NCBI RefSeq assembly: GCF_022374875.2
Contig: NZ_CP092427.2
Span: forward strand, 3,162,001-3,226,000
Reading direction: 5' to 3'
Source of the DNA: Mycolicibacterium rufum
GTDB lineage: Bacteria > Actinomycetota > Actinomycetes > Mycobacteriales > Mycobacteriaceae
Length of the DNA stretch: 64,000 nt
Shown here piece after piece: positions 1 through 64,000 of the stretch (positions are counted from its first letter, which is position 1; the number at the start of each line of letters is the position of its first letter). The position numbers and the translations under genes were made by a program. The notes beneath the pieces are model-generated. The model worked only from the letters and a program-made list of their open reading frames with translations, was not told the DNA's origin and searched no databases.

Positions 1-1
1 A

Positions 2-121
2 CTGGCCCAGCGGCCCGACGCGGCCGAGGTCGCCGGCATCGCGCTGGTGATGGCCGCGCTCGTGCTCAGCGCCCGGGCGGCGCGCCACACCGCCGGTCCC
101 GACGGCAGAATCGACCCATGA
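2..121 (+). CDS. C-terminal end of EamA/RhtA-type membrane exporter (partial)
   Basis: Only the last 39 residues lie in the window. They form one hydrophobic helix (roughly [17 protein letters not shown]) followed by a short polar tail. The pattern of a charged turn, then G-I-A-L-V and a small-residue-rich helix, resembles the last membrane segment of EamA/RhtA drug-metabolite transporters. The stop codon overlaps the next gene's ATG in an ATGA, so the two are probably translationally coupled. The identification rests on one helix and is tentative. Confidence 0.5.
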
Positions 122-1410
122 GCTGCTGCCACTCCGACTTCGACACCGCGTTCACCGTCGACGCGTCACGTATCACCTTCGGCCGCGGCTGCCTCCGCGA
201 AGCCGGCGACCGCGCCCGGGCGCTGCGCATGCGCCGGGTCGCGTTGTTCTCCGACCCGTCGGTGGCCCGGCTCGCGTTCTTCGCCACCGCGCACGACGCG
301 CTGCGCGACGCCGGCCTGGACGTCGTCACCTACACCGAGGCCAGGGTCGAGCCGACCGATGAATCCTTCCGCGCCGCAGCGGCTTTCGCCTCCGAGGTGA
401 AACCCGACGGGTACGTCTCGGTGGGTGGGGGATCGGTGATCGACACCGCGAAGGCCGCGAACCTGTACGCCACCCACCCTGCGGACTTCCTGGATTACGT
501 CAACGCGCCGATCGGCGCAGGCCGCCCGGTGCCGGGACCGCTGGCGCCGCACATCGCCTGCCCGACGACCTCGGGCACCGGCAGCGAGGTCACCGGCATC
601 GCGATCTTCGACCTGCTGTCGCTGCACGCGAAGACCGGGATCGCGAGCCCGGCGCTGCGGCCCACCGAGGCGCTGGTCGACCCCGACAGCACCGACACGC
701 TGCCCGGTGAGGTCGTCGCCTGCAGTGGACTCGACGTGCTGTCCCACGCGCTGGAGTCCTACACCGCGCGGCCGTTCACCGGGCGTGCCGCGCCCGCGCA
801 GGGCAGCCCGCGGCCGATGAGCCAGGGCGCCAACCCGTGGAGCGATCTGGGCAGCCGCGAGGCGCTCGGCCTGCTCGGCCGCTACCTCGAACGCGCCGTC
901 GCCGACGCCGCCGACCGGGAGGCCCGCGAACAGACCATGTGGGCGGCCACGCTGGCCGGGATCGCGTTCGGCAATGCGGGCGTACACATTCCGCACGCGA
1001 TGGCCTACGCGGTGGCCGGGCAGGTGCGGGAGTTCCATCCGTCGGGGTACCCCGGCGACGAACCGATCGTGCCGCACGGCATGTCGGTGATCCTCAACGC
1101 CCCGGCCGCGTTCCGGCTCACCGCCGACGCGGACCCGGCCCGGCACCTGGCCGCGGCCGGCCACCTCGGCGCCGACGTGGCGGGCGCCGACGACTCCGAC
1201 GCGGGCCCGGTGCTGGCCGAGCACCTCGTGCGCATCATGCGCGCGGTCGGCATGCCCGACGGACTCGCCGGCGTCGGCTACACCGAGTCCGACGCCGCCG
1301 CGCTGGCGGCCGGGGCCTGGCCGCAGCAGCGGCTGCTCGGCAACGCGCCGATCGACGTCGATGAAGCGTTGTTGGAGAACACCTTTCGGCACGCACTGCG
1401 GTACTGGTGA
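118..1410 (+). CDS. Iron-containing alcohol dehydrogenase, hydroxyacid-oxoacid transhydrogenase-like
   Basis: This 430-residue protein belongs to the iron-dependent group III dehydrogenases and most resembles the ADHFE1 (hydroxyacid-oxoacid transhydrogenase) branch. The N-terminal Rossmann-like domain has the NAD-binding GGGSVID motif near residue 102, then [10 protein letters not shown]. The helical domain carries the usual metal ligands: Asp and His in the [11 protein letters not shown] stretch, His in [11 protein letters not shown] and His in VPHGMSV. Its N-terminus, [12 protein letters not shown], is typical of that branch. Known members move hydride between 4-hydroxybutyrate-like and 2-oxo acids; the substrate here is not visible. 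It shares a 4-base overlap with the exporter upstream and with the thioesterase downstream, suggesting one transcript. Confidence 0.85.
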
Positions 1411-1847
1411 CCATGAGCACCGAGCACGCCGGCGACTACCGGTACTTCCTGCCCATCACCACCCGCTGGATGGACAACGACGTCTACGGCCACGTCAACA
1501 ACGTCACCTACTACAGCTACTTCGACACCGTCGCGAACCACTACCTGATCACCGAGGGCGGCCTCGACATCCACGCCTCACCGGTCATCGCGCTGGTGGT
1601 GGAGTCCAGCTGTTCCTACCGCGCCCCGGCCGCCTACCCCGACGCGCTACGGGCCGGGTTGCGGGTGGACGCGCTGTCGCGCCGCTCGGTGAGCTGGGGC
1701 GTGGCGATCTTCCCGGCCGAGGGCGACGAGCCGATGGCGCACGGACGCTTCGTGCATGTCTTCGTCGACCGCGAACACCGCAGGGCGGTGCCGATCCCCG
1801 ACACCATCCGCACCGCGCTGGAAGCTATTGCCGCGCAGCCGCAATGA
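1407..1847 (+). CDS. Acyl-CoA thioesterase, 4HBT/FadM-YbgC hot-dog family
   Basis: A 146-residue single hot-dog domain. Near the N-terminus it has the 4-hydroxybenzoyl-CoA thioesterase signature [13 protein letters not shown] followed by [10 protein letters not shown]. The Asp of D-x-x-x-H-V-N-N is the expected catalytic residue. Members hydrolyse acyl-CoA or aryl-CoA thioesters in the cytoplasm. The GTG start at 1407 overlaps the dehydrogenase stop; an ATG two codons later (1413) is equally plausible. The 3' end overlaps the end of the convergent hydrolase gene by about 23 bases. Confidence 0.85.
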
Positions 1848-2496
1848 GGTCGGCCACCTCCTCGGCGACGCGCACCGCGGCCGGCTCCTCCGACGGGGCG
1901 TAGCGGTCCGCGGCCGCGTCGTACCGCGCCCCGGCGACCGCGCCGTGGTCGGTGTCGAGTTCGACGACGCGCACCGGCCAGCCGATCGCCTCCAACTCGT
2001 CGGCGAACGACCGGCTGACCGTGGCGGGGACGACGTCGTCAGCGCGGCCGTGCAGCAGGGTGAACGGGGCCCCGGGGCGCGCCCCGGGCAGCAGCTCGGC
2101 CAGCGGCTCACCGCTGACCGGATCACGCACCATGAAAGCGCCCGCCAGACAGACGGTCTGGCCGAGGGTGACGCCGAACCGCGGCGCGGTCAGTGTCATC
2201 CCCGCGGCGGCCGCCCCGCCCAGCGACCAGCCGACGAGCGTCATCCGGTCCGGCTCGGTGCACCAGCCGCGCACGTACTCGACCGAGGCGAGTAGATCCG
2301 CGCGGCCGCCGTCGGGCGCATGGGAGTCCCAGTCGGGCGCCACCACGCCGAAACCCCGCCGCTCGAGCGCCTCGGCGAGGCGGGCCACGGTGGCCCGGGC
2401 ATCGGTCTGCGTGCCGTGCCACAGCAGCAGCGACGGGTCCGACGGAGAGCCGTAGACGTCGGCGTGCCGGTGCGGGGCGTACTCCACGGTGTCCAT
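1825..2496 (-). CDS. Alpha/beta hydrolase, dienelactone-hydrolase-like
   Basis: The protein (223 residues from ATG 2496) has an alpha/beta-hydrolase core. LLLWHGTQTD supplies the oxyanion region, GWSLGG is the nucleophile elbow, LLHGRADDVVP carries the acid and LDTDHGAVAG the His. The substrate is unknown. An earlier in-frame ATG at 2544 overlaps the nei2 stop as ATGA, but the extra 16 codons have poor third-position GC and do not look like family sequence, so 2496 is preferred. It is the last gene of the minus-strand operon that begins with the SpoIIE phosphatase. Confidence 0.75.
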   Translation of the reverse strand: MDTVEYAPHRHADVYGSPSDPSLLLWHGTQTDARATVARLAEALERRGFGVVAPDWDSHAPDGGRADLLASVEYVRGWCTEPDRMTLVGWSLGGAAAAGMTLTAPRFGVTLGQTVCLAGAFMVRDPVSGEPLAELLPGARPGAPFTLLHGRADDVVPATVSRSFADELEAIGWPVRVVELDTDHGAVAGARYDAAADRYAPSEEPAAVRVAEEVADLIAAARQ

Positions 2497-2540
2497 CGGT
2501 GCGGTGTTCCCGCCACCGCCGGGTTCCACTCCGCGGTGCC

Positions 2541-3329
2541 TCATCGCTGACAGGTCGGACACCACCAGGTGCGCCGTCGCTCCGGATCGTTGGCCACCTC
2601 CGCGACCACCCGGACCGTCGTGCCGCAGCGCAGGCAGGGCCGGCCCGCCCGGCCCGCCACCCAGTGCTGCTCACCCTTGCGCCGCACCCCGGTGGTCACC
2701 TGCATCGCCCCCGGGACCGTGGCCGAGTGCCGCAGCGCCCGCGCCCCGAGCTCGAGCAGCGCCGTGGCGTCCACCCGGCTTACCGGCGTCCACGGGTCGT
2801 GGCCCCGCAGGAAGCACAGCTCGTTGGCCCACAGGTTGCCGAAGCCGGCCACGCGCCGCTGGTCGAGCAGGGCCGCGACGAGGGGACGCTGCGGGTCGGC
2901 GGTGAGACGCCGCGCGGCCTCGGCGAGGTCCCAGTCGTCGCGCAGCGGGTCGGGGCCGAGGTGGCCGATGCACTGCGCTTCGTCGGCGGTCCGGACCAGC
3001 TGCACCACAGGCAGTTTCACGCCGTAGGCGGCCGGACCGTCGGTGCGCAGGAGCACGCGGACGTCGGGCATCACCGAGCGCGGCAGCCAGCGGCCGGTCG
3101 GTGACACGGTCCAGGACCCGGACATCCGCAGGTGGGTGTGCAGGGTCAGCTCCCCGGACAGCCGCGTCAGCAGGTGCTTGCCATGCGTGAGGTGGGCCAG
3201 CACGGTGCGGCCCGCGAGGTCGTCGGTCGCGTGCGCGGGCACCCGCAACTCGCCGCGGGTCAGGGTGCGGCCGCGCAGCACACCGTCGAGGCGGCGGGCC
3301 AGGGCATAGACCGTGTCACCCTCGGGCAC
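2541..3329 (-). CDS. nei2: Endonuclease VIII-type DNA glycosylase Nei2 (Fpg/Nei family)
   Basis: This 262-residue bifunctional glycosylase/AP lyase removes oxidised bases during base excision repair. It begins MPEGDT, giving after Met removal the catalytic Pro and Glu that define Nei-type enzymes. The H2TH region contains GFGNLWANELCFLRG. The C-terminal zinc finger is formed by C-L-R-C and C-P-T-C around residues 234-260, with the DNA-contacting Arg in PERRRTWW. It starts only 6 bases after the STAS gene, in the operon that encodes a putative light-sensing cobalamin protein. A link between light or oxidative stress and DNA repair is therefore suggested, as inference. Confidence 0.9.
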   Translation of the reverse strand: MPEGDTVYALARRLDGVLRGRTLTRGELRVPAHATDDLAGRTVLAHLTHGKHLLTRLSGELTLHTHLRMSGSWTVSPTGRWLPRSVMPDVRVLLRTDGPAAYGVKLPVVQLVRTADEAQCIGHLGPDPLRDDWDLAEAARRLTADPQRPLVAALLDQRRVAGFGNLWANELCFLRGHDPWTPVSRVDATALLELGARALRHSATVPGAMQVTTGVRRKGEQHWVAGRAGRPCLRCGTTVRVVAEVANDPERRRTWWCPTCQR

Positions 3330-3335
3330 GTCGGC

Positions 3336-3683
3336 TCAGACGATGCCGGATTCGCTCGGCTGTTCGCGGGCGGGCCGGGTGGTGAGGTGGTCGAGGACAC
3401 CGGTGATGTCGAGGATCCGCTGCAGCTGGGCAGGCCGGTGGTCCAGATGCAAATGCACGCCGGCGGTCGAGGTCTTGCGGTGGATCAGCAGCAGACCCGA
3501 CAGCCCCGCCGAATCGCAGAACGTCAGCTCGGTGAAGTCGAGGTGCAGATCGGTGACCGACGGGCCGGCGAGCGCCGCCGACACGGCGGCGATCAGTTCG
3601 CCGGTGCTCTGGTAGTCGAGGTCGCCGCCGACGCGCAGCGTCAGCGCCGTGCCGTCGATGTCGGTGCTCAGCATCAGGTTCAT
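3336..3683 (-). CDS. STAS-domain anti-sigma factor antagonist
   Basis: A 115-residue SpoIIAA/RsbV-like single STAS domain. The strand-helix pattern LTLRVGGDLDYQST...DLHLDFTELTFCDSAGLSGLL is characteristic. The Ser in the D-S-A-G-L loop is the usual site phosphorylated by an anti-sigma kinase and dephosphorylated by a PP2C partner. Its ATG overlaps the stop of the cobalamin-binding protein gene (ATGA at 3680-3683). A PP2C phosphatase is encoded two genes upstream. No RsbW-type kinase gene is visible in the window, so the cognate sigma/anti-sigma pair must lie elsewhere. Confidence 0.85.
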   Translation of the reverse strand: MNLMLSTDIDGTALTLRVGGDLDYQSTGELIAAVSAALAGPSVTDLHLDFTELTFCDSAGLSGLLLIHRKTSTAGVHLHLDHRPAQLQRILDITGVLDHLTTRPAREQPSESGIV

Positions 3684-4729
3684 GCGGTCGCCGCCTGGTC
3701 GATCGGGGCCGGCTCGAGGGCGCGGCGGGCTTCGGCCAGCAGGCGCTGGGCCCGGGGGAACTCGGACAGCTGCGTCGCCAGCGAGTGCAGTGCCGGGTGC
3801 AGCGACGCCGACGGGACGCCGCGGGCGGACAGGATCTCGGCCGTCCAGGTGACGAAGTCGGCGAACAGCGCGTCGTCGTCGGTGTAGAGGGCGGTGGCGA
3901 GGAAGTCCACGATGTGCGCGATGTCCTCGGTCGTGTGCTGGCGCTGTTCCTCGGTGTAGTCACGCATCGCGGGGAACTGTTGCTCCAACTCGGCGATCGT
4001 CGTCGAGACCAGCTGGCCCGCCGTGGCGCTGACCATCGTGTACTCCTGGTCGGCGAGGTGCGGGAGGTCGTCGATGGGTTGATGCGGCCGGCCCGCCGCC
4101 TGGCGCGGCAACCCCTGCTGCAGTTGCGCGGCCGCGGTGCGGGCGTCGGGTGCCCAGCCGTCGGCGCCGAGCAGACGCGCGAAGCGGCCGTCGGTGCCGA
4201 ACGCCGCGCCGCCCGCCAGCACCGGCACCCCGGCGGCCTGGCACGCGGTGATCGCAGCGTGCGCGGTGGGCAGCCGGGTGGGGATCATGCAGGACAGCGC
4301 GACCGCGTCCGGGCCGGTCTGGTGCAGGCGGGCGATCAGGTGCGGCGTCGGCACCTGCGCGCCGAGGAAATCGACCTGCCAGCCGCGCAGCCGCAGCACC
4401 TCGGCCAGCAACCGGGCCGGCAGGGCGTGCCATTCGCCGTCCACGCACGCGACCGTGACCCGGCCCTGCGGCGCCGCAGGCGCGAACGCGGGGTGATGGG
4501 CCAGCGCCGCGATCACCCGGTCGTTGATCGCGGTCGCCACGTGCTCCTGCGCGACGGTGATCCGGTTGGCGGCCCACTCGGCGCCGACCCGCTGCTGCAC
4601 GGGCGCGATGATGTCGAGCAGGATCTCCTCGCACGGGGTCCCGGCGTCCGCGGCGGCGAACACGGCGTCCACCGCGGCGTACTCGTCGCCGTCGATGATC
4701 GCGGCCCACAGCTGTTCGGTCGTGCTCAT
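3680..4729 (-). CDS. Stand-alone cobalamin-binding protein, putative B12 photoreceptor (CarH-like sensor domain)
   Basis: This 349-residue protein lacks the MerR DNA-binding domain of CarH/LitR. Residues 1-80 form a helical cap with W52, nine residues, then E62-H63, which is the W-x9-E-H signature of light-sensing AdoCbl domains. Residues 90-205 form a Rossmann B12-binding domain. It has E99-W-H101 at the E/D-x-H base-off site, although the following Gly is Pro, and then SCMIPTRLP and VLAGGAAFG. Residues 225-349 are a predicted all-helical output domain that I do not recognise. It lies between the SpoIIE phosphatase and STAS genes with ATGA overlaps on both sides, consistent with controlling partner switching. 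The ATG at 4729 fits the domain start and overlaps the upstream stop. Light sensing is inferred from motif and context. Confidence 0.75.
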   Translation of the reverse strand: MSTTEQLWAAIIDGDEYAAVDAVFAAADAGTPCEEILLDIIAPVQQRVGAEWAANRITVAQEHVATAINDRVIAALAHHPAFAPAAPQGRVTVACVDGEWHALPARLLAEVLRLRGWQVDFLGAQVPTPHLIARLHQTGPDAVALSCMIPTRLPTAHAAITACQAAGVPVLAGGAAFGTDGRFARLLGADGWAPDARTAAAQLQQGLPRQAAGRPHQPIDDLPHLADQEYTMVSATAGQLVSTTIAELEQQFPAMRDYTEEQRQHTTEDIAHIVDFLATALYTDDDALFADFVTWTAEILSARGVPSASLHPALHSLATQLSEFPRAQRLLAEARRALEPAPIDQAATA

Positions 4730-6393
4730 GCTGATGCGGTGTACCTCCCGGCGGTGTGCCCGTCGACCGCGCTGAGGTGGGTGCGGCGCGGTGCGGTGAT
4801 GGCCACCACCGCGATGTCGTCGTGTGCCCGACCGTGTACCCACTGCGAGGCGAGCATCATGATCCGTTCCACGACGGCTTCGGCGGGCATGCCCACGCAC
4901 TGGCGCAGTGCCGTCCTGAGACGTTCCTCGCCGAACATGTCGGCGCCCATCGGCCCGCCGTGCGCCTCGGTCACCCCGTCGGTGTAGAGCAGGCACGTCT
5001 CGCCCGGGGCGAGCGCGGTGTCGAAGGTGCGCGACCTGATCTCCGGCAGCGCCCCGACGAGGGTGCCGCGGGTGTCGGCCTCCTCGACGCGTCCGTCCGC
5101 CCGCACGATCAGCGGCGGCAGGTGGCCCGCGCTGGTCAGACGCAGGTGCACCTGACCTTCGCGCCGCGACACCGAAGCCAGCACCAGTGTGGCGAACCGG
5201 GCGTGGTCGCCGGACAGCAGCGCGCTGTTGAGGAGGCGCAGCACGCCGGCGTGGTCCTCGGCCAGCGGCGCGAGCGCCTGCAGGGTGTTGCGGATCTTGC
5301 CGGTCACCACGGCGGCTTCCAGGCCCTTGTCGCAGACGTCGCCGAGCACGACCAGGGTCTCGTCCTCCGGGGCCGCGGCGGGATGGACGTCGTAGAAGTC
5401 ACCGCTGACGAGGTGGTGGTCGTCGGAGGCGCGGTAGCCGCCGGCCAGTTCGATGCCGTGGAAGCGGTGCAGCCGCGGCGGCAGCAGGTCGCGCATCAGC
5501 GTGTTGGTGATGGCCGCCTGCTCGCCGTAGAGCCGGGCCGCGGACAGCGCGGCCCCGGCGCGCGCGGCGAACAGCCGGGCGAACACCTCCTCGCCGTCGT
5601 CGAACGCCATCTGCGAGGTCTGTCGCAGCAGGACCAGGGCCCCGGCCGGCACCCCGTGGCCGGGCAGCGGGGTGATGACGATCGATCCCACGGGACCGCG
5701 GAACGCGGACGGGATCAGCCAGTCGGGCACCGAGGCGGGATCGATCCACCGCGACGGGACGGGCGGGAAACCGCGCAGCGCCTCGGTGAGCCCGGCGACG
5801 AGATCGGGTGCGCCGTCGACGAGGCGCTGCTCGATGCGGCCGTCGGGTCCGCAGAACACCAACGGGATGCGCCCGCTGGAGGCAGGCGCCACGACCACCG
5901 CGGCGTCCGCGAGGTGCCGGGCCGCCAGCCGGGCGGTGGCCTCCATGCAGCGGTCGACGTTGAGCGACGCCATCAACTCCGTCGACGCCTCGTCGAGGAA
6001 CGTCGCCCGGTCACGCTCCCGGCTCACCGCTTCCTGGGCCTGCAGCAATGCGTGCGCGGTGTCGCTGAACAGCCACCACGCCACCTCGCCGCCGGGCAAC
6101 ACTGTCGGGCGGGCCTCCACGTCGCGGCCCTCGACGGTCCCGGTGACACCGCGCGACGCGGCGGCGAGCCCGAGGTCAGCAGGGTCACCGAGGTCCTGGT
6201 GCGCCGCCGCCAGCCAGCCCGGCAGCGCGGCGGACAGCGTGGCGCCCTGCACGGCGTGAGGTAACAGGGCCCGGGCGGCGGCGCTCGATGCGTGGACGGT
6301 GCCGGCCGGGCTGATCACGACGACCGGGTGGGGCACCGCGTCCCAGGAGGTATCGACGCCGACGGCGACGCCGGACGGAGCCTCCTCGCGCAT
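4726..6393 (-). CDS. PAS-GAF-SpoIIE PP2C-type phosphatase
   Basis: A 555-residue cytoplasmic RsbU/RsbP-like phosphatase. Residues 10-120 look PAS-like (WDAVPHPVVVISPAGTVHASSAAAR), about 130-310 GAF-like, and 330-540 a SpoIIE PP2C domain. Metal-binding motifs are SGDFYDV, LGDVCDKG, YTDGVTE and HDDIAVVA. Such proteins dephosphorylate STAS anti-anti-sigma factors; the STAS gene lies two genes downstream in the same operon. The start was placed at ATG 6393 because translation upstream of it is compositionally unlike coding sequence and would run over the divergent promoter region. Confidence 0.9.
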   Translation of the reverse strand: MREEAPSGVAVGVDTSWDAVPHPVVVISPAGTVHASSAAARALLPHAVQGATLSAALPGWLAAAHQDLGDPADLGLAAASRGVTGTVEGRDVEARPTVLPGGEVAWWLFSDTAHALLQAQEAVSRERDRATFLDEASTELMASLNVDRCMEATARLAARHLADAAVVVAPASSGRIPLVFCGPDGRIEQRLVDGAPDLVAGLTEALRGFPPVPSRWIDPASVPDWLIPSAFRGPVGSIVITPLPGHGVPAGALVLLRQTSQMAFDDGEEVFARLFAARAGAALSAARLYGEQAAITNTLMRDLLPPRLHRFHGIELAGGYRASDDHHLVSGDFYDVHPAAAPEDETLVVLGDVCDKGLEAAVVTGKIRNTLQALAPLAEDHAGVLRLLNSALLSGDHARFATLVLASVSRREGQVHLRLTSAGHLPPLIVRADGRVEEADTRGTLVGALPEIRSRTFDTALAPGETCLLYTDGVTEAHGGPMGADMFGEERLRTALRQCVGMPAEAVVERIMMLASQWVHGRAHDDIAVVAITAPRRTHLSAVDGHTAGRYTASA

Positions 6394-6420
6394 GTCAGCC
6401 TTCCGATCGTTGTCTTTGCC

Positions 6421-6449
6421 ACTGTACGCAGGGCCGGTGCGGCGGTGAA
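6421..6449 (-). promoter_or_regulatory. Candidate sigma70-type promoter of the SpoIIE-B12-STAS-nei2 operon
   Basis: Read on the minus strand, TTCACC (6449-6444) and TACAGT (6426-6421) are separated by 17 bases. Each matches the housekeeping -35/-10 consensus at four of six positions. The expected transcription start would lie about 20-25 bases before the ATG at 6393. I saw no convincing SigF-type GTTT/GGGTA element, but this was judged by eye. Confidence 0.4.
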
Positions 6450-6494
6450 CAATTGATTTGCCCCGACGGCGGCTGCCGGACCACCCTGGGGACA

Positions 6495-7721
6495 GTGAGC
6501 CGCGCCCCGAGCACCGCCCCTGCACCGACGGTAACCCATGGTCGGCCCCGACCGGCCATCGTCACGGTGTTCACGGCGGTCGCGATCATGCTGGTGGCGG
6601 CCAATCTGCGTCCCGCGGTGGTGGCGGTGGCCCCGCTGGTCGGCGACATCAAGGCGGCGACGGGCTGGAGCAGCGCGGTGACCGGGCTGCTCACCACGCT
6701 GCCGGTGCTGGTGTTCGGTCTGGTCGCCCCGCTGGCGCCGCGCTGCGCGGCCCGCTTCGGCATCGAACGGACCGTGTTCGCGGCTATGGCCGTGCTGATC
6801 GTGGCGACCGCGGTGCGCCTGATGCCCGCACCGAGCGCGCTGTTCGCGGGTTCGGCGCTGGCCGGTGCCGGCATCGGGATCTGCAATGTCGTGCTGCCCT
6901 CGCTGATCAAGCGGGATTTCCCGCACCGCTCCGGGCTGATGACCGGTCTGTACTCGATGACGCTGTCCGGCGGCGCCGCCGCGGCGGCCGCGCTGACGAT
7001 CCCGATCAACGACGCGCTGGGCGGCGACTGGCGGTTGGCGCTGGCGAGCTGGGGGCTGTTCGCGGTGCTCGCGCTCGTCATCTGGATCCCGCAGCTGCGG
7101 CGGGTGCACCGCGTCCAGGTCGGCCGCACGCCACCGTCGCTGTGGCGCAATCCGGTCGCGTGGGCCATCACGGTGTTCATGGCCGCGCAGTCGCTGATCT
7201 TCTACACCTTCACCGCGTGGCTGCCCGAGGTCCTGATCGACCGCGGCATGTCGCCGGGCGCCGCCGGAGCGGTGCTGGCGCTGGGCCAGGTGGCCGGGCT
7301 GTCGATGTCGCTGGTCGCGCCGATCGTCGCCGGCCGCTCCGCCGACCAACGGGTGATCACGATGCTGGCGCTGGCCACCACCGCGGTCGGCTTCGTCGGC
7401 CTGCTGACCACCCACTCCGCGCCCACCCTGTGGGCCATGCTCGTGATGGCCGGGCCCGGCGCGTCGATCAGCCTGGCGCTGCTGTTCATGGTGCTGCGGA
7501 GCACGTCGACGGTGCAGACCAGCCAGGTGTCGGGGATGGCGCAGAGCGTCGGCTACGGGCTTGCCGCCGTCGGTCCGGTGGCGATCGGCCTGCTGCACGA
7601 CGTGACCGGGTCGTGGACCGTCGCGATGGCGGTGCTGGCGCTCGCGCTGCTGCCGCAGGCGCTCTCGACGCTGCTCGCCGCGAAGGACGTCACGATGGAC
7701 GCCCATCAAAAAAGCCGGTGA
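6495..7721 (+). CDS. MFS transporter of the CynX/NimT family
   Basis: A 408-residue protein with about 12 hydrophobic segments. The opening motif VAIMLVAANLRPAVVAVAPL is the hallmark of the CynX/NimT (cyanate or 2-nitroimidazole) branch of the major facilitator superfamily. Its direction of transport and substrate are not evident. It is divergent from the phosphatase operon with about 100 bases between starts. A GTG at 6495 is chosen over a TTG at 6453. The stop codon lies inside the hairpin at 7712-7741, shared with the convergent small gene. Confidence 0.8.
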   Translation: MSRAPSTAPAPTVTHGRPRPAIVTVFTAVAIMLVAANLRPAVVAVAPLVGDIKAATGWSSAVTGLLTTLPVLVFGLVAPLAPRCAARFGIERTVFAAMAVLIVATAVRLMPAPSALFAGSALAGAGIGICNVVLPSLIKRDFPHRSGLMTGLYSMTLSGGAAAAAALTIPINDALGGDWRLALASWGLFAVLALVIWIPQLRRVHRVQVGRTPPSLWRNPVAWAITVFMAAQSLIFYTFTAWLPEVLIDRGMSPGAAGAVLALGQVAGLSMSLVAPIVAGRSADQRVITMLALATTAVGFVGLLTTHSAPTLWAMLVMAGPGASISLALLFMVLRSTSTVQTSQVSGMAQSVGYGLAAVGPVAIGLLHDVTGSWTVAMAVLALALLPQALSTLLAAKDVTMDAHQKSR

Positions 7722-7741
7722 CCGTTCGGGGTCACCGGCTT
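7712..7741 (-). terminator. Rho-independent terminator for the small minus-strand gene
   Basis: A perfect 12-bp stem (AAGCCGGTGACC at 7712-7723 pairing with 7730-7741) encloses a six-base loop. On the minus strand it is followed by six T residues (plus-strand A run at 7708-7713), making a canonical intrinsic terminator. It overlaps the last codons and stop of the convergent MFS gene, so it may also slow transcription from the other side. Confidence 0.8.
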
Positions 7742-7757
7742 CGACGGGATGCTCGCG

Positions 7758-7901
7758 TCAGCCCTGGGCGGTCTCGTAGCGTTCGGCGACCGCCAGCAGC
7801 TCATCGCGGATGGACGAGTCGGGCAGCGACCGGATCCGCGCGTAGAGGCGCCGCCGGTCACGGGCGAGCTTGATGTTGGCGCGGAACTGCGCGACAGACA
7901 T
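7758..7901 (-). CDS. Small basic conserved protein, 47 residues
   Basis: Begins MSVAQFRANIKLARDRR and continues with a charged amphipathic helix (RIRSLPDSSIRDELLAVAERYE). It is predicted to be entirely helical, with a basic N-terminal half and an acidic C-terminal half. I know of similar short proteins in mycobacteria but no function. Support for its being real comes from the strong terminator just downstream and from regular codon use. The start at 7901 was chosen because the extension upstream is arginine/proline noise. Function unknown. Confidence 0.65.
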   Translation of the reverse strand: MSVAQFRANIKLARDRRRLYARIRSLPDSSIRDELLAVAERYETAQG

Positions 7902-7955
7902 GGTGCGTGTACTCCTCGATCGTGTCCCCGGGTCCCGGGAACGGGTGGTGGCGGG

Positions 7956-7985
7956 CCTGCTGGGCGGGGATCGCCCTCCAGCAGG
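7956..7985 (-). other. Stem-loop in the leader of the 47-residue gene
   Basis: CCTGCTGG at 7956-7963 pairs perfectly with CCAGCAGG at 7978-7985 around a 14-base loop, extendable by a G-U pair. It lies 55 bases upstream of the minus-strand gene starting at 7901, so it would be in the 5' leader if transcription starts further upstream. No riboswitch class was recognised. The rest of the 236 bases between 7902 and 8137 shows nothing else I can name. Confidence 0.35.
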
Positions 7986-8137
7986 CACAACGGGTCATGC
8001 TCCCTTGTTAATTCCGTGTAAATCAACTTCGCTGGGTGTGAGTTCACCGACTGTGAGCGCCATCACGTCGTTTGCTGTGCGGCGGCACGAGTGCGTTTCA
8101 CAGGACTAGTGCGGCGCGTAGTGGGTACCGGGAGCAC

Positions 8138-8308
8138 ATGGCACCCGACGACGCTGATCTCGACGACGTGATGGTTCCCACCGAGCAAGCTCACCCCGAT
8201 CACCGTGAGCACGCCAAGGCGTCCGATCACCCCGACGACGACGACCTGGCGCGGCGCACCGAGCACGAGCGCCACGTGGTCGAGGCGGACCGGGAGACGG
8301 GCCGGTGA
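8138..8308 (+). CDS. Small acidic His/Asp-rich protein, 56 residues
   Basis: Starts MAPDDADLDDVMVPTEQ and is dominated by Asp, Glu, His and Arg (for example SDHPDDDDLARRTEHERH). It has no signal peptide or hydrophobic segment and is probably disordered. A purine-rich stretch (gggagc) precedes the ATG. Its stop overlaps the GTG of the next small gene, which supports both as a coupled pair. Function unknown; metal binding is possible from composition but not shown. Confidence 0.5.
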   Translation: MAPDDADLDDVMVPTEQAHPDHREHAKASDHPDDDDLARRTEHERHVVEADRETGR

Positions 8309-8421
8309 CCGGCCCCGAGGAGTCACCCGACCAGACGTCCCCGGACACCACCGACGTCCCGCCGGCCAACCCCGGCTACGCGACCCCGCCGCCCGAGGGC
8401 ATCCCCGACGCCGACGGCTGA
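8305..8421 (+). CDS. Small Pro-rich protein, 38 residues
   Basis: Begins with GTG at 8305, overlapping the previous stop by four bases (GTGA). The product starts V-T-G-P-E-E-S-P-D-Q and ends NPGYATPPPEGIPDADG, a short Pro/Gly/Asp-rich, probably disordered peptide. The last three codons and the stop lie within the first copy of the 26-bp direct repeat at 8405-8430, immediately before the signalling island. Function unknown. Confidence 0.45.
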   Translation: MTGPEESPDQTSPDTTDVPPANPGYATPPPEGIPDADG

Positions 8422-8430
8422 CGCCTCACC
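8405..8430 (+). repeat. Left copy of 26-bp direct repeat bounding the signalling island
   Basis: Identical in all 26 positions to 20840-20865; the core is ACGGCTGACGCCTCACC, and identity stops abruptly at both edges. It spans the 3' end and stop of the 38-residue gene plus eight untranslated bases. A chance exact match this long in 64 kb is very unlikely. Interpreted as one end of a 12.4-kb inserted segment. The insertion mechanism is unknown. Confidence 0.8.
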
Positions 8431-8442
8431 TCTTACGGGCGG

Positions 8443-10008
8443 TCACAGCACCGTCTCGACGAGCGCCGACTCGGCCTCCTCGAGCAGCACCGCTTCGGCA
8501 CGGTGATAGAAGTGCCGGGCCTCCTCAGGGCTGTCGCCCACGGCGGTCATCCCCAACCGGCCACGCTCGGTCAGGCAGCTGATCATGTGGAACACCACCC
8601 CTGTTCGGCGAGCCTGATCGAAGTGCAGGCCATGGGTGACGACGGTGTCGAACAGGTCGGCACCGGTCAGCGCCTTCAACCGGACGTCTTCGAGATGATC
8701 GGTGGCCACGAGGTACTTCGGGGTGCCGTGCGGGGTGAGGAACACCCCATGTTCGCCGTCGTAGGTCCCGTCGGTGAGGAACTGCAAGGTGAGGAACGGA
8801 TGAGTGGTGCCCCCCTTGCGGAGGTTGAGCTCGATCGCATAGGGCGTCCAGGTGCCGTTGTCGTCCTGGACGACGACGAAGTCGACCGCGAACCGGCCGA
8901 GGACACCGAGGCGTGCCAGATGTCGTCCGATCACCATCGCGGGCTCGGCGATGCTCACGGCATACCGGTGATCCGCCGGGAAGATGCAGCCGAGGTAACG
9001 CTGGCCGCTTGCGCCGCCGAGCATCTGGTCATGAGTGGACAGCAATTCGACCGAGCCGTCGGGGAGCGCGCGCATCTGGACGCTGGGGCTCGTCAGGATG
9101 ATGCCGCTGATCCGTTCCTCGACGATTCCACCGTGCGTCGCGAAGTCCGTCAGGTAGGCGTCGACGGACAGGCCCTCCGCCTCGGGCGCCAGCTTGCCGA
9201 TGCGGTCGGCGATCGCCGACCCCTCGTCCGGAGCGCCCGGCGCCGGGAGGTCACGGAGGTCGACCATCGCGTTGCCCGCTCCTGAGACCCCCTCGTTGAG
9301 TTTGACGATCGCCTGCGTCAGCGACGGGCGCCGGGTGCGCATGCTCTGCACGCCCGCGACGATGTCGTCGACGGTGTGAAGATTCTCCGCTCCGACAGGG
9401 CATCGGACCCCGAGCTCCTCGAACAGCCTCCGGCATCCGGTTTTGCTGCCGAGGTCGGCGAGCCGCGGATCCGCGCCGTACATCGGAATCCCCAGCGACA
9501 GGGCCACGTCGCGCTCGAGACCCGTGGTGTTGTACGGAATGAGATGGCTGCGTGCGGGATTGGGAATCAGGGAGCGGATGTGGCGCAGGAGGTTCGGCCG
9601 GGCGAGCAGCTTCGCGCTCAAGGGCATCGGAGTCGCGTCGTTCACCGAGAGCAGGGTCAACCGCCGGCGGGCATGGCTGGGGATCACGCCGGGCAGCAAC
9701 CCGAGGTAGTACTCGACGATCGGTTCGGCGATGGGCTGGGACGTCACGTAGATCATCCGCAGCCGAGACTGGCGCAACAGCAGGAGCAGGAACAGCGCGC
9801 GCTCCTCCATCGCCTGCATCACGGTGCCGTTGCCTGCCGTCGACGCGAGGCTGATCGACGGCACGACGACGACCGACTCGTCGGGCATGTCGAGCCGCAT
9901 GGACTCCCACACCGACGGCATCGCGCGCTGCAATTCGTCGAAGCGCCGGTAGCGTTCATCCTCGTCGAGCTCAGACAGTGTGCGCCCGACGATCTCCGTT
10001 GTGGTCAT
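8443..10008 (-). CDS. PGM1-like ATP-grasp peptide ligase
   Basis: A 521-residue protein with a pre-ATP-grasp N-terminal domain (VVVVPSISLAS... and VTSQPIAEPIVEYYLGLLPG) and an ATP-grasp domain from about residue 190. Visible ATP-grasp elements are AIVKLNEGVSGAGN, IVEERISG and YAIELNLRKGGTTHP, the last carrying the metal-binding Glu/Asn. That final motif is characteristic of ligases related to pheganomycin PGM1, which join carboxylates to amines of peptides. It is the last gene of the island operon and overlaps the cyclase stop by ATGA. The peptide and amine substrates are unknown; a 33-codon gene at the operon head is a candidate. Confidence 0.75.
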   Translation of the reverse strand: MTTTEIVGRTLSELDEDERYRRFDELQRAMPSVWESMRLDMPDESVVVVPSISLASTAGNGTVMQAMEERALFLLLLLRQSRLRMIYVTSQPIAEPIVEYYLGLLPGVIPSHARRRLTLLSVNDATPMPLSAKLLARPNLLRHIRSLIPNPARSHLIPYNTTGLERDVALSLGIPMYGADPRLADLGSKTGCRRLFEELGVRCPVGAENLHTVDDIVAGVQSMRTRRPSLTQAIVKLNEGVSGAGNAMVDLRDLPAPGAPDEGSAIADRIGKLAPEAEGLSVDAYLTDFATHGGIVEERISGIILTSPSVQMRALPDGSVELLSTHDQMLGGASGQRYLGCIFPADHRYAVSIAEPAMVIGRHLARLGVLGRFAVDFVVVQDDNGTWTPYAIELNLRKGGTTHPFLTLQFLTDGTYDGEHGVFLTPHGTPKYLVATDHLEDVRLKALTGADLFDTVVTHGLHFDQARRTGVVFHMISCLTERGRLGMTAVGDSPEEARHFYHRAEAVLLEEAESALVETVL

Positions 10009-11138
10009 GATTCCTCCCCGTGGGACGGTTCTTCAATGTGAATGATGTTGTGCACTCGAACGATTCGGCTGAATCCCTTGAGCTTCAGATCGCCGACGGG
10101 TTCGGATCCACACGAGAGGTGCTCGACCCCCGCGAGTACCCGATCGGTGGCCAGCACCTGCCACGGGCCGGCCTCGCCGCACAGCCGTGCGGACAGATTC
10201 GTCACGCTGCCGATCGCCGCGTAGTCGAACCGACCCTCGAAACCGATGCGGCCGAGTGTCGCGTACCCCTGCGCGATGCCCAGTCCCACGGCGAGGTCGT
10301 GGCCGATCCGCTGCCAGCGCGCCGCCAGGTCGCGGACGGCATCCCGGATGGCGAGCGACATGCGCACTGCGCGTTCGGCGGCGTCGTCGCACGGCACGGG
10401 ATCGTTGAAGAACACCATGATGCCGTCGCCGGTGAACCGCTCCAGAGTCCCCTCATAGCGATGCACCAGCGCGCCCATCGTCCGGTGGTATTCGCCGAGC
10501 ACCTCCATGACCTCTTCCGGAGCGCTGGTCTCGGCGAACGGGGTGAAATTGCGCAGGTCGGCGAAGACCACGACGATCTCGCGGCGGTGGCTTTCGAGGA
10601 GACTCTCCTCGCCGAGCACGAGACGAGCCAACTGCGGAGACAGGAAGTAGCTCAACCGATTCGCCCGCTCCAGTTCGGCGACCTGCTCACCGACTCTGGC
10701 TTCGAGTTCGGCGTTCCAGGCCGCCAGTTCGAGAGCCTGCCGACGGATGGTGTCCTGATAGCGCTTGATGCGTGCCAGTGAGGCCACCCGGGCGAGCAAC
10801 TCACTCTGGTCGAACGGCTTGGTGACGAAATCGTCGGCGCCCGACTCCAGGGCGGCCAGCCGTTGCTCCCTGCCACTGGCGGTGATCATCACCACCGGCA
10901 GAAACTCGGTGGCCTCGGTGGCGCGGATGTGTCGGCAGACGGCGTGCCCGTCCATGTCGGGCATCACGATGTCGAGCAGAACGATGTCGATGTCGTTGCG
11001 CTCCAACAGTGTCAATGCCTCCTGACCGGACCCCGCAGTGAGGACCCGGTGCCCTCGCGGGGACAGCACGGCATCGAGGAGTCGTAGATTCACGGGTTCG
11101 TCGTCGACCGCCAGCACGGTCACCGGGTCATCCGTCAC
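10005..11138 (-). CDS. Response regulator with class III adenylate/guanylate cyclase output
   Basis: A 377-residue protein. Residues 5-120 form a receiver with acidic pocket VDDE and phospho-acceptor D56 (IVLLDIVMPDMDG), T86 and K107 (VTKPFD). A coiled linker covers about 125-165. Residues 185-360 form a class III cyclase with metal-binding D194 (VVFADLRNF) and D238 (RFTGDGIMVFF). Phosphorylation would be expected to control nucleotide cyclisation. It overlaps by ATGA both the hybrid kinase gene before it and the ATP-grasp gene after it, so the kinase is the likely phosphodonor. ATP versus GTP specificity cannot be decided by eye. Confidence 0.88.
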   Translation of the reverse strand: MTDDPVTVLAVDDEPVNLRLLDAVLSPRGHRVLTAGSGQEALTLLERNDIDIVLLDIVMPDMDGHAVCRHIRATEATEFLPVVMITASGREQRLAALESGADDFVTKPFDQSELLARVASLARIKRYQDTIRRQALELAAWNAELEARVGEQVAELERANRLSYFLSPQLARLVLGEESLLESHRREIVVVFADLRNFTPFAETSAPEEVMEVLGEYHRTMGALVHRYEGTLERFTGDGIMVFFNDPVPCDDAAERAVRMSLAIRDAVRDLAARWQRIGHDLAVGLGIAQGYATLGRIGFEGRFDYAAIGSVTNLSARLCGEAGPWQVLATDRVLAGVEHLSCGSEPVGDLKLKGFSRIVRVHNIIHIEEPSHGEES

Positions 11139-13375
11139 CGCTGCTTCCCTTCTCCGATGATCCGGTGCATCGCACCGCGGAATTCGTCCCTGCCGACCGG
11201 TTTTCGCAGATAGGCGTCGGCCCCCAGGGCAATCGCCCGTGGCCGATCGTCAACCGCCGAGGCGACGATGACGGATATCCCGGCGGTCGACGGGTCCGAT
11301 TTCAGTTCTGCGAGAACGTGCCAGCCGTCGAGTCGCGGCAGGGCGATGTCGAGAACCACTCCCGCGGGCCGTACCCGCCGGATCAGCTCCAGTGCCTGGA
11401 TGCCGTCCTGCGCCTTGAGCACCCGGGCCCGGGTGCCCTGCAGGTATGCCTCGAGCAGATCGATCGAGGCGCGGTCGTCGTCGACGAGCACCAGCACGGG
11501 TCCTCGAGAGGGGGCGGCGACGGTCAGCTCGTCGCCGAACTCCACCGGAGAGGGGAGTACCGGGATCGAGAATCCGAAGGTGCTGCCCACGCCGACGGCG
11601 CTGGTGAGCCACATGCGACCACCGAACAGCTCGACGATCCGCCGGGACAGGGTCAGGCCCAGCCCGGTGCCTTCGCCTTTGGCCGGTCCCCGCTTGCCTT
11701 GCTGAAACGATTCGAAGATCCGTTGCCGGTCCTCGGGGGCGACCCCGATCCCGGTGTCGGTGACCGTGACGATGAGGTCCTCATCGTCACCGCGCACGCA
11801 GACCGCCACGCTCCCGCCGTCGGGAGTGAACTTGACGGCGTTGGTCACCAGATTCAGCACGATCTGCTTGAACCGCAGTTCGTCGGCTTCGATGACGTCG
11901 ATGCCGTCGGCGGACTCGACCGAGATGCCGATCTCGTGAGCGGCTGCCCTGTCCCGGACCATCGCGAGGACGTCCCTGACCGCATCGGCGACGGAGAACG
12001 TGCTGGGATCGAGCACCATTTTTCCGGCCTCGACCTTGGACAGGTCCAGGATCTCGTTGAGCAGCTCCAAGAGGTGGCGGCCGGAATTCCAGATGTCACG
12101 CAGGTATTCCCTCTGACGGTCGTTGATGTCGCCGAACGTGCCGTCCAACAACACCTCCGAGAAGCCGATCACCGCGTTGAGCGGGGTGCGCAGCTCGTGC
12201 GACATGCTGGCCAGGAACTCCGATTTGTGGTTGCTCGCGATCTCGAGTTCCCTGCTCTTGGTCTCCACCTCCCGGTACAGCCGAGCGTTGACGATGGCCA
12301 GTGCCGATTGACCGGCGAACGTCGAGAGCAGCTCGATCACGTCCGGCGGGAACTCGTCGGTGCCGCGGCGGCGGATCAACAGCACGCCAACCAGGGTGTC
12401 GCCCCGCAGCATCGGCACTGCCAGCAGCGAGCGCCAACCGTCCGCGAACACCGTGTCCAGGAGCGGATCTCGCTGCGCCTGCTCGAGATCCGGGATCGCG
12501 CACGGCCGACGCGTCGTCGCGGCCCGACCGACCAGAGCGCACCCACGGTCGATGGTGATAGCGCGCAGTTGTTTCAGCAACCGCCGGCTCGTCCCGGTCG
12601 TGTCACGAACGGAGAAGGTGTCTGTGGCGGCGTCGTATTCGAGAATGGTGCCACCGTCGGTGCGCAGCGTGATGTCACCGAAGCCGAGGTTGGTCAGCCG
12701 CACCGCGTTGCCGACGATACGCTCGAGCACTTCGTCGAGGTCGAGACTGGACCCGACCGCCTCATCGACCTGTTGGAGTGCCTCCAGCTGAGCGACCTTG
12801 TCGGCGAGTTCGGCGCGGCGCGTCGTCAGCGCCTGGACGAGGTGGACCTGCCGCAGCGCGATCGCGCCCTGGACGGCGAACTCCTCGAGGCGTTGCCGGT
12901 CGCGGTCGTCGAACGGTGCGACGTCAGTACGCCACATGGACAGAACCCCGACGACCTCGTCCTCGGACAGCAACGGTGTGGACAGCAGCGTGCGGAAGCC
13001 GGTCAACCGCTGCAGATCCAAGCGCCCGTAGTCGGCGTCGCTGAGCACGTCGGCGACCTGGTGGGTGCAGCGGTCCTCGGCTGCGCGCCCCACCGTGGAG
13101 GATCTGTTCCGGGCGATCGGATTGCCCAGCAGGTATTCGCGGTACTCCTCGGGGGTGTCGGCGGACGCCCGCGACAGGCGGAAGCCGTCACCGTCGACGA
13201 CGAACAGCTGCGCGGCGGCGGCGCCACACAGCCGCGCGGCGTAACCCACGATGGTGTCCAGCACAGCGCCGGGATCGGCGACGTCACGACCGAGCGCGGC
13301 CAGAATCTCGCGGGTGGCCGCCGACTGTTCGTGCGCGTCGCGGAGTTCGTCGTCGCGACCGTCGTTCGTGCTCAT
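11135..13375 (-). CDS. Hybrid sensor histidine kinase (GAF-GAF-HisKA-HATPase-REC)
   Basis: A 746-residue cytoplasmic hybrid kinase with no membrane segment. Two GAF domains span roughly 30-180 and 210-370. The dimerisation helix has H393 in SMSHELRTPLN. The ATPase domain shows LNLVTNAVKFTPDG, DTGIGVAPE and GTGLGLTLS. The C-terminal receiver has D676 (GVVLDIALPRLDG) and the conserved Lys in LRKPVG. Start at ATG 13375 because the region before it lacks coding character and overlaps the spacer after the PknG-like gene. Phosphate could pass to the downstream cyclase receiver. The GAF ligands are unknown. Confidence 0.88.
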   Translation of the reverse strand: MSTNDGRDDELRDAHEQSAATREILAALGRDVADPGAVLDTIVGYAARLCGAAAAQLFVVDGDGFRLSRASADTPEEYREYLLGNPIARNRSSTVGRAAEDRCTHQVADVLSDADYGRLDLQRLTGFRTLLSTPLLSEDEVVGVLSMWRTDVAPFDDRDRQRLEEFAVQGAIALRQVHLVQALTTRRAELADKVAQLEALQQVDEAVGSSLDLDEVLERIVGNAVRLTNLGFGDITLRTDGGTILEYDAATDTFSVRDTTGTSRRLLKQLRAITIDRGCALVGRAATTRRPCAIPDLEQAQRDPLLDTVFADGWRSLLAVPMLRGDTLVGVLLIRRRGTDEFPPDVIELLSTFAGQSALAIVNARLYREVETKSRELEIASNHKSEFLASMSHELRTPLNAVIGFSEVLLDGTFGDINDRQREYLRDIWNSGRHLLELLNEILDLSKVEAGKMVLDPSTFSVADAVRDVLAMVRDRAAAHEIGISVESADGIDVIEADELRFKQIVLNLVTNAVKFTPDGGSVAVCVRGDDEDLIVTVTDTGIGVAPEDRQRIFESFQQGKRGPAKGEGTGLGLTLSRRIVELFGGRMWLTSAVGVGSTFGFSIPVLPSPVEFGDELTVAAPSRGPVLVLVDDDRASIDLLEAYLQGTRARVLKAQDGIQALELIRRVRPAGVVLDIALPRLDGWHVLAELKSDPSTAGISVIVASAVDDRPRAIALGADAYLRKPVGRDEFRGAMHRIIGEGKQR

Positions 13376-13413
13376 GATGTCTCGGATCGTCGGACGGTGG
13401 TGGTGGTCCCGCC

Positions 13414-13427
13414 CGATCGGCCGATCG
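13414..13427. repeat. 14-bp perfect palindrome between PknG-like and histidine kinase genes
   Basis: CGATCGGCCGATCG sits in the 82-base spacer between the PknG-like stop (13458) and the kinase start (13375). It could be a protein-binding site for an internal promoter, or a short intercistronic hairpin. The palindrome itself is seen; the role is inference. Confidence 0.35.
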
Positions 13428-13457
13428 CCGTTCGTCGGCAGCCGGGCGTGCCGCCGT

Positions 13458-16664
<3,207 letters not shown>

Positions 16665-16668
<4 letters not shown>

Positions 16669-17936
16669 AGGAACTCCTTGAGTCGCGGCCACATGCCCGC
16701 GGTCGCAGCAGCCGCCGCCAGCGTCGCCGACACGATCACCGCCACCGGGGTCCACGTGAGCGCCGCGCCCGCGGACGACACCGCCTCGCGCATGACGGTC
16801 CTGGTCTGGTCGATCTCGGTGGCCAGTCCTGTTTCCACGACCCGGAACTGGGCCGGCGAGGCGTCCGGATCGGAGCCGATCGCCTGGGCCATCGCGGTGG
16901 CGAAGTCGCCGCCCCGGTAGGCCCGGACCTGCGTGTCGTGGCTGGCCACCCACCGGCCGACGGCATCCACGGTGGATTGCGGACCCGACCCCAGTGCAGC
17001 CAACAGTCTGCCGATATGGTCCGCGTAATCCCTTTCGAAGTCGGTGACGTCGCTGCGCGCGATGAGCTCCAGGGTCTCGTCGGTGCGGGCCTGCTGGGCG
17101 TTGATGCGTGCCGTCGCGAGGCGCTCGAACCGGTGGATCCCGGCGGCGTGGCCGCGATCGATGTCGTCGGCCGCCAGTCGGGTCGCGACGAGCATGGAGA
17201 GGATCGCCAGCACAGCGAAACCCGCCGCAGCGATGAGACCGACGTTGAATTGGCGGTTCGTGCGCAGCAGCAGGAGCGCCGATGCAGCCGCGACTTCGAC
17301 GACGACGAGGCCGAGCAGCACGAGTCCGCTCAGGGGGAGGACGCCGATCGAAGCCTGCTGGAGGTTCAGCGCGGCGAGGCCGTCGTCCAGAATCCCCTTG
17401 GCGCCCGGCAACAGACGGGTTTGCATCAGCGAAGACGCCTCCCGGAGGTATGCCGAACCGACGGGGTAGTTGCGCAGGTTGTTGACCCGAGCGGCCTCGA
17501 CCAGGCCGGTGTAGGTCGACAACTGAACCGTGATCTCCGCGACCGCGGTCCGTACACCGAGGTCGCCGGCCCCCGTGGTCACGTCCGCCAGCGCGGAGGC
17601 GGCCGCGGCGAGGGACTGGTCGTACCGTTCGCGCATCGCCGGTGTCTGGATGCCGCCGGAGAGGAAGGCGGTTGCCGCGGTGGCATCGGCTTCCGACAGT
17701 GCCGCGTAGAGGTTCTGCGCCGCGAAGACGAACGGCTCGGAGTGCCGGAGCACGTTGTGGTGCGCGGCGATTCGGTGCTGGAGTCCGGTGACGCTGACCG
17801 CCGCGGCGACCGTGCACGACGCCACGATCATCAGCGTGATGACGATGAGGATCCCCGGGGTGGTTCGGGCGAAGCGCCGCACCGGCGGGACCCCGGTGGA
17901 CAGGAAGCCCCGTCTCGGCGGCGATGCGACGCTCAT
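16665..17936 (-). CDS. GlnX-like transmembrane sensor/transducer
   Basis: A 423-residue membrane protein of the GlnX (Rv0412c) type. It has an N-terminal TM helix at 28-48 (TPGILIVITLMIVASCTVAA), a helical extracytoplasmic region, paired TM segments around 205-265 (IGVLPLSGLVLLGLVVVEVA and VGLIAAAGFAVLAILSML), a second helical loop and a last TM near 395-415 (WTPVAVIVSATLAAAAATAG). The duplicated helix-bundle layout resembles chemoreceptor sensory domains. In the known system GlnX passes the GlnH signal across the membrane to PknG. It overlaps both the 33-codon gene upstream (ATGA) and GlnH downstream. Confidence 0.82.
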
Positions 17937-18034
17937 GTCGCCGCCTCGATCTCGATGGTGCTGCCCGACAGCATGTTTGACGAATCAAAGAATGCCTGCG
18001 GCGAGATCGAGCGACGACGTCCCCGGTCGGTCAT
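17933..18034 (-). CDS. 33-residue peptide encoded at the head of the PknG-like operon
   Basis: A small ORF with a strong ribosome-binding site (AGGAGGGG, 6 bases before the ATG at 18034); its stop overlaps the GlnX-like ATG as ATGA. The product begins MTDRGRRRSISPQAFFDSS, has a central N-M-L-S-G-S-T and ends in acidic/small residues (EIEAAT). It has no signal peptide or TM helix. It could be a translational-coupling leader, a regulatory peptide, or a substrate of the PGM1-like ligase encoded at the other end of the operon. The ORF and RBS are seen; all roles are inference. Confidence 0.6.
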   Translation of the reverse strand: MTDRGRRRSISPQAFFDSSNMLSGSTIEIEAAT

Positions 18035-18109
18035 CGCACCCCTCCTTCGCCTCCTGCCGTCACCGCGACTGACAGCTCAATCGTCGCTCCATGTGGCAGG
18101 GGTCACACA

Positions 18110-18123
18110 AGTAGTGCACTACT
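18110..18123. promoter_or_regulatory. 14-bp perfect palindrome, putative operator between divergent island genes
   Basis: AGTAGTGCACTACT is a perfect dyad 76 bases from the 33-codon gene start and 100 bases from the LuxR-type gene start. ACACA and TGTGT flank it at unequal distances (about 18105 and 18129). Two-fold symmetry in a divergent intergenic region beside a LuxR-type gene suggests a regulator-binding site for both promoters. No function is proven. Confidence 0.55.
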
Positions 18124-18222
18124 CATTCTGTGTCCGGCGTGGCGTTTTCGAGTACTTGCATCGGCACGGACAGGCGGGATTTCGGCATGTGCCGGCCCAG
18201 CGGGCTGACCTAATCTGAGCTC

Positions 18223-20856
18223 ATGCGGTTGACGTGGCCGTTGACGGGCCGCGCGGCGGAGACGAGGCTCATCGAGTCGGCGCTGTCGGAGCCGGCCGTG
18301 GCCGGGATCGTGGTCAGCGCGGCCGCCGGCGTGGGCAAGAGCCGCCTGATGCACGAGGCGCTCGACGCCGCGCGCACCCGCGGCTGCACGGTGCGCACGG
18401 TGATCGGGACGTCCTCGGCGCGGCGCATTCCTCTGGGCGCGCTGGCGGCGTGGGCCACCGCCCACGACGGCGGGGGCGTGCAGCTGGTCTGCGGAGTGAT
18501 CGAGTCACTGATCGCGGCCCCCGACGGGTGCGCTGTGGTGGTGGGAGTCGACGACGTGCATCTACTCGACGAGGTGTCGGTGTTCGTTCTGCACCAGATC
18601 GTGCAGAGGCGGGCCGCTCGCGTGGTACTCACGGTCCGGACGGGTGAGCCGATTCCCGACGGTGTGCGTGATCTCTGGAAGGTCGGCGACTTCGACTGGC
18701 TCGATCTGCAGCCCCTCGCACTGGACGGCACCAGGTCGCTCCTCGAGGCGGCCCTGGGTGCGATGCCCGACACCGACGCCGTCGTCCGTCTTCACCGACT
18801 CACCCTGGGCAATCCGTTGTACCTCCGCCACATCGTGGAGCAGGAGGTCAGCCAGGGGCGGCTCGCCGAACACGAGGGGTGGTGGCGGTGGAGCGGCGAA
18901 CCCGTCGTGCCGCGCAGCCTCGCCGAACTGATCGACGCCCGGATCGGCGACCTGCCCGCCGAGATCGGCACGGTGGTCGACGCACTGGCCGTCGGCGAAC
19001 CCCTCAGCCTGTCGGCGTTGCAGCGGATCACCGATCCGGCCGCGGTCGAGGAGGCGGACGACCGCGGGCTGATCTCCCTCGAACGACGCGGCACGGCCGT
19101 CGAGGTGCGGGTGGCACATCCGCTCTACGGCGAGGTTCGGCGCAGCCGTGCCGCCCCCACCCGGCTGAGGCGGCTGCGTGGACTGGTCGCCGGCGAATTG
19201 GCCGCCGGTGCCGACCACGACGATGTACAGGTGCTGGTGCGTCGTGCGGCATTGAGCCTCGACTCCGACCTGCAGCCGGACGGCGACCTGTTGACGGCAG
19301 CCGCGCACGCCGCGGTCTGCCTGGCCGATCTGCCGCTGGCGGACCGGTTGGCCGCCGCGGCGGTCGATGCGGGTGCGGTACCGGAAGCGCAGTTCATCCG
19401 GGCCCACGCGCTGTCGTGGCTCGGAGACGGCCGCGGCGCCGAAGAGGTGCTCGCCGGCGTGGACGTCACGACCCTGAGCGACGACGTCTTCGCCCGCTTC
19501 ACCTACCACCGTGCCAGCAACATGCTCTGGGCCCTGGCCGACCCGCACCGGGCCGAGGCCCTCGTCGATCTCGCGGCGCAGTTGCCGACCGAGTCGGCCC
19601 GCCGCTGCGTCGCCGCCATCAGAACCGTGTGCCGCTTCGCCACCGACCGTCCCGCGGCGGCGCTCGCCGCCGCGGAGGACGTCGTCCTCGAGGAGTTGCC
19701 TGCTGTGATCGGCGCCGAAACGGCGTGGGTGCTGGCGAACATCTATGGCGACGCCGGGCGCATCTCCGATGCGCTGGCGGTGGCCGAGAGAGGTCTGGCG
19801 ATCGTCCGGAGCTCCGATGCTCCACACCTGGGCCTCAACATCGTCGACGCGCAAGTCGGTGCACTCCTGCTGGCCGGCAGGGTCGACGACGCCGCCGAAC
19901 TGGCCGAGCGCGGTCGAGTCCAGGCCGATGATCTGCCCGGGGCGGCTCACCTCCTGGGTTCTGCGATCGCAGGCCGCGCCGCTCTGGGCGCCGGACGCGT
20001 GGACGTCGCCCGTGAGCTGTTGCGGCGCTCGTCGACGGCGCTGTCAGCCACCGGATACGCGCTCGGATGGGGTTATCGCTACTGCCTGCCGCATGCAGCC
20101 GCGCTGGCGATGAGCGGAGAGCACGCCGAGGCGGCCGACGTGCTGGCCTCCCTGGATTCGCGCAAGCGCCCCTTCCGCTCGCTGGACGACGAGGCCAGCT
20201 CGGTTCGGGCGTGGATGGCGGCCGGTCAGGGTGCTGTCGGCGAAGCCGTCGCCATCCTGCTTGATGCAGCGCGCAGTGCCGCGGCCAGTGGCCGTCACGC
20301 CGTCGAGGTGGCCTGCCTGCAAACGGCCGTGCAGTTCGGGGATCACACGTGCGCCGCCCGCCTCGGTGAACTGCGCCGCCTGGTGGAAGGTCCCCGGGCC
20401 GCGGTGGCGGCCCGGTTCGCGGTGGCGCTGCGGGATGAGGACGGAGACGAACTCGGCGCCGTGTCCGAGGCGTTCGCAGAGCTCGGCGACCAGCTCGCCG
20501 CCCTGGACGCGGCCGCACACGCGGCAGCGGTGTTCCGGCGTGCCGATCGTCGTGGCTCGTCGATGACGTGGACGGCTCGCGCGCAGGACCTCGCCGCTCG
20601 ATGCGGCCACATCTGGACTCCCGCGCTGGCGCGTGTCTGTTCCCCGTTGCCGCTGACCGACCGGGAACGCGAGATCGTCGCGCTGCTCGGCCTGGGGTTG
20701 TCGAACCGGGACATCGCGCACCGGCTCGTGCTGTCGGTGCGGACCGTCGAGGGCCATATCTACCGGGCGATGATGAAGACCGGCACCGCCAGTCGGGACG
20801 AGCTCGGGGATCTGCTGCGGCCCCGGAATCTGCCTGATTCCGACGCCGACGGCTGA
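18223..20856 (+). CDS. LuxR-family transcriptional regulator, LAL (large ATP-binding) type
   Basis: An 877-residue regulator. An AAA/NACHT-like ATPase lies at the N-terminus, with P-loop SAAAGVGKSR at about 32-41 and a Walker B-like VVVGVDDVHLLDE. A long helical repeat region covers about 300-800. A C-terminal LuxR HTH (PLTDREREIVALL...LSNRDIAHRLVLSVRTVEGHIYRAMMKTGT) spans about 807-865. It is divergent from the PknG-like operon across a 188-base gap with a 14-bp palindrome and is the obvious candidate to control it. The last codons and stop lie inside the right copy of the 26-bp repeat. Confidence 0.88.
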   Translation: MRLTWPLTGRAAETRLIESALSEPAVAGIVVSAAAGVGKSRLMHEALDAARTRGCTVRTVIGTSSARRIPLGALAAWATAHDGGGVQLVCGVIESLIAAPDGCAVVVGVDDVHLLDEVSVFVLHQIVQRRAARVVLTVRTGEPIPDGVRDLWKVGDFDWLDLQPLALDGTRSLLEAALGAMPDTDAVVRLHRLTLGNPLYLRHIVEQEVSQGRLAEHEGWWRWSGEPVVPRSLAELIDARIGDLPAEIGTVVDALAVGEPLSLSALQRITDPAAVEEADDRGLISLERRGTAVEVRVAHPLYGEVRRSRAAPTRLRRLRGLVAGELAAGADHDDVQVLVRRAALSLDSDLQPDGDLLTAAAHAAVCLADLPLADRLAAAAVDAGAVPEAQFIRAHALSWLGDGRGAEEVLAGVDVTTLSDDVFARFTYHRASNMLWALADPHRAEALVDLAAQLPTESARRCVAAIRTVCRFATDRPAAALAAAEDVVLEELPAVIGAETAWVLANIYGDAGRISDALAVAERGLAIVRSSDAPHLGLNIVDAQVGALLLAGRVDDAAELAERGRVQADDLPGAAHLLGSAIAGRAALGAGRVDVARELLRRSSTALSATGYALGWGYRYCLPHAAALAMSGEHAEAADVLASLDSRKRPFRSLDDEASSVRAWMAAGQGAVGEAVAILLDAARSAAASGRHAVEVACLQTAVQFGDHTCAARLGELRRLVEGPRAAVAARFAVALRDEDGDELGAVSEAFAELGDQLAALDAAAHAAAVFRRADRRGSSMTWTARAQDLAARCGHIWTPALARVCSPLPLTDREREIVALLGLGLSNRDIAHRLVLSVRTVEGHIYRAMMKTGTASRDELGDLLRPRNLPDSDADG

Positions 20857-20865
20857 CGCCTCACC
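20840..20865 (+). repeat. Right copy of 26-bp direct repeat bounding the signalling island
   Basis: Exact copy of 8405-8430 in the same orientation. It covers the last five codons and stop of the LAL regulator plus nine downstream bases. Flanking bases differ immediately on both sides. Together with the left copy it delimits 12,435 bases per repeat unit. No integrase or transposase lies inside, so mobilisation, if it occurred, was in trans or by recombination. Confidence 0.8.
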
Positions 20866-20901
20866 GCGGAAGCGCATTCCCGGTCGTGATCCGACCGCCG
20901 A

Positions 20902-22230
20902 TCACGACCCTCTCTTCTCACCCGCGGACGCACGATCGCCGGCGAGCGGGCGCACCGCGACCAGCACCGTGCCGGCCAGGAACAGCGCGGCCGCCGATAC
21001 CGGCAACCGCCCGCCCGGCGCGAAACCGTTGGCGGACAGCAGGGCCAGCGCCAGCGCGCATGCCGCGGTGCCCGCGTAGAGCAGAGCTTCGGCGAGCGCA
21101 CCGGGGATCGGGACGGCGACCGTCGGCGCCGGCGCCGCGACGAATCGGCGCTGCCAGTAGAGCAGCGCCAACAGCCCCGCCGCGACGACCGCCAGCACCA
21201 GTTCCCACTCGAGACGCGCGAGCCACCACGCGCCGGAACCCAGGGGGGGCTGCGGCAGCAGCCCGGTGGGGTAGCCGATGAGCGTCACGACGATCACCGG
21301 CAGCATGTGCCACAGGTACAGCGCCATCACGTTCTCGTTGGCGAGCGCGATCACCCGCGGCCAGACGCCGCGCGCCAGGATCCGGTTGAGCACCGGCACC
21401 AGCGCGAACAACACACCGATCTGGACCAGCGCCAGCGCGAGCAGCGCCGCCGACGGCGGGGCGCTATTCTCCACGCGGTCTCCGGGCACCCCGATCATCG
21501 CGATCGGATACGGCCCCCAGGTGACCAGCGCGGGCAGCGTCAGCGCGGCCACCACCGCCGTCGACACCAGCGTGCGCCTGCTCAGAAGTCCGTCGTGGAA
21601 AGCGATTCCGAGCTGATAGATCGCCGCCCAGCAGAAGAAGTAGTTGGCCATCCGGATCTCGGGATGGTGCGTCGAGATCCCCACCGCGTCCACCAGGACC
21701 AGGCACGCGCCGAGCGCGACGGGCACCGCGAGACCCCAGCGCCGATGCGCGGCCACGGCGAGCGGCGTCAACGCCACGACCATCAGATAGACGGCCAGGA
21801 ACCACAGATGCATGGCCACCGCCCAGCCGCCCAGCTCCAGTACCGTGCCGCTGATGCCGAGCGTCGACAGCACCCCGATCACGATCAGCACGAACAGCGC
21901 GTAGACGCCGGTCGGGCCCAGCACGCGGGCGACCCGGCGACGGATCCACTCCTGCCGTTCCGCGGTGCCCGCGTCGGCCGGCAACCGTTCCCAGGACACC
22001 GCGCTGACGTAGCCGGCGACGGCGAAGAACACCGGAACCACCTGGAAGAACCAGGTGATCCACTGCGTCCACGGCATCAGCACCAGCGGGTTGTCGCGGC
22101 CGAAGGCGCCGTCCCGGTACGTCATCACCGACAGCAGCCAGTGCCCGATCACGACCAGCAGCACCGCCGCCGACCGGTACAGGTCGAGGGCGTGTTCGCG
22201 CGGGGGCGAGGGCGCGGTGGGCTCGGGCAT
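20902..22230 (-). CDS. Acyltransferase-3 family integral membrane protein (OafA-like)
   Basis: A 442-residue protein with 10-11 TM segments. The N-terminal helix ALDLYRSAAVLLVVIGHW contains the invariant R and H of acyltransferase-3 proteins, and later PVFFAVAGYVSAVSW, AMHLWFLAVYL and ALYLWHMLPVIVV fit the family. Known relatives transfer acetyl or succinyl groups to sugars, lipids or antibiotics at the membrane. The substrate is not indicated by neighbours. It is the first gene outside the repeat-bounded island. Confidence 0.82.
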   Translation of the reverse strand: MPEPTAPSPPREHALDLYRSAAVLLVVIGHWLLSVMTYRDGAFGRDNPLVLMPWTQWITWFFQVVPVFFAVAGYVSAVSWERLPADAGTAERQEWIRRRVARVLGPTGVYALFVLIVIGVLSTLGISGTVLELGGWAVAMHLWFLAVYLMVVALTPLAVAAHRRWGLAVPVALGACLVLVDAVGISTHHPEIRMANYFFCWAAIYQLGIAFHDGLLSRRTLVSTAVVAALTLPALVTWGPYPIAMIGVPGDRVENSAPPSAALLALALVQIGVLFALVPVLNRILARGVWPRVIALANENVMALYLWHMLPVIVVTLIGYPTGLLPQPPLGSGAWWLARLEWELVLAVVAAGLLALLYWQRRFVAAPAPTVAVPIPGALAEALLYAGTAACALALALLSANGFAPGGRLPVSAAALFLAGTVLVAVRPLAGDRASAGEKRGS

Positions 22231-22343
22231 CGGTCCCCTCCGGATGTGTTGTGCTCCGCCTCCGCACGGTAGCCGAAGTACGGCCCGTCACAGTTCCGGA
22301 AAAAGCCGAGACGAACGCTGACGGCAACGTCAGAATCTCACGT

Positions 22344-22670
22344 GTGAAACGAGTGCTGAGCCATCCGGTGTCGCGGCGCGTCGGCGTGCTCGCCGGCCTG
22401 TGCGCGACGCTGCTGAGCAGCGTGGTTCTCCCGCCCGCCGCCTCGGCGGACGTGTGTGGGAGCGTGGGCGGCCGGTTCGTGTCGGTCAGCGGGTGCGGCA
22501 ACGTCGCCGACGCCATCGCGCCCTGGGTGCCGCCTCCGGCGGCGTATGCGCCGCTTCCCGAGGACTACGCGGCGCCGCCACCGCCGCCGCCTCCTCCGCC
22601 ACCGCCCCTGCCGAACGTCGACGTCTGCGCCAGCGTCGGCCGCCGGATCAGCGTGAGCGGCTGTGTCTAG
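22344..22670 (+). CDS. Exported Pro-rich protein with duplicated Cys motif
   Basis: A 108-residue protein. A GTG start at 22344 gives a basic N-terminus, a hydrophobic core (VGVLAGLCATLLSSVVLP) and an ASA cleavage site. The mature part begins DVCGSVGGRFVSVSGC, passes through a polyproline run of about ten residues and ends DVCASVGRRISVSGC. The opening and closing motifs are near copies, each with two Cys. This suggests two small disulfide loops joined by a rigid Pro linker. Function unknown. Its last codons overlap the next gene's GTG by eight bases. Confidence 0.65.
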   Translation: MKRVLSHPVSRRVGVLAGLCATLLSSVVLPPAASADVCGSVGGRFVSVSGCGNVADAIAPWVPPPAAYAPLPEDYAAPPPPPPPPPPPLPNVDVCASVGRRISVSGCV

Positions 22671-22923
22671 GCGGCGGGCCGTCGAGGCGCTGTGCGCGTC
22701 GGCCCTCGTCGCCGGCGCGCTGACCGTCGCGCCACCGGCCAGCGCGGAGTGCGTCAGCTCCAACGGCACCACGGTCTGCTCGCAGGGCACCGTGCGCGGC
22801 ACCGACAACGGCCAGGGCCCCGGATCGCTGGACACCGGACCTGCCTGGCCCTATCCCTGCGAGTACGACTGGTACTGCAACGACGGCGGACTCTCGATCA
22901 TCTTCACTCCCGGCCGCAACTGA
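22663..22923 (+). CDS. Small exported Cys-containing protein
   Basis: An 86-residue protein starting V-S-R-R-R-A-V-E-A-L, with a signal peptide ending PPASA before ECVSSNGTTVC. The mature peptide of about 57 residues has four Cys (ECVSSNGTTVCS and YPCEYDWYCND), enough for two disulfides. I recognise it only as a type of small secreted actinobacterial protein. The GTG at 22663 overlaps the previous gene, and the hemophore-related gene follows after 15 bases, so the three exported proteins probably share a transcript. Confidence 0.65.
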   Translation: MSRRRAVEALCASALVAGALTVAPPASAECVSSNGTTVCSQGTVRGTDNGQGPGSLDTGPAWPYPCEYDWYCNDGGLSIIFTPGRN

Positions 22924-22938
22924 TCCGACAGGAGCACC

Positions 22939-23277
22939 ATGAGCACATTCCTCGCCCGCGCCGCACTCGCGGCGATCGCACCGGCGGCGGCGCTGCTGGC
23001 CGTCGCGGTCCCGGCGGCCGCCCAGCCCGCCCCGCCGCCCCCGCCGAACTGCACGGCCGCCGACCTGGCCGGCGTGATGGCCGGTGTCACCGCGTCCACC
23101 TCGGCGTACCTGTTCACCCACCCGGACGTAAATGACTTCTTCACCAGCCTCAAGGGCAAGAGCCGCGACGAGATGAAGACCGCGGTCGAGGGCTACATCG
23201 CCGGCCGCCCGGACGTCGGCGACGCGCTGCGGGCGATCCGCCAGCCCTCGGTCGACTTCCGCAACCGCTGCGGCTAG
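22939..23277 (+). CDS. Hemophore-related exported protein (MHB fold)
   Basis: A 112-residue protein. The signal peptide ends VPAAAQPA, followed by a short Pro run and a compact helical domain (NCTAADLAGVMAGVTASTSAYL, HPDVNDFFTSL, then YIAGRPDVGDALRAIRQP), with Cys residues at both ends for one disulfide. This is the layout of mycobacterial hemophore/heme-binding (Rv0203-like) proteins. Heme binding is expected from the family but the ligand residue was not verified. A good ribosome site (gacaggagcacc) precedes ATG 22939. Confidence 0.8.
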   Translation: MSTFLARAALAAIAPAAALLAVAVPAAAQPAPPPPPNCTAADLAGVMAGVTASTSAYLFTHPDVNDFFTSLKGKSRDEMKTAVEGYIAGRPDVGDALRAIRQPSVDFRNRCG

Positions 23278-23280
23278 GGG

Positions 23281-24537
23281 TCAGCCCCGAACCGGCTGTC
23301 GCGAGGGCCGGCACAGCACCACGACGATGCCGCACAGCACCGCGGCCACGCCGAAGGCGGCATACACGCCGACCGCGTCGGCGGTGCCGCCGAGCACGGC
23401 AGCCGCCAAGGGTCGGGACCCGAGGAAGCCGACCAGCCACAACGCCATGATCCGGCCGCGCAATTCCTCGGGCGCCTGCTCCTGCACCACCGTGCCGAGC
23501 CCGGTCATCGCCCAGCCGAAACCCAACCCGGCCAGCGCGAACCCGCTGACGGCGACAGCGGTGGCGACGTCTGTGACCAGGCCCCCCGCCAGCACCGTGC
23601 ACCCCGCCGCCAGGCCCCACAGCCCCAGCCACGACACCAGATCGGCGCCGATGCGGCCGCGCAGCAGTGCCAGCACCGCCATGCCGATCCCGGCGCCGAC
23701 CCCGAACACCGCCGAGAGCGTGCCGACCAGTCCCGCGCCGCCCCCGAGCGCGTCGGCCATCGACGGCGCCAGCGTGATCGACGAGTCCGACGCGATGCCC
23801 ACCACGGTGACCGCGATCAGCGCCAGCAGCAGCCGGCGGTCGCCGAGCGCGTACCGGACCGCCACCCGCACCCGGTAGTCGGCGCCGGGGCGGCGCGGCG
23901 GCGGCGCCGGGAAACGCACCACGATCAGCAGCAGCGCGAACACCAGGTGAAGCGCGGCGCTGACGGTGAATGCGGCGGCGGGACCGAGATGGGCGGCCAG
24001 GTAGGCGCCCGCCGCGGGGCCGAGGATCCGGCCGATCGTCATCGGGATGCTGTTCAGCGCCATCGCCGTGGACAGTTCGCCGTCCCGGATCAGGCTGGGC
24101 ACGATGGACTGCATCGCCGGACCACCGACGGCGAACCCGAAGCCCACCAGCAGCGAGCCCAGCAGCACCGCGACCGCGGCCGCCGTGCCGTGCGCCGACG
24201 GCGCGGTGAACAGCCATCCCGCCACCAGCCCGGAACCGGCCGCGCAGAACACCCGGCCGAGCAGGATCTGCCGGACCGGGTTCCCGGTGTCCGCCCACTT
24301 CCCGCTGGTCGGGGTCAGCAGCAGTTGCGGCCCGAACTGCGCGACGCCCACCATGCCGACCATCAGCGCGGAGCGGGTGGCGTCGTAGATCACGATCGCT
24401 GCGACGATGCCGTGCGTCCACACCGCGACGACGGAGAACATCTTGCCCCAGAACAGCGCGCCGAAGACCCGGTCGAACATCAACCCGACCGCACCGCGGG
24501 CGCGGTTCTCGAGTGCGCCGTCGCGCGCGGACCTCAC
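23281..24537 (-). CDS. MFS transporter, enterobactin-exporter-like (MFS_3)
   Basis: A 418-residue protein with about 12 TM helices. It opens with FGALFWGKMFSVVAVWTHGIVAA, and the region SGKWADTGNPVRQILLGR stands at the cytoplasmic loop 2-3 position. Late motifs include LRGRIMALWLVGFLGSRPLAA. It resembles multidrug or siderophore exporters of the EntS type. The annotated start is GTG 24537; ATG 24480 (MFDRVFG) is a good alternative. It is convergent with the hemophore-related gene. Substrate unknown. Confidence 0.78.
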   Translation of the reverse strand: MRSARDGALENRARGAVGLMFDRVFGALFWGKMFSVVAVWTHGIVAAIVIYDATRSALMVGMVGVAQFGPQLLLTPTSGKWADTGNPVRQILLGRVFCAAGSGLVAGWLFTAPSAHGTAAAVAVLLGSLLVGFGFAVGGPAMQSIVPSLIRDGELSTAMALNSIPMTIGRILGPAAGAYLAAHLGPAAAFTVSAALHLVFALLLIVVRFPAPPPRRPGADYRVRVAVRYALGDRRLLLALIAVTVVGIASDSSITLAPSMADALGGGAGLVGTLSAVFGVGAGIGMAVLALLRGRIGADLVSWLGLWGLAAGCTVLAGGLVTDVATAVAVSGFALAGLGFGWAMTGLGTVVQEQAPEELRGRIMALWLVGFLGSRPLAAAVLGGTADAVGVYAAFGVAAVLCGIVVVLCRPSRQPVRG

Positions 24538-24707
24538 CCGATCTGCATAGCACAGGGCAGGACCAGCGCCTGAGCGCCGGGTTGTCCACTGAGCGAAATC
24601 GCCAGTGGGCCTTCATGTTCGGCGTAACGCCGGGGCGACGACCGTCGATACACTGGGCGGCTCATCCGTGATGGTCCCGTCACCGCCCAGTCGAAGGACG
24701 CTCCCCG

Positions 24708-25859
24708 TTGATTCGCCCGACCCTCACCCGTCGCGCCGCGCTGAAGGTGCCCCTGCTGGCCGCCGCGGCCGTGTCGCTGTCCCCGGCGCCGCGGGCGGCC
24801 GCCGACGCGGCGCGCTGGTCACCCGAGCGCGCGAACCGGTGGTACGGAGCGCAGGACTGGTTGGTCGGGGCGAACTACATCCCGTCCAACGCGGTGAACC
24901 AGCTGGAGATGTTCCAGCCGGGCACCTTCGACCCGCGGCGCATCGACGTGGAACTGCGGCTGGCGCGGCTGGCCGGTCTCAACACGGTTCGGGTGTTCCT
25001 GCACGACCAGTTGTGGATCCAGGACCCGGTCGGCTTCGGCCGCCGGCTCGGCCACTTCGTCGACATCGCGGCGCGCAACGGCATCAAGCCGCTGTTCGTG
25101 CTGTTCGATTCGTGCTGGGATCCGCACCCCCGGCTCGGCCGCCAACCCGCGCCGCGCCCCGGTGTGCACAACTCCCGCTGGGTGCAGAGCCCCGGCGCCG
25201 AGAACCTCGACGACCGACGCTACCGGCGGGTGCTGCACGACTACGTCGTCGCCGTGCTCACCCAGTTCCGGCACGACCGGCGGGTGCTGGGCTGGGACCT
25301 GTGGAACGAGCCGGACAATCCCGCCCGGCAGTACCGCGACACCGAGCGGGCCGACAAGGTCGACCTCGTCGCCGATCTGCTGCCGCAGGTGTTCCGGTGG
25401 GCCCGCTCGGTCGACCCCGACCAGCCGCTGACCAGTGGTGTGTGGGACGGACCGTGGGGGGATCCGCGCACGCGCAGCGTCATCGCCGGGATCCAGCTCG
25501 ACAACTCCGATGTGGTGTCGTTCCACAGCTACGACAACCCGGCCGGCTTCGACGCCCGGATCAACGAACTCGTGCCGACGGGTCGGCCGCTGCTGTGCAC
25601 CGAGTACATGGCCCGGTCACTGGACTGCACGGTCGAGGGAATCCTGCCGATCACCAAGCGTCGCAACGTCGGCGCCTACGCGTGGGGACTGGTGGCAGGC
25701 AAGACGCAGACCTTCTATCCGTGGGACTCCTGGGACCGGCCCTATGAGGCGAAGCCGCAGCCGTGGTTCCACGACCTGCTGGACTCCGACGGTCGCGCCT
25801 ACCGGGCCGGGGAGATCGCGACGATCAGGAACCTCACCGGGCGGCCGCGCCCGAGCTGA
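24708..25859 (+). CDS. Secreted glycoside hydrolase, GH5-like TIM barrel
   Basis: A 383-residue protein starting at TTG 24708. A twin-arginine-type signal (TRRAALKVPLLAAAAVSLS) and an Ala-rich cleavage region are followed by a (beta/alpha)8 catalytic domain. The acid/base Glu lies in GWDLWNEPDNP and the nucleophile Glu in LLCTEYMARS; also visible are VGANYIPSNAVNQLEMF and VSFHSYDN. This fits GH5/GH-A mannanase or cellulase-like enzymes. Substrate unknown. Tat export implies the enzyme folds before leaving the cell. Confidence 0.8.
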   Translation: MIRPTLTRRAALKVPLLAAAAVSLSPAPRAAADAARWSPERANRWYGAQDWLVGANYIPSNAVNQLEMFQPGTFDPRRIDVELRLARLAGLNTVRVFLHDQLWIQDPVGFGRRLGHFVDIAARNGIKPLFVLFDSCWDPHPRLGRQPAPRPGVHNSRWVQSPGAENLDDRRYRRVLHDYVVAVLTQFRHDRRVLGWDLWNEPDNPARQYRDTERADKVDLVADLLPQVFRWARSVDPDQPLTSGVWDGPWGDPRTRSVIAGIQLDNSDVVSFHSYDNPAGFDARINELVPTGRPLLCTEYMARSLDCTVEGILPITKRRNVGAYAWGLVAGKTQTFYPWDSWDRPYEAKPQPWFHDLLDSDGRAYRAGEIATIRNLTGRPRPS

Positions 25860-25863
25860 GGTG

Positions 25864-26637
25864 TCAGCGCGCCTTCCAACGCGGCGGACGCTTCTCTCGC
25901 CACGCCGTGATGCCCTCGGCCACGTCCTCGGTCGCGCCGGCGACCTTGCGCATCACCTCGCCGAAGCGGACCGACTCGATCCAGCCCATGTCGGCGGTGC
26001 GCCAGGCGACCTCCTTGGTGGCCCGCTGGGCCAGCGGCGCAGCACGGGTCAGCGTGTGCGCCCACTCCCGGGCCGTGGCCGCCAGGTCGCCGGGCTCCAC
26101 GAGCTTCCACACCAGGCCGACCTCCTTGGCCCGTTCGGCGGTCATCGGCCGGCCGGTCAGCAGCACTTCCATCGCGTCGGCCCACCGGATGCGCTGCGGC
26201 AACCGGATCGCCCCGACGATCGTGGGCACGCCGAGGGACACCTCGGGGAACGCGAACGACGCCTCGGTGCTCGCGATCACGAAGTCGCAGAACAGGATTC
26301 CCGTCAGGCCGTAGCCGATGCACGGCCCCTGGACGACGGCGATCGTCGGCTTGAACAACTCCATCCCGGACTCGAAGGAGTTGATGGTCGGTTTCTCCCA
26401 GAACGTTCCACCGAAGGTGCCGACCGCGCCGTCGCCGTCCTTGAGGTCCGCGCCGGCGCAGAACACGCGGCCGTTGGCGGCGAGGACGCCGACCCAGGCG
26501 TCCTCGTCGTCACGGAACCGGTTCCAGGCCGCGTTGAGCTCGTGACGCACCGCCCCGTTGATGGCGTTGCCGGCCTCAGGGCGGTTGAGGGTGATGGTGG
26601 CGACATGATCGTCTCGCTCGTAGGTGACCAGGCTCAT
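25864..26637 (-). CDS. Enoyl-CoA hydratase/isomerase family protein
   Basis: A 257-residue crotonase-fold protein. Visible are ITLNRPEAGNAINGAV near the N-terminus, the oxyanion region VFCAGADLKDGDG and GPCIGYGLTGILFCDFVIAST. The second Glu site appears in FAFPEVSLGVPTIVGAIRLP. It probably hydrates or isomerises acyl-CoA in lipid or steroid breakdown. It ends five bases from the convergent glycoside hydrolase stop. Confidence 0.85.
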   Translation of the reverse strand: MSLVTYERDDHVATITLNRPEAGNAINGAVRHELNAAWNRFRDDEDAWVGVLAANGRVFCAGADLKDGDGAVGTFGGTFWEKPTINSFESGMELFKPTIAVVQGPCIGYGLTGILFCDFVIASTEASFAFPEVSLGVPTIVGAIRLPQRIRWADAMEVLLTGRPMTAERAKEVGLVWKLVEPGDLAATAREWAHTLTRAAPLAQRATKEVAWRTADMGWIESVRFGEVMRKVAGATEDVAEGITAWREKRPPRWKAR

Positions 26638-26652
26638 GGCGCCACCTTAGGG

Positions 26653-27039
26653 TCACCCGCCGCGCTTCTCGGCCGACAGGAACGCCGCGGTGTCGTAGTA
26701 GGTGCGGAACGCGGTGATGGCCTCGTCATCACCCTGCAGGACGCTCACCCCGTCGTAACGGAACGCGGTGCCGTCGCGCAGCGTGCCCTCGGAGTTCCAC
26801 TCCAGGAACGCGATCCCGTCGTCGGTGACGGTGTGGGAGAACGACGATTGAAGGTTGTCGAACACGTCGCGGTACTGCATCCAGAAGGTGCGTGCGCCGT
26901 CCTTGCCGTGCTGGCCGTGCGGGATGCCGGCCTTGTCGAGCGTCGCGTCGTCGGCGAACAACTCGACGAGCGGCTCGACATCACGGCTGTCGTGGAGTTC
27001 ACCCAGGGCGGACACGAATCGTTTCGTCAGTTCATGCAT
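26653..27039 (-). CDS. SnoaL-like/NTF2-fold protein
   Basis: A 128-residue protein with the cone-shaped NTF2 pattern: FVSALGELHDSRDVEPLVELFADDATLDKAG, then FWMQYRDVFDNLQSSF and FLEWNSEGTLRDG. SnoaL-like proteins range from isomerases to ligand binders, so no activity is claimed. ATG 27039 was selected; the longer open frame upstream extends into the neighbouring rnz region without coding character. It lies 15 bases before the hydratase gene and is probably co-transcribed with it. Confidence 0.75.
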   Translation of the reverse strand: MHELTKRFVSALGELHDSRDVEPLVELFADDATLDKAGIPHGQHGKDGARTFWMQYRDVFDNLQSSFSHTVTDDGIAFLEWNSEGTLRDGTAFRYDGVSVLQGDDEAITAFRTYYDTAAFLSAEKRGG

Positions 27040-27091
27040 GCCCACTCGCCTACCCGCGCACGGCCTGCCTACGCGCGACGTCAGCGCTCGG

Positions 27092-28006
27092 TCACACTTC
27101 GCGCCGGGGTACCGCCACCCGCAGCAGGTCCTCGGCGATGACGAGATCACCGGAGTACACCTCCGCCGCCTGCGCGCGGTGGCGTTCGGTGTCGGGATAG
27201 CGCTGCGAGAAGTGGGTCAGCACCAGCCGGCGCACCCCGCACTCCGCGGCGACGGTCGCGGCCTGCCGCGCCGTCAGATGCCCGTAGTCGGTGGCCAACT
27301 GCGCGTCCTCGTCGACGAACGTCGCCTCGATCACCAGCAGGTCGGCGCCATCGGCGAGCGCGTAGACGGCGTCGCAGAGCCGCGTGTCCATCACGAACGC
27401 GAACTTCTGGCCGCGTCGCGGCACCGTGACGTCGTCGAGCCGGACGGTCCTGCCGTCCATCGTGAGGACACCGTCGCGCTCCAGGTCCCCCACGGCGGTG
27501 CCGCTGACGCCGAAGCGCTCCAGCGCCGCCGTGTCGAACCGGCGACCGTCGGGCTCGACCAGCCGGTAGCCGAACGCCTCGACCGAGTGGTCGAGGCGGT
27601 GGGCGTGCAATTCCCCGAAAGTCCCCGAGGCGATCCGGCCGTCATCGCTCACCGGATGCGCGCGCACGTCGGTGATGTCGCGGAACACGCTGGCATAACG
27701 CAATCGGTCGAAGTACTCCCGACCCGAGGCGGGGAAGTACGCCTCGACGGGCTTGTGCACGCCATCGAGAGACAACCGCGCGATGACCCCGGGCACGCCG
27801 AGGCAGTGGTCACCGTGAAAGTGGCTGAGGCACAGGCGGGTCAGGCCGCTGGCCGACACCCCCGCGTAAAGCATCTGGCGTTGGGTGCCCTCCCCAGGAT
27901 CGAACAGGATGCCCTCGCCGTCCCACCGCAGCAGGTATCCGTTGTGGTTGCGCTGCCGCGTCGGCACCTGACTGGAGGTGCCCAGGACGACGAGCTCGCG
28001 AACCAC
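27092..28006 (-). CDS. rnz: Ribonuclease Z (tRNA 3' processing)
   Basis: A 304-residue metallo-beta-lactamase-fold protein. It starts [14 protein letters not shown], contains the zinc motif [11 protein letters not shown], and later has [27 protein letters not shown] and the His residues of DYGHLTA and VLTHFSQRY. RNase Z cuts tRNA precursors lacking encoded CCA. Length matches the short-form enzyme. GTG start at 28006. Confidence 0.9.
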
Positions 28007-28042
28007 GACTGCAGATTACGCAGCGGGGGCTCCGCGCGACGT

Positions 28043-28599
28043 TCAGGTGTGAGCGGGCGTCGCGGCGAACTGGTCGGTGATCGCCTGGCAGAACGCGGGC
28101 AGATCGTCGGGGGAGCGGCTGGTGATCAGATTGCCGTCGATGCACACCTCCTGATCGACGACCGTCGCGCCCGCATTGCGCAGATCGGTCCGCAGGCTCG
28201 GGTACGACGTCAGCGTCCGGTCCTTGACGACACCGGCCTCGACCAGCGCCCACGGCCCGTGGCAGATCGCGGCGACCGGTTTGCCGGAGCGGACGAACTC
28301 GGCGACGAACGCCACCGCGGACTCGTCGAGGCGCAGCTTGTCGCCGTTGACCGTGCCGCCCGGGATCACCAGCGCGTCGTACTCGTCGACGTGGGCGTCG
28401 CCGACCACCCTGTCGACGGCGATCTTCCCCGCCGGTTCGAGGTCGTGGTTGCGGGCGTCGATCTCCCCGTCGGAGATCGAGAGCAGTTCGACCCGCCGCC
28501 GGCCTCAGTGACCGCGGCACGGGGCTGTTCGAGTTCGACCTTCTCGACTCCGTCGGCAGCCAGGAAGGCGACTCTGCGGCCCTCGAGTTCGTTCGGCAT
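28043..28599 (-). pseudogene. PfpI/DJ-1 family protease-like gene with a frameshift
   Basis: Two overlapping reading frames together encode one PfpI-like protein. The first (from ATG 28599) gives MPNELEGRRVAFLAADGVEKVELEQ... to AVTEAGG. The sequence then continues only in the next frame as [18 protein letters not shown], the region around [17 protein letters not shown], and the nucleophile elbow [12 protein letters not shown] single missing base in the GC run at about 28490-28501 explains the break; restoring one C would give the usual G-G-R-V-E-L-L. It may be a true frameshift mutation or a sequencing error. The rest is intact, including the Cys-His pair. Confidence 0.8.
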
Positions 28600-28663
28600 G
28601 GCGCATCCTTTCGTCGGCTGCGGGGCGGTTACCCGTTGGCCGACGATCGAACCGCGTGCCCGC

Positions 28664-28930
28664 TCAGGCCGAGGCGGTGCCGTCCGAGTGCGGCGTGGGG
28701 CTCTGGGTGGACTCCCACTTGGACTCCAACGACCGGGTGACGCGCGTTCCGGCCGCGAGGTCGAGCTGGAATGTCTCGGCGTCGTCGTCTTCGAACGTCA
28801 CCAGGTATCCGGTGTCGCTGGACGCCTTGTGCACCACCTTGTACGGCCGGTCACCGTCGCCGCGATCCACCACGATGACGTCGCCGGGCGCGACGTCGTC
28901 GATGGGGTCGGAGGTAGGGGGATTCGTCAT
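28664..28930 (-). CDS. Small conserved acidic protein with an SH3-like barrel pattern
   Basis: An 88-residue protein. After MTNPPTSDPIDD comes VAPGDVIVVDRGDGDRPYKVVHKASSDTG, YLVTFEDDDAETFQLDLAAG, and a charged tail. The G-D-x-I/V-V and repeated short strands suggest a small beta-barrel like DUF1918-type proteins. No function is known to me. ATG 28930 is used. It is divergent from the next gene with 43 bases between starts. Confidence 0.6.
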   Translation of the reverse strand: MTNPPTSDPIDDVAPGDVIVVDRGDGDRPYKVVHKASSDTGYLVTFEDDDAETFQLDLAAGTRVTRSLESKWESTQSPTPHSDGTASA

Positions 28931-28973
28931 CAGGCGACCGTATCCGACGCTGCGCGGGCCGATAATGGGCGTC

Positions 28974-29330
28974 ATGGCGAAGTACACCCGTAACGACGCC
29001 GCCGTGGCGAGAGCGCGGGAACTCATCGAGGCGCGCCAGTACGTCCTCGACAGCGACTGGGGGCAGGTGCAGCCGCGCGCCGAGGCGCAGAACGACTACC
29101 TCGAGCGGCACGGCTGGGACGAGTACGCGCGGTGGCATCTCGGACTGACCGAGGGAGCGGCCGAGCAGACCAAGGCGCGATACGCCTTCGTCTACGGCGA
29201 CTTCCGGCGAGTGCATCGCAGCGGACTGATCGCCTGCGTGTACCGCGCGTCCGAGTGGCGGCACAAGGCGGTCGAACTCGCGGCACACGACCTTCTGCAG
29301 GCACTCGACCGCAGCGCCGGCATCGCCTGA
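28974..29330 (+). CDS. Conserved mycobacterial protein of unknown function
   Basis: A 118-residue, wholly helical soluble protein beginning MAKYTRNDAAVARARELIEARQ. It contains DYLERHGWDEYARWHLGLTEGA and RYAFVYGDFRRVHRSGLIACVYRA, then WRHKAVELAAHDLLQ. I recognise the family as widespread and highly conserved in mycobacteria without an assigned role. ATG 28974 is preferred over ATG 28965. Confidence 0.75.
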   Translation: MAKYTRNDAAVARARELIEARQYVLDSDWGQVQPRAEAQNDYLERHGWDEYARWHLGLTEGAAEQTKARYAFVYGDFRRVHRSGLIACVYRASEWRHKAVELAAHDLLQALDRSAGIA

Positions 29331-29417
29331 CACGGCCCACCGTTTGGCCAGCAAAGGGTGGGGTACTTGCTCGACAGGTGTCGCGGACCGCGCGCTCCGT
29401 CGAGGAAGGAAGTCACG

Positions 29418-30122
29418 ATGACACGTCGGCACTGGGCGCGCGCCGCCGCAACGCTGATCGCAGGAGTGGGAACCACCATCGTCGGTGGGGCCGTCGCGCC
29501 GGCGGCGAACGCGCAGGAATGTCCGGACGTCGAGGTGGTGTTCGCCCGCGGCACCAGCGAACAGCCGGGTGTCGGCGGTGTCGGTCAGGCGTTCGTCGAC
29601 GCGGTGCGCGCACAGGCCGCCCCCCGCTCGGTCGGCGTGTACGCGGTGAACTACGCGGCCGCCAACAACTTCGACCAACGGGAAGACATCGCCCGCACGG
29701 TGATCGACGGCGTCCGCGACGAGGCCGACCACGTCCAGGCCATGGCGGCCAACTGCCCGAACACCCGCATGGTGCTCGGCGGCTACTCCCAGGGCGCCGT
29801 GGTCACCGGCTTCACCACCTCGGACGTGGTGCCCAGCCAGGTGCCCGCCGCCGTCGCGCCGCGGCCGATGCCGCCGCAGATCGCCGATCACGTTGCCGCG
29901 GTCGTGCTGTTCGGGACACCCTCGGGCGAGTTTCTCGGCAGGTACGGTGCGCCGACGATCACCATCGGACCCGCCTACGCGGACAAGACCCTGCAGCTGT
30001 GCGCGCAGGGCGACACGATCTGCTCGGGTGCCGCTGACGGCGGCCCGACCGTGGCGCACGCCCTCTACCCGGTGAACGGAATGGTCACCGAGGGAGCGAC
30101 GTACGCCGTCGGCCGGCTGTAG
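29418..30122 (+). CDS. Secreted cutinase-family serine esterase
   Basis: A 234-residue protein. A signal peptide (RRHWARAAATLIAGVGTTIVGG) ends at ANAQE. The mature cutinase fold begins CPDVEVVFARGTSEQPGVGGVG. The catalytic Ser is in LGGYSQGAVV, Asp is expected in CAQGDTICSG and His in VAHALYPVNG. Disulfide Cys residues match the family. Mycobacterial relatives (Culp proteins) hydrolyse lipid or ester substrates outside the cell. A strong ribosome site (gaggaagga) precedes ATG 29418. Confidence 0.9.
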   Translation: MTRRHWARAAATLIAGVGTTIVGGAVAPAANAQECPDVEVVFARGTSEQPGVGGVGQAFVDAVRAQAAPRSVGVYAVNYAAANNFDQREDIARTVIDGVRDEADHVQAMAANCPNTRMVLGGYSQGAVVTGFTTSDVVPSQVPAAVAPRPMPPQIADHVAAVVLFGTPSGEFLGRYGAPTITIGPAYADKTLQLCAQGDTICSGAADGGPTVAHALYPVNGMVTEGATYAVGRL

Positions 30123-30125
30123 CCG

Positions 30126-30380
30126 TCACGCCCCGGCGGGCACCGGGTAGCGGTCGTTGACGTCGGCGTTGGTGTCCTTGCGGGCGCAGTGCGCACAGCA
30201 GAACATGCCCTCGTCGGTTTCGATGCCGTGGCCGAGAATTCGGCACCCGCAGTGCCCGCACTCCGGGGCGAGTTGCACGGTGGCGCACTCGATGCTGTCG
30301 AACGTCGCCGACCGGCCGTCCGGCCAGGTCACCGTGAACGCCTTGTCGTAGTCGTTTCCACAGGTGGCGCAGATGGTCAT
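30126..30380 (-). CDS. Small zinc-ribbon protein (Cys-rich)
   Basis: An 84-residue protein with eight or more Cys, mostly paired: MTICATCGNDYDKAFTVTW, FDSIECATVQLAPECGHCGCRILGHG and EGMFCCAHCARKD. The spacing suggests two zinc sites in a treble-clef or LIM-like arrangement. Similar actinobacterial proteins are sometimes annotated as metallothioneins, but Cys density is too low to be certain. It lies four bases from the end of the convergent cutinase gene. Confidence 0.7.
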   Translation of the reverse strand: MTICATCGNDYDKAFTVTWPDGRSATFDSIECATVQLAPECGHCGCRILGHGIETDEGMFCCAHCARKDTNADVNDRYPVPAGA

Positions 30381-30528
30381 CGCGGTCCTCTCGAGGTGTG
30401 TGTCGTGCGGTCCGGAACCGGGTTCCCGCAGCGTGTGGTCACAAACCCGGGGGTTTGGCCGGCCCGGGAGAGGGCATCAGAGAGAAGCAGCGCCGCTCCG
30501 GCGCTGTGATGAATGCCGAGGAGCACAT

Positions 30529-31221
30529 GTGACCACCGCATACACCGATCTCGACACCACCACCGCCGCAGCGGAGGTCTATCCGCCGCAAGAGGATTCG
30601 CACCTCCTGATCGACGTGCTGGTGGATGCCGGCCTGGCCCCCGGGGCGCGGGTCGCCGATCTGTGTACCGGCAGCGGAGTGGTCGCGGTGGCCGCGGCCA
30701 AGGCGGGCGCGGCGCAGGTCGACGCCTTCGAGATCTGCCCCACAGCCGTGGCGCATGCGCGCAGCAATGCGTCGGCCGCCGGCGTCGACGTCACGGTGCA
30801 TCGCGGATCATGGGCGCGGGCAGTCGAATTCGCGCCCTTCGACGTGGTGGTGGCGAATCCGCCGTACGTGCCACAGGCGCCGGTGGACGACACCGCCGTG
30901 ATCCCGGGGGAGGCGGGCCCGGCCCAGGCGTGGAATGCCGGCGTCGACGGCCGGCTGATCCTGGACCCGATGTGCGCTGCCGCGCCGCTGTTGCTGGCCG
31001 ACGGCGGTTCGATGTTGATCGTGCACTCGGAATGCTCGGACGTCACCCGCACGCTGACGGCGCTGCGCGGCCACGGAATGAACGCCGAAGTCGTTGCCCA
31101 GCAGATGATTCCGTTCGGACCGGTGATGACGGCCAGGGCCGCGTGGCTGATGCGCGAAGGCCTGCTGGCGCCGGGCTGCGAACTGGAGCGCCTCGTCGTG
31201 GTCCGCGCGGACGCGCCGTGA
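30529..31221 (+). CDS. HemK-type class I SAM-dependent methyltransferase
   Basis: A 230-residue protein. The SAM-binding motif I is VADLCTGSGVVAVAAAKAG, followed by acidic VDAFEICPTAV, and motif IV NPPYVP is that of HemK/PrmC-type N-methyltransferases. An unusual N-terminal element, VYPPQEDSHLLIDVL, is typical of HemK2-like enzymes. GTG 30529 is chosen because it is preceded by GAGGAGCAC. It is coupled by GTGA overlap to a CDGSH iron-sulfur gene and faces a diiron-oxidase gene, a trio likely to work together. Target unknown. Confidence 0.8.
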   Translation: MTTAYTDLDTTTAAAEVYPPQEDSHLLIDVLVDAGLAPGARVADLCTGSGVVAVAAAKAGAAQVDAFEICPTAVAHARSNASAAGVDVTVHRGSWARAVEFAPFDVVVANPPYVPQAPVDDTAVIPGEAGPAQAWNAGVDGRLILDPMCAAAPLLLADGGSMLIVHSECSDVTRTLTALRGHGMNAEVVAQQMIPFGPVMTARAAWLMREGLLAPGCELERLVVVRADAP

Positions 31222-31454
31222 CCGACCAGCCCGCGCGGGTGGTCCGGGTGGTTCCCGGCGGACCGGTGATGGTGGAAGGGCCGGTGCGCGTGGAACTTCC
31301 GGACGGCAGCGTGGTGGAATCCGACCGGTTCATGGTCGCGATCTGCGCGTGCCGTCGCTCGAAGACCTACCCGCTGTGCGACACCAGCCACCGACGCCGG
31401 GAACGCCCGGCGTCCGGATCGGACCAGGGATCAGTCCAGAGCGCGTCGCAGTGA
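31218..31454 (+). CDS. CDGSH-type iron-sulfur protein
   Basis: A 78-residue protein. The C-terminal half has C-A-C-R-R-S-K-T-Y-P-L-C-D-T-S-H, the three-Cys one-His ligand set of a [2Fe-2S] CDGSH cluster (D-T-S-H here in place of D-G-S-H). The N-terminal half (VVRVVPGGPVMVEGPVRV) forms small strands. Proteins of this kind transfer electrons or clusters. GTG 31218 overlaps the methyltransferase stop. The last 24 bases overlap the 3' end of the convergent oxidase gene. Confidence 0.85.
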   Translation: MTDQPARVVRVVPGGPVMVEGPVRVELPDGSVVESDRFMVAICACRRSKTYPLCDTSHRRRERPASGSDQGSVQSASQ

Positions 31455-32441
31455 GCCGCGGCCGTCGCGCCAGCTCGCCATGAGGTGATCGGCCAACCGC
31501 TCCTCGACCACGTCGAACGCGCGGATGCCGAACACCACATCGGCGTCCAGTTCCGGTTCGCGGGCCACCAGATCACCCACCACGTCGGTGCGCACGACCT
31601 GCTCGTGCACGGCGTCGGCCTCCACGTGTTCGCGATAGAACGCCGCGCACTCCTCGGGTGCGCCCATGCGCTCGAGCGCCTGCACCATCCGCTTGGATCC
31701 CGGCGGGGACGTCACCTCCGTCGCGGCGAAGTGGCCGACCGCCGCGCCGCGCAGGCGCCGGTGCAGGCCGAACATCGACATCAGGTTGACCACGGCGAGT
31801 GACTCGGCCGGCACGTCGGACAGGTAACCCAGGTAGGTGGTGTCCAGGCCCGCCGCGGCCATCAGGTCGGCGAACAACCGCTGATGCAGCCGGGCGCCCT
31901 TGCCCGCGCCGAATTCGTCGTACTCGACCGCGACGAACGAGGCCTTGGCCTGCCCGGTCAACCGGGGAATGGCCCATGCGTGGGGATCACCCTCTTTCAG
32001 GTGATAGAGCGACCGGTGCGCGAAGTACTCGCGCATCTGCTGCCAGGTTCCCTCGTCCCGCAAGTGGTAGGACGGGCCGTTGCCGCTGACCGGTTCGACG
32101 CACAGCGCATCGAGTTCGGCCAGCGCTGAAGTCTGCGGGTCGATGTCCCCGACCGCGCGACGCACATCCTCGAGGAAGAGATCCTCGAGGCGACTCCGCA
32201 GGTACAGCAGGCCGGGATTCCACTCCCAGCCGGCGTCCACCCCGGCGAAGCCGCGGTAGTGCAGCTCATAGCACAGATAGAGCGCCAGCTGCAGGTCCAG
32301 ACCGGCCGGATCGGCATCGGCCAGCGACGTCTCCACCCGTGTCAGGTAGCGCAGTGGAGCGCGTTCTGCGAGCAACTCCACCACCGACCGCGAGATCGGT
32401 CCTCGGGGTTCGGGCAGCACGGGCTGGACCATCGTGGGCAT
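31431..32441 (-). CDS. Iron-containing redox enzyme (heme-oxygenase-like diiron oxidase)
   Basis: About 336 residues, helical. Candidate diiron ligands are the Glu and His of CYELHYRGF, the Glu residues of VEYDEFGAGKGARLHQ, and the cluster REHVEADAVHEQVV near the C-terminus. This matches the HDO/TENA-like iron-containing redox family whose members oxidise amines or fatty acids. It faces the methyltransferase/CDGSH pair and could take electrons from the CDGSH protein. Starts at ATG 32441, GTG 32444 or ATG 32432 are all possible. Confidence 0.8.
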   Translation of the reverse strand: MPTMVQPVLPEPRGPISRSVVELLAERAPLRYLTRVETSLADADPAGLDLQLALYLCYELHYRGFAGVDAGWEWNPGLLYLRSRLEDLFLEDVRRAVGDIDPQTSALAELDALCVEPVSGNGPSYHLRDEGTWQQMREYFAHRSLYHLKEGDPHAWAIPRLTGQAKASFVAVEYDEFGAGKGARLHQRLFADLMAAAGLDTTYLGYLSDVPAESLAVVNLMSMFGLHRRLRGAAVGHFAATEVTSPPGSKRMVQALERMGAPEECAAFYREHVEADAVHEQVVRTDVVGDLVAREPELDADVVFGIRAFDVVEERLADHLMASWRDGRGSLRRALD

Positions 32442-32659
32442 CACGGAGCCGACATACCCGCCGGGTCCGGCGCCAAACCCGCGCGCCGACGGGGGCCCCT
32501 ACCCACGCCGGGGGCTTGATCACACCTGATTGCAGTCTTTTTCACATTTCCCGTCAGAGGCCATCGGCGGCCGGATCGGCGGGTAGCCCACCACCAGGCG
32601 CACTCAACGTGCCGTACCGGAAGACCTGCAATCGACTCCCGAAGGAGTGAGGAAAACAC

Positions 32660-33637
32660 ATGGCCACCACGGTTACCACCGAGACCACCACCGCCACGCT
32701 GATCGCTCAACTGCGCGCGGTGCTCGACCTGACCAACACCGAGATCCAGGTCGCCGAGACCCGGATCACCCAGGCGCGCACCGACGCGGTCCGCCGCGAG
32801 CTCACCCAGAACGCCGAGAACGGCCGCGACCGCGCGGAGGCCATCGAGAAGGCGATCCGCGACCTCGGCGGGTTCCCCGACGTCATCGGCCCGTTCCTGG
32901 GTCGCGCCGCCGCAGCGGTCAAGGCCCTCACCGAGCAGGCCGAGCCGTTCGACGAGGCGCTGCTCGGGGACCTCGCGCTCGAGGATCAGCTGCTGGACCG
33001 GTCGCGCTACATCAAGGCGCTGGCCGTCGCGGCCAAGCGCAAGGACGTCGAGGACCTCGCCGAGCGTCTCATCACCGCGCACTCCGCGACGGTCAACTGG
33101 TTGACCACCGTGTTGGCCGAGGACGCCCTGGGCGGCCCGGCGGCGCTGCGCCGGACGCCGGTGCAGGCTGCTGCCGGTCTGACGGTCAAGCTGCTGAACC
33201 TCCCGTTCACCTGGTCGGTGCGGCGCGCCGAGCGGGCCGCCGAGGCGGTGCGGTCGGTCCGTCCCGCGTTCGGTGACCTCGTCGACCGCGGCGCGCGCAG
33301 CAGCGAGATCGCGGCCAAGGCGCTGGCCGGGGCCCGCAACTCGGCCCTGGAGGCCGCTGAGCGCATCACCCGCGAGCAGGGCGCCGAGGACGCTGCCGAC
33401 GCCATCCACGCCGCGCGTGGTGCCGCGGGCGTCCTCGACAGCGGTGAACTGCCGATCGCGGACTACGACGAGCTGAATCAGACCGATGCCGTCGCCGCGG
33501 TCAAGGACCTGACCGAGGCGTCCGACATCCGCGTGATCGTCGCCTACGAGGAGGCGCACAAGAACCGTCAGCGCGTCGTGTCGGCCGCGCAGACCCGCCT
33601 GGCCGCCATCGCCCAGGAGGTCGTCGGCATCAGCTGA
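32660..33637 (+). CDS. Ferritin-like helical protein of unknown function
   Basis: A 325-residue, Ala/Glu/Arg-rich, all-helical protein. Long helices include LIAQLRAVLDLTNTEIQVAE and ARTDAVRRELTQNAENGRDRAEAIEKA, then a middle segment with KLLNLPFTWSVRRAERAAEAV, and a tail ending YDELNQTDAVAAVKDL...IVAYEEAHKNRQRVV. The tail pattern is known to me from mycobacterial proteins annotated as ferritin-like. A classical ferroxidase ligand set was not confirmed. A ribosome site (gaaggagtgagg) precedes ATG 32660. The 215 bases upstream hold no further feature I can name. Confidence 0.6.
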   Translation: MATTVTTETTTATLIAQLRAVLDLTNTEIQVAETRITQARTDAVRRELTQNAENGRDRAEAIEKAIRDLGGFPDVIGPFLGRAAAAVKALTEQAEPFDEALLGDLALEDQLLDRSRYIKALAVAAKRKDVEDLAERLITAHSATVNWLTTVLAEDALGGPAALRRTPVQAAAGLTVKLLNLPFTWSVRRAERAAEAVRSVRPAFGDLVDRGARSSEIAAKALAGARNSALEAAERITREQGAEDAADAIHAARGAAGVLDSGELPIADYDELNQTDAVAAVKDLTEASDIRVIVAYEEAHKNRQRVVSAAQTRLAAIAQEVVGIS

Positions 33638-33653
33638 CCCAACCCCGATACCG

Positions 33654-33688
33654 CCGGCGCGGACCGCTTCCCAGCGGCTCCGCGCCGG
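33654..33688 (+). terminator. Stem-loop terminator after the ferritin-like gene
   Basis: CCGGCGCGGA (33654-33663) pairs with TCCGCGCCGG (33679-33688) around a 15-base loop. It begins 17 bases after the stop at 33637 and is followed by TGGTGTTT. This GC-rich hairpin without a long T run is typical of mycobacterial terminators. Confidence 0.65.
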
Positions 33689-33726
33689 TGGTGTTTCAGG
33701 GTCCCCCGACGGGGTCACCTTGACGG

Positions 33727-33763
33727 CACGTCATCGTCTCGTTAGAGAATTTCTCATGACGTG
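33727..33763. promoter_or_regulatory. Nested inverted repeats upstream of the Kas-like gene
   Basis: An outer repeat, CACGTCAT (33727-33734) and ATGACGTG (33756-33763), encloses an inner dyad GAGAATTTCTC (33745-33755). The set ends 26 bases before the ATG at 33790, so a bound repressor could block initiation. The AT-rich centre is exceptional in this region. No specific regulator is recognised. Confidence 0.5.
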
Positions 33764-33789
33764 TCGACGGGTGAGGGGGATCGGACGCT

Positions 33790-35040
33790 ATGACCAGGGC
33801 TGAGCGGCCAGCCGTCGTGGTGACCGCGGTATCCGCGACGACGGCACTTGCTGCCGACGCCGAGGAAACGTGGGAAGCGCTGCGCAACGGCAAGAGCGGG
33901 ATCACATCGATCAAGGACGAGCTCACCACCCCGTTCTTGGAGGGCCTCGAGCTGCCGGTGACGATCGGCGGCCGACTCCTCGAGGACTTCGACTCCCAAC
34001 TCAACCGCGTGGAGATCCGCCGACTGTCCTACATGCAGAAGATGGCGCTGCTGCTCAACCGGCGGCTGTGGGCGGCCGCGGGCTCGCCCGAGGTGGACAC
34101 CCGCCGGCTGCTGGTGTCGGTGAGCCACGCCTACGGCAGCACGCTGGATCTGTGGACCGGGTACGAGGAGTTCAAAGCGCGCGGGCTGCGCGCGATCTCG
34201 CCGCTGGCGGTGCAGATGCACATGCCCAACGCGCCTGCAGCCGCCGTCGGACTGGACCGGCAGGCCAAGGCCGGCGTCATCGCGCCCACCAGCGGCGACG
34301 CGTCCGGCGCGTCGGCGATCGCCGAGGCCTGGCGGCTGATCGCCCTCGGTGAGGCCGACGTCGCGATCTGCGGTGGCGTGGAGTCGCGCATCGAACCGCT
34401 GCCCATCGTGGCGTTCGACAACATGGGTCTGATGTCGCACCGCAACACCGACCCGGCCGCCGCCTGCCGCCCGTTCGACCGGGACCGCGACGGCATGGTG
34501 TTCGGCGAGGCGGGGGCGCTGCTGCTGCTCGAGACCGAGGAGCACGCCGCGGCGCGCGGCGCGACGATTCTGGGCCGGCTGCTGGGGGTGGGCACCACCT
34601 CCGACACCGTCGACATGATCGAGCCCGACCCCAGCGGCGAACTCGCCGCCGCGGCGTTCTCGCGGGCCCTGCAGTTGGCGGGACTGGCGGCGGCCGACGT
34701 GGACGTGGTGACCGCTCACGCCGCCGGGACCCGGGCCGGGGACCTGGCCGAAGCGCGGGCGATCCACACCGCCCTGGGCGGACACCGCCCCGCCGTGACG
34801 GCGCCGAAGGGTGCGTTGGGGCATTCGATGGGCGCCTCGGGTGCGGTCGGCGCCGTGATCACCGTGCAGTCGCTGCGTGACGGTGTGGTGGCGCCGACCC
34901 TGAACCACGAGAACGCCGACCCCGACGTCGATCTCGACGTCGTCGCGGGTGCGGAGCGCTCCGGCGACTATCGCTACGCCGTGTCGAACACGCTCGGCTT
35001 CGGTGGCCACAACGTCTCGCTGGTGTTCGCGAAGTCCTGA
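33790..35040 (+). CDS. KasA/KasB-like beta-ketoacyl-ACP synthase lacking the active-site Cys
   Basis: A 416-residue thiolase-fold protein closely following mycobacterial KasA/KasB (SPLAVQMHMPNAPAAAVGL, FDRDRDGMVFGEAGALLLLETEEHA, AVSNTLGFGGHNVSL). The two catalytic His (H310 in TAHAAGT, H407 in FGGHN) and K340 (APKGALGHS) are kept. However, the nucleophile region reads APTSGDASGAS, placing D170 where KasA has Cys (S-A-C-S-S-G). Without Cys it cannot form the acyl-enzyme. It may act as a chain-length factor, a decarboxylase like KS-Q domains, or a binding partner of an active synthase. FAS-II/mycolate involvement is inferred. The ATG lies just after a nested inverted repeat. Confidence 0.85.
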   Translation: MTRAERPAVVVTAVSATTALAADAEETWEALRNGKSGITSIKDELTTPFLEGLELPVTIGGRLLEDFDSQLNRVEIRRLSYMQKMALLLNRRLWAAAGSPEVDTRRLLVSVSHAYGSTLDLWTGYEEFKARGLRAISPLAVQMHMPNAPAAAVGLDRQAKAGVIAPTSGDASGASAIAEAWRLIALGEADVAICGGVESRIEPLPIVAFDNMGLMSHRNTDPAAACRPFDRDRDGMVFGEAGALLLLETEEHAAARGATILGRLLGVGTTSDTVDMIEPDPSGELAAAAFSRALQLAGLAAADVDVVTAHAAGTRAGDLAEARAIHTALGGHRPAVTAPKGALGHSMGASGAVGAVITVQSLRDGVVAPTLNHENADPDVDLDVVAGAERSGDYRYAVSNTLGFGGHNVSLVFAKS

Positions 35041-35083
35041 CGCGTCACCGGTGTGCGCACCGCGCGGCGATAGTGTCCCCCTC

Positions 35084-35800
35084 GTGACGATTCCTTACGA
35101 CGAGGCGCTGCGTGACCGGATCCGGACGCACCTGGCCGGCCATGTCCGCCGCACCGTCGAGGATCCGCAGAAGCGCCGCGCGTCGGTCGCGGTGGTGCTG
35201 GTGGACTCGGTGGTCGGCGAGGACCGCGTCGATCCTGCGCCCGTCGAGGACTGGATCGCCGGGCGCCCGATGCCCGAGGATCTCGACGGACGCATGATCG
35301 ACGTGTCCGGCGGTGCCGCATTCCTGTTGTGTCGCAGGGCTTCTCGTCTGTCCTCGCATGCCGCCCAGTGGGCGTTGCCCGGCGGTCGGCTCGACCCCGG
35401 TGAGACCGCCGTCGAGGCGGCGCTGCGTGAGCTCGACGAGGAGGTCGGGGTGGCCCTGCCCGACTCGGCGGTGCTCGGCCTGCTCGACGACTACCCGACG
35501 CGCTCGGGGTACGTGATCACCCCGGTGGTGGTGTGGGGCGGGGGTCGTCTCGATCTCCGGCCGGCGCCTGACGAGGTGGTCGCGGTCTACCGGGTGGGGC
35601 TGCACCAGCTCCAGCGGGCCGACTCCCCGCGGTTCATCTCGATCGCCGAGAGCCCTCGCCCGGTCGTGCAGATCCCGTTGGGCAACGACCTCATCCACGC
35701 CCCGACCGGGGCGGTGCTGCTCCAGTTGCGGTGGTTGGGGCTGGAGGGGCGGCCGGACCCGGTCGATGGTCTGGAGCAGCCGGTTTTCGCCTGGAAATGA
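35084..35800 (+). CDS. Nudix hydrolase (CoA-pyrophosphatase-like)
   Basis: A 238-residue protein starting at GTG 35084. A complete Nudix box runs from PGGRLDPGETAVEAAL to RELDEEVGV, with the REx2EE metal-binding core. A preceding ...SSHAAQWALPGG resembles the CoA-diphosphatase subgroup, which has an HxxxWxxPGG-like pattern. It hydrolyses nucleoside-diphosphate-X compounds; the exact substrate is unknown. It lies 43 bases after the Kas-like gene. Confidence 0.8.
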   Translation: MTIPYDEALRDRIRTHLAGHVRRTVEDPQKRRASVAVVLVDSVVGEDRVDPAPVEDWIAGRPMPEDLDGRMIDVSGGAAFLLCRRASRLSSHAAQWALPGGRLDPGETAVEAALRELDEEVGVALPDSAVLGLLDDYPTRSGYVITPVVVWGGGRLDLRPAPDEVVAVYRVGLHQLQRADSPRFISIAESPRPVVQIPLGNDLIHAPTGAVLLQLRWLGLEGRPDPVDGLEQPVFAWK

Positions 35801-35845
35801 CGCTTCGGAGTTTCCTGCCGCGCCCGGCCGGGTAGCCGGTGCTTC

Positions 35846-36316
35846 GTGACGATGACGCAGATCGCCGGCCGACACCGGCTCCCGGACAGGTCGGCCCACG
35901 CCGGCCCCCGGTGGGGTGCGGCGTCGATGGTCGCCGCGGCCGGTGTCACCGGCTGGTTGCTGGCCGTGATGGACGACGACGGGCCGCGCACCGTGACGGT
36001 CCAGACGCCGCCGGCGGCCGTATCCGCCCCCGCTGAGGCCATTCAGCGCGCGGGCCTGGTGACCGCCGTCTCGGCGACGTCGCTGACCACCACCGCCTCC
36101 GACGGCCAAGTCACCACCTTCCGGATCACCCCGGACACCGCCGCCATCACCCGGCCCGGCGCGTCGACCCCGTACGCGGCGACGTCCTTCGCGCCGTCCC
36201 AGCACGTTTTGGTCGTGGGCGTCGTCCACGACGGCGTTCCGGTGGCCACCGCGATCGCCGACCCGGCCGCCACCGGCCCCGCCGGCGCACCGATGGACTA
36301 CGACCTTCCGGCCTGA
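35846..36316 (+). CDS. Membrane-anchored protein of unknown function
   Basis: A 156-residue protein (GTG 35846, or ATG 35852). A cytoplasmic basic stretch is followed by one weak TM helix (GAASMVAAAGVTGWLLAVM). The Thr/Ala-rich outer region contains LVTAVSATSLTTTASDGQVTTF and a compact beta-rich part with HVLVVGVVHDGVPVATAI. The latter resembles small OB-like DUF5666-type domains, where a periodic T/V pattern precedes G-x-V. No function is assigned. Confidence 0.6.
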   Translation: MTMTQIAGRHRLPDRSAHAGPRWGAASMVAAAGVTGWLLAVMDDDGPRTVTVQTPPAAVSAPAEAIQRAGLVTAVSATSLTTTASDGQVTTFRITPDTAAITRPGASTPYAATSFAPSQHVLVVGVVHDGVPVATAIADPAATGPAGAPMDYDLPA

Positions 36317-36337
36317 CCGGCTCTCGGCTCGTTGCCG

Positions 36338-36385
36338 ACATCACACTGAAGCTGTTACGTTTGTGATGTTCTGTGTGATGTTCTG
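36338..36385. promoter_or_regulatory. DeoR-type operator repeats upstream of the sugar operon
   Basis: TGTGATGTTCTG occurs twice in perfect tandem (36362-36373 and 36374-36385), and an inverted half-site ACATCACA stands at 36338-36345. The last repeat ends 23 bases before the regulator's GTG at 36409. Multiple half-sites in the promoter of a DeoR gene suggest autoregulation by the oligomeric repressor, released by a phosphosugar. Confidence 0.6.
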
Positions 36386-36408
36386 CCGTCGCAGTGAGGA
36401 GGCCGGTT

Positions 36409-37236
36409 GTGTCCACACCCCACCGGGCCGCCGGGAACGCGTCGCGGCGCGCCGAGATCGCCGAGTTCGTGAAGACCAAGGGCGCCGTCCGCATCGACGA
36501 GCTCGCCGACCAGTTCGGGGTCAGCACGATGACCATCCATCGCGACCTGGACCACCTGCACGCCAAAGGCATGCTGCGCAAGGTGCGATCGGGTGCCGAG
36601 GCCCCGCCCAGTGAGGCGTTTGAACGCAACATCGACCTCCGCAGGGCGCTCAACCTCGCCGAGAAGCGCGCGGTGGCGTCGGCCGGTTTCGCGTGGGCGG
36701 CCGACCGCGTCGACATGGCCGCGGTCGCGCTCGACGACAGCACCACCGCACTGCACGTGGTGCCGCTGCTGCTGTCCCGTCTGCCGTTGACCGTCATCAC
36801 CAACTTCCTGCCCGCCATCAACGACCTGTCGGCGGATCCACGGGTGCGGCTCAACGCCATCGGCGGGGACTTTGTGCCCGAGTACTCCTCGTTCCTCGGA
36901 CCGCAGGCCACCCGAGCCCTGCACGACATGCACTACGACGTGCTGTTCATGTCGGTCCCCGCGGTATCGCGCGGCATGTGCTTCCACCCGTCCAGTGCCG
37001 CAGCAGAACTCAAGCGTGCGTTCCTGGACAGCGCCGAACTGCGGGTTTTGCTGATCGACCACACCAAGGTCGCCCGGCGCGCCATCCACCGGATCTGCGA
37101 CCTCGAGGCCTTCGACGCCGTGGTCGTCGACGCCGGCATCGTCGACGAGGAGCGGCAGCGCCTCGCCGACGGCGGTGCGAACCTCGTGGTGGCCGAGATC
37201 GCTTCGCCGACAAATGAATCGGTGGGAGCGCCATGA
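36409..37236 (+). CDS. DeoR-family transcriptional regulator of a sugar/polyol operon
   Basis: A 275-residue protein. The N-terminal winged HTH (RRAEIAEFVKTKGAVRIDEL, then FGVSTMTIHRDLDHLHAKGML) is classic DeoR. The C-terminal phosphosugar-binding domain has ALDDSTTALHVVPLL and LLIDHTKVARRAIHRICDL. It probably represses the kinase, dehydrogenase and aldolase genes downstream, with a phosphorylated sugar as inducer. GTG 36409 follows a strong AGGAGG. The stop overlaps the kinase ATG by four bases. Confidence 0.88.
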   Translation: MSTPHRAAGNASRRAEIAEFVKTKGAVRIDELADQFGVSTMTIHRDLDHLHAKGMLRKVRSGAEAPPSEAFERNIDLRRALNLAEKRAVASAGFAWAADRVDMAAVALDDSTTALHVVPLLLSRLPLTVITNFLPAINDLSADPRVRLNAIGGDFVPEYSSFLGPQATRALHDMHYDVLFMSVPAVSRGMCFHPSSAAAELKRAFLDSAELRVLLIDHTKVARRAIHRICDLEAFDAVVVDAGIVDEERQRLADGGANLVVAEIASPTNESVGAP

Positions 37237-38735
37237 CGGCCCCGCTGGTGATCGCGGTCGACTGCTCGACCACCGCGGCCAAGGCGATCGTCGTCGACAC
37301 CGACGGCCGCGTCGTCGGCACCGGCTCCCAACCGCTGACCACCCGCAGCCCCGCCCCGCACTGGTTCGAGCAAGACGCCGCCCAGTGGTGGACGGCCACC
37401 AGCGGTGCGGTCACGCAGGCGCTCAGCGGGATTCCCGATCGTGGCGCCGTCGCCGCCGTGTGCGTCACCCACCAGCGGGAGAGCTTCGTCTGCCTCGACG
37501 AGACCGGCGCACCCCTGCGGCCCGCGATCCTCTGGATGGACGGCCGCGCTGCCGCCGAGGTCCGCTCCTACGGCACCGAGCGCGTGGAACTGCTGTCGGG
37601 CAAGCCCGCCGACATCACCCCGGGGCTCTACAAACTGTTGTGGCTGCGCGACCGCGAACCCGACACCATGGCCCGGTGCCACCGCGTCGCCGACGTGCAC
37701 TCCTACCTCGTGCACGCGATGACGGGTCGCTGGGTCTCGAGCACCGCGTCGGTCGACCCCCTCGCCGTGGTCGACCAGGCCACCGGCGATTACAGCGACG
37801 AACTGCTGGCCCTCGCCGGGCTGCGCCGCGATCAGCTGCCCGACCTCGTGGCGAGCGGAAGCTCGCTCGGCCCGCTGGACTCCGGCGTCGCCGACGCGTG
37901 GGGCCTGCGCCGCAACGCCGTTGTGATCGCAGGCACCGGCGACGGCCAGGCCGGCGGCATCGGGTTGGCCGTCACCGACCCGGGCGCCGCCTACCTGGTG
38001 CTCGGCACCGCGGTGGTGATCGGCAGCGAGACCATGTCCTACGTTCCGGCACGCGCGTACCGGTCGATGATCTCGGCGATGCCCGGACAGTCGACGGTGG
38101 AGACGTTCAGCTCCTCGGGCACCTACCTGTCGACGTGGTTCCGCCAGGAGTTCGGCGACCCCGCTCTGGCGGGGGCGCCCGACCCGGCGCTCGAGCGCGA
38201 GGCCGCCGCCCTGCCGGTCGGCAGCGAGCGGCTGCTGACGCTGCCCTACTGGAACGGCGCCCAGACCCCGCACTGGGACGGGCAGGCCTCGGGAGTCACG
38301 CTGGGCTGGCAGGGATGTCACACCCGCGCGCACTTCTACCGGTCGCTGCTCGAGGGCATCGCACTGGAGCTGCGACTGCAGCTCGACGGTCTCGAAGCCG
38401 CGCGCGGGGAACGCGTCGAGGTGCTGCGCGCCACGGGGGGCGGCGCCCGCAGCGCGCTGTGGACGCAGATCCTCGCCGACGTCTTCGACCGGCCGCTGCA
38501 GGTGTGCGCGTCGGCCGAAGTGAGTGCGCTCGGTGCGGCCGCGCTCGCGCTCACCGCCATCGGCGCCCACCCCACGCTGCCCGACGCGGCCGCGGCGGTG
38601 AGCACCACCGACGCCGTCGTGTCACCGCGACCCGATGCGGCCGCCGCCTACCGGCAGCTGCGCGCCGTGTACGAGCGGGTGTACGCGCAGACCCGCGAGC
38701 TGATGCACACCCTGCACGAACTTCCCCCGCTGTGA
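37233..38735 (+). CDS. FGGY-family carbohydrate kinase (xylulokinase-like)
   Basis: A 500-residue protein. The N-terminal ATPase motif IAVDCSTTAAKAIVVDTDG, then VTHQRESFVCLDETG and ILWMDGRA, are typical FGGY. The C-terminal half contains IAGTGDGQAGGIGLAV and the adenosine-binding ATGGGARSALWTQILADV. Phosphorylation of a ketose such as a xylulose or ribulose isomer is likely given the adjacent dehydrogenase and class II aldolase. The exact sugar and the 1- or 5-position cannot be read from sequence. Confidence 0.87.
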   Translation: MTAPLVIAVDCSTTAAKAIVVDTDGRVVGTGSQPLTTRSPAPHWFEQDAAQWWTATSGAVTQALSGIPDRGAVAAVCVTHQRESFVCLDETGAPLRPAILWMDGRAAAEVRSYGTERVELLSGKPADITPGLYKLLWLRDREPDTMARCHRVADVHSYLVHAMTGRWVSSTASVDPLAVVDQATGDYSDELLALAGLRRDQLPDLVASGSSLGPLDSGVADAWGLRRNAVVIAGTGDGQAGGIGLAVTDPGAAYLVLGTAVVIGSETMSYVPARAYRSMISAMPGQSTVETFSSSGTYLSTWFRQEFGDPALAGAPDPALEREAAALPVGSERLLTLPYWNGAQTPHWDGQASGVTLGWQGCHTRAHFYRSLLEGIALELRLQLDGLEAARGERVEVLRATGGGARSALWTQILADVFDRPLQVCASAEVSALGAAALALTAIGAHPTLPDAAAAVSTTDAVVSPRPDAAAAYRQLRAVYERVYAQTRELMHTLHELPPL

Positions 38736-38754
38736 CGAGAAACGAGGAGACACG

Positions 38755-39792
38755 ATGAGAGCCGCGATGTTCTACGGCCCCGGTGAACTACGGCTGGAGG
38801 ACGTCGGTTCCACCGAACCCGCACCGGGTGAGCTGCTGGTCGAGGTCCGGGCCGCCGCGACGTGCGGCACGGACCTGAAGTCCTACCGCCGCGGCCACCC
38901 CAAGCTGTTCCCGACGCTGCCGTCGCGCTTCGGTCACGAGTTCGCCGGTGTGGTCACCGCCGTCGGTGACGGCGTGGAGCAGTTCACCGTCGGGGACCGC
39001 GTCACGGCCGCCAACACGGTGCCGTGCGGCCACTGCTGGGCCTGCATCCGTCACCGCGAAAGTCTCTGCGAGAACCTGGAATTCCTCAACGGCGCGTTCG
39101 CCGAAGAGGTGGTGATCCCCGCGGCGATCGTGGCGCGCAACACCTACACGCTGCCCGACGACCTCGACTTCGCCGACGCCGCCCCGCTGGAACCGCTGGC
39201 CACGGTGGTGCACGGGATGGCCGAGACGGGCATCGAACTCGGCGACACCGTGGTGGTGCACGGCGCCGGACCGATCGGTCTGATGTTCGTGCGGTTGGCG
39301 ACGCTGCGCGGCGCGAACGTCATGTCCGTCGACCAGTCGCCGTGGCGCCTGCAGCAGGCCGTCCGGGCCGGCGCCGTCGACACCGTCGACCTGTCGGAGG
39401 TCACGGACTTCGAGGATCGGGTCGCCCTGATCAAGCAACACACCCCGCACGGCCGCGGCGCCGACGTCGGCATCGAGGCGGTGGGGCTGCCGCAGGTGTG
39501 GGAGCAGACCGTGCGCACGCTGCGCCCGGGCGCCACCGCGGTGTTGTTCGGCGGAACACCCAAGGGCGCAGCCTTTTCCGTTGACTCCAGCGCCATGCAC
39601 TACGAGGAGTACACGCTCAAGGGCGTGTTCCACCACACCCCGAACTACGTCCGCACCGCGGTCGAGTTGCTGTCCAGCAGGAAGGTCGACGGGTCGATGC
39701 TGGTCACCGAACGCCGGCCGCTCGAGCAACTGGTGCCGAGCCTCGAGGACATGGCCGCAGGCCGCGGATCGAAGTACATCCTCGAGCCATGA
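38755..39792 (+). CDS. Zinc-dependent medium-chain sugar/polyol dehydrogenase
   Basis: A 345-residue MDR protein. Catalytic zinc ligands are Cys in AATCGTDLK and His in FGHEFAGVV; the structural-zinc region is PCGHCWACIRHRESLCENL. The Rossmann motif is VVVHGAGPIGLMFVRLA. It likely oxidises a polyol or sugar phosphate with NAD(P). It follows the kinase by 19 bases with an RBS (gaggagac) and overlaps the aldolase by ATGA. Confidence 0.87.
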   Translation: MRAAMFYGPGELRLEDVGSTEPAPGELLVEVRAAATCGTDLKSYRRGHPKLFPTLPSRFGHEFAGVVTAVGDGVEQFTVGDRVTAANTVPCGHCWACIRHRESLCENLEFLNGAFAEEVVIPAAIVARNTYTLPDDLDFADAAPLEPLATVVHGMAETGIELGDTVVVHGAGPIGLMFVRLATLRGANVMSVDQSPWRLQQAVRAGAVDTVDLSEVTDFEDRVALIKQHTPHGRGADVGIEAVGLPQVWEQTVRTLRPGATAVLFGGTPKGAAFSVDSSAMHYEEYTLKGVFHHTPNYVRTAVELLSSRKVDGSMLVTERRPLEQLVPSLEDMAAGRGSKYILEP

Positions 39793-40439
39793 GACTCGAA
39801 CAGCAACGCCGCGAGGTCGTCGAGGCCTGCCGATCACTCAGCCGCTCAGGGCTGGTCGTCGGCACGGCCGGCAACGTGTCGATCCGGGTGGACGACCTGG
39901 TGGCCATCTCACCCAGCGGCGTCGACTACGAGGCCATGTCGCCGCGCGACGTCGGGATCCACGACCTGGACGGCAACGTCGTCGACGCCGTGCTGGCGCC
40001 GTCGAGCGAGCTGGCCCTGCACCTCGCGGTGTACGGGTCCTCGGACCACACCGCGGTCGTGCACACGCATGCCCCGGCGTCCACCGCGCTGTCCACGATC
40101 GTCGACGAAGTGCCTGCGTCGCACTACTATTCGGCGTTGTTCGGCGGTGTCATCCGGGTCGCGCCGTACGCCACGTTCGGCACCCGGCAGCTGGCCGACA
40201 ACGTGGCCACCGCGCTGCGTGACCGGTCCGCGGCGCTGATGGGCAACCACGGGGCGGTGCTGGCCGGCGCGGCGCTGCCGAAGGTCATGAACCTGGTCCC
40301 CTACCTCGAGTACGTGTGCGACGTGGCGCTGCGGGCCATGGCCACCGGCGCGCGGGTTCGGGTGCTCGACGACGCCGAGATCGCCGAGGTTGGGCGCCTT
40401 CTGGCCGGGTACGGCCAGCAGCCGACCGGGCAGGACTAG
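39789..40439 (+). CDS. Class II aldolase/adducin family protein (fuculose-phosphate aldolase-like)
   Basis: A 216-residue protein. Visible are GTAGNVSIRVDDLVAISPSGVDYEAM, the Glu of PSSELALHLAVY, zinc His in VVHTHAPASTALS and the later His in MGNHGAVLAGAAL. This set is complete for zinc-dependent L-fuculose-1-phosphate-type aldolases. With the kinase it would cleave a ketose 1-phosphate to DHAP and an aldehyde. It is the last gene of the DeoR operon and meets the convergent HNH gene with a 4-base overlap. Confidence 0.87.
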   Translation: MRLEQQRREVVEACRSLSRSGLVVGTAGNVSIRVDDLVAISPSGVDYEAMSPRDVGIHDLDGNVVDAVLAPSSELALHLAVYGSSDHTAVVHTHAPASTALSTIVDEVPASHYYSALFGGVIRVAPYATFGTRQLADNVATALRDRSAALMGNHGAVLAGAALPKVMNLVPYLEYVCDVALRAMATGARVRVLDDAEIAEVGRLLAGYGQQPTGQD

Positions 40440-41701
40440 TTCACAGACGGTGGCCGGTGGGGGTCGAACGGCTCGTACCACCACCACTGGGCGCGTTCCC
40501 CCGTCGGGCCGGAGCACGGCGCGACGTCGGGTGGGGGTTGGGTGGGCGGTCGAGCGAGAGACGCCGAGGTCATGGGGCGGCCGGCGTGGTCGGTGACCAT
40601 CAGCTGGTCGGCGGGCCCACGGATCGTGATGAGACCGCGGTGGTGCGCGCGGTGATGGTAGGGGCAGACCAGCGCGAGGTTGACCAGCTCGGTCAGCCCG
40701 CCGTCCTCCCAGTGCTTCAGGTGGTGGGCGTGCAGCCCGCGGGTGGCGCCGCAGCCGGGCACCAGGCACGTGCGGTCGCGATGCTCGAGCGCGCGGCGCA
40801 GCCGCCGGTTCACCGTCCGCGTCGATCGGCCGGCACCCAGGGTGCGCCCGTCGCGGTCGAACCACACCTCGCAGGTGGCGTCGCACGTCAGGTACTGCCG
40901 GTCGGCGTCGGACAGCAACGGACCCAGGTGCAGTGACCCCACCCGGTCGGTGACGTCGACGTGCACGACCACGGTGGTGCGGTGCCCGTGCGGACGCTCT
41001 GCCGCTTCGGCGTCCCAGCCGGCGTGCACCAGGCGCAGAAACGCATCCGCGACCGTGGGCATCGGCGGCCGCTGATCGCCTGCACCGCCGAGCTTTTCGG
41101 CGTCGCACCTCCAGTCGGCGATCAACGCGTCGCGGTGGGATTGCAGCGCGGCGTCGAACGCCGCCGCCTCCACCTGCGGCAGCCGGATGTGCCAGGAGGT
41201 GTACTGCTCGTCGGTGGTCGTCGTGACCGACGGCTGCGGCCCGGGATCAGGCTCAGGGTCGGAGTCCGCGTCGGTGGACGGCTCGGGTCGCGGTTTCGGG
41301 GCGAGCTTGAGCGCGGTGCGCAATTGGGTCACCGTGGCCGAGGCGGCCAGCGTCGCGTAGTGCTCGTCGGAGCCCTCGGCCGCACGCTGGGCGATCACAC
41401 CGACCTGGTCCAGCGACAGCCGGCCGTCCTGCAAGCCGGTGACACACCGCGGGAGCTCCTCGAGCCGATGAGCCACAGCAGCAATGGTTTCCGCTGGGGA
41501 CGGTGACACCCCGGCCTTCCACGCCACCAACCCGGCGACCGACCTCGCGCCCGCCGCCGCCCACAACTCGTCACGATCCATCTCGGCGACGATCTCGACG
41601 ATGCGCCCGTCGATGGCGTTGCGCTGACCGGTCAACTCGCTCAACTCGTCGAACAACTCCGAGAGCCGATCATCGATAGCCAGCGAAGCCGTCGGAGACA
41701 T
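40436..41701 (-). CDS. DUF222 (13E12 family) HNH endonuclease domain protein
   Basis: A 421-residue protein of the family common in mycobacteria. The N-terminal DUF222 helices (RLSELFDELSELTGQRNAID onward) carry an acidic linker of alternating D/P/E around 150-170. The C-terminal HNH nuclease has CLVPGCGATRGLHAHHLKHW and LVCPYHHRAHH. These genes occur in variable copies and are linked to REP13E12 elements. No terminal inverted repeats or target duplication were found here. It sits between two halves of the sugar region. ATG 41701 was chosen over an earlier frame start. Confidence 0.85.
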   Translation of the reverse strand: MSPTASLAIDDRLSELFDELSELTGQRNAIDGRIVEIVAEMDRDELWAAAGARSVAGLVAWKAGVSPSPAETIAAVAHRLEELPRCVTGLQDGRLSLDQVGVIAQRAAEGSDEHYATLAASATVTQLRTALKLAPKPRPEPSTDADSDPEPDPGPQPSVTTTTDEQYTSWHIRLPQVEAAAFDAALQSHRDALIADWRCDAEKLGGAGDQRPPMPTVADAFLRLVHAGWDAEAAERPHGHRTTVVVHVDVTDRVGSLHLGPLLSDADRQYLTCDATCEVWFDRDGRTLGAGRSTRTVNRRLRRALEHRDRTCLVPGCGATRGLHAHHLKHWEDGGLTELVNLALVCPYHHRAHHRGLITIRGPADQLMVTDHAGRPMTSASLARPPTQPPPDVAPCSGPTGERAQWWWYEPFDPHRPPSVN

Positions 41702-41736
41702 GACCCCACACAACCAGGGGGGGTCCGACAACACGA

Positions 41737-41769
41737 CGAAGGCCGGCCGCGGGATGCGACCGGCCTTCG
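41737..41769 (-). terminator. Hairpin terminator after the sugar ABC operon
   Basis: CGAAGGCCGG (41737-41746) pairs perfectly with CCGGCCTTCG (41760-41769) around a 13-base loop. It lies 15 bases downstream of the substrate-binding protein stop (41785, minus strand) and upstream of the HNH start, so it probably ends the ABC operon transcript. Confidence 0.65.
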
Positions 41770-41784
41770 CCGAAAGGTGGTGCG

Positions 41785-42834
41785 TCAGGGCTGCTTCTGG
41801 CCCGGGATCCCCTCGTAGGCGATGTCGCCGGTCTTGAGGTTTTGGGTGGTCAGCTCGGAGAGTCCGTCGAGGAACTTCTGCCGATCGGTCACCACGTGCT
41901 GGATCGCGACGTCGACGTTGTCCTTGGTGATGGCAGGCATCACGTACACCGGCTTGGTATTCACCGGCTCCTTCTTGGCCAACGCGTTGGCGACGGCCAG
42001 GCCGGACGACAGCTCCACGGTGCCGTTCTGCAGCGAGGTACCGATGAACTCACCGCTCTTGACCGCGTTGAGGCCGTCTTCGATGCCGTCGATGCCCACG
42101 ATCGGCACGTCGTTGCGGCCCGACTCCTTGAGCGCCTGCAGCGCCCCGAGGCCCATGTCGTCGTTCTCGGAGACGACGGCGTTGATCTGCGGGCCGAAGC
42201 CGGAGATCCAGTTCTTCATCTTGTTGACGGCCTCGTCGCGCTTCCAGTTGGCCGTGTCCTTGGCGAGTACCTTGATGCCCGGGTACTTCGCCAGCACGTT
42301 GTTGATGCCCTTGGTGCGGTCCAGCTCGCCGGACTGACCCAGCGGGCCCTGCAGGATCACGATGTTGCCCTTGCCACCGAGGTGGTCGGCCATCATCTGC
42401 ATCTCCTGCTCACCGGCTTTGACGTCGTCGGGCTGTACGCTGCCGGCGACATCCGGGTTGTTCAGCGCCGCATTGACGGCGACCAGCGGGATGCCCTTGG
42501 CCTTGGCGCTGGCGACCTGCGGACCGAGCGAATCGGCCTGGATCGGGACCACGATGATGGCGTCGACGCCCTGGTTGACCATCGAGTCGATCTGGCTGGC
42601 CTGGGTGGACACGTCGAGATTGGCCGAGTTCCACACCAATTCGATGTTGTTGTCCTTGGCGTAGGCCTCCATGCCCTCCTTGCCGGCGGTGATGAACGAG
42701 CTCATGTCGTACACCGTCACGCCGATGCGCTTGGTGTCCGCGTTGGACGACGTGTCGCCCGCACCGCAGGCGGTCAGCGAAGCGCCGAGTACGCCCACCG
42801 AGGCCAGCGCCGCGATCTTGGTGATCAATCTCAT
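41785..42834 (-). CDS. Sugar-binding lipoprotein of an RbsB-type ABC transporter
   Basis: A 349-residue protein. The signal peptide [20 protein letters not shown] ends in lipobox LTAC. The mature part is a periplasmic-binding-protein type 1 (RbsB-like) domain: [62 protein letters not shown] and [12 protein letters not shown]. It captures a sugar or polyol outside the membrane for the permease and ATPase encoded upstream in the same operon. ATG 42834. Confidence 0.9.
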
Positions 42835-42889
42835 GGGTTCTCTCTTCTCTCGTTGTTCAACACTGGTGCGACGGTTGACGGCTGCGCTT

Positions 42890-43930
42890 TCAGGTGCGCC
42901 TCCTGGAGGACCACACATCGACCGCGACCGCGGCGACGATCAGCACGCCCTTGATGACGTCCTGCCAGTACGCGGGCACGACGAGGATGTCGAGACCGTT
43001 GTTCAGCGTCATGATCATGAACAGGCCCAGTGCCGTGCCCCAGATGCTGCCGCGGCCGCCCATCAGGCTGGCGCCGCCGATCACGACCGCGGCGATGGCG
43101 TCCAGCTCGTAGCCCTGGCCGAGGTTCGGCGGGCCGGAGATGACGCGGGAGGCCAGCATGACGCCCGAGAGCCCGGCCAGCAGACCGGAGATCGCGTACA
43201 CGCTGAACAACACGTTCTTGGCGTTGATGCCGGCGATCTCGGCGGCGTTGCGGTTGCCGCCGACGGCGTAGACGCGCATGCCGTAGGTGGTGCGCTTCAT
43301 GATGATCGCCAGCGCGATGATGCCGACGATCATCAGCAGCACCGGGATCTGCAGGCCGAGGATCTTGGTGTTGGCGATGGAGCCGAACTCGGCGGGCAGG
43401 CCGTTGATGGGGGCGCCGCCGCCGATCACGTAGGCAAGACCCGACCCTGCTGTCAGGGTGCCGAGTGTCGCGATGAACGGCGGAACATTGATGCGCGACA
43501 CCAGGAAACCGTTGACGCAGCCCACCGCGAGCCCCACCAGGAGGGCGACCAGGACGGTGAGCCAGACCTGACCCGGGTTCGCCTTGGCGGTCGCGGCCGC
43601 CGACATCGCCGACACCGCGATCACGCTGCCCACCGACAGGTCGATGCCGCCGGTGAGGATCACCAGCGTCTGGCCGAGGGCGATGAGCGCGAACGGCGCC
43701 GCGGCCACCAGGATGGTGACCAGGTTGTCGGGGGTGGAGAAGCGCGCGCTGCGGTAGCTGAAGTACGCGATCACCAGCAGCACCACAATGACCATCGAGT
43801 AGCGCAGCAGCACCCCCGAGAACCATTGCCGGGAAAACAGTTTCACGGGCTCACCGGTGATCGGCGACGCCACGGTGGGGGCCGCCGACGGGCCCGGGGG
43901 CTGCGCGCTGCTGTCGACGTCGGTGCTCAT
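42890..43930 (-). CDS. ABC sugar permease, RbsC type
   Basis: A 346-residue membrane protein. About ten TM segments include [28 protein letters not shown] (the characteristic G-G-I-D-L-S-V-G-S), [34 protein letters not shown] and [18 protein letters not shown]. It forms the transmembrane channel for the sugar importer. Its start overlaps the ATPase stop (ATGA). Confidence 0.92.
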
Positions 43931-45471
43931 GATGCCTCCTGCTGCGTGGTGGTCGTGGACTTGTTGTCGAGTGCGGTGGCGAGGCGGAACACCGATTCCT
44001 GCACCTCGGGGTGGTCGAGCGCGTCGCGGTCGAGCTCGCCGACGAACGCGCCGCCGCGCATCACGAACGCGCGGTGCGAGAGCCCGACGATCTCGGGCAT
44101 GTCCGACGACGCCATCAGCACGGCCATGCCGTTCGCCGCGAATTCGGTGACGATGCGGTAGATCTCGCTGCGCGCGCCGACGTCGACACCGCGGGTCGGT
44201 TCGTCGAGCAGCAGCACGTTGACGTCGCCGGTGAGCCAGCGCGCCAGTACCACCTTCTGCTGGTTGCCGCCGGACAGCGTGCCGACCTCCTGGCTCAGTC
44301 CGCGGGTCTTGAGGCGCACCGACGACATCACGTCGGACACGGCCTTGTTGCGGGCCTTGGCGCGCAGCCAGCCGGCCAGCGAGAACGACGACAACCGCGG
44401 CAGGGTGCCGTTGTCGAGCACGCTCATCGACAGCACCACCCCGGACAGCTTGCGGTCCTCGGGCACCATCGCCATGCCCGCGGTGATCGCCGCGGCGGGG
44501 TGGTTGCGCTTGACGGCCTTGCCGCGCACCGTGATCTGGCCGGCGGTGCTGGTGCGGGCGCCGAAGATGGCCTCGAGCAGTTCGGTTCGCCCGGCGCCGA
44601 CGAGGCCGGCCAGCCCGACGATCTCGCCGGCGTTCACGGTGAACGACACCGGGCCCGAGGCGCCGTCGACCTGGAGGTCCCGTACCTCGAGCACCGGCTC
44701 GGTGCCCGGGCTGGGGCGGTCCGGGAACAGCGCGTCGAGTTCCCGGCCGATCATCGCGGTGACGATGTCGTCGTCGGTGACGTCGGCGATCGGTTCGTCG
44801 AGGATCAGTCCGCCGTCGCGCAGCACGACCACTCGGTCGGCGATGGCGCGGATCTCGGCCATCTTGTGGGTGGTGTACACCATGGCGACGCCGTGTTCGC
44901 GCAGCCGGCGCACCACCTTGTAGAGCCCCTCGACCTCGCGCTCGGAGATCGCGGAGGTGGGCTCGTCGAGCATCACGACCTGCGCGCCGGTGCTGGCGGC
45001 CTTGACGATCTCGACGATCTGTCGCAGCCCCACCGGCAGGCTTCCCATCCGCGCGGACGGATCGATCTGCACACCGAACACCCCGAGCGCGTCGCGGGCC
45101 TGGTCGATCATCGCGCGCCGGTTGAGGAACGGCCCGACGGTGACTTCCCTTCCGACGAAGAGGTTCTCGTAGACCGTCATGTTCTCGATCGAGGCGAGTT
45201 CCTGCGGCACGATCGCCACACCGTGGCGCACCGCGTCGCGGGTGTTGCCCGGCGCCAGCGTGGCCTCGCCGACGGTGACGGTGCCGTGATCGGCGCTGTA
45301 CTGGCCGCTGATGATCTTCATCAGCGTGGACTTGCCTGCGCCGTTCTCGCCGGCCAGCGCCGTCACGGTACCGGGCTGCAGGTCCAGCGTGATGCCTTCG
45401 AGTACCGGCACGCCGCCGAAGCTCTTGTGAATGTCGTTGCAGCGCAGCAGTGCTGCCGTTGTGTTCGTCAT
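43927..45471 (-). CDS. ABC sugar importer ATPase, RbsA type (duplicated NBD)
   Basis: A 514-residue tandem ATPase. The first NBD has Walker A GENGAGKSTLMK, a degenerate signature region LPVGLRQIVEIVKA and Walker B VVMLDEPTSAI. The second NBD has a degenerate A site (GLVGAGRTEL), the signature LSGGNQQKVVLARWL and LLLDEPTRGVD. This asymmetry is normal for RbsA/XylG/AraG. It powers import through the adjacent permease. Confidence 0.92.
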   Translation of the reverse strand: MTNTTAALLRCNDIHKSFGGVPVLEGITLDLQPGTVTALAGENGAGKSTLMKIISGQYSADHGTVTVGEATLAPGNTRDAVRHGVAIVPQELASIENMTVYENLFVGREVTVGPFLNRRAMIDQARDALGVFGVQIDPSARMGSLPVGLRQIVEIVKAASTGAQVVMLDEPTSAISEREVEGLYKVVRRLREHGVAMVYTTHKMAEIRAIADRVVVLRDGGLILDEPIADVTDDDIVTAMIGRELDALFPDRPSPGTEPVLEVRDLQVDGASGPVSFTVNAGEIVGLAGLVGAGRTELLEAIFGARTSTAGQITVRGKAVKRNHPAAAITAGMAMVPEDRKLSGVVLSMSVLDNGTLPRLSSFSLAGWLRAKARNKAVSDVMSSVRLKTRGLSQEVGTLSGGNQQKVVLARWLTGDVNVLLLDEPTRGVDVGARSEIYRIVTEFAANGMAVLMASSDMPEIVGLSHRAFVMRGGAFVGELDRDALDHPEVQESVFRLATALDNKSTTTTQQEAS

Positions 45472-46505
45472 CGGGGCTCCACGATCGATTTCAGGCTGGC
45501 CGGATCCGAATCGCTGTCGAGCGCCTCACCGACGTGCTCGAGGTCGTAGCGGCCCGTCACCATGGCGTCGAGATCGACGGCGCCGCTGGACACCAGGTGG
45601 ATCGCTGCGGGCCAGGTGTCGGTGTAGCGGAACACGCCGGTGACGGTGATCTCCTGGTTGGCGATGTGGCTGACCGGCAGCGCGTACTCGTCGGCGCCCA
45701 TGCCGACCAGCACCACGTGCCCGGCGGGACCGACGGCCTTGATGCCGCTGACCACCGCGGCGGGCACGCCGGTGGCATCGACGAACGCGTCCACCGGGTC
45801 GATCGCGGCGACGTCGACCGCGGTCGGGTCGAGCACCTCGGTGGCGCCGAACTGCAGCGCCTTCTCCCGGCGCGAGGCGACGAGGTCGGTGACGACGATG
45901 CGGGCGGCGCCGAACGCGCGGGCGGTCTGCGCGCAGATCACGCCGATCGGCCCGGCGCCCGCGATGAGGATCGACGTCCCGGGCGCCACGTGGGCCTTGC
46001 GCATCGTGGCGATCGCCACCGACAGCGGCTCGAGCAGCGCGGCCGCGTCGTCGGACATCGAGTCGGGCACCGGATGCGCCATGTCGTCGTCGGTGAGGAC
46101 GTACCGGCAGAAGGCGCCGTCGATCGGCGGGGTGGCATAGAACTCGATCTGCGGGCACAGGTTGTAGCGGCCCGCGCGGCACTGCGCGCACCGTCGGCAC
46201 GGGTGCTGCGGCTCGACCGCGACCCGCTGTCCCACCCGTCCGGGATCGACGCCGGCGCCGACGGCGGCGATGCGTCCGGACAGCTCGTGGCCCAGGATCA
46301 TCGGCTGCTCGACCACGAAGTCGCCGATGCGCCCGTGCCGGTAGTAGTGCACGTCCGAGCCGCACACACCGACGGCGGCGACCTCGACGAGGACCTGGTG
46401 CGCGCCGGGGGCGGGCACGGGTCTGTCCTCGATCCGCAGGGCGCCGACGCCGGTCATGACGCTGGCCCGCATGGTGGCCGGGGTGGGTTCGACGGTGGCG
46501 GTCAC
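45468..46505 (-). CDS. Zinc-dependent sorbitol/xylitol-type dehydrogenase
   Basis: A 345-residue MDR enzyme. Catalytic zinc ligands are Cys in VGVCGSDVHYY and His/Glu in LGHELSGRI; the structural zinc site is PCRRCAQCRAGRYNLC. The NAD site is ILIAGAGPIGVICAQ with an acidic VTDLV. C-G-S-D-V-H-Y-Y is the sorbitol/xylitol dehydrogenase hallmark. It is the first gene of the ABC operon and would oxidise the imported polyol to a ketose for the FGGY kinase. GTG 46505 is used; ATG 46472 (MRASVMTG) is possible. Confidence 0.88.
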   Translation of the reverse strand: MTATVEPTPATMRASVMTGVGALRIEDRPVPAPGAHQVLVEVAAVGVCGSDVHYYRHGRIGDFVVEQPMILGHELSGRIAAVGAGVDPGRVGQRVAVEPQHPCRRCAQCRAGRYNLCPQIEFYATPPIDGAFCRYVLTDDDMAHPVPDSMSDDAAALLEPLSVAIATMRKAHVAPGTSILIAGAGPIGVICAQTARAFGAARIVVTDLVASRREKALQFGATEVLDPTAVDVAAIDPVDAFVDATGVPAAVVSGIKAVGPAGHVVLVGMGADEYALPVSHIANQEITVTGVFRYTDTWPAAIHLVSSGAVDLDAMVTGRYDLEHVGEALDSDSDPASLKSIVEPR

Positions 46506-46780
46506 AGCGCACTCCTGGGGACGGGGGCGAGCAGCGCGCGCCCGAGGGGAGGGGAGAACTCGACGGGTGCGGCAGACGTCCGCGGGAGTGTCTCGATGAG
46601 CAGCTCGCGGGGCCCGGCCTGGTGGGTGCCGAGCAGGGATGCGGTGGTCTGGCCGACCGGCGCGGCGCTGAGCGTGCTGACCGGAGGGAAGTACCCATCC
46701 GTCACACGGTCAACCCCACTGCCAACCCTGCTGCCGAGCCCGTCGTCCACGCCTTCCGCTTCCGGTCCACACCCGCTCAT
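46502..46780 (-). CDS. Possible small ORF upstream of the polyol operon (doubtful)
   Basis: A 92-codon open frame whose stop overlaps the dehydrogenase GTG (GTGA). The product is Pro/Leu/Ser-rich (for example LLIETLPRTSAAPVEFSPPLG) with no recognised domain, and its codon use is less biased than its neighbours. It fills most of the 396-base divergent gap (46506-46901) and could equally be untranslated leader. Listed for completeness only. Confidence 0.2.
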   Translation of the reverse strand: MSGCGPEAEGVDDGLGSRVGSGVDRVTDGYFPPVSTLSAAPVGQTTASLLGTHQAGPRELLIETLPRTSAAPVEFSPPLGRALLAPVPRSAL

Positions 46781-46793
46781 CTGTTACACGGAT

Positions 46794-46870
46794 TGCTCAT
46801 TTGATTGCCTGTGATGAGGATCATTCTCTGAGCTATGCTCACATGTCAAGCGGTCATGCTCATATGAGCA
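46794..46870. promoter_or_regulatory. Three phased TGCTCA boxes, putative SorC operators
   Basis: TGCTCATTTGA (46794), TGCTCACATGT (46836) and TGCTCATATGA (46857) lie 42 and 21 bases apart, i.e. four and two helical turns on one DNA face. The third is part of the perfect palindrome TGCTCATATGAGCA (46857-46870). They sit between the SorC regulator and the divergent polyol operon, in the most AT-rich stretch of the region. Confidence 0.6.
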
Positions 46871-46901
46871 CAGCCCGGGTGAGCGGGAGCGGAGGGAGGG
46901 T

Positions 46902-47825
46902 GTGATGGGACCGGACGAGATGTTCCAGCGCGCCGTCATCGCCCGCCGCTATTACCTGGAAGGACGCACCCGCGTCGAGATCGCCGAGGAGTTCGGGCTG
47001 TCCCGGTTCAAGGTGGCGCGGATGCTCGAGGAAGCCCTCGAGTCCGGCATGGTCGAGATCACGATCCACGATCCGGGGTCGATCGACGTGGACCTGTCGG
47101 CCGCGCTGCAGAAGCGCTACGGCCTGCAGCACGCCTACGCCGTCGTCGCGCAGTCGAAGAACACCGCCGACCGGGTGGAAGCGGTCGCCAAGGCGATGGC
47201 CGACCTGCTGCAGTCCATCCTGCGCGAGGGCGACGTGATCGGGATCGACTGCGGCCGCACCATGACCCGCATCGCGCCGTACCTGCAGTCGCTACCGACG
47301 TGTGACGTCGTGCAACTGACCGGCCTGGCGGGCGGGCTGACGTCCAACGGCGCCGACCTGACGCGGCGGATCTCCGAGGTCACCGGCGGCCGGTCCTGGC
47401 CGCTGTACGCGCCCTACGTGGTCGCCGATGCCCGCACCGCCGAGAGCCTGGCCAGCACGCCTCCGATCAAGGACGCCTTCGCCAATCAGTCGCGCGTCAC
47501 CTGCGCGCTGGTCTCGGTCGGGGGGTGGACGCCCGAGGCGTCCCAGGTCTACACCTCGATCTCCGAGGAGGAGGCCGCGGCGCTGTACGAGACCGGAGTG
47601 CGCGCCGAGACCTGTGGGCTGCTGCTCGACGCGAACGGCACCCGGGTGGCCGGGCTCGATGAGCGCCGCATGGGCATCACCGAGGAGGGGCTGCGCGCCA
47701 TCCCCACGGTCATCGCCATCTGCGCCGGGGCCGAGAAGATCACCGCGACCCGGGCCGTGCTGCGCTCGGGGCTGGTGTCCGCACTGGTCACCGACACCGA
47801 GATCGCGGCCGCGGTCCTCGACTGA
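46902..47825 (+). CDS. SorC/DeoR-like sugar-binding transcriptional regulator
   Basis: A 307-residue protein. The N-terminal HTH is ARRYYLEGRTRVEIAEEFGLSRFKVARMLEEALESGMVEI. The C-terminal SorC effector domain has VIGIDCGRTMTRIAPYL, VVQLTGLAGGL and TPPIKDAFANQSRVTCALVSVGGW. It probably binds a phosphorylated sugar. It is divergent from the ABC/polyol dehydrogenase operon, with phased boxes upstream, and precedes an SDR gene by 19 bases. GTG 46902 or ATG 46905, both after GGAGGGAGGG. Confidence 0.88.
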   Translation: MMGPDEMFQRAVIARRYYLEGRTRVEIAEEFGLSRFKVARMLEEALESGMVEITIHDPGSIDVDLSAALQKRYGLQHAYAVVAQSKNTADRVEAVAKAMADLLQSILREGDVIGIDCGRTMTRIAPYLQSLPTCDVVQLTGLAGGLTSNGADLTRRISEVTGGRSWPLYAPYVVADARTAESLASTPPIKDAFANQSRVTCALVSVGGWTPEASQVYTSISEEEAAALYETGVRAETCGLLLDANGTRVAGLDERRMGITEEGLRAIPTVIAICAGAEKITATRAVLRSGLVSALVTDTEIAAAVLD

Positions 47826-47844
47826 CAGCGAAAGGATTTCACCC

Positions 47845-48609
47845 ATGACGGAGCCCGTCGTCGACCTCGACTTCCCCCTGACCGGGAAGACCGCCGTCGT
47901 GACCGGAGGGGGATCGGGCATCGGCGCCGCGATCGCGTCGGCGTTCGCGACCAAGGGCGCGCGCATCGCCGTCGTCGACCTCAACGCCGACGCCGCACAG
48001 CGCCACGCCGACACGGTCGGTAACGACAGTCGCGGATTCCGTTGCGACGTTTCGGATCCCGCGTCGGTGACCGCGACCGTCGACGAGGTGCTCGCGGCGT
48101 TCGGCCGGATCGACATCCTGGTCAACAGCGCGGGCGTCGCCATGCTCGCCCCGGCCGAGGACCTGCCGTTGAACGCCTGGGACACCACCATCGACGTCAA
48201 CCTCAAGGGCACGTTCCTGGTCTGCCAGGCGGTCGGCCGCCACATGCTCGACTCCGGTGGCGGCGCGATCGTGAACATGGCCTCCCAGGCGGCCACCGTG
48301 GCACTGGACCAGCACGTCGCCTACTGCGCGTCGAAGTTCGGCGTGGTCGGGGTGACCAAGGTGCTGGCCTCGGAGTGGGGCGGCCGCGGCGTGCGGGTCA
48401 ACTGCATCTCACCGACCGTCGTGCTGACCGAGCTGGGTCACAAGGCCTGGGACGGGCCGCGCGGCGACGAGCTCAAGAAGCACATCCCCGTCGGCCGGTT
48501 CGCCTATCCGAACGAGATCGCCGCTGCTGCAGTGTTTCTCGCCTCGGAGGCGGCCGCGATGATCACCGGGGCGGACCTGCTGATCGACGGCGGCTACACG
48601 ATCCGCTGA
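47845..48609 (+). CDS. SDR-family oxidoreductase (polyol/sugar dehydrogenase-like)
   Basis: A 254-residue classical SDR. The cofactor motif is VTGGGSGIGAAIA, with acidic D after VVDLN suggesting NAD. NSAG is present, catalytic Ser is in NMASQAATVAL, and Y-C-A-S-K supplies Tyr and Lys. The C-terminus is GADLLIDGGYTIR. Its position behind the SorC regulator suggests a second dehydrogenase in the same polyol pathway. ATG 47845 follows AAAGGA. Confidence 0.87.
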   Translation: MTEPVVDLDFPLTGKTAVVTGGGSGIGAAIASAFATKGARIAVVDLNADAAQRHADTVGNDSRGFRCDVSDPASVTATVDEVLAAFGRIDILVNSAGVAMLAPAEDLPLNAWDTTIDVNLKGTFLVCQAVGRHMLDSGGGAIVNMASQAATVALDQHVAYCASKFGVVGVTKVLASEWGGRGVRVNCISPTVVLTELGHKAWDGPRGDELKKHIPVGRFAYPNEIAAAAVFLASEAAAMITGADLLIDGGYTIR

Positions 48610-48652
48610 GAAGCCATGGCTGTGATCCAGGGGGCGATCGCAGCCGGGAACG

Positions 48653-49318
48653 CTATTCCGCGGCGGACTGACCGACGCGCCGGGCCACCTGTCGCTGGAT
48701 CTTGGCGGGCAGCGCGTCGGCGACGGTGAGGCCGGGCAGCAGCTCCGGCTCGCTCATCAGGGCGCGGAACACGACGCCGACCGTGACGGTGTGATCGGGC
48801 CGGGAGATCACCTCGATGGCGTCGCCGGCGCGCACCTGTCCGGGCTCGATGACACGGAAGTAGGCGCCCGGCAGCGCCGCCGCGGTGAACGTCTTCATCC
48901 ACCCGCGGATCCCCAGCCAGGTGGTGAACGTGCGGCACGGGGTCCGCGGGCTCGTCACCTCGAGCACCAGACCGTCGGATCCGACCGCCCACCGCTCGCC
49001 GACCAGGCTGGCGGTCACGTCGACGCCCGCGGTGGTCAGGTTCTCCCCGAACATCCCGTTGGTCAGCTCCCGGCCCAGCTCACGCTCCCAGCGGTCCAGG
49101 TCCTCGCGGGCGTACGCGTACACGGCCTGGTCGTCACCCCCGTGATAGCGCCGGTTGCAGATCGAATCCCCGGCGACGCCACTGCCCGGCCCGGTCTTGG
49201 CCGGCCCGGGCGCACTGACCGCGAGCGGCTCGCCGCTGGGCCGCTTGTCGATCCCGGTGCGCAGCTCACCCAGATCGATGGGCGCGCTCGCCGTGTTCAC
49301 CGTCAGCACCGAAGCCAT
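48653..49318 (-). CDS. MOSC-domain protein (YiiM-like)
   Basis: A 221-residue protein. Visible are LRTGIDKRPSGEP near the start, GDSICNRRYHGGDDQAVYAY, LTNGMFGENLTTAG and the MOSC Cys in EVTSPRTPCRTFTTWLG. YiiM-type MOSC proteins bind molybdenum cofactor and reduce N-hydroxylated bases; that role is inferred. ATG 49318 (MASVLTV) is preferred over a longer frame. Confidence 0.83.
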   Translation of the reverse strand: MASVLTVNTASAPIDLGELRTGIDKRPSGEPLAVSAPGPAKTGPGSGVAGDSICNRRYHGGDDQAVYAYAREDLDRWERELGRELTNGMFGENLTTAGVDVTASLVGERWAVGSDGLVLEVTSPRTPCRTFTTWLGIRGWMKTFTAAALPGAYFRVIEPGQVRAGDAIEVISRPDHTVTVGVVFRALMSEPELLPGLTVADALPAKIQRQVARRVGQSAAE

Positions 49319-49343
49319 GACCGACGCTAACCCGCCGGAGCGC

Positions 49344-49730
49344 TCACAGCCCTGCCGGGTCGTCGGGAACATCGACGGCGTAGCCCGCCAGCACCTCCAC
49401 CGGGACGAGGTCGAGGGTGCGTTCGTGCGTGCACGCCAGCACCACCGGGCACGCCTGCCCGTCCTGGTGCGCGCGCAGCCAGTTCCGTGCCGTCACACAC
49501 CAGCGGTCGCCGGGGACCAGGCCGGGGAACCGGTAGGCGGGCATCGGGGTGCTCAGGTCGTTGCCGATCGAACGCTGGTGGGCGAGGAACTCCGCGGTCA
49601 CCACGGCGCAGATGGTGTGCACGCCGAGGTCCTGGTCGCCGGTGCTGCAGCAGCCGTCGCGGTAGAAGCCGGTCATCGGGTCGGTGCCGCAGGGGTCCAG
49701 CGGGGCGCCGAGCACATTGCGTTCTGCCAC
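49344..49730 (-). CDS. DUF2237 family protein
   Basis: A 128-residue protein that matches DUF2237 along its whole length: MAERNVLGAPLDPCGTDPMTGFYRDGCC, DLGVHTICAVVTAEFLAHQRSIGNDLSTP, and PGLVPGDRWCVTARNWLRA. Cys residues (CCSTGDQD and others) may bind metal. The family's biochemical role is unknown. It lies 25 bases upstream of the MOSC gene and 16 downstream of the CobW gene. Confidence 0.87.
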   Translation of the reverse strand: MAERNVLGAPLDPCGTDPMTGFYRDGCCSTGDQDLGVHTICAVVTAEFLAHQRSIGNDLSTPMPAYRFPGLVPGDRWCVTARNWLRAHQDGQACPVVLACTHERTLDLVPVEVLAGYAVDVPDDPAGL

Positions 49731-49746
49731 CGGCTCAGGATAGGGC

Positions 49747-50772
49747 TCAGATGCTGAGGCGGCGATAGCGCTGCAGCCGCCGAATGCCCTGTGCCGCTGC
49801 GGCGTCGGCGATCGGGGCGAGCGCGGCGCCGACTGCGGCCCGGACCGCTCCGACGTCGAGGTGCATGCCGATGGCCACCAGCGAATTCGTTGCGAAACTC
49901 GCCGGCGCGGTCGCGACGTGCACCGACGCGCCGACGACGTTGACGACGTAGCGGCGCATTGAGCCGCGGTAGCGTACCGCCACCGTGCCCTTCATCCGGT
50001 ACACCCCCGGCGGCGGCTCCTCGAGCAGATCGAGGAGCGCGCCCGGGTCGACACACCCCTCGGTGCGCACGGTGACGGCGTCGGCGTGCACGTGGTGGTG
50101 CTCCCCATCCCTGTCCCCGTCGTCGGCCTCGTTGAGGAGTTCGCGGAACGTCAGCTGACCCACCTGCTCGTCGGCCGCGACGTCGTAGAGCAGCGCGGGA
50201 TCGATCCGTCCTGCGGTGGCCCCGACGACCTGGGCGTGCGGGTTGCGCTCCCGCACCCGCTCGGTGACGCGGCGCAGCGTCGCCTCCTGGGCGTCGGGCC
50301 GCACCTGGTCGAGTTTGTTGACCACCACCAGCGTCGCGGCGCCGTAGCGCGCCGGCGGGCTGGCGTCCCGGTCGACGGTCTCGAAGTGCCGTGCCGCGTC
50401 GAGCACGTCGACCACCCCGCCCGGCCGGATCCCGTCCACGCCGCTGAACCGGATGATGCGGGAGATCGCGACCGGGTCGGCCAGCCCGCTGGCCTCCACG
50501 ATGATCGCGTCGAGCCGCAGCCTCGGGTCGGCCAGGCGGGCGAGCGCCACGTCCAGACCGCCGTCGTCGGGCAGGCAGCAGATGCAGCCGCCGGCGATCG
50601 ACGCGGGTTCGTCCACCTGCCCGGTGACCAGTCCGGCGTCGACGTTGAGTTCCCCGAAGTCGTTGATCACCACGCCGATTCGCGCATCCGGGGCGCGCAG
50701 CACGTGGTTGAGCAGCGTCGTCTTGCCCGCCCCCAGGTATCCGGTCAAGGCGATGACGGGGATCGGGTGCAC
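49747..50772 (-). CDS. CobW/COG0523-family GTPase, metal chaperone-like
   Basis: A 341-residue G3E GTPase. Walker A is GYLGAGKTTLLN, the metal-binding C-x-C-C motif is GGCICCLPDD, switch/Walker B is IVEASGLADP and the guanine motif is VVNKLDQV. A histidine-rich loop with HHHVHAD (about residue 225) suggests zinc. The C-terminal CobW_C domain ends in RRLQRYRRLSI. It probably delivers zinc or cobalt to a client. The start is GTG 50772; no Zur box was found by eye. Confidence 0.87.
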   Translation of the reverse strand: MHPIPVIALTGYLGAGKTTLLNHVLRAPDARIGVVINDFGELNVDAGLVTGQVDEPASIAGGCICCLPDDGGLDVALARLADPRLRLDAIIVEASGLADPVAISRIIRFSGVDGIRPGGVVDVLDAARHFETVDRDASPPARYGAATLVVVNKLDQVRPDAQEATLRRVTERVRERNPHAQVVGATAGRIDPALLYDVAADEQVGQLTFRELLNEADDGDRDGEHHHVHADAVTVRTEGCVDPGALLDLLEEPPPGVYRMKGTVAVRYRGSMRRYVVNVVGASVHVATAPASFATNSLVAIGMHLDVGAVRAAVGAALAPIADAAAAQGIRRLQRYRRLSI

Positions 50773-50875
50773 AGTCGGGCAGGGTACCCGTTCTTGTCGC
50801 GATACCGGGCCCCGCGTGGGTGTCGTGCCGGTACCATGAGCGTCCGCGCCGTCGGCGCGGAGGGGGCATGACCGG

Positions 50876-52516
50876 ATGGACGGCGACACGGACGACGGGG
50901 CGGCCGCGGAACGGCTGCTGCTCTCCGATGCCGCGGCCGAGCTTCCGATCCTCAAGGCTCTGCTGCGGATCTCCGAGGCCGTCGTCCGTGCGGACTCGTT
51001 CGACGAGGTGCTCGAGGTGGTCGCCGAGCAGGCGTTGATCGCGCTGCGGGCATCGTCACTGTCGATCAGCCGCTGGGAGCAGGATCGGGACGCGTTGCGC
51101 ACCCTGATCAACGTCGGCGACCTCGCACCGCACGAAGTGCGGTGGCCGACCGACGAGTACTACCCCGTCTCGGCGTTCCCGTTGGTCGACGATTTGCTGC
51201 GCCGCGGCCGGTCCTACATGAACGCCATCGACGATCCCGACTGTCCGCCGGACAGCCTGGCGCTGCTCAAGGAGGTCGGAAAGGAATGTGAGATCTCGGT
51301 CCCGGTGATGTGCGGCGACACCATGTGGGGCGAGATCTGGGTGACCGGCGTGGGCGGGCGCCGCTTCGACCGCGGCGACGTGCAGCTCCTGCAGGCCATC
51401 GCCGCCCACATCGCGGTGGCGATCGGCCGGTCGGAGCTGCTCAGCACGGTGTGGGGCTACGCCCTGCAGGACCCGCTGACCGGTATCGCCAACCGGCGCG
51501 CCATCGAACAGCGATTCGACGAAACCGATTGGGAGACATCGACTTCGGTGGTTCTGCTGTGTGACCTCGATGAGTTCAAGAAGATCAACGACCGGGACGG
51601 ACACCCGGCGGGCGATCAGCTGCTGCGCGACGTGGCCGCGGTGCTCGGCCGCCTGGCCGGCGAGATCGACGGCGCGATCGCCGCCCGCCTCGGCGGCGAC
51701 GAGTTCTGTGTGCTGCTGCCCGACGCCACGCTCGCGGCCGCCCAGGTCTTCGCCACCGACGCGACCCGCATGCTGCACGAGGGGGTCGACCCCTCGGTCA
51801 GCGTCTGCTGGGGCGCCGCTGCCGCCACCCCCGAGGTGCGGACCGGAAACGATCTGCTCGCCGCGGCCGACGCCGCGCTGCTGCACGCCAAGCGGCAGGG
51901 GCCGGCGCGCTACAGCGCCGGCGGACCGGTCCCGGTGGCGCCGGCCGGGCTCGAAGACCTCGACCGCCGCTCCGGTGATCGGCGCTCCGCCGACCGGCTC
52001 GCCGGCGCCGTCGTGCACGCGCTCGAGGAACGACCGGACATGACGCTGCCTGCGGCGCTGGAGTTCCTGGCCGGCGCCGTGGCCCAAGCCGTCGATGCGG
52101 CGGCCTGGGCGATCTCGGAGTGCGCCGAGGGCGGCGACGCGCTGCGGCTGGTCAGCAACGTCGCCAGCGTGCGCAAGCGGGACGCCGGGCTCACGGTGCT
52201 GGTCGAGTTCGGTCCGCCGCTCTACGACATGGAGGACTTCCCGGCCTCGGCTCGCGCCGTCACGGAGGGCTCGACGTTCCTCGCGGCCGTCGACCTCGAG
52301 GGCTCCGATCCCGACGAGGTGGCCCTGTTGGTCCAGCTCGGTTATCGGGCGGTGCTCGGCGTCGGTGTGCCCGACGGCGCGCGCGGCTACCTGCTGGAGT
52401 TCTACTCCCACGACGACCATCAGGCGCTCGCCGGCATCGGGCCGCTGGCGCAGGTGCTCGCGACGTACTGCGTGTCCCGGCTCAGCGGAAGCCGGCCGTC
52501 CCGCCGTCGGCCATGA
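50876..52516 (+). CDS. GAF-GGDEF-GAF diguanylate cyclase
   Basis: A 546-residue soluble protein. A GAF domain spans about 25-185. A GGDEF domain spans 190-345 with DPLTGIANRRAIEQRF, LLCDLDEFKKINDRDGHPAGDQ and an intact active loop RLGGDEFCVLLPD. A second GAF-like domain covers about 380-535. It should make cyclic di-GMP. The RxxD inhibitory I-site expected a few residues before GGDEF is not visible (GAIAARLGGDEF), so product inhibition may be absent. ATG 50876 follows GGAGGGGGCATG with good spacing. Confidence 0.87.
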   Translation: MDGDTDDGAAAERLLLSDAAAELPILKALLRISEAVVRADSFDEVLEVVAEQALIALRASSLSISRWEQDRDALRTLINVGDLAPHEVRWPTDEYYPVSAFPLVDDLLRRGRSYMNAIDDPDCPPDSLALLKEVGKECEISVPVMCGDTMWGEIWVTGVGGRRFDRGDVQLLQAIAAHIAVAIGRSELLSTVWGYALQDPLTGIANRRAIEQRFDETDWETSTSVVLLCDLDEFKKINDRDGHPAGDQLLRDVAAVLGRLAGEIDGAIAARLGGDEFCVLLPDATLAAAQVFATDATRMLHEGVDPSVSVCWGAAAATPEVRTGNDLLAAADAALLHAKRQGPARYSAGGPVPVAPAGLEDLDRRSGDRRSADRLAGAVVHALEERPDMTLPAALEFLAGAVAQAVDAAAWAISECAEGGDALRLVSNVASVRKRDAGLTVLVEFGPPLYDMEDFPASARAVTEGSTFLAAVDLEGSDPDEVALLVQLGYRAVLGVGVPDGARGYLLEFYSHDDHQALAGIGPLAQVLATYCVSRLSGSRPSRRRP

Positions 52517-53225
52517 TCGTCTGCCCGGTGACGAACGCGGCGTCGTCGCCGAGCAGGAAGCACACGACCGGCGCGATGTCGGTCACGACGTCGCCGAGCC
52601 GGCCCAGCGGCACCGCCCGCACGGTCCGCTCGTAGGTACGGGGGTCCATCTCTCGCCAGGCGCGGATGCTCTCGGTCTCCGCATACGGGCACACCACGTT
52701 CACCCGGATGTTCTGCCGGCCCCATTCCAGCGCAGCGACTTTCGACATGCCGCGGATCGCCTCCTTGGCGGCGCCGTAGGCGCCGAACATCGGCAGACCC
52801 TGCGTGCCCGAGCCCGAGCCGAGGTTGACGATGCTGCCGCCGCCGTTGCCGACGAACACCGGGTACACCGCCTGCATCAGCTCGAACGTAGCGCGCGGGC
52901 CCACGTCGAACACCAGGTCGTAGTCCTCGCGGGTGATCTCCTGGAAGGGCTTGGGTTCGTTGGTCGCGATCGCGTTGTTCACCAGGCCGTGCACGGAGCC
53001 GAACGCGTCGGTGGCGGCGGAGACGATGCGGCCGGCGGCCCCGCGATCGCGCAGATCGGCGACCAGGGGGACCATCGCGCCGTCGGCGAACCCGTCGAGC
53101 ACCCCCGCCTCCCGGTCGACCGCGAGCACCGATGCGCCGCGCTCGAGCAGCGCCGCCACGATGCCCTTGCCGACGCCGCGGGCGGCGCCGGTGACGATCA
53201 CGGCCCGGCCGCGCAGGGAGGTCAC
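52482..53225 (-). CDS. SDR-family oxidoreductase (FabG-like)
   Basis: A 247-residue protein. The cofactor motif is VTGAARGVGKGIVA, N-N-A stands at the NAG position, catalytic Ser is in NLGSGSGTQ, and Tyr/Lys are in YGAAKEAI. The C-terminus is GQTIMADGGTAGFR. Substrate unknown. The start (GTG 53225) overlaps the amidohydrolase stop by four bases, so the two are probably one operon. The 3' end overlaps the diguanylate cyclase gene by 35 bases. Confidence 0.85.
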   Translation of the reverse strand: MTSLRGRAVIVTGAARGVGKGIVAALLERGASVLAVDREAGVLDGFADGAMVPLVADLRDRGAAGRIVSAATDAFGSVHGLVNNAIATNEPKPFQEITREDYDLVFDVGPRATFELMQAVYPVFVGNGGGSIVNLGSGSGTQGLPMFGAYGAAKEAIRGMSKVAALEWGRQNIRVNVVCPYAETESIRAWREMDPRTYERTVRAVPLGRLGDVVTDIAPVVCFLLGDDAAFVTGQTIMADGGTAGFR

Positions 53226-54490
53226 GCCCGCTGATCCTTGACGATCACGCCGTCCTTGACGATGACCGACAGGTTCGTCGCCGGGTCGCCGAGCAGCGCC
53301 AGATCCGTCGTCGGATCCCCGTCGACCAGCAGCAGGTCGGCCCACGCGCCGACGGTGATCTCGCCGAGGCGGGCCGCCCGGTACGGATCGCGCTCGCCGG
53401 CCAGCCGGAACAGCGCGGCATTGCCCGAGGTGACCAGCTTCAGCGCGTCGACGGTGCTCATGTACTCACCGAGCCGGACCAGCATCGCGCTCTGCAGATC
53501 GTCGCGGTCGGGTTCGAAGAGCAGGTCGGTGCCCCAGGCCAGGTTCACGCCGTGCTTGGTGGCCCACCCGAACAGCTGGTCGGTGCCTGCGCAGATCTCA
53601 CGGTTCTTCTCGGCGCTGTCCGGGTTGAGGAAGGAGTGGTCGTGCTCGGCGAAGGGTTGCGTCGAGAGCCACACGCCGCGCTCGGCGAGCATCGCGATGG
53701 TGGGTTCGTCGGCCAGGTGGCCGTGCTCGATCGAGCGCACGCCGGCCTCGACCGCGCGGCGGATGCCGGTGACGTTGTAGACGTGGGTGGCGACGTAGGT
53801 GCCGTAATCCCCGGCCGCCTGCACCGCGGCGCGCAGTTCGGGTTCGGTGAACTGCACGGTGTAGAGCGGGTCGTACAGCGACGCCGCGCCGCCGCCGACC
53901 ATCAGCTTGATCTGGCTGGCCCCGAGTTTGAGTTGCTCGCGGACCGCGGCCAGCATCCGTTCGGGCCCGTCGGCGATCCGCATGAACCCGATCTGCTCGG
54001 CGCGGGACTCGTCGCCGCCGAGTGCGGTGGGGCGTTCGTAGACGAAGCCGAAATCGCCGTGGCCGCCGGTCTGCGAGATCGCGGCCTGGCTGGGGTAGAT
54101 GCGGGGCCCCAGCGCAGGTGAGGCGTCGATCACCTTCTTGATGCCCGCGGTGTCGCCTGCCATGTCGCGCACGGTGGTGAACCCGCGCAGCACCGTGTCC
54201 TTCGCCTTGGCGAGCGTGGCGGCGGCCAGCAACGACTGCGATCCCATCGCCAGATCCAGCAGCGTGTTCGCCATGCCGACGAGATGGACGTGGGCATCGC
54301 TCATCCCGGGCATCAGGGTGCGGCCGGCGCCGTCGATCACGGTGGTGGCGTCCGTCTCGGCGATCGGTGACCTCTCGACGGCCGCGATCGTCGCGCCCTC
54401 GACCAGGACGTGCCCGTCGGACACCCGATCGGACAGGCCGTCGAAAATCCGCACGTTCTTGATCAGCAGGCGCTGACTGTTCCCGGCCAT
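53222..54490 (-). CDS. Amidohydrolase family protein (imidazolonepropionase/prolidase-like)
   Basis: A 422-residue metal-dependent hydrolase. Metal His are in GMSDAHVHLVG; other sites are the VATHVYNVTGIRRAVEAGVRSIEHG region and the Asp in NLAWGTDLLFEP. The C-terminus GEITVGAWADLLLVDGDPTTDL matches Xaa-Pro dipeptidase-like amidohydrolases. Substrate unknown. ATG 54490 is preceded by GGAGGT at good spacing. Confidence 0.87.
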   Translation of the reverse strand: MAGNSQRLLIKNVRIFDGLSDRVSDGHVLVEGATIAAVERSPIAETDATTVIDGAGRTLMPGMSDAHVHLVGMANTLLDLAMGSQSLLAAATLAKAKDTVLRGFTTVRDMAGDTAGIKKVIDASPALGPRIYPSQAAISQTGGHGDFGFVYERPTALGGDESRAEQIGFMRIADGPERMLAAVREQLKLGASQIKLMVGGGAASLYDPLYTVQFTEPELRAAVQAAGDYGTYVATHVYNVTGIRRAVEAGVRSIEHGHLADEPTIAMLAERGVWLSTQPFAEHDHSFLNPDSAEKNREICAGTDQLFGWATKHGVNLAWGTDLLFEPDRDDLQSAMLVRLGEYMSTVDALKLVTSGNAALFRLAGERDPYRAARLGEITVGAWADLLLVDGDPTTDLALLGDPATNLSVIVKDGVIVKDQRA

Positions 54491-54540
54491 CGGGACCACC
54501 TCCCTCGTCGGGACCTCACGGTAGCCGCACGGGAACGCGG

Positions 54541-54574
54541 AAAGCCGGACCCGACGGCGGTCGGGTCCGGCTTT
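54541..54574 (-). terminator. Intrinsic terminator after the collagen-like gene
   Basis: A 14-bp perfect stem (AAAGCCGGACCCGA at 54541-54554 with its complement at 54561-54574) and a six-base loop lie 25 bases beyond the minus-strand stop at 54599. It also separates this gene from the amidohydrolase operon. Confidence 0.75.
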
Positions 54575-54598
54575 CCGGTGAGTGATGAGTGGTTGGGG

Positions 54599-55021
54599 TC
54601 AGGACACGGGGATGGAGGCGCAGCCGACGCCCGGGATGCAGCCCGAGACGCCGCCGGGTCCGGCCGAGCCGCCGACGCCGCCGGGGTTGGTGCTGCCGCT
54701 CGCGCCGCCCGGTCCGGCCACACCGGAGGGGCCGCCGGGGATCGCGCCGCTGGCACCGTCGGGACCGGCCGCACCGGCCACGCCACCGGGGTTGGTGCTG
54801 CCGCTGACACCCCCGGGGCCGGCGACGCCGCCGGGCCCGCCGGGGATGGCGCCGCTGGCGCCGCCGGGGCCGGCCGTGCCCGCGGTCACGCAGGGCGTGC
54901 CGTCGGGATTGAAGCACGGCGGCGGCGCGGGCTGCGCGAAAGTCAGAGGCGCGGTTGCGATTGCAGTCGCAGCGGCGCCCGCGAAGATCAAGGAACCGAG
55001 ATTCAGAGTCTTGTGTCGCAT
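54599..55021 (-). CDS. Exported Gly/Pro-rich collagen-like repeat protein
   Basis: A 140-residue protein. The signal peptide (LGSLIFAGAAATAIATAPLTFA) ends at AQPA. A short Cys-containing segment (CFNPDGTPC) precedes two full and one partial copy of a 35-residue repeat built from AGPGGASGAIPGGPGG and VAGPGG(V/A)SGSTNPGG. The end has two more Cys (SGCIPGVGCAS). It lacks PE or PPE domains, so it is not PE_PGRS. Flexible surface or secreted role is inferred only. Confidence 0.7.
   Translation of the reverse strand: MRHKTLNLGSLIFAGAAATAIATAPLTFAQPAPPPCFNPDGTPCVTAGTAGPGGASGAIPGGPGGVAGPGGVSGSTNPGGVAGAAGPDGASGAIPGGPSGVAGPGGASGSTNPGGVGGSAGPGGVSGCIPGVGCASIPVS
54602..54874 (-). repeat. 105-bp in-frame tandem repeat (2.6 copies)
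   Basis: Copies span 54874-54770, 54769-54665 and a partial 54664-54602 on the minus strand, each encoding a 35-residue Gly-rich unit. Protein differences between the first two copies are few (G to D, G to S, V to A and A to G changes). Such repeats can change copy number by slippage or recombination. Confidence 0.7.
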
Positions 55022-55082
55022 GGCTAAGTAATTGCCCCTCGCCGCGGCGAATAAACCACCTTCGTGGTGGCATCCTGGCGGG

Positions 55083-55727
55083 ATGGGTCTGATCTTCCGG
55101 CTGCTGGAGCTCCTGGTGGTGCTCGTGCCGCTGATCGGCGTGGGCTACGCGACGTACCGCGGCATCGTCGCCGCGCGCGGGCAGCGCGACGCCGAACTTC
55201 CGCCCGCGCCGAACCCGCGGCCCGCCACCACCGCGCAGCGGCGCGCGATCACCCGCACCCTCGAGCAGCACGACCGTACGGACACCCGCTGGCTGGAGTA
55301 CGAACTGGATGCGGCCAAGGTGCTGGACTTCCCGCTGATGACCGACATGCGCGACCCGCTGACCGAACGCTTCCACCGCGCCAAGCTGCGGGCGGACTTC
55401 CTGCGCCCCGCCGACGTCGGGGACCTGCTGGAGGACCGCGACGCGATGCGCGCCTACGTGGAGGCGGTGGGGGAGTACGTGACCGCGTTCGACATCGCCG
55501 AGGCCGAGGCGCACCGGCGCCGGCGCGCGGCGTTCTCCGCCGAGGAGCAGGAGCGCCTGGCGCGCGCGCAGCGGTTGCTGCGGGTCGCGGCCGACACCGG
55601 GGCCACGCCGCAGGAACGTGACCGCGCCTACCGGCTCGCGCAGCGCGAACTCGACGGCCTGCTCGTGCTGCCCGAGCGCGCCCGGGTGGCGCTGGAGCGC
55701 GGGATCAGCGGCGAGCTGGGGGATTGA
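55083..55727 (+). CDS. Membrane-anchored helical protein of unknown function
   Basis: A 214-residue protein. An N-terminal TM helix (IFRLLELLVVLVPLIGVGYATY) is followed by a long, highly charged cytoplasmic helical region (TEQ-, Arg- and Glu-rich, for example AEAEAHRRRRAAFSAEEQERLARAQRLL), probably coiled coil. I recognise the layout from mycobacterial conserved membrane proteins but not a function. ATG 55083. Its end overlaps the convergent membrane protein gene by 23 bases. Confidence 0.65.
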   Translation: MGLIFRLLELLVVLVPLIGVGYATYRGIVAARGQRDAELPPAPNPRPATTAQRRAITRTLEQHDRTDTRWLEYELDAAKVLDFPLMTDMRDPLTERFHRAKLRADFLRPADVGDLLEDRDAMRAYVEAVGEYVTAFDIAEAEAHRRRRAAFSAEEQERLARAQRLLRVAADTGATPQERDRAYRLAQRELDGLLVLPERARVALERGISGELGD

Positions 55728-56199
55728 GCCCCACCTGCTGGTCGTAGAACCGGCCGAGGCGATCGATGCGCCACAGCTGCCCGTAGATCAGCAGCGCCGC
55801 GCCGGTCACGGTCGGCCACACCTGCAGCGCCACCAGTCCCCAGCCCAGCAGGGCCGCGGCGATCATCGCGCCGAAGATCCAGATCCGTTGCACCACAGCG
55901 AAATCGGCGGACATCCGGTCGCGGTGCTGCAGCCAGAGCCGCTCGCCGTAGATGCCCTTCGACGACCACGCGGTGGGGGTCTCGATCGGCCCGAACGCGC
56001 GGGGGTTCCACCACAGCCACCCCAGCACGGCCGCCACCGGGAGCAACGCCCACCAACCGATCCACGCGCGGCTCCACATCGCAAGGATCATCAGCGGGAC
56101 AGCGGCGAAGCGGGCCCACACACTCCACGGATTGGCGTGGCGCCGCCACGCCTCGTCGGACATGCCGGCCAGGCGGGCGTAGCGGTCCAACGCCCCCAC
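55705..56199 (-). CDS. Small integral membrane protein (DUF6653-like)
   Basis: A 164-residue protein. Helices are FAAVPLMILAMWSRAWIGW, WALLPVAAVLGWLWWNP, and two further TM segments (WIFGAMIAAALLGWGLVAL and VTGAALLIYGQLW). The soluble connector FGPIETPTAWSSKGIYGERLWL is distinctive. No function known. It starts four bases after the aminotransferase stop. Confidence 0.65.
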   Translation of the reverse strand: MGALDRYARLAGMSDEAWRRHANPWSVWARFAAVPLMILAMWSRAWIGWWALLPVAAVLGWLWWNPRAFGPIETPTAWSSKGIYGERLWLQHRDRMSADFAVVQRIWIFGAMIAAALLGWGLVALQVWPTVTGAALLIYGQLWRIDRLGRFYDQQVGLNPPARR

Positions 56200-56202
56200 C
56201 GG

Positions 56203-57588
56203 CTACCCCAGGGCGGCGTCGGCCACGTCGAGGGCACGGTCGAGGATCGCCACGCCCTCGCGCACCTCCTCCTCGGTGACGATGCACGGCGGCACCACAT
56301 GGATGCGGTTGTAGTTCGCGAAGGGCAGCAGTCCCAGCTTCTTGCACTCGCCGATCACCGCGTTCATCGCCGTACTCGAACTCCCGTACGGCGCCAGCGG
56401 CTCCCGGGTGTCCGGATCGGCGACCAGTTCGACGGCCCAGAACACCCCGGCGCCACGGACTTCGCCGACACTGCGGTGCCGCGCCGCGACCTCACGCAGG
56501 GCGGGCCCGAGCACCTCGGCGCCGATGCGGGCCGCGTTCTCGACGATGCCCTCCTCGGCCATCGCGGTGATCGTCGCGACGGCGGCGGCCGTGGCGAGCG
56601 GATGGCCGGAGTACGTCAGACCGCCGGGGTAGGCGCGGTGGGCGAACGTCTCGGCGATGTGCGGGCTGATCGCCACACCACCGAGGGGCACGTAGCCGGA
56701 GTTGACGCCCTTGGCGAAGGTCAGCAGGTCGGGCGTGACGTCGAAATGGTCGATGGCGAACCACTTTCCGCTGCGGCCGAAGCCCGACATCACCTCGTCG
56801 GCGATGTAGACGATGCCGTACTCGTCGCACAGCTCCCGCACCCCGGCCAGATAGCCGGGCGGCGGCACCATGATGCCCGCGGTGCCGGGGATCGACTCGA
56901 GGATGATCGCCGCGATCGTCGACGGGCCCTCCATCCGGATGAGGTCGCGCAGGTGCGCCAACGCCCGCTCGCTCTCCTCCTCCTCGGTGGTGGCGTGGAA
57001 CTGCGAGCGGTACAGGAACGGCCCGAAGAAGTGCACGACGCCGGCGTTGCCGTGGTCGTTGGGCCAGCGCCGAGGGTCGCCGGTGAGGTTGATCGCGGTC
57101 TCGGTGCCGCCGTGATAGGAGCGGTAGCGGGCCAACACCTTGTAACGCCCGGTGTGCAGACGCGCCATCCGCACGGCGTGCTCGACCGCGTCCGCCCCGC
57201 CGTTGGTGAAGAAGATCTTGTTCAGCTCGCCGGGAGTGCGCTCGGCCACCAGCCGGGCCGCCTCCGACCGGGCGGCGTTGGCGTGCTGGGGCGCCACCGT
57301 GCACAGCTTGGCGGCCTGCTCCGCGATCGCGGCGACGACCTTGGGGTGCTGATGGCCGATGTTGGTGTTCACCAGCATCGAGGAGAAGTCGAGCAGCCGG
57401 TTGCCCTCGCCGTCCCAGACGTGGCAGCCCTGCGACGCGGTGAGCGTCATCGGCGCGATCTCGGCCTGCGCCGACCACGAGTGGAACACGTGGGCGCGAT
57501 CCAGCTCGTAGGCGCGGGCCGCCTCGGCCCTGGCCTCGTCGCGGGTCAGTCCGTTGGGCAGCGTGGCGGTGTCGTGTGTCAGGGTCAT
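56203..57588 (-). CDS. Class III aminotransferase (omega-amino acid type)
   Basis: A 461-residue PLP enzyme. Visible are LLDFSSMLVNTNIGHQHPKVV, FFTNGGADAVEHAVRMARLHTG, Tyr/His in SYHGGTETAINLTGDP, ADEVMSGFGRSGKW and the PLP Lys in LLTFAKGVNSGYVPLGGV. It transfers amino groups from omega-amines or beta-alanine-like substrates to pyruvate or a 2-oxo acid. ATG 57588 is used; upstream frame codons look non-coding. Confidence 0.88.
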   Translation of the reverse strand: MTLTHDTATLPNGLTRDEARAEAARAYELDRAHVFHSWSAQAEIAPMTLTASQGCHVWDGEGNRLLDFSSMLVNTNIGHQHPKVVAAIAEQAAKLCTVAPQHANAARSEAARLVAERTPGELNKIFFTNGGADAVEHAVRMARLHTGRYKVLARYRSYHGGTETAINLTGDPRRWPNDHGNAGVVHFFGPFLYRSQFHATTEEEESERALAHLRDLIRMEGPSTIAAIILESIPGTAGIMVPPPGYLAGVRELCDEYGIVYIADEVMSGFGRSGKWFAIDHFDVTPDLLTFAKGVNSGYVPLGGVAISPHIAETFAHRAYPGGLTYSGHPLATAAAVATITAMAEEGIVENAARIGAEVLGPALREVAARHRSVGEVRGAGVFWAVELVADPDTREPLAPYGSSSTAMNAVIGECKKLGLLPFANYNRIHVVPPCIVTEEEVREGVAILDRALDVADAALG

Positions 57589-57682
57589 CGCGGTTCTTTC
57601 GTCGGTCTGGACTGGCGCCGAGCGTACGGTTTCTGCGCGGTCCTCTCGACATTCCGCGCACACACCGTACATTCGACGAAGA

Positions 57683-59107
57683 TCAACTCTCGGAGGCCTT
57701 TTCGAGCGCGGCGAGCGCCTCGCCGCTGTAGACGGCCAGGCGCTGCAGGTGGGGGAGTCGGTCGCGGCAGCCGACGAACCCGAAGTTCATCGTGTCGGCG
57801 TAGCTCTGCAGCGTGATGTTGAGCGCCATGCCGTGGATCGGGATCGACACCGGGTAGGTGGCCTCGAGCCGGGATCCGTTGAAGTACAAGGGTTCGCGCG
57901 GCCCGGGCACATTCGACACGCACAGGTTGAAGGTGTAGGGCCACGGCGTCTGCACCCCGGTCAGGGCGCCGGCGATCTGACCACCTGCCGGCGCCAGCAG
58001 CGCAGCGCTGTAGGCGATGATGGCCGCCGGCGACATCGTCTGCAGCTGCGCCTTCGCCGCCCGGGTCGCGGCGGTGATTACCTCGAGCCGCTCCACCGGG
58101 TCGGCGATGTCGGTGCCCATCGGCGCCAGGATCGCACCGACGGCGTTGCCGCCGCCCTCGTCGCCCTTGGCCCGGACGTTGACGGGCAGGAACGCGATCA
58201 GTGACCGGTCGGGCAGCTCGTCGATCTCGGAGAGGAACGCGCGCAGACCGCCGCCGAGGACCGCCAGCGCGACGTCGTTGATCGTCGACCCGTGCTGGGA
58301 GCTCAACGTCTTGAGCCGGTCGAATTCGTACTGCTGGGTGGCGAAGCGTCGGTTGCGGCTGATGCGCGCGTTGAGGATGCTGTGCGGCGCCGACGCCGAG
58401 CCCGCGATCTGGGCATAGTCGCCGTCGCGGCGGATCTGGGTGTTCACCACCGCCGTCGCGAGGTCGACCGCCGAGCTCACGCCGCCGGTGACCGTCGAGC
58501 CGATCCCGCCGAGCGCGCGCAGCGTCGAGGCGATCGGGTTCACCGTCTCGGTGCTGGGCAGCGGCCGTTTGCGTTCGGGCAGTGGCACATTGAAGAACAG
58601 CCGGGTGTCGCGCGACTCGGGATCGGTGGACAGGCTGCGGCTGAGCATGCGCATCGCGCTGTAGCCGTCGACCAGCGCGTGGTGGATCTTGAGGTACAGC
58701 GCGAAGCGGCCGCCCTCGAGGCCCTCGATCACGTGCAGCTCCCACGGCGGCCGGGTCAGGTCGAGGTGGTTGCTGTGCAGCCGCGACACCAGGATGCCCA
58801 GTTCGCGTTCGTCGCCCGGGCTGGCCAGGGCCGAGCGGCGCACGTGGTAGTCGAAGTCGAAGTCCCTGTCCACCACCCAGCTGTGCAGCGGGCTGAACTG
58901 CAGCCGCGGGTGGGCCAGCTTCAGATTCCACGGCCGGGTCACCTCGCGCTTGCGCGCGTCGGCGATCATCTCGCGCAGGTATTCCACGGTCGCGTCGGGC
59001 GGCGGGGTGAACGGCAGCAGGCCGGCGACATGCATCTTCGAACTCGACGTCTCGCCGTAGATGAAGAGGAGATCCTGCAGGCCGAGCCTGACACTGTTGG
59101 CGCTCAC
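57683..59107 (-). CDS. WS/DGAT wax ester synthase/diacylglycerol acyltransferase
   Basis: A 474-residue protein. The HHxxxDG catalytic motif is present as IHHALVDGYSAMRML. Also seen are LGLQDLLFIYGETSSSKMHVAG at the start, NDVALAVLGGGLRAFL, and SNVPGPREPLYFNGSRL. These enzymes esterify acyl-CoA with diacylglycerol or alcohols to make storage lipid. GTG 59107 begins VSANSVRLG. Confidence 0.9.
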   Translation of the reverse strand: MSANSVRLGLQDLLFIYGETSSSKMHVAGLLPFTPPPDATVEYLREMIADARKREVTRPWNLKLAHPRLQFSPLHSWVVDRDFDFDYHVRRSALASPGDERELGILVSRLHSNHLDLTRPPWELHVIEGLEGGRFALYLKIHHALVDGYSAMRMLSRSLSTDPESRDTRLFFNVPLPERKRPLPSTETVNPIASTLRALGGIGSTVTGGVSSAVDLATAVVNTQIRRDGDYAQIAGSASAPHSILNARISRNRRFATQQYEFDRLKTLSSQHGSTINDVALAVLGGGLRAFLSEIDELPDRSLIAFLPVNVRAKGDEGGGNAVGAILAPMGTDIADPVERLEVITAATRAAKAQLQTMSPAAIIAYSAALLAPAGGQIAGALTGVQTPWPYTFNLCVSNVPGPREPLYFNGSRLEATYPVSIPIHGMALNITLQSYADTMNFGFVGCRDRLPHLQRLAVYSGEALAALEKASES

Positions 59108-59129
59108 GTCGCCACGGTACGCGGTGCGC

Positions 59130-60587
59130 TCAGGTCCCACAGAAGGTTCGGAACCCGGCGGAGAACTCCGCCCGGCCGGGCTCGGCGTAGCGCTCGAGGC
59201 CGGCCCGTTCCTGGAACGGAGACCGCAGCGCGTCGAGAAGCGCGCCCAGCGGGGCGAGCTCGCCGGCGGTCGCCGCGGCCAGCGCCTCCTCGACGAGGTG
59301 GTTGCGCGGAATGTAGATCGGATTCACCGCGTCCATGGCCGCCGGATCGGGTCCGAGCTCGCGCCACCGGGCCAGCCATGCGTCGAACGCGGCGAGGTCG
59401 ATGAACTCGCCGCGCGCGGGCTCGGCGTCCCCGCGGGCCGCCGAGGCCAGCCGACGGTAGAACGAGGTGTGGTCGACCCGGCTCTGCTGCATCTGTCCCA
59501 GCAGATCCGTCACCAGAATGTCGGCCTGCTCGGCCGCCGCGGCGGGGACGCCCAGCTTGGCGCGCATGCCCTCGGCCCAGCGCTGTTCGTACCGGGTACG
59601 GAACAGGCCCAGGGACTCCTCGGCCATCCCGACCGCGGTGTCCGGATCGTCGTGCAGCAGCGGCAGCAGCGCCTCGGCGAATCGTGCGAGATTCCACAGC
59701 GCGATCGCGGGCTGATTGCCGTAGGCGTAGCGGCCCATGCTGTCGATCGAGCTGAACACCGTCTGCGGATCGAAGGCCTCCATGAACGCGCACGGCCCGT
59801 AGTCGATGGTCTCGCCCGAGATCGTCATGTTGTCGGTGTTCATCACGCCGTGCACGAAGCCGACCAGCATCCACCGCGCGATCAGGTCGGCCTGCACGGT
59901 GGTGACGGCCTCCAGCAGCGCGCGGTAGGGCTGTTCGCGCTCGGCGGCGGCCGGGTGGTGCCGGGCGATCGCGTAGTCGGCCAGCCGGCGCAGCACCCCG
60001 ACGTCGCCGGTGTGGCCGGCGACCAGCGACGCGTACTGGAAGCTGCCGACCCGCAGGTGGCTCGAGGCGACGCGGGCCAGCACCGCCCCCGGCAGTTCCG
60101 TCTCGCGGTACACCGGCCGCCCGGTGGCGACCACGGCCAGCGAGCGGGTGGTCGGGATCCCCAGCGCGTGCATCGCCTCACTGATGACGTACTCGCGCAG
60201 CATCGGGCCGACCGCGGCCAGACCGTCGCCGCCCCGGGCGAACGGGGTGCGGCCGGATCCCTTCAGATGCAGGTCGCGCACCCGTCCCTCGGGGTCGGTG
60301 AGCTCGCCGAGCAGCAGCGCCCGCCCGTCACCCAGCCGCGGGACGAACCCGCCGAACTGGTGCCCGGCGTAGGCCTGCGCGACGGGCGTCGCGCCGTCGG
60401 GAACCTCGGTGCCGGCCAGCAGCCGCAGCCCGGCCGGGCTGCGCAGCCACTGCGCGTCCAGCCCGAGGTCGGCGGCCAGCGGTTCGTTGAGCACGAGCAG
60501 TCGCGGGTCCGGCGCCTCGTCGGCCTGCCAGCGCACCGCGAGTTCCGGGAGGTCACGCACGAACGTGTCCTGCAGCGCGATGCTCAT
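59130..60587 (-). CDS. selO: SelO family protein adenylyltransferase (YdiU/UPF0061)
   Basis: A 485-residue pseudokinase-fold enzyme that AMPylates proteins. Family signatures are [58 protein letters not shown] and [19 protein letters not shown]. The actinobacterial form has no C-terminal selenocysteine. ATG 60587. It lies about 10 bases after the lipoprotein stop (60597) and 23 before the WS/DGAT start, so these may share a transcript. Confidence 0.9.
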
Positions 60588-60596
60588 CTGTCCAGC

Positions 60597-61745
60597 CTAC
60601 GGAGACGGCTCCAGCACGGCGATCGCGTCGACGTCGTCCTTGATCGGGATCCGGCGGGACGACTCCTCGAACACCAGCGCACCCGCCGGCTCGGCGTAGC
60701 CGCCGCTGTGCGGCAGGATCAGCGCCCGCTGCCCCGGCGCGACCTCGGCGGTCTGCAGCGCCGACGTCGGCGGCGACACCTGCGCGATCTGGTCGCCGGT
60801 GAGCTGCCACACCACCGGCGGATCGGTCTGCGGCTGGCCGCACCGCCACGTGGTCAGGCTCAGTTTCGGCGGGCCCTCGTTCGGCCACCACAGCTTGGTG
60901 ATGCGCGATCCGGCGGCGGGGTCGGCGCCGGCTACGTCGAAGGTCTGCTGGGTGCCGTCGGCGTCGGACTGCGCCACGGCCGCGGTACCGCACGCGTCAC
61001 CGGTGGCCCGGTACAGCGCGTAGACCAGGGCGGCACCGTCGGGGCTGAGCCGCGCCACCGACACCGGGCTGTTCGCGTCGGCCTGCCCCAGCGACGTCGG
61101 CGCGCCGGGACCCCGGACCGCGTACAGCGTGTCCGGCCCGCCGAACGGTGACGGTGCCGTCTCGACCCGCGCGAGGACCACGGTGCCGCCGCGGGCCACG
61201 ATCAACCGCGGATCGCCGGCCTGCGGTACGGGCGGCAGGTCGACGGTCTGCATCACCTGCGGCGTCGCCGCGGTGTCGGCCAGATCGAGCCGCATCAGCC
61301 GGTTCGGCTGTTCCCACCACACGATGGCGCTGCCGCCCGCGGTGCCGAGCGTGGGCCCCACCGGAATCGGCCGGGTCGCGCCGCGTCGGTTGCGCACGTC
61401 GATGGTCGCCAGCTGGTTGTCGACGGTGCGGGCGAAGACGAAGTGTCCGTCCTCGGTGCTGAGCAGATCGTTGGACGGGGTGAACGCACCCTTCGCGGTC
61501 GCGATGACGTTCGTGCCCTCCACGACGCCGATCTCGTCGGCGGCACGGTAGGCCAGCAACGGGCCGTCCAGCCCGGGCGGCGGCGCGGTGGTGGTGGGGT
61601 CGAACGGCGACGACGGCTTGACCCCGGAGGATCCCGACGTCGACGTCGACCCGGGTGGCGACTGCACGCCGGTGCAGGCGGCGACGAGGAAGGCGACGAG
61701 CCCGAACAGGACGGCGGTGACGGCGTGACGTAAGAGATTTTTCAT
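60597..61745 (-). CDS. Lipoprotein with beta-propeller-like domain
   Basis: A 382-residue protein. The signal peptide (LLRHAVTAVLFGLVAFLVAAC) has lipobox LVAAC, followed by a Ser/Thr/Pro linker and repeated strand blocks such as DGHFVFARTVDNQLATIDVR, AIVWWEQPNRLMRLDLAD and VSVARLSPDGAALVYALY. This suggests a TolB/YVTN-like propeller. It is likely anchored outside the inner membrane. Ligand unknown. ATG 61745. Confidence 0.75.
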   Translation of the reverse strand: MKNLLRHAVTAVLFGLVAFLVAACTGVQSPPGSTSTSGSSGVKPSSPFDPTTTAPPPGLDGPLLAYRAADEIGVVEGTNVIATAKGAFTPSNDLLSTEDGHFVFARTVDNQLATIDVRNRRGATRPIPVGPTLGTAGGSAIVWWEQPNRLMRLDLADTAATPQVMQTVDLPPVPQAGDPRLIVARGGTVVLARVETAPSPFGGPDTLYAVRGPGAPTSLGQADANSPVSVARLSPDGAALVYALYRATGDACGTAAVAQSDADGTQQTFDVAGADPAAGSRITKLWWPNEGPPKLSLTTWRCGQPQTDPPVVWQLTGDQIAQVSPPTSALQTAEVAPGQRALILPHSGGYAEPAGALVFEESSRRIPIKDDVDAIAVLEPSP

Positions 61746-61929
61746 GAGAGGTCTGGGTTCCATGTAAGCGGAAAACGCGTCGGCCGTGGGCCGCGGGGTG
61801 GGTGCGCGCCGCGCCCGGGCAGGGGTGGCTCGGTATGGTGATTGCTCGCCGGTGGTGGGGGAATCGCGGGCTGACGAGGTGCGTCGGCCGTCCGCCGGGA
61901 CCTGTGATCTGTAGATGTGGAGCAACGCT

Positions 61930-62835
61930 GTGAGCCTGAACACCATCGCTCTGGAGTTGGTGGCGCCCAATGTCGACGGCGGCCGCGAGCGGGCCCTCGA
62001 GGACGCCGAGAAGGTGCTGCGGTGCTCCGCGGAGGCCGGGGTGGGCGGTCGCGTTCGGCACGTGATGATCCCCGGCATGATCGAGGAGGACGAGGGCCGG
62101 CCGATCGAGATGAAGCCCAAGCTCGACGTGCTCGATTTCTGGAAGATGATCCAGCCGGAGCTGCCCGGCATCAAGGGGCTGTGCACCCAGGTCACTGCGT
62201 TCATGGACGAGTCGACGCTGGGCGCGCGGCTGACCGAACTGGTCGGCAGCGGCTTCGAGGGCATTGCGTTCGTCGGTGTGCCGCGCACGCTCAACGACGG
62301 GGAAGGGTCCGGTGTCGCCCCGACCGATGCGTTGTCGATGTTCGACGACGTCGTCGACAACCGCGGCGCGATCCTCATCCCCACCCGCGAGGGCGAGCAG
62401 GGCCGGTTCACCTTCAAGTGCGACCGCGGCGCCACCTACGGCATGACCCAACTGCTTTACTCCGACGCGATCGTCGACTTCCTGACCGAGTTCGCCAAGA
62501 CCAGCGAGCACCGGCCCGAGATCCTGCTGTCGTTCGGTTTCGTGCCCGCTGTGGAGAACAAGGTCGGGCTGATCAACTGGCTGATCCAGGATCCGGGCAA
62601 CGCGGCCGTCGCCGCCGAGCAGGACTTCGTCAAGCAGCTCGCCGGCGCGGAGCCGGTGGAGCGCCGCAAGCTGATGGTCGATCTGTACAAGCGGGTCGTC
62701 GACGGCGTCGGTGAGCTCGGCTTCCCGCTCAGCGTGCACTTCGAGGCGACCTACGGCATCAACACCCCGGCGTTCCAGACGTTCTCGGAGATGCTGGCGC
62801 ACTGGGCGCCCGATCAGCCGTCCGGTTCGCGCTGA
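61930..62835 (+). CDS. Rv2172c-like mycobacterial methylenetetrahydrofolate reductase candidate
   Basis: A 301-residue TIM-barrel-like protein beginning VSLNTIALELVAPNVD (GTG 61930). Conserved stretches include RVRHVMIPGMIEEDEGRP, GIAFVGVPRTLNDGEGSG, IPTREGEQGRF, FKCDRGATYGMTQLLYSD and LLSFGFVPAVE. From memory it matches the actinobacterial family containing M. tuberculosis Rv2172c, reported as a non-canonical MTHFR. If right, it reduces methylene-THF to methyl-THF for methionine synthesis. The 184 bases upstream of it show no other feature. Confidence 0.6.
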   Translation: MSLNTIALELVAPNVDGGRERALEDAEKVLRCSAEAGVGGRVRHVMIPGMIEEDEGRPIEMKPKLDVLDFWKMIQPELPGIKGLCTQVTAFMDESTLGARLTELVGSGFEGIAFVGVPRTLNDGEGSGVAPTDALSMFDDVVDNRGAILIPTREGEQGRFTFKCDRGATYGMTQLLYSDAIVDFLTEFAKTSEHRPEILLSFGFVPAVENKVGLINWLIQDPGNAAVAAEQDFVKQLAGAEPVERRKLMVDLYKRVVDGVGELGFPLSVHFEATYGINTPAFQTFSEMLAHWAPDQPSGSR

Positions 62836-62865
62836 GTTTTCCTCCCCGGTGCGGTCTACTGGGGT

Positions 62866-63327
62866 ATGAGCACGCCGATCGTCGCGCGGGCCGCCGCGCT
62901 GCTGGCCGTGGCGTCGGCGGTGCTGCACGGCGGTGCGCTTCCCGGCACGACGAATCCGTGGCTCGCGGGGCTGACCGTGGCGATGATCGCGGGGTGTCTG
63001 TTCTGCGCCGGGGAGCTGCTGATCCGCGACACCGTGCGGGCCTGGGTGCTGGTCGCGATCATGAACCTGGCGATGATCGGCGCGCACCTGCCGATGCCCG
63101 CCGGACACCACCACGGGGGGCTCGTTGCGGCGGGTGCCGCGGCGCTGCCGCCGGCCGCGGCGGTCGCCGTCGTCGAGGTGCTGCTCGCCGCCGCGGTGCT
63201 GTTCGTGCGCACCCGAGCGCTCGCGCCGACCGTCACCGCGGCGTGCCAGAGTGGAGTACATGACCTCGGAGCCTCTCCCGGTCGGCCGGCTGGGCGCGAC
63301 CTCGATCGACTGCCCGGATCCGGCTGA
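62866..63327 (+). CDS. Small multi-TM membrane protein
   Basis: A 153-residue protein with four predicted TM helices, for example AAALLAVASAVLHGGAL, WLAGLTVAMIAGCLFCAGELL and VLVAIMNLAMIGAHL, then a His-rich loop (PAGHHHGG) and a last TM. The C-terminal 20-25 residues run into the VOC gene and are Pro/Gly/Arg-rich, so the true function of that tail is doubtful. The function is unrecognised. Confidence 0.6.
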   Translation: MSTPIVARAAALLAVASAVLHGGALPGTTNPWLAGLTVAMIAGCLFCAGELLIRDTVRAWVLVAIMNLAMIGAHLPMPAGHHHGGLVAAGAAALPPAAAVAVVEVLLAAAVLFVRTRALAPTVTAACQSGVHDLGASPGRPAGRDLDRLPGSG

Positions 63328-63649
63328 GCTGGCGGACTTCTACGGCGCGCTGCTCGGCATGCGGCGTCTGGTCGAGACGCCCGACGGCGGCGTGGTGGCG
63401 ATCACCGACGGCGCCGCGATCCTGGCGATGATGCGCGTCGACCCCTACGTCGCGCCGACCTGGCCCGCGGGCGCCCGCCCGCAGCAGATGCACCTCGACG
63501 TGTCGGTCGACGACCTGGACCGCGCTGTCGATGCGGCCGAGCATCTCGGCGCGCGTCAGGCCGCGGAGCAGGCGCAGCCGTCGCTGTGGCGGGTGATGCT
63601 CGACCCCGCCGGGCATCCCTTCTGCCTGACGACGGTCGGCGCCGGCTGA
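63260..63649 (+). CDS. VOC-family (glyoxalase-like) protein
   Basis: A 129-residue single VOC module pair: [64 protein letters not shown] and [15 protein letters not shown]. Putative metal His and Glu positions are only partly met, so it may be a binding protein. ATG 63260 overlaps the upstream membrane gene by 68 bases. Confidence 0.83.
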
Positions 63650-63650
63650 C

Positions 63651-64000
63651 ATGCCCGACACCGCCGCCGCCGAAGTGCGCGCGTTGCGCGCGCGGCTGGA
63701 CGGCCTGACGCTGCGCGACGCGGCCCGGCTGGGCCGCAACCTGCGCACCGCGCGGACCCCCGACGCCGCCACGCTCGAGCGGCTCACCCGGCAGTTCGCG
63801 GCCGCCGAGGCGCTGGTCGCCACCCGCGAAGCCGCCGTGCCCACCATCAGCTACCCGGATCTTCCGGTCAGCGAGCGGCGCGACGACATCAAGGCCGCGA
63901 TCGCCGCCCATCAGGTGGTCATCGTCGCGGGCGAGACCGGCTCGGGCAAGACCACGCAGCTGCCCAAGATCTGCCTGGAACTCGGCCGCGGCATCCGCGG
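63651..64000 (+). CDS. hrpA: ATP-dependent RNA helicase HrpA, N-terminal part (runs off window)
   Basis: The first 116 residues of a DEAH helicase. After an N-terminal charged region ([21 protein letters not shown]), [39 protein letters not shown] shows Walker A (GETGSGKTT) of HrpA-type helicases. The remainder lies beyond the window. It starts one base after the VOC stop. Confidence 0.85.

Follow-up and report, generated by a model that had tools for sequence, protein, structure and literature searches.

The window (the whole 64,000-nucleotide stretch of Mycolicibacterium rufum DNA that was analyzed) harbors a 12.4-kb island of signaling genes that, with a probability we put at roughly 0.55, was laterally acquired and is exchanged between related mycobacteria in a clade-specific gap, the direct repeat at its two ends being a by-product of that exchange and its cargo probably being an amino-acid-responsive relay. 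The features of the island and its flanks are collected in Table 1.

Table 1. Features of the signaling island and its flanks, in window coordinates
Feature	Coordinates	Strand	Remark
MFS transporter, left flank; kept in empty and occupied relatives	6453..7721	+	
orf76, small flank gene; in empty and occupied relatives	7758..7988	-	
Small ORF (orf78 region), lying to the left of the island in the window	8138..8308	+	ATG start read by eye
orf38, 38-codon ORF; its last 17 bases open the left repeat copy	8305..8421	+	
Left 26-bp repeat copy	8405..8430	+	orf38 tail (first 17 bases) plus 9 bases
ATP-grasp ligase with PGM1_C domain, BesA-like	8443..10008	-	
Receiver domain plus class III nucleotide cyclase	10005..11138	-	
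Hybrid histidine kinase: GAF, GAF, HisKA, HATPase, receiver	11135..13375	-	start codon taken at 13375
PknG-like Ser/Thr kinase (rubredoxin, kinase, TPR)	13458..15653	-	
GlnH-like solute-binding protein; most of the Asp/Glu pocket is conserved	15700..16668	-	start codon taken at 16668
GlnX family signal-transducing membrane protein	16665..17936	-	
33-codon ORF overlapping the GlnX start (ATGA)	17933..18034	-	
LAL-type LuxR regulator; final codons inside the right repeat copy	18223..20856	+	
Right 26-bp repeat copy	20840..20865	+	holds last codons of the LAL/LuxR gene
Acyltransferase, right flank; kept in empty and occupied relatives	20902..22230	-	

The two repeat copies agree at all 26 bases and run in the same direction, and the bases next to them differ at both ends, in agreement with the original prediction of an exact repeat with sharp boundaries. 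As also foreseen there, each copy overlaps the last codons and stop of a gene, and both close these genes in a common frame with Asp-Ala-Asp-Gly-stop (ending at 8421 and 20856), the left copy with the tail of orf38 and the right copy with that of the LAL/LuxR gene. This is the longest exact direct repeat of the window, the second being one of 20 bp at 54681/54786, and when the window was simulated 60 times with an order-5 Markov model, the longest repeat measured 17–21 bp. The suggested genome-wide search for further copies returned these two sites only, at up to three mismatches (pattern search; a control pattern gave 0 matches). For homologous recombination, 26 bp is short. The complete identity of the copies suggests a young duplication (for 0 of 26 differences, P is 0.04 if the mean flank distance is assumed and 0.0004 with a four-fold distance of 0.259), and the bases that follow the orf38 stop in the window are, in both copies, unlike those of relatives, which fits copying inside the window's lineage and not from a foreign donor.

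Strong matches to the ATP-grasp gene occur in 24 of 396 sampled genomes of the genus, so the island is patchy; a second search of the genus, centered on G283 (395 genomes), apparently drew on the same sample, and its eight matches had all been seen before. Two relatives, G213 and G019, display the empty arrangement that had been expected, MFS–orf76–orf78–orf38–acyltransferase, with a single orf38 tail. Four sites are occupied (those of the window, G070, M. chubuense and M. chlorophenolicum), with the island in a common gap and with four different junctions. The order is orf78–orf38–island in the window and island–orf78–orf38 in G070; in M. chubuense, this gap holds the island but lacks orf78–orf38, and the 26-bp repeat was seen in neither G070 nor M. 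chubuense. In M. chlorophenolicum, a 62-bp copy of the right flank (97% identity, 2 of 62 bases differing) lies to the left of the island, and the resulting direct repeat is built from other flank sequence than the 26-bp one. The original prediction had named, as counting against it, same-flank relatives lacking both the repeat and the island junction; relatives that share the flanks do lack the repeat, yet they have an island junction. Compared with the empty relatives, the window has about 30 extra bases between orf76 and orf78; this spacer contains GTTTGCTG, which also occurs near the island in the three other carriers, and may thus be the scar of an old island.

Several other candidate signs of mobility were set aside. 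G014 and G068 carry relatives of the MFS and acyltransferase genes separated by about 6 kb that hold other genes, but they were left unused as evidence for a hot spot with other cargo because orthology of the site was not established. A plasmid vehicle found little favor among 72,556 plasmid records (a set that may omit records very near the window's genome), six of which match the ATP-grasp protein and three GlnX, all at less than 60% identity and none being mycobacterial. Low G+C content is a weak sign of foreign origin, with 0.66–0.71 in the island, 0.72–0.74 in the left flank and 0.69–0.73 at 22–40 kb on the right.

At four-fold sites, the difference between the sister species M. chubuense and M. 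chlorophenolicum is 0.104 in the flanks (12 genes, 2744 sites; 0.093 when two suspect ORFs are counted in) and 0.337 in the island (7 genes, 2157 sites), which corresponds to a corrected island/flank ratio of 3.98 against 1.33–1.60 for the other five pairs of the four carriers. In 500-base steps, the identity of this pair falls from 0.98 beside the island to 0.79–0.90 inside and returns to 0.96 after it; one flank step also falls, to 0.86. Informative four-fold patterns for the sister pair versus the two alternative groupings number 122:19:14 over ten flank genes and 34:48:65 over seven island genes, with the receiver-cyclase gene on its own being tied (4:1:4). The flank tree supports the sister pair at 100/100, whereas the AU test on the five-gene island tree rejects it (p = 0.015); the island-tree branch that joins G070 and M. 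chlorophenolicum is weak (88/78). Judged from these sequence comparisons, at least one of M. chubuense and M. chlorophenolicum has re-acquired or swapped its island after their separation, and a fully vertical reading is refuted for this pair. Between the window and the other three carriers, the ratios (1.33–1.60) are in line with the ones between G070 and either sister (1.35 and 1.49), which is consistent with vertical descent of the window's island, its genes evolving somewhat faster. The earlier view of an inserted cassette is borne out by the empty sites in G213 and G019, the patchy distribution in the genus and the discordant island and flank histories in at least one sister species.

In our preferred reading, related mycobacteria would exchange the 12.4-kb island between orf76 and the acyltransferase gene through recombination in the flanks, the island having no recombinase of its own, and an island copy already ending in an orf38 tail would have been joined beside an intact orf38 to give the 26-bp repeat. 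We infer that this repeat is target flank copied by one-sided recombination. Joining could have proceeded by homology on the right and illegitimate joining on the left, or by circularization followed by a single crossover; either route would leave a flank stretch on both sides of the island. PMC3240628 describes homology-facilitated illegitimate recombination, with one homologous and one illegitimate end, in competent bacteria and E. coli, as well as the entry of circularized linear DNA by a single crossover; on that description both would leave flank copies like those at the island, where the junctions suggest such a process. We likewise infer both the recombination mechanism and its action in the lineage of the window, whose own island is not discordant, and neither a donor nor an intermediate molecule was seen. 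Conjugal transfer of chromosomal DNA is known in mycobacteria.

A local tandem duplication is possible but clearly the less probable account; here, one ancestral insertion would have been followed by a later duplication of island and flank and by the loss of different parts. Such a history accords with the island gap shared by four species and with the window's distances, which fit vertical descent, and a block–island–block ancestor would give all four junctions by losses only, with the longer orf76–orf78 spacer of the window as the possible scar of a lost island copy. However, an old duplication would sit somewhat uneasily with the closeness of the repeat copies (0 of 26 bases differ in the window; M. 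chlorophenolicum has 2 differences in 62), and the losses-only ancestor, although attractive, was set aside on account of this similarity, which it would need gene conversion to maintain; at the mean distance, the evidence against old copies is modest (P 0.04 and 0.02). Duplication also leaves the sister pair's discordant island history unexplained. A recent duplication in each lineage would avoid the objection from the likeness of the copies.

It is unlikely that the 26 bp are an att core or target duplication made by a recombinase or transposase acting in trans, which is how the repeat had been read originally. The exact direct repeat at both ends with sharp boundaries and an empty site with a single orf38 tail are what this would produce, and integrative genomic islands with att repeats share with this island both an exact flanking direct repeat and a patchy distribution. 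The repeat is, however, not common to the other occupied sites, being absent from G070 and M. chubuense and replaced by a different one in M. chlorophenolicum, and the flank genes are absent from the examined stretches of 20 other island carriers. The large island ORFs that were scanned matched no integrase or transposase family in Pfam or NCBIfam, as had been noted before, and the window contains no tRNA gene. Nor do repeat lengths of 26, 62 and none, together with the lack of a transposase match in the scanned ORFs, answer to a transposon. Most probably, the repeat is a scar left by local reshuffling and not the address label of a mobile element. Least probable is a fully vertical island, older than the split of the four species, in which fast-evolving genes account for all differences in divergence: five of six carrier pairs would suit it with their ratios of 1.33–1.60, but the sister pair has a ratio of 3.98 and a conflicting topology, with the change falling within one 500-base step of both ends.

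The cargo comprises a second GlnX–GlnH–PknG relay and a histidine kinase/receiver-cyclase/ATP-grasp module, and family searches upheld the gene contents as first described (LAL regulator, GlnX, GlnH-like, PknG-like, hybrid kinase, receiver-cyclase and ATP-grasp proteins). The glnX, glnH-like and pknG-like genes lie side by side, and the PknG domain set is present, as in the actinobacterial glnX–glnH–pknG operon with its rubredoxin/kinase/TPR PknG described in PMC6069109. By contrast with that operon as described there, the island version is joined to the kinase–cyclase–ligase module, and its GlnX, which passes the family model NF058618 (347.4 versus 250 bits), scores 195.2 bits against the equivalog model for GlnX activating PknG (NF041460), below the cut-off of 780. 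Another PknG_TPR gene elsewhere in the genome scores better than that of the island (496 versus 327 bits). According to PMC6069109, seven GlnH side chains contact aspartate; the island protein is identical at six of them (R147, T162, S164, R169, W232 and D250, in an alignment with manually matched residue numbering), and K161, a water contact, is replaced by Arg. GlnH would sense extracellular Asp/Glu and signal through GlnX to the PknG-like kinase.

In a parallel branch, the GAF-type hybrid kinase would control the receiver-cyclase, and the ATP-grasp ligase would make a glutamyl conjugate as output. The kinase–cyclase–ligase module occurs across Actinobacteria; no paper describing it or the island was among the literature matches listed. 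At E ≤ 0.01, BesA (PDB 8yi6; residues 67–509 aligned), an L-propargylglycine–L-glutamate ligase, is the sole relative of the ATP-grasp protein with a solved structure. The ATP-grasp protein resembles it with 130.6 bits against the BesA equivalog NF042917, below the cut-off of 750; unlike BesA, it is encoded next to signaling genes. In 11 of 36 loci, the ligase gene is followed by that of a protein of likely gamma-glutamylcyclotransferase fold. The structure model of this protein is of low confidence (mean pLDDT 54.8), and its six Foldseek matches at E ≤ 0.001, all human gamma-glutamyl cyclotransferase chains, have TM-scores of 0.46–0.56 and r.m.s.d. near 8; a profile search again pointed to the human enzyme (E 0.11–0.15), and neither Pfam nor NCBIfam gave a family match. 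The island's output is probably a glutamyl conjugate. In the receiver-cyclase, an arginine occupies the position of the CyaB lysine (DKF), which is glutamate in a second solved cyclase; we take this position to help select the substrate.

The 33-codon peptide drew a mixed result: the four species retain its length and the ATGA overlap with the GlnX gene, whereas its sequence is poorly conserved past the first codons, and no similar peptide was seen by eye upstream of GlnX in ten other carriers. A role as RiPP precursor acting with the ATP-grasp protein was rejected on these two grounds; it is possibly a conserved coupling ORF.

The cargo as a whole probably works as an amino-acid-responsive relay, within a signaling scheme that is proposed throughout. 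A bolder version, which we regard as doubtful, is a portable amino-acid signaling cassette, versions of which are swapped between mycobacterial species at one fixed site by recombination in the flanks, and in which the PknG relay and the phosphorelay–cyclase would jointly control a ligase for a diffusible gamma-glutamyl signal that, in other species, the neighboring enzyme of gamma-glutamylcyclotransferase fold would cleave.

The gap is a site at which versions of a signaling island, in which no recombinase was found, are gained or swapped between species, and its junctions preserve a record of how these versions came in. The island also presents an actinobacterial hybrid kinase/receiver-cyclase/BesA-like ligase module that is linked in some mycobacteria with a second PknG relay; should its ligase produce a glutamyl conjugate, this would hint at the product of such signaling clusters.

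As originally described, the two copies of the direct repeat that bound the 12.4-kb signalling island are identical over 26 bases in the same orientation, with sharp ends. Each terminates a reading frame, both in the same phase. The repeat occurs at these two places only in the 6.1-Mb genome (up to three mismatches allowed), and it is the longest exact direct repeat of the window; the longest repeat in 60 order-5 Markov simulations of the window measured 17 to 21 bases. Family searches of the ORFs also agree with the predicted gene list. G+C content is 0.66–0.69 at 8–16 kb and 0.72–0.74 left of the island, but composition is barely informative, because the stretch at 22–40 kb on the right has 0.69–0.73.

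Coordinates of features in the window
Feature	Position	Remarks
Left copy of 26-bp repeat	8405-8430	orf38 tail plus 9 bases
Right copy of 26-bp repeat	20840-20865	end of LAL gene
33-codon ORF	17933-18034	ATGA overlap with GlnX; length constant in four species, protein sequence diverged
20-base exact repeat	54681-54700 / 54786-54805	second longest in the window
Two flank ORFs	23150; 30513	off-frame looking, near-invariant in every pair

When the MFS transporter gene and its downstream spacer were searched against 396 genomes of the genus, a sample of a larger group, matches above 1,400 bits were found in five: the window's own, G070, M. chubuense DSM 44219 (G283), G213 and G019. Lower-scoring matches were not counted as this site, M. 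chlorophenolicum (L132, G412) was brought in through a contig search, and one genome per species was compared. The empty site that had been predicted is seen in G213 and G019, which show the MFS, orf76, orf78, orf38 and acyltransferase genes with no island between. In the four carriers the island occupies the identical gap, and the position of the orf78–orf38 block and the repeats vary among them. The block lies left of the island in the window, with its 26-bp repeat, and right of it in G070, which has no long repeat. It was found neither in M. chubuense, where the LAL gene end is similar to the orf38 tail, nor in M. chlorophenolicum, where 62 bp of the right flank recur left of the island at 97% identity. 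The repeat, taken initially for an att site or target duplication, is thus absent or different at the other occupied sites, and since the junctions differ among carriers it is not a constant part of the insertion. In G070 (L091) the tetranucleotide GCAG occurs close to each end of the island, possibly by chance. At two loci (L098 and L107), ~6 kb of other genes separate relatives of the acyltransferase and MFS genes.

In the sister species M. chubuense and M. chlorophenolicum, island and flanks differ in history. Between these two, the four-fold difference is 0.104 in the flank (12 genes, 2,744 sites) versus 0.337 in the island (7 genes, 2,157 sites); a first pooled flank value of 0.093 included the two flank ORFs in the table, which were dropped from ratios, trees and pattern counts. 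The corrected island/flank ratio is 3.98 for this pair versus 1.33–1.60 for the five other carrier pairs. Informative four-fold patterns for the sister pair and the two alternatives stand at 122:19:14 in ten flank genes and 34:48:65 in seven island genes, where the pair is not favoured (taken singly, the receiver-cyclase gene gives a tie, 4:1:4). In 500-base steps, sister-pair identity is 0.98 at orf76, drops to 0.79–0.90 within the island and recovers to 0.96 at the acyltransferase gene; a single step in the flank, over the SpoIIE gene, shows a drop as well, to 0.86. The flank tree unites the pair (support 100/100), whereas in the island tree (five genes, 11 outside carriers) G070 groups with M. 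chlorophenolicum to the exclusion of M. chubuense, with weak support (88/78), and an AU test on this tree rejects the pair (p = 0.015). By these discordances in divergence, patterns and trees, at least one of the two gained its island at the same site after their split. Vertical inheritance, which the original prediction had set against insertion, therefore fails for the sister pair; it is compatible with the window, whose ratios (1.33–1.60) are in line with those of G070 to the pair (1.35 and 1.49).

If the window's repeat copies dated to its split from the others, a 26/26 match would be unlikely, with a probability of 0.04 for the mean flank distance (0.116) and 0.0004 for the four-fold distance (0.259; cleaned value 0.285). 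For the M. chlorophenolicum repeat, 2 differences in 62 have P = 0.58 at its distance from M. chubuense and P = 0.02 at that from the window. Both repeats look young and lineage-specific on these figures, which are of modest statistical weight. One-sided recombination, the reading preferred here, would account for both repeat borders: an incoming island copy that already ended at the right in the orf38 tail would have anchored in the right flank of an empty chromosome, its left end joining immediately behind that chromosome's orf38. The main rival is a tandem duplication followed by losses. The window's orf76–orf78 spacer is continuous without the island, yet it may instead be a scar, because it is ~30 bases longer than in empty relatives and contains GTTTGCTG, common to the island-side spacers of other carriers; with the cleaned ratios, the longer spacer moves the window slightly nearer to vertical descent with local reshuffling. 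Overall, we give a probability of roughly 0.55 to an acquired island exchanged in the gap by flank recombination, with the repeat as a by-product.

The ATP-grasp gene has matches in 26 of the 396 genus genomes (24 strong, the window's own counted), and of the 23 strong carriers besides the window, 22 were fetched at length (all but G381). Twenty of these lie outside this site, and no flank genes were found on their fetched stretches, some of which end early. Kinase, receiver-cyclase and ligase occur together in 19 (as partial matches in L118); in the twentieth the contig ends beside the ligase. PknG is also present in 12 of the 20, early contig ends included, with a VWA protein called in 10 of those 12 and PP2C, FHA and a Pfam-unmatched protein in some; the window's version is without these. 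In larger clusters (L112, L114, L117–L121 and L125–L128) the VWA protein lies between GlnH, PknG and kinase, and some additionally encode an unnamed protein as well as PP2C and FHA proteins that bear zinc ribbons. Among the best 80 of 122 confirmed relatives from the genome_contigs collection, a receiver-cyclase (≥50% identity) adjoins the ligase in 35, all taken as actinobacterial from their record titles; none was found in 44, several with the ligase near a contig end, and one contig ends at the ligase. Eleven loci titled Verrucomicrobia/Udaeobacter (L173, L175, L176, L179–L181, L185, L187, L190, L194 and L199) have, by eye, a DEAD-box helicase-like gene upstream of the ATP-grasp gene.

Over 668 residues the PknG-like protein of the island can be aligned with solved PknG, and inspection by eye shows its catalytic motifs to be kept; another PknG_TPR gene elsewhere in the genome scores better. 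In the GlnH-like protein, six of seven aspartate-contacting side chains are identical, Lys161 being replaced by Arg. The receiver-cyclase carries an arginine at a position taken by lysine in the aligned CyaB and by glutamate in another solved cyclase, so that its sequence points to no particular product. Among solved structures, the propargylglycine–glutamate ligase BesA is the one relative of the island ligase that reaches E 0.01 or better, although the island protein scores far under the BesA equivalog cut-off. In 11 of 36 actinobacterial loci (L134, L135, L136, L138, L141, L145, L146, L147, L150, L159 and L163), a motif search found a ~200-residue protein with WYVAYGSN directly after the ligase, a type that was not observed next to the ligase in the window; a possible gamma-glutamylcyclotransferase fold is suggested for it by a weak profile match and also by a model of low confidence. 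Together, PknG/GlnH conservation, the likeness to BesA and these cyclotransferase hints suggest that the cargo may carry out glutamyl chemistry controlled by amino acids and by a two-component pathway.
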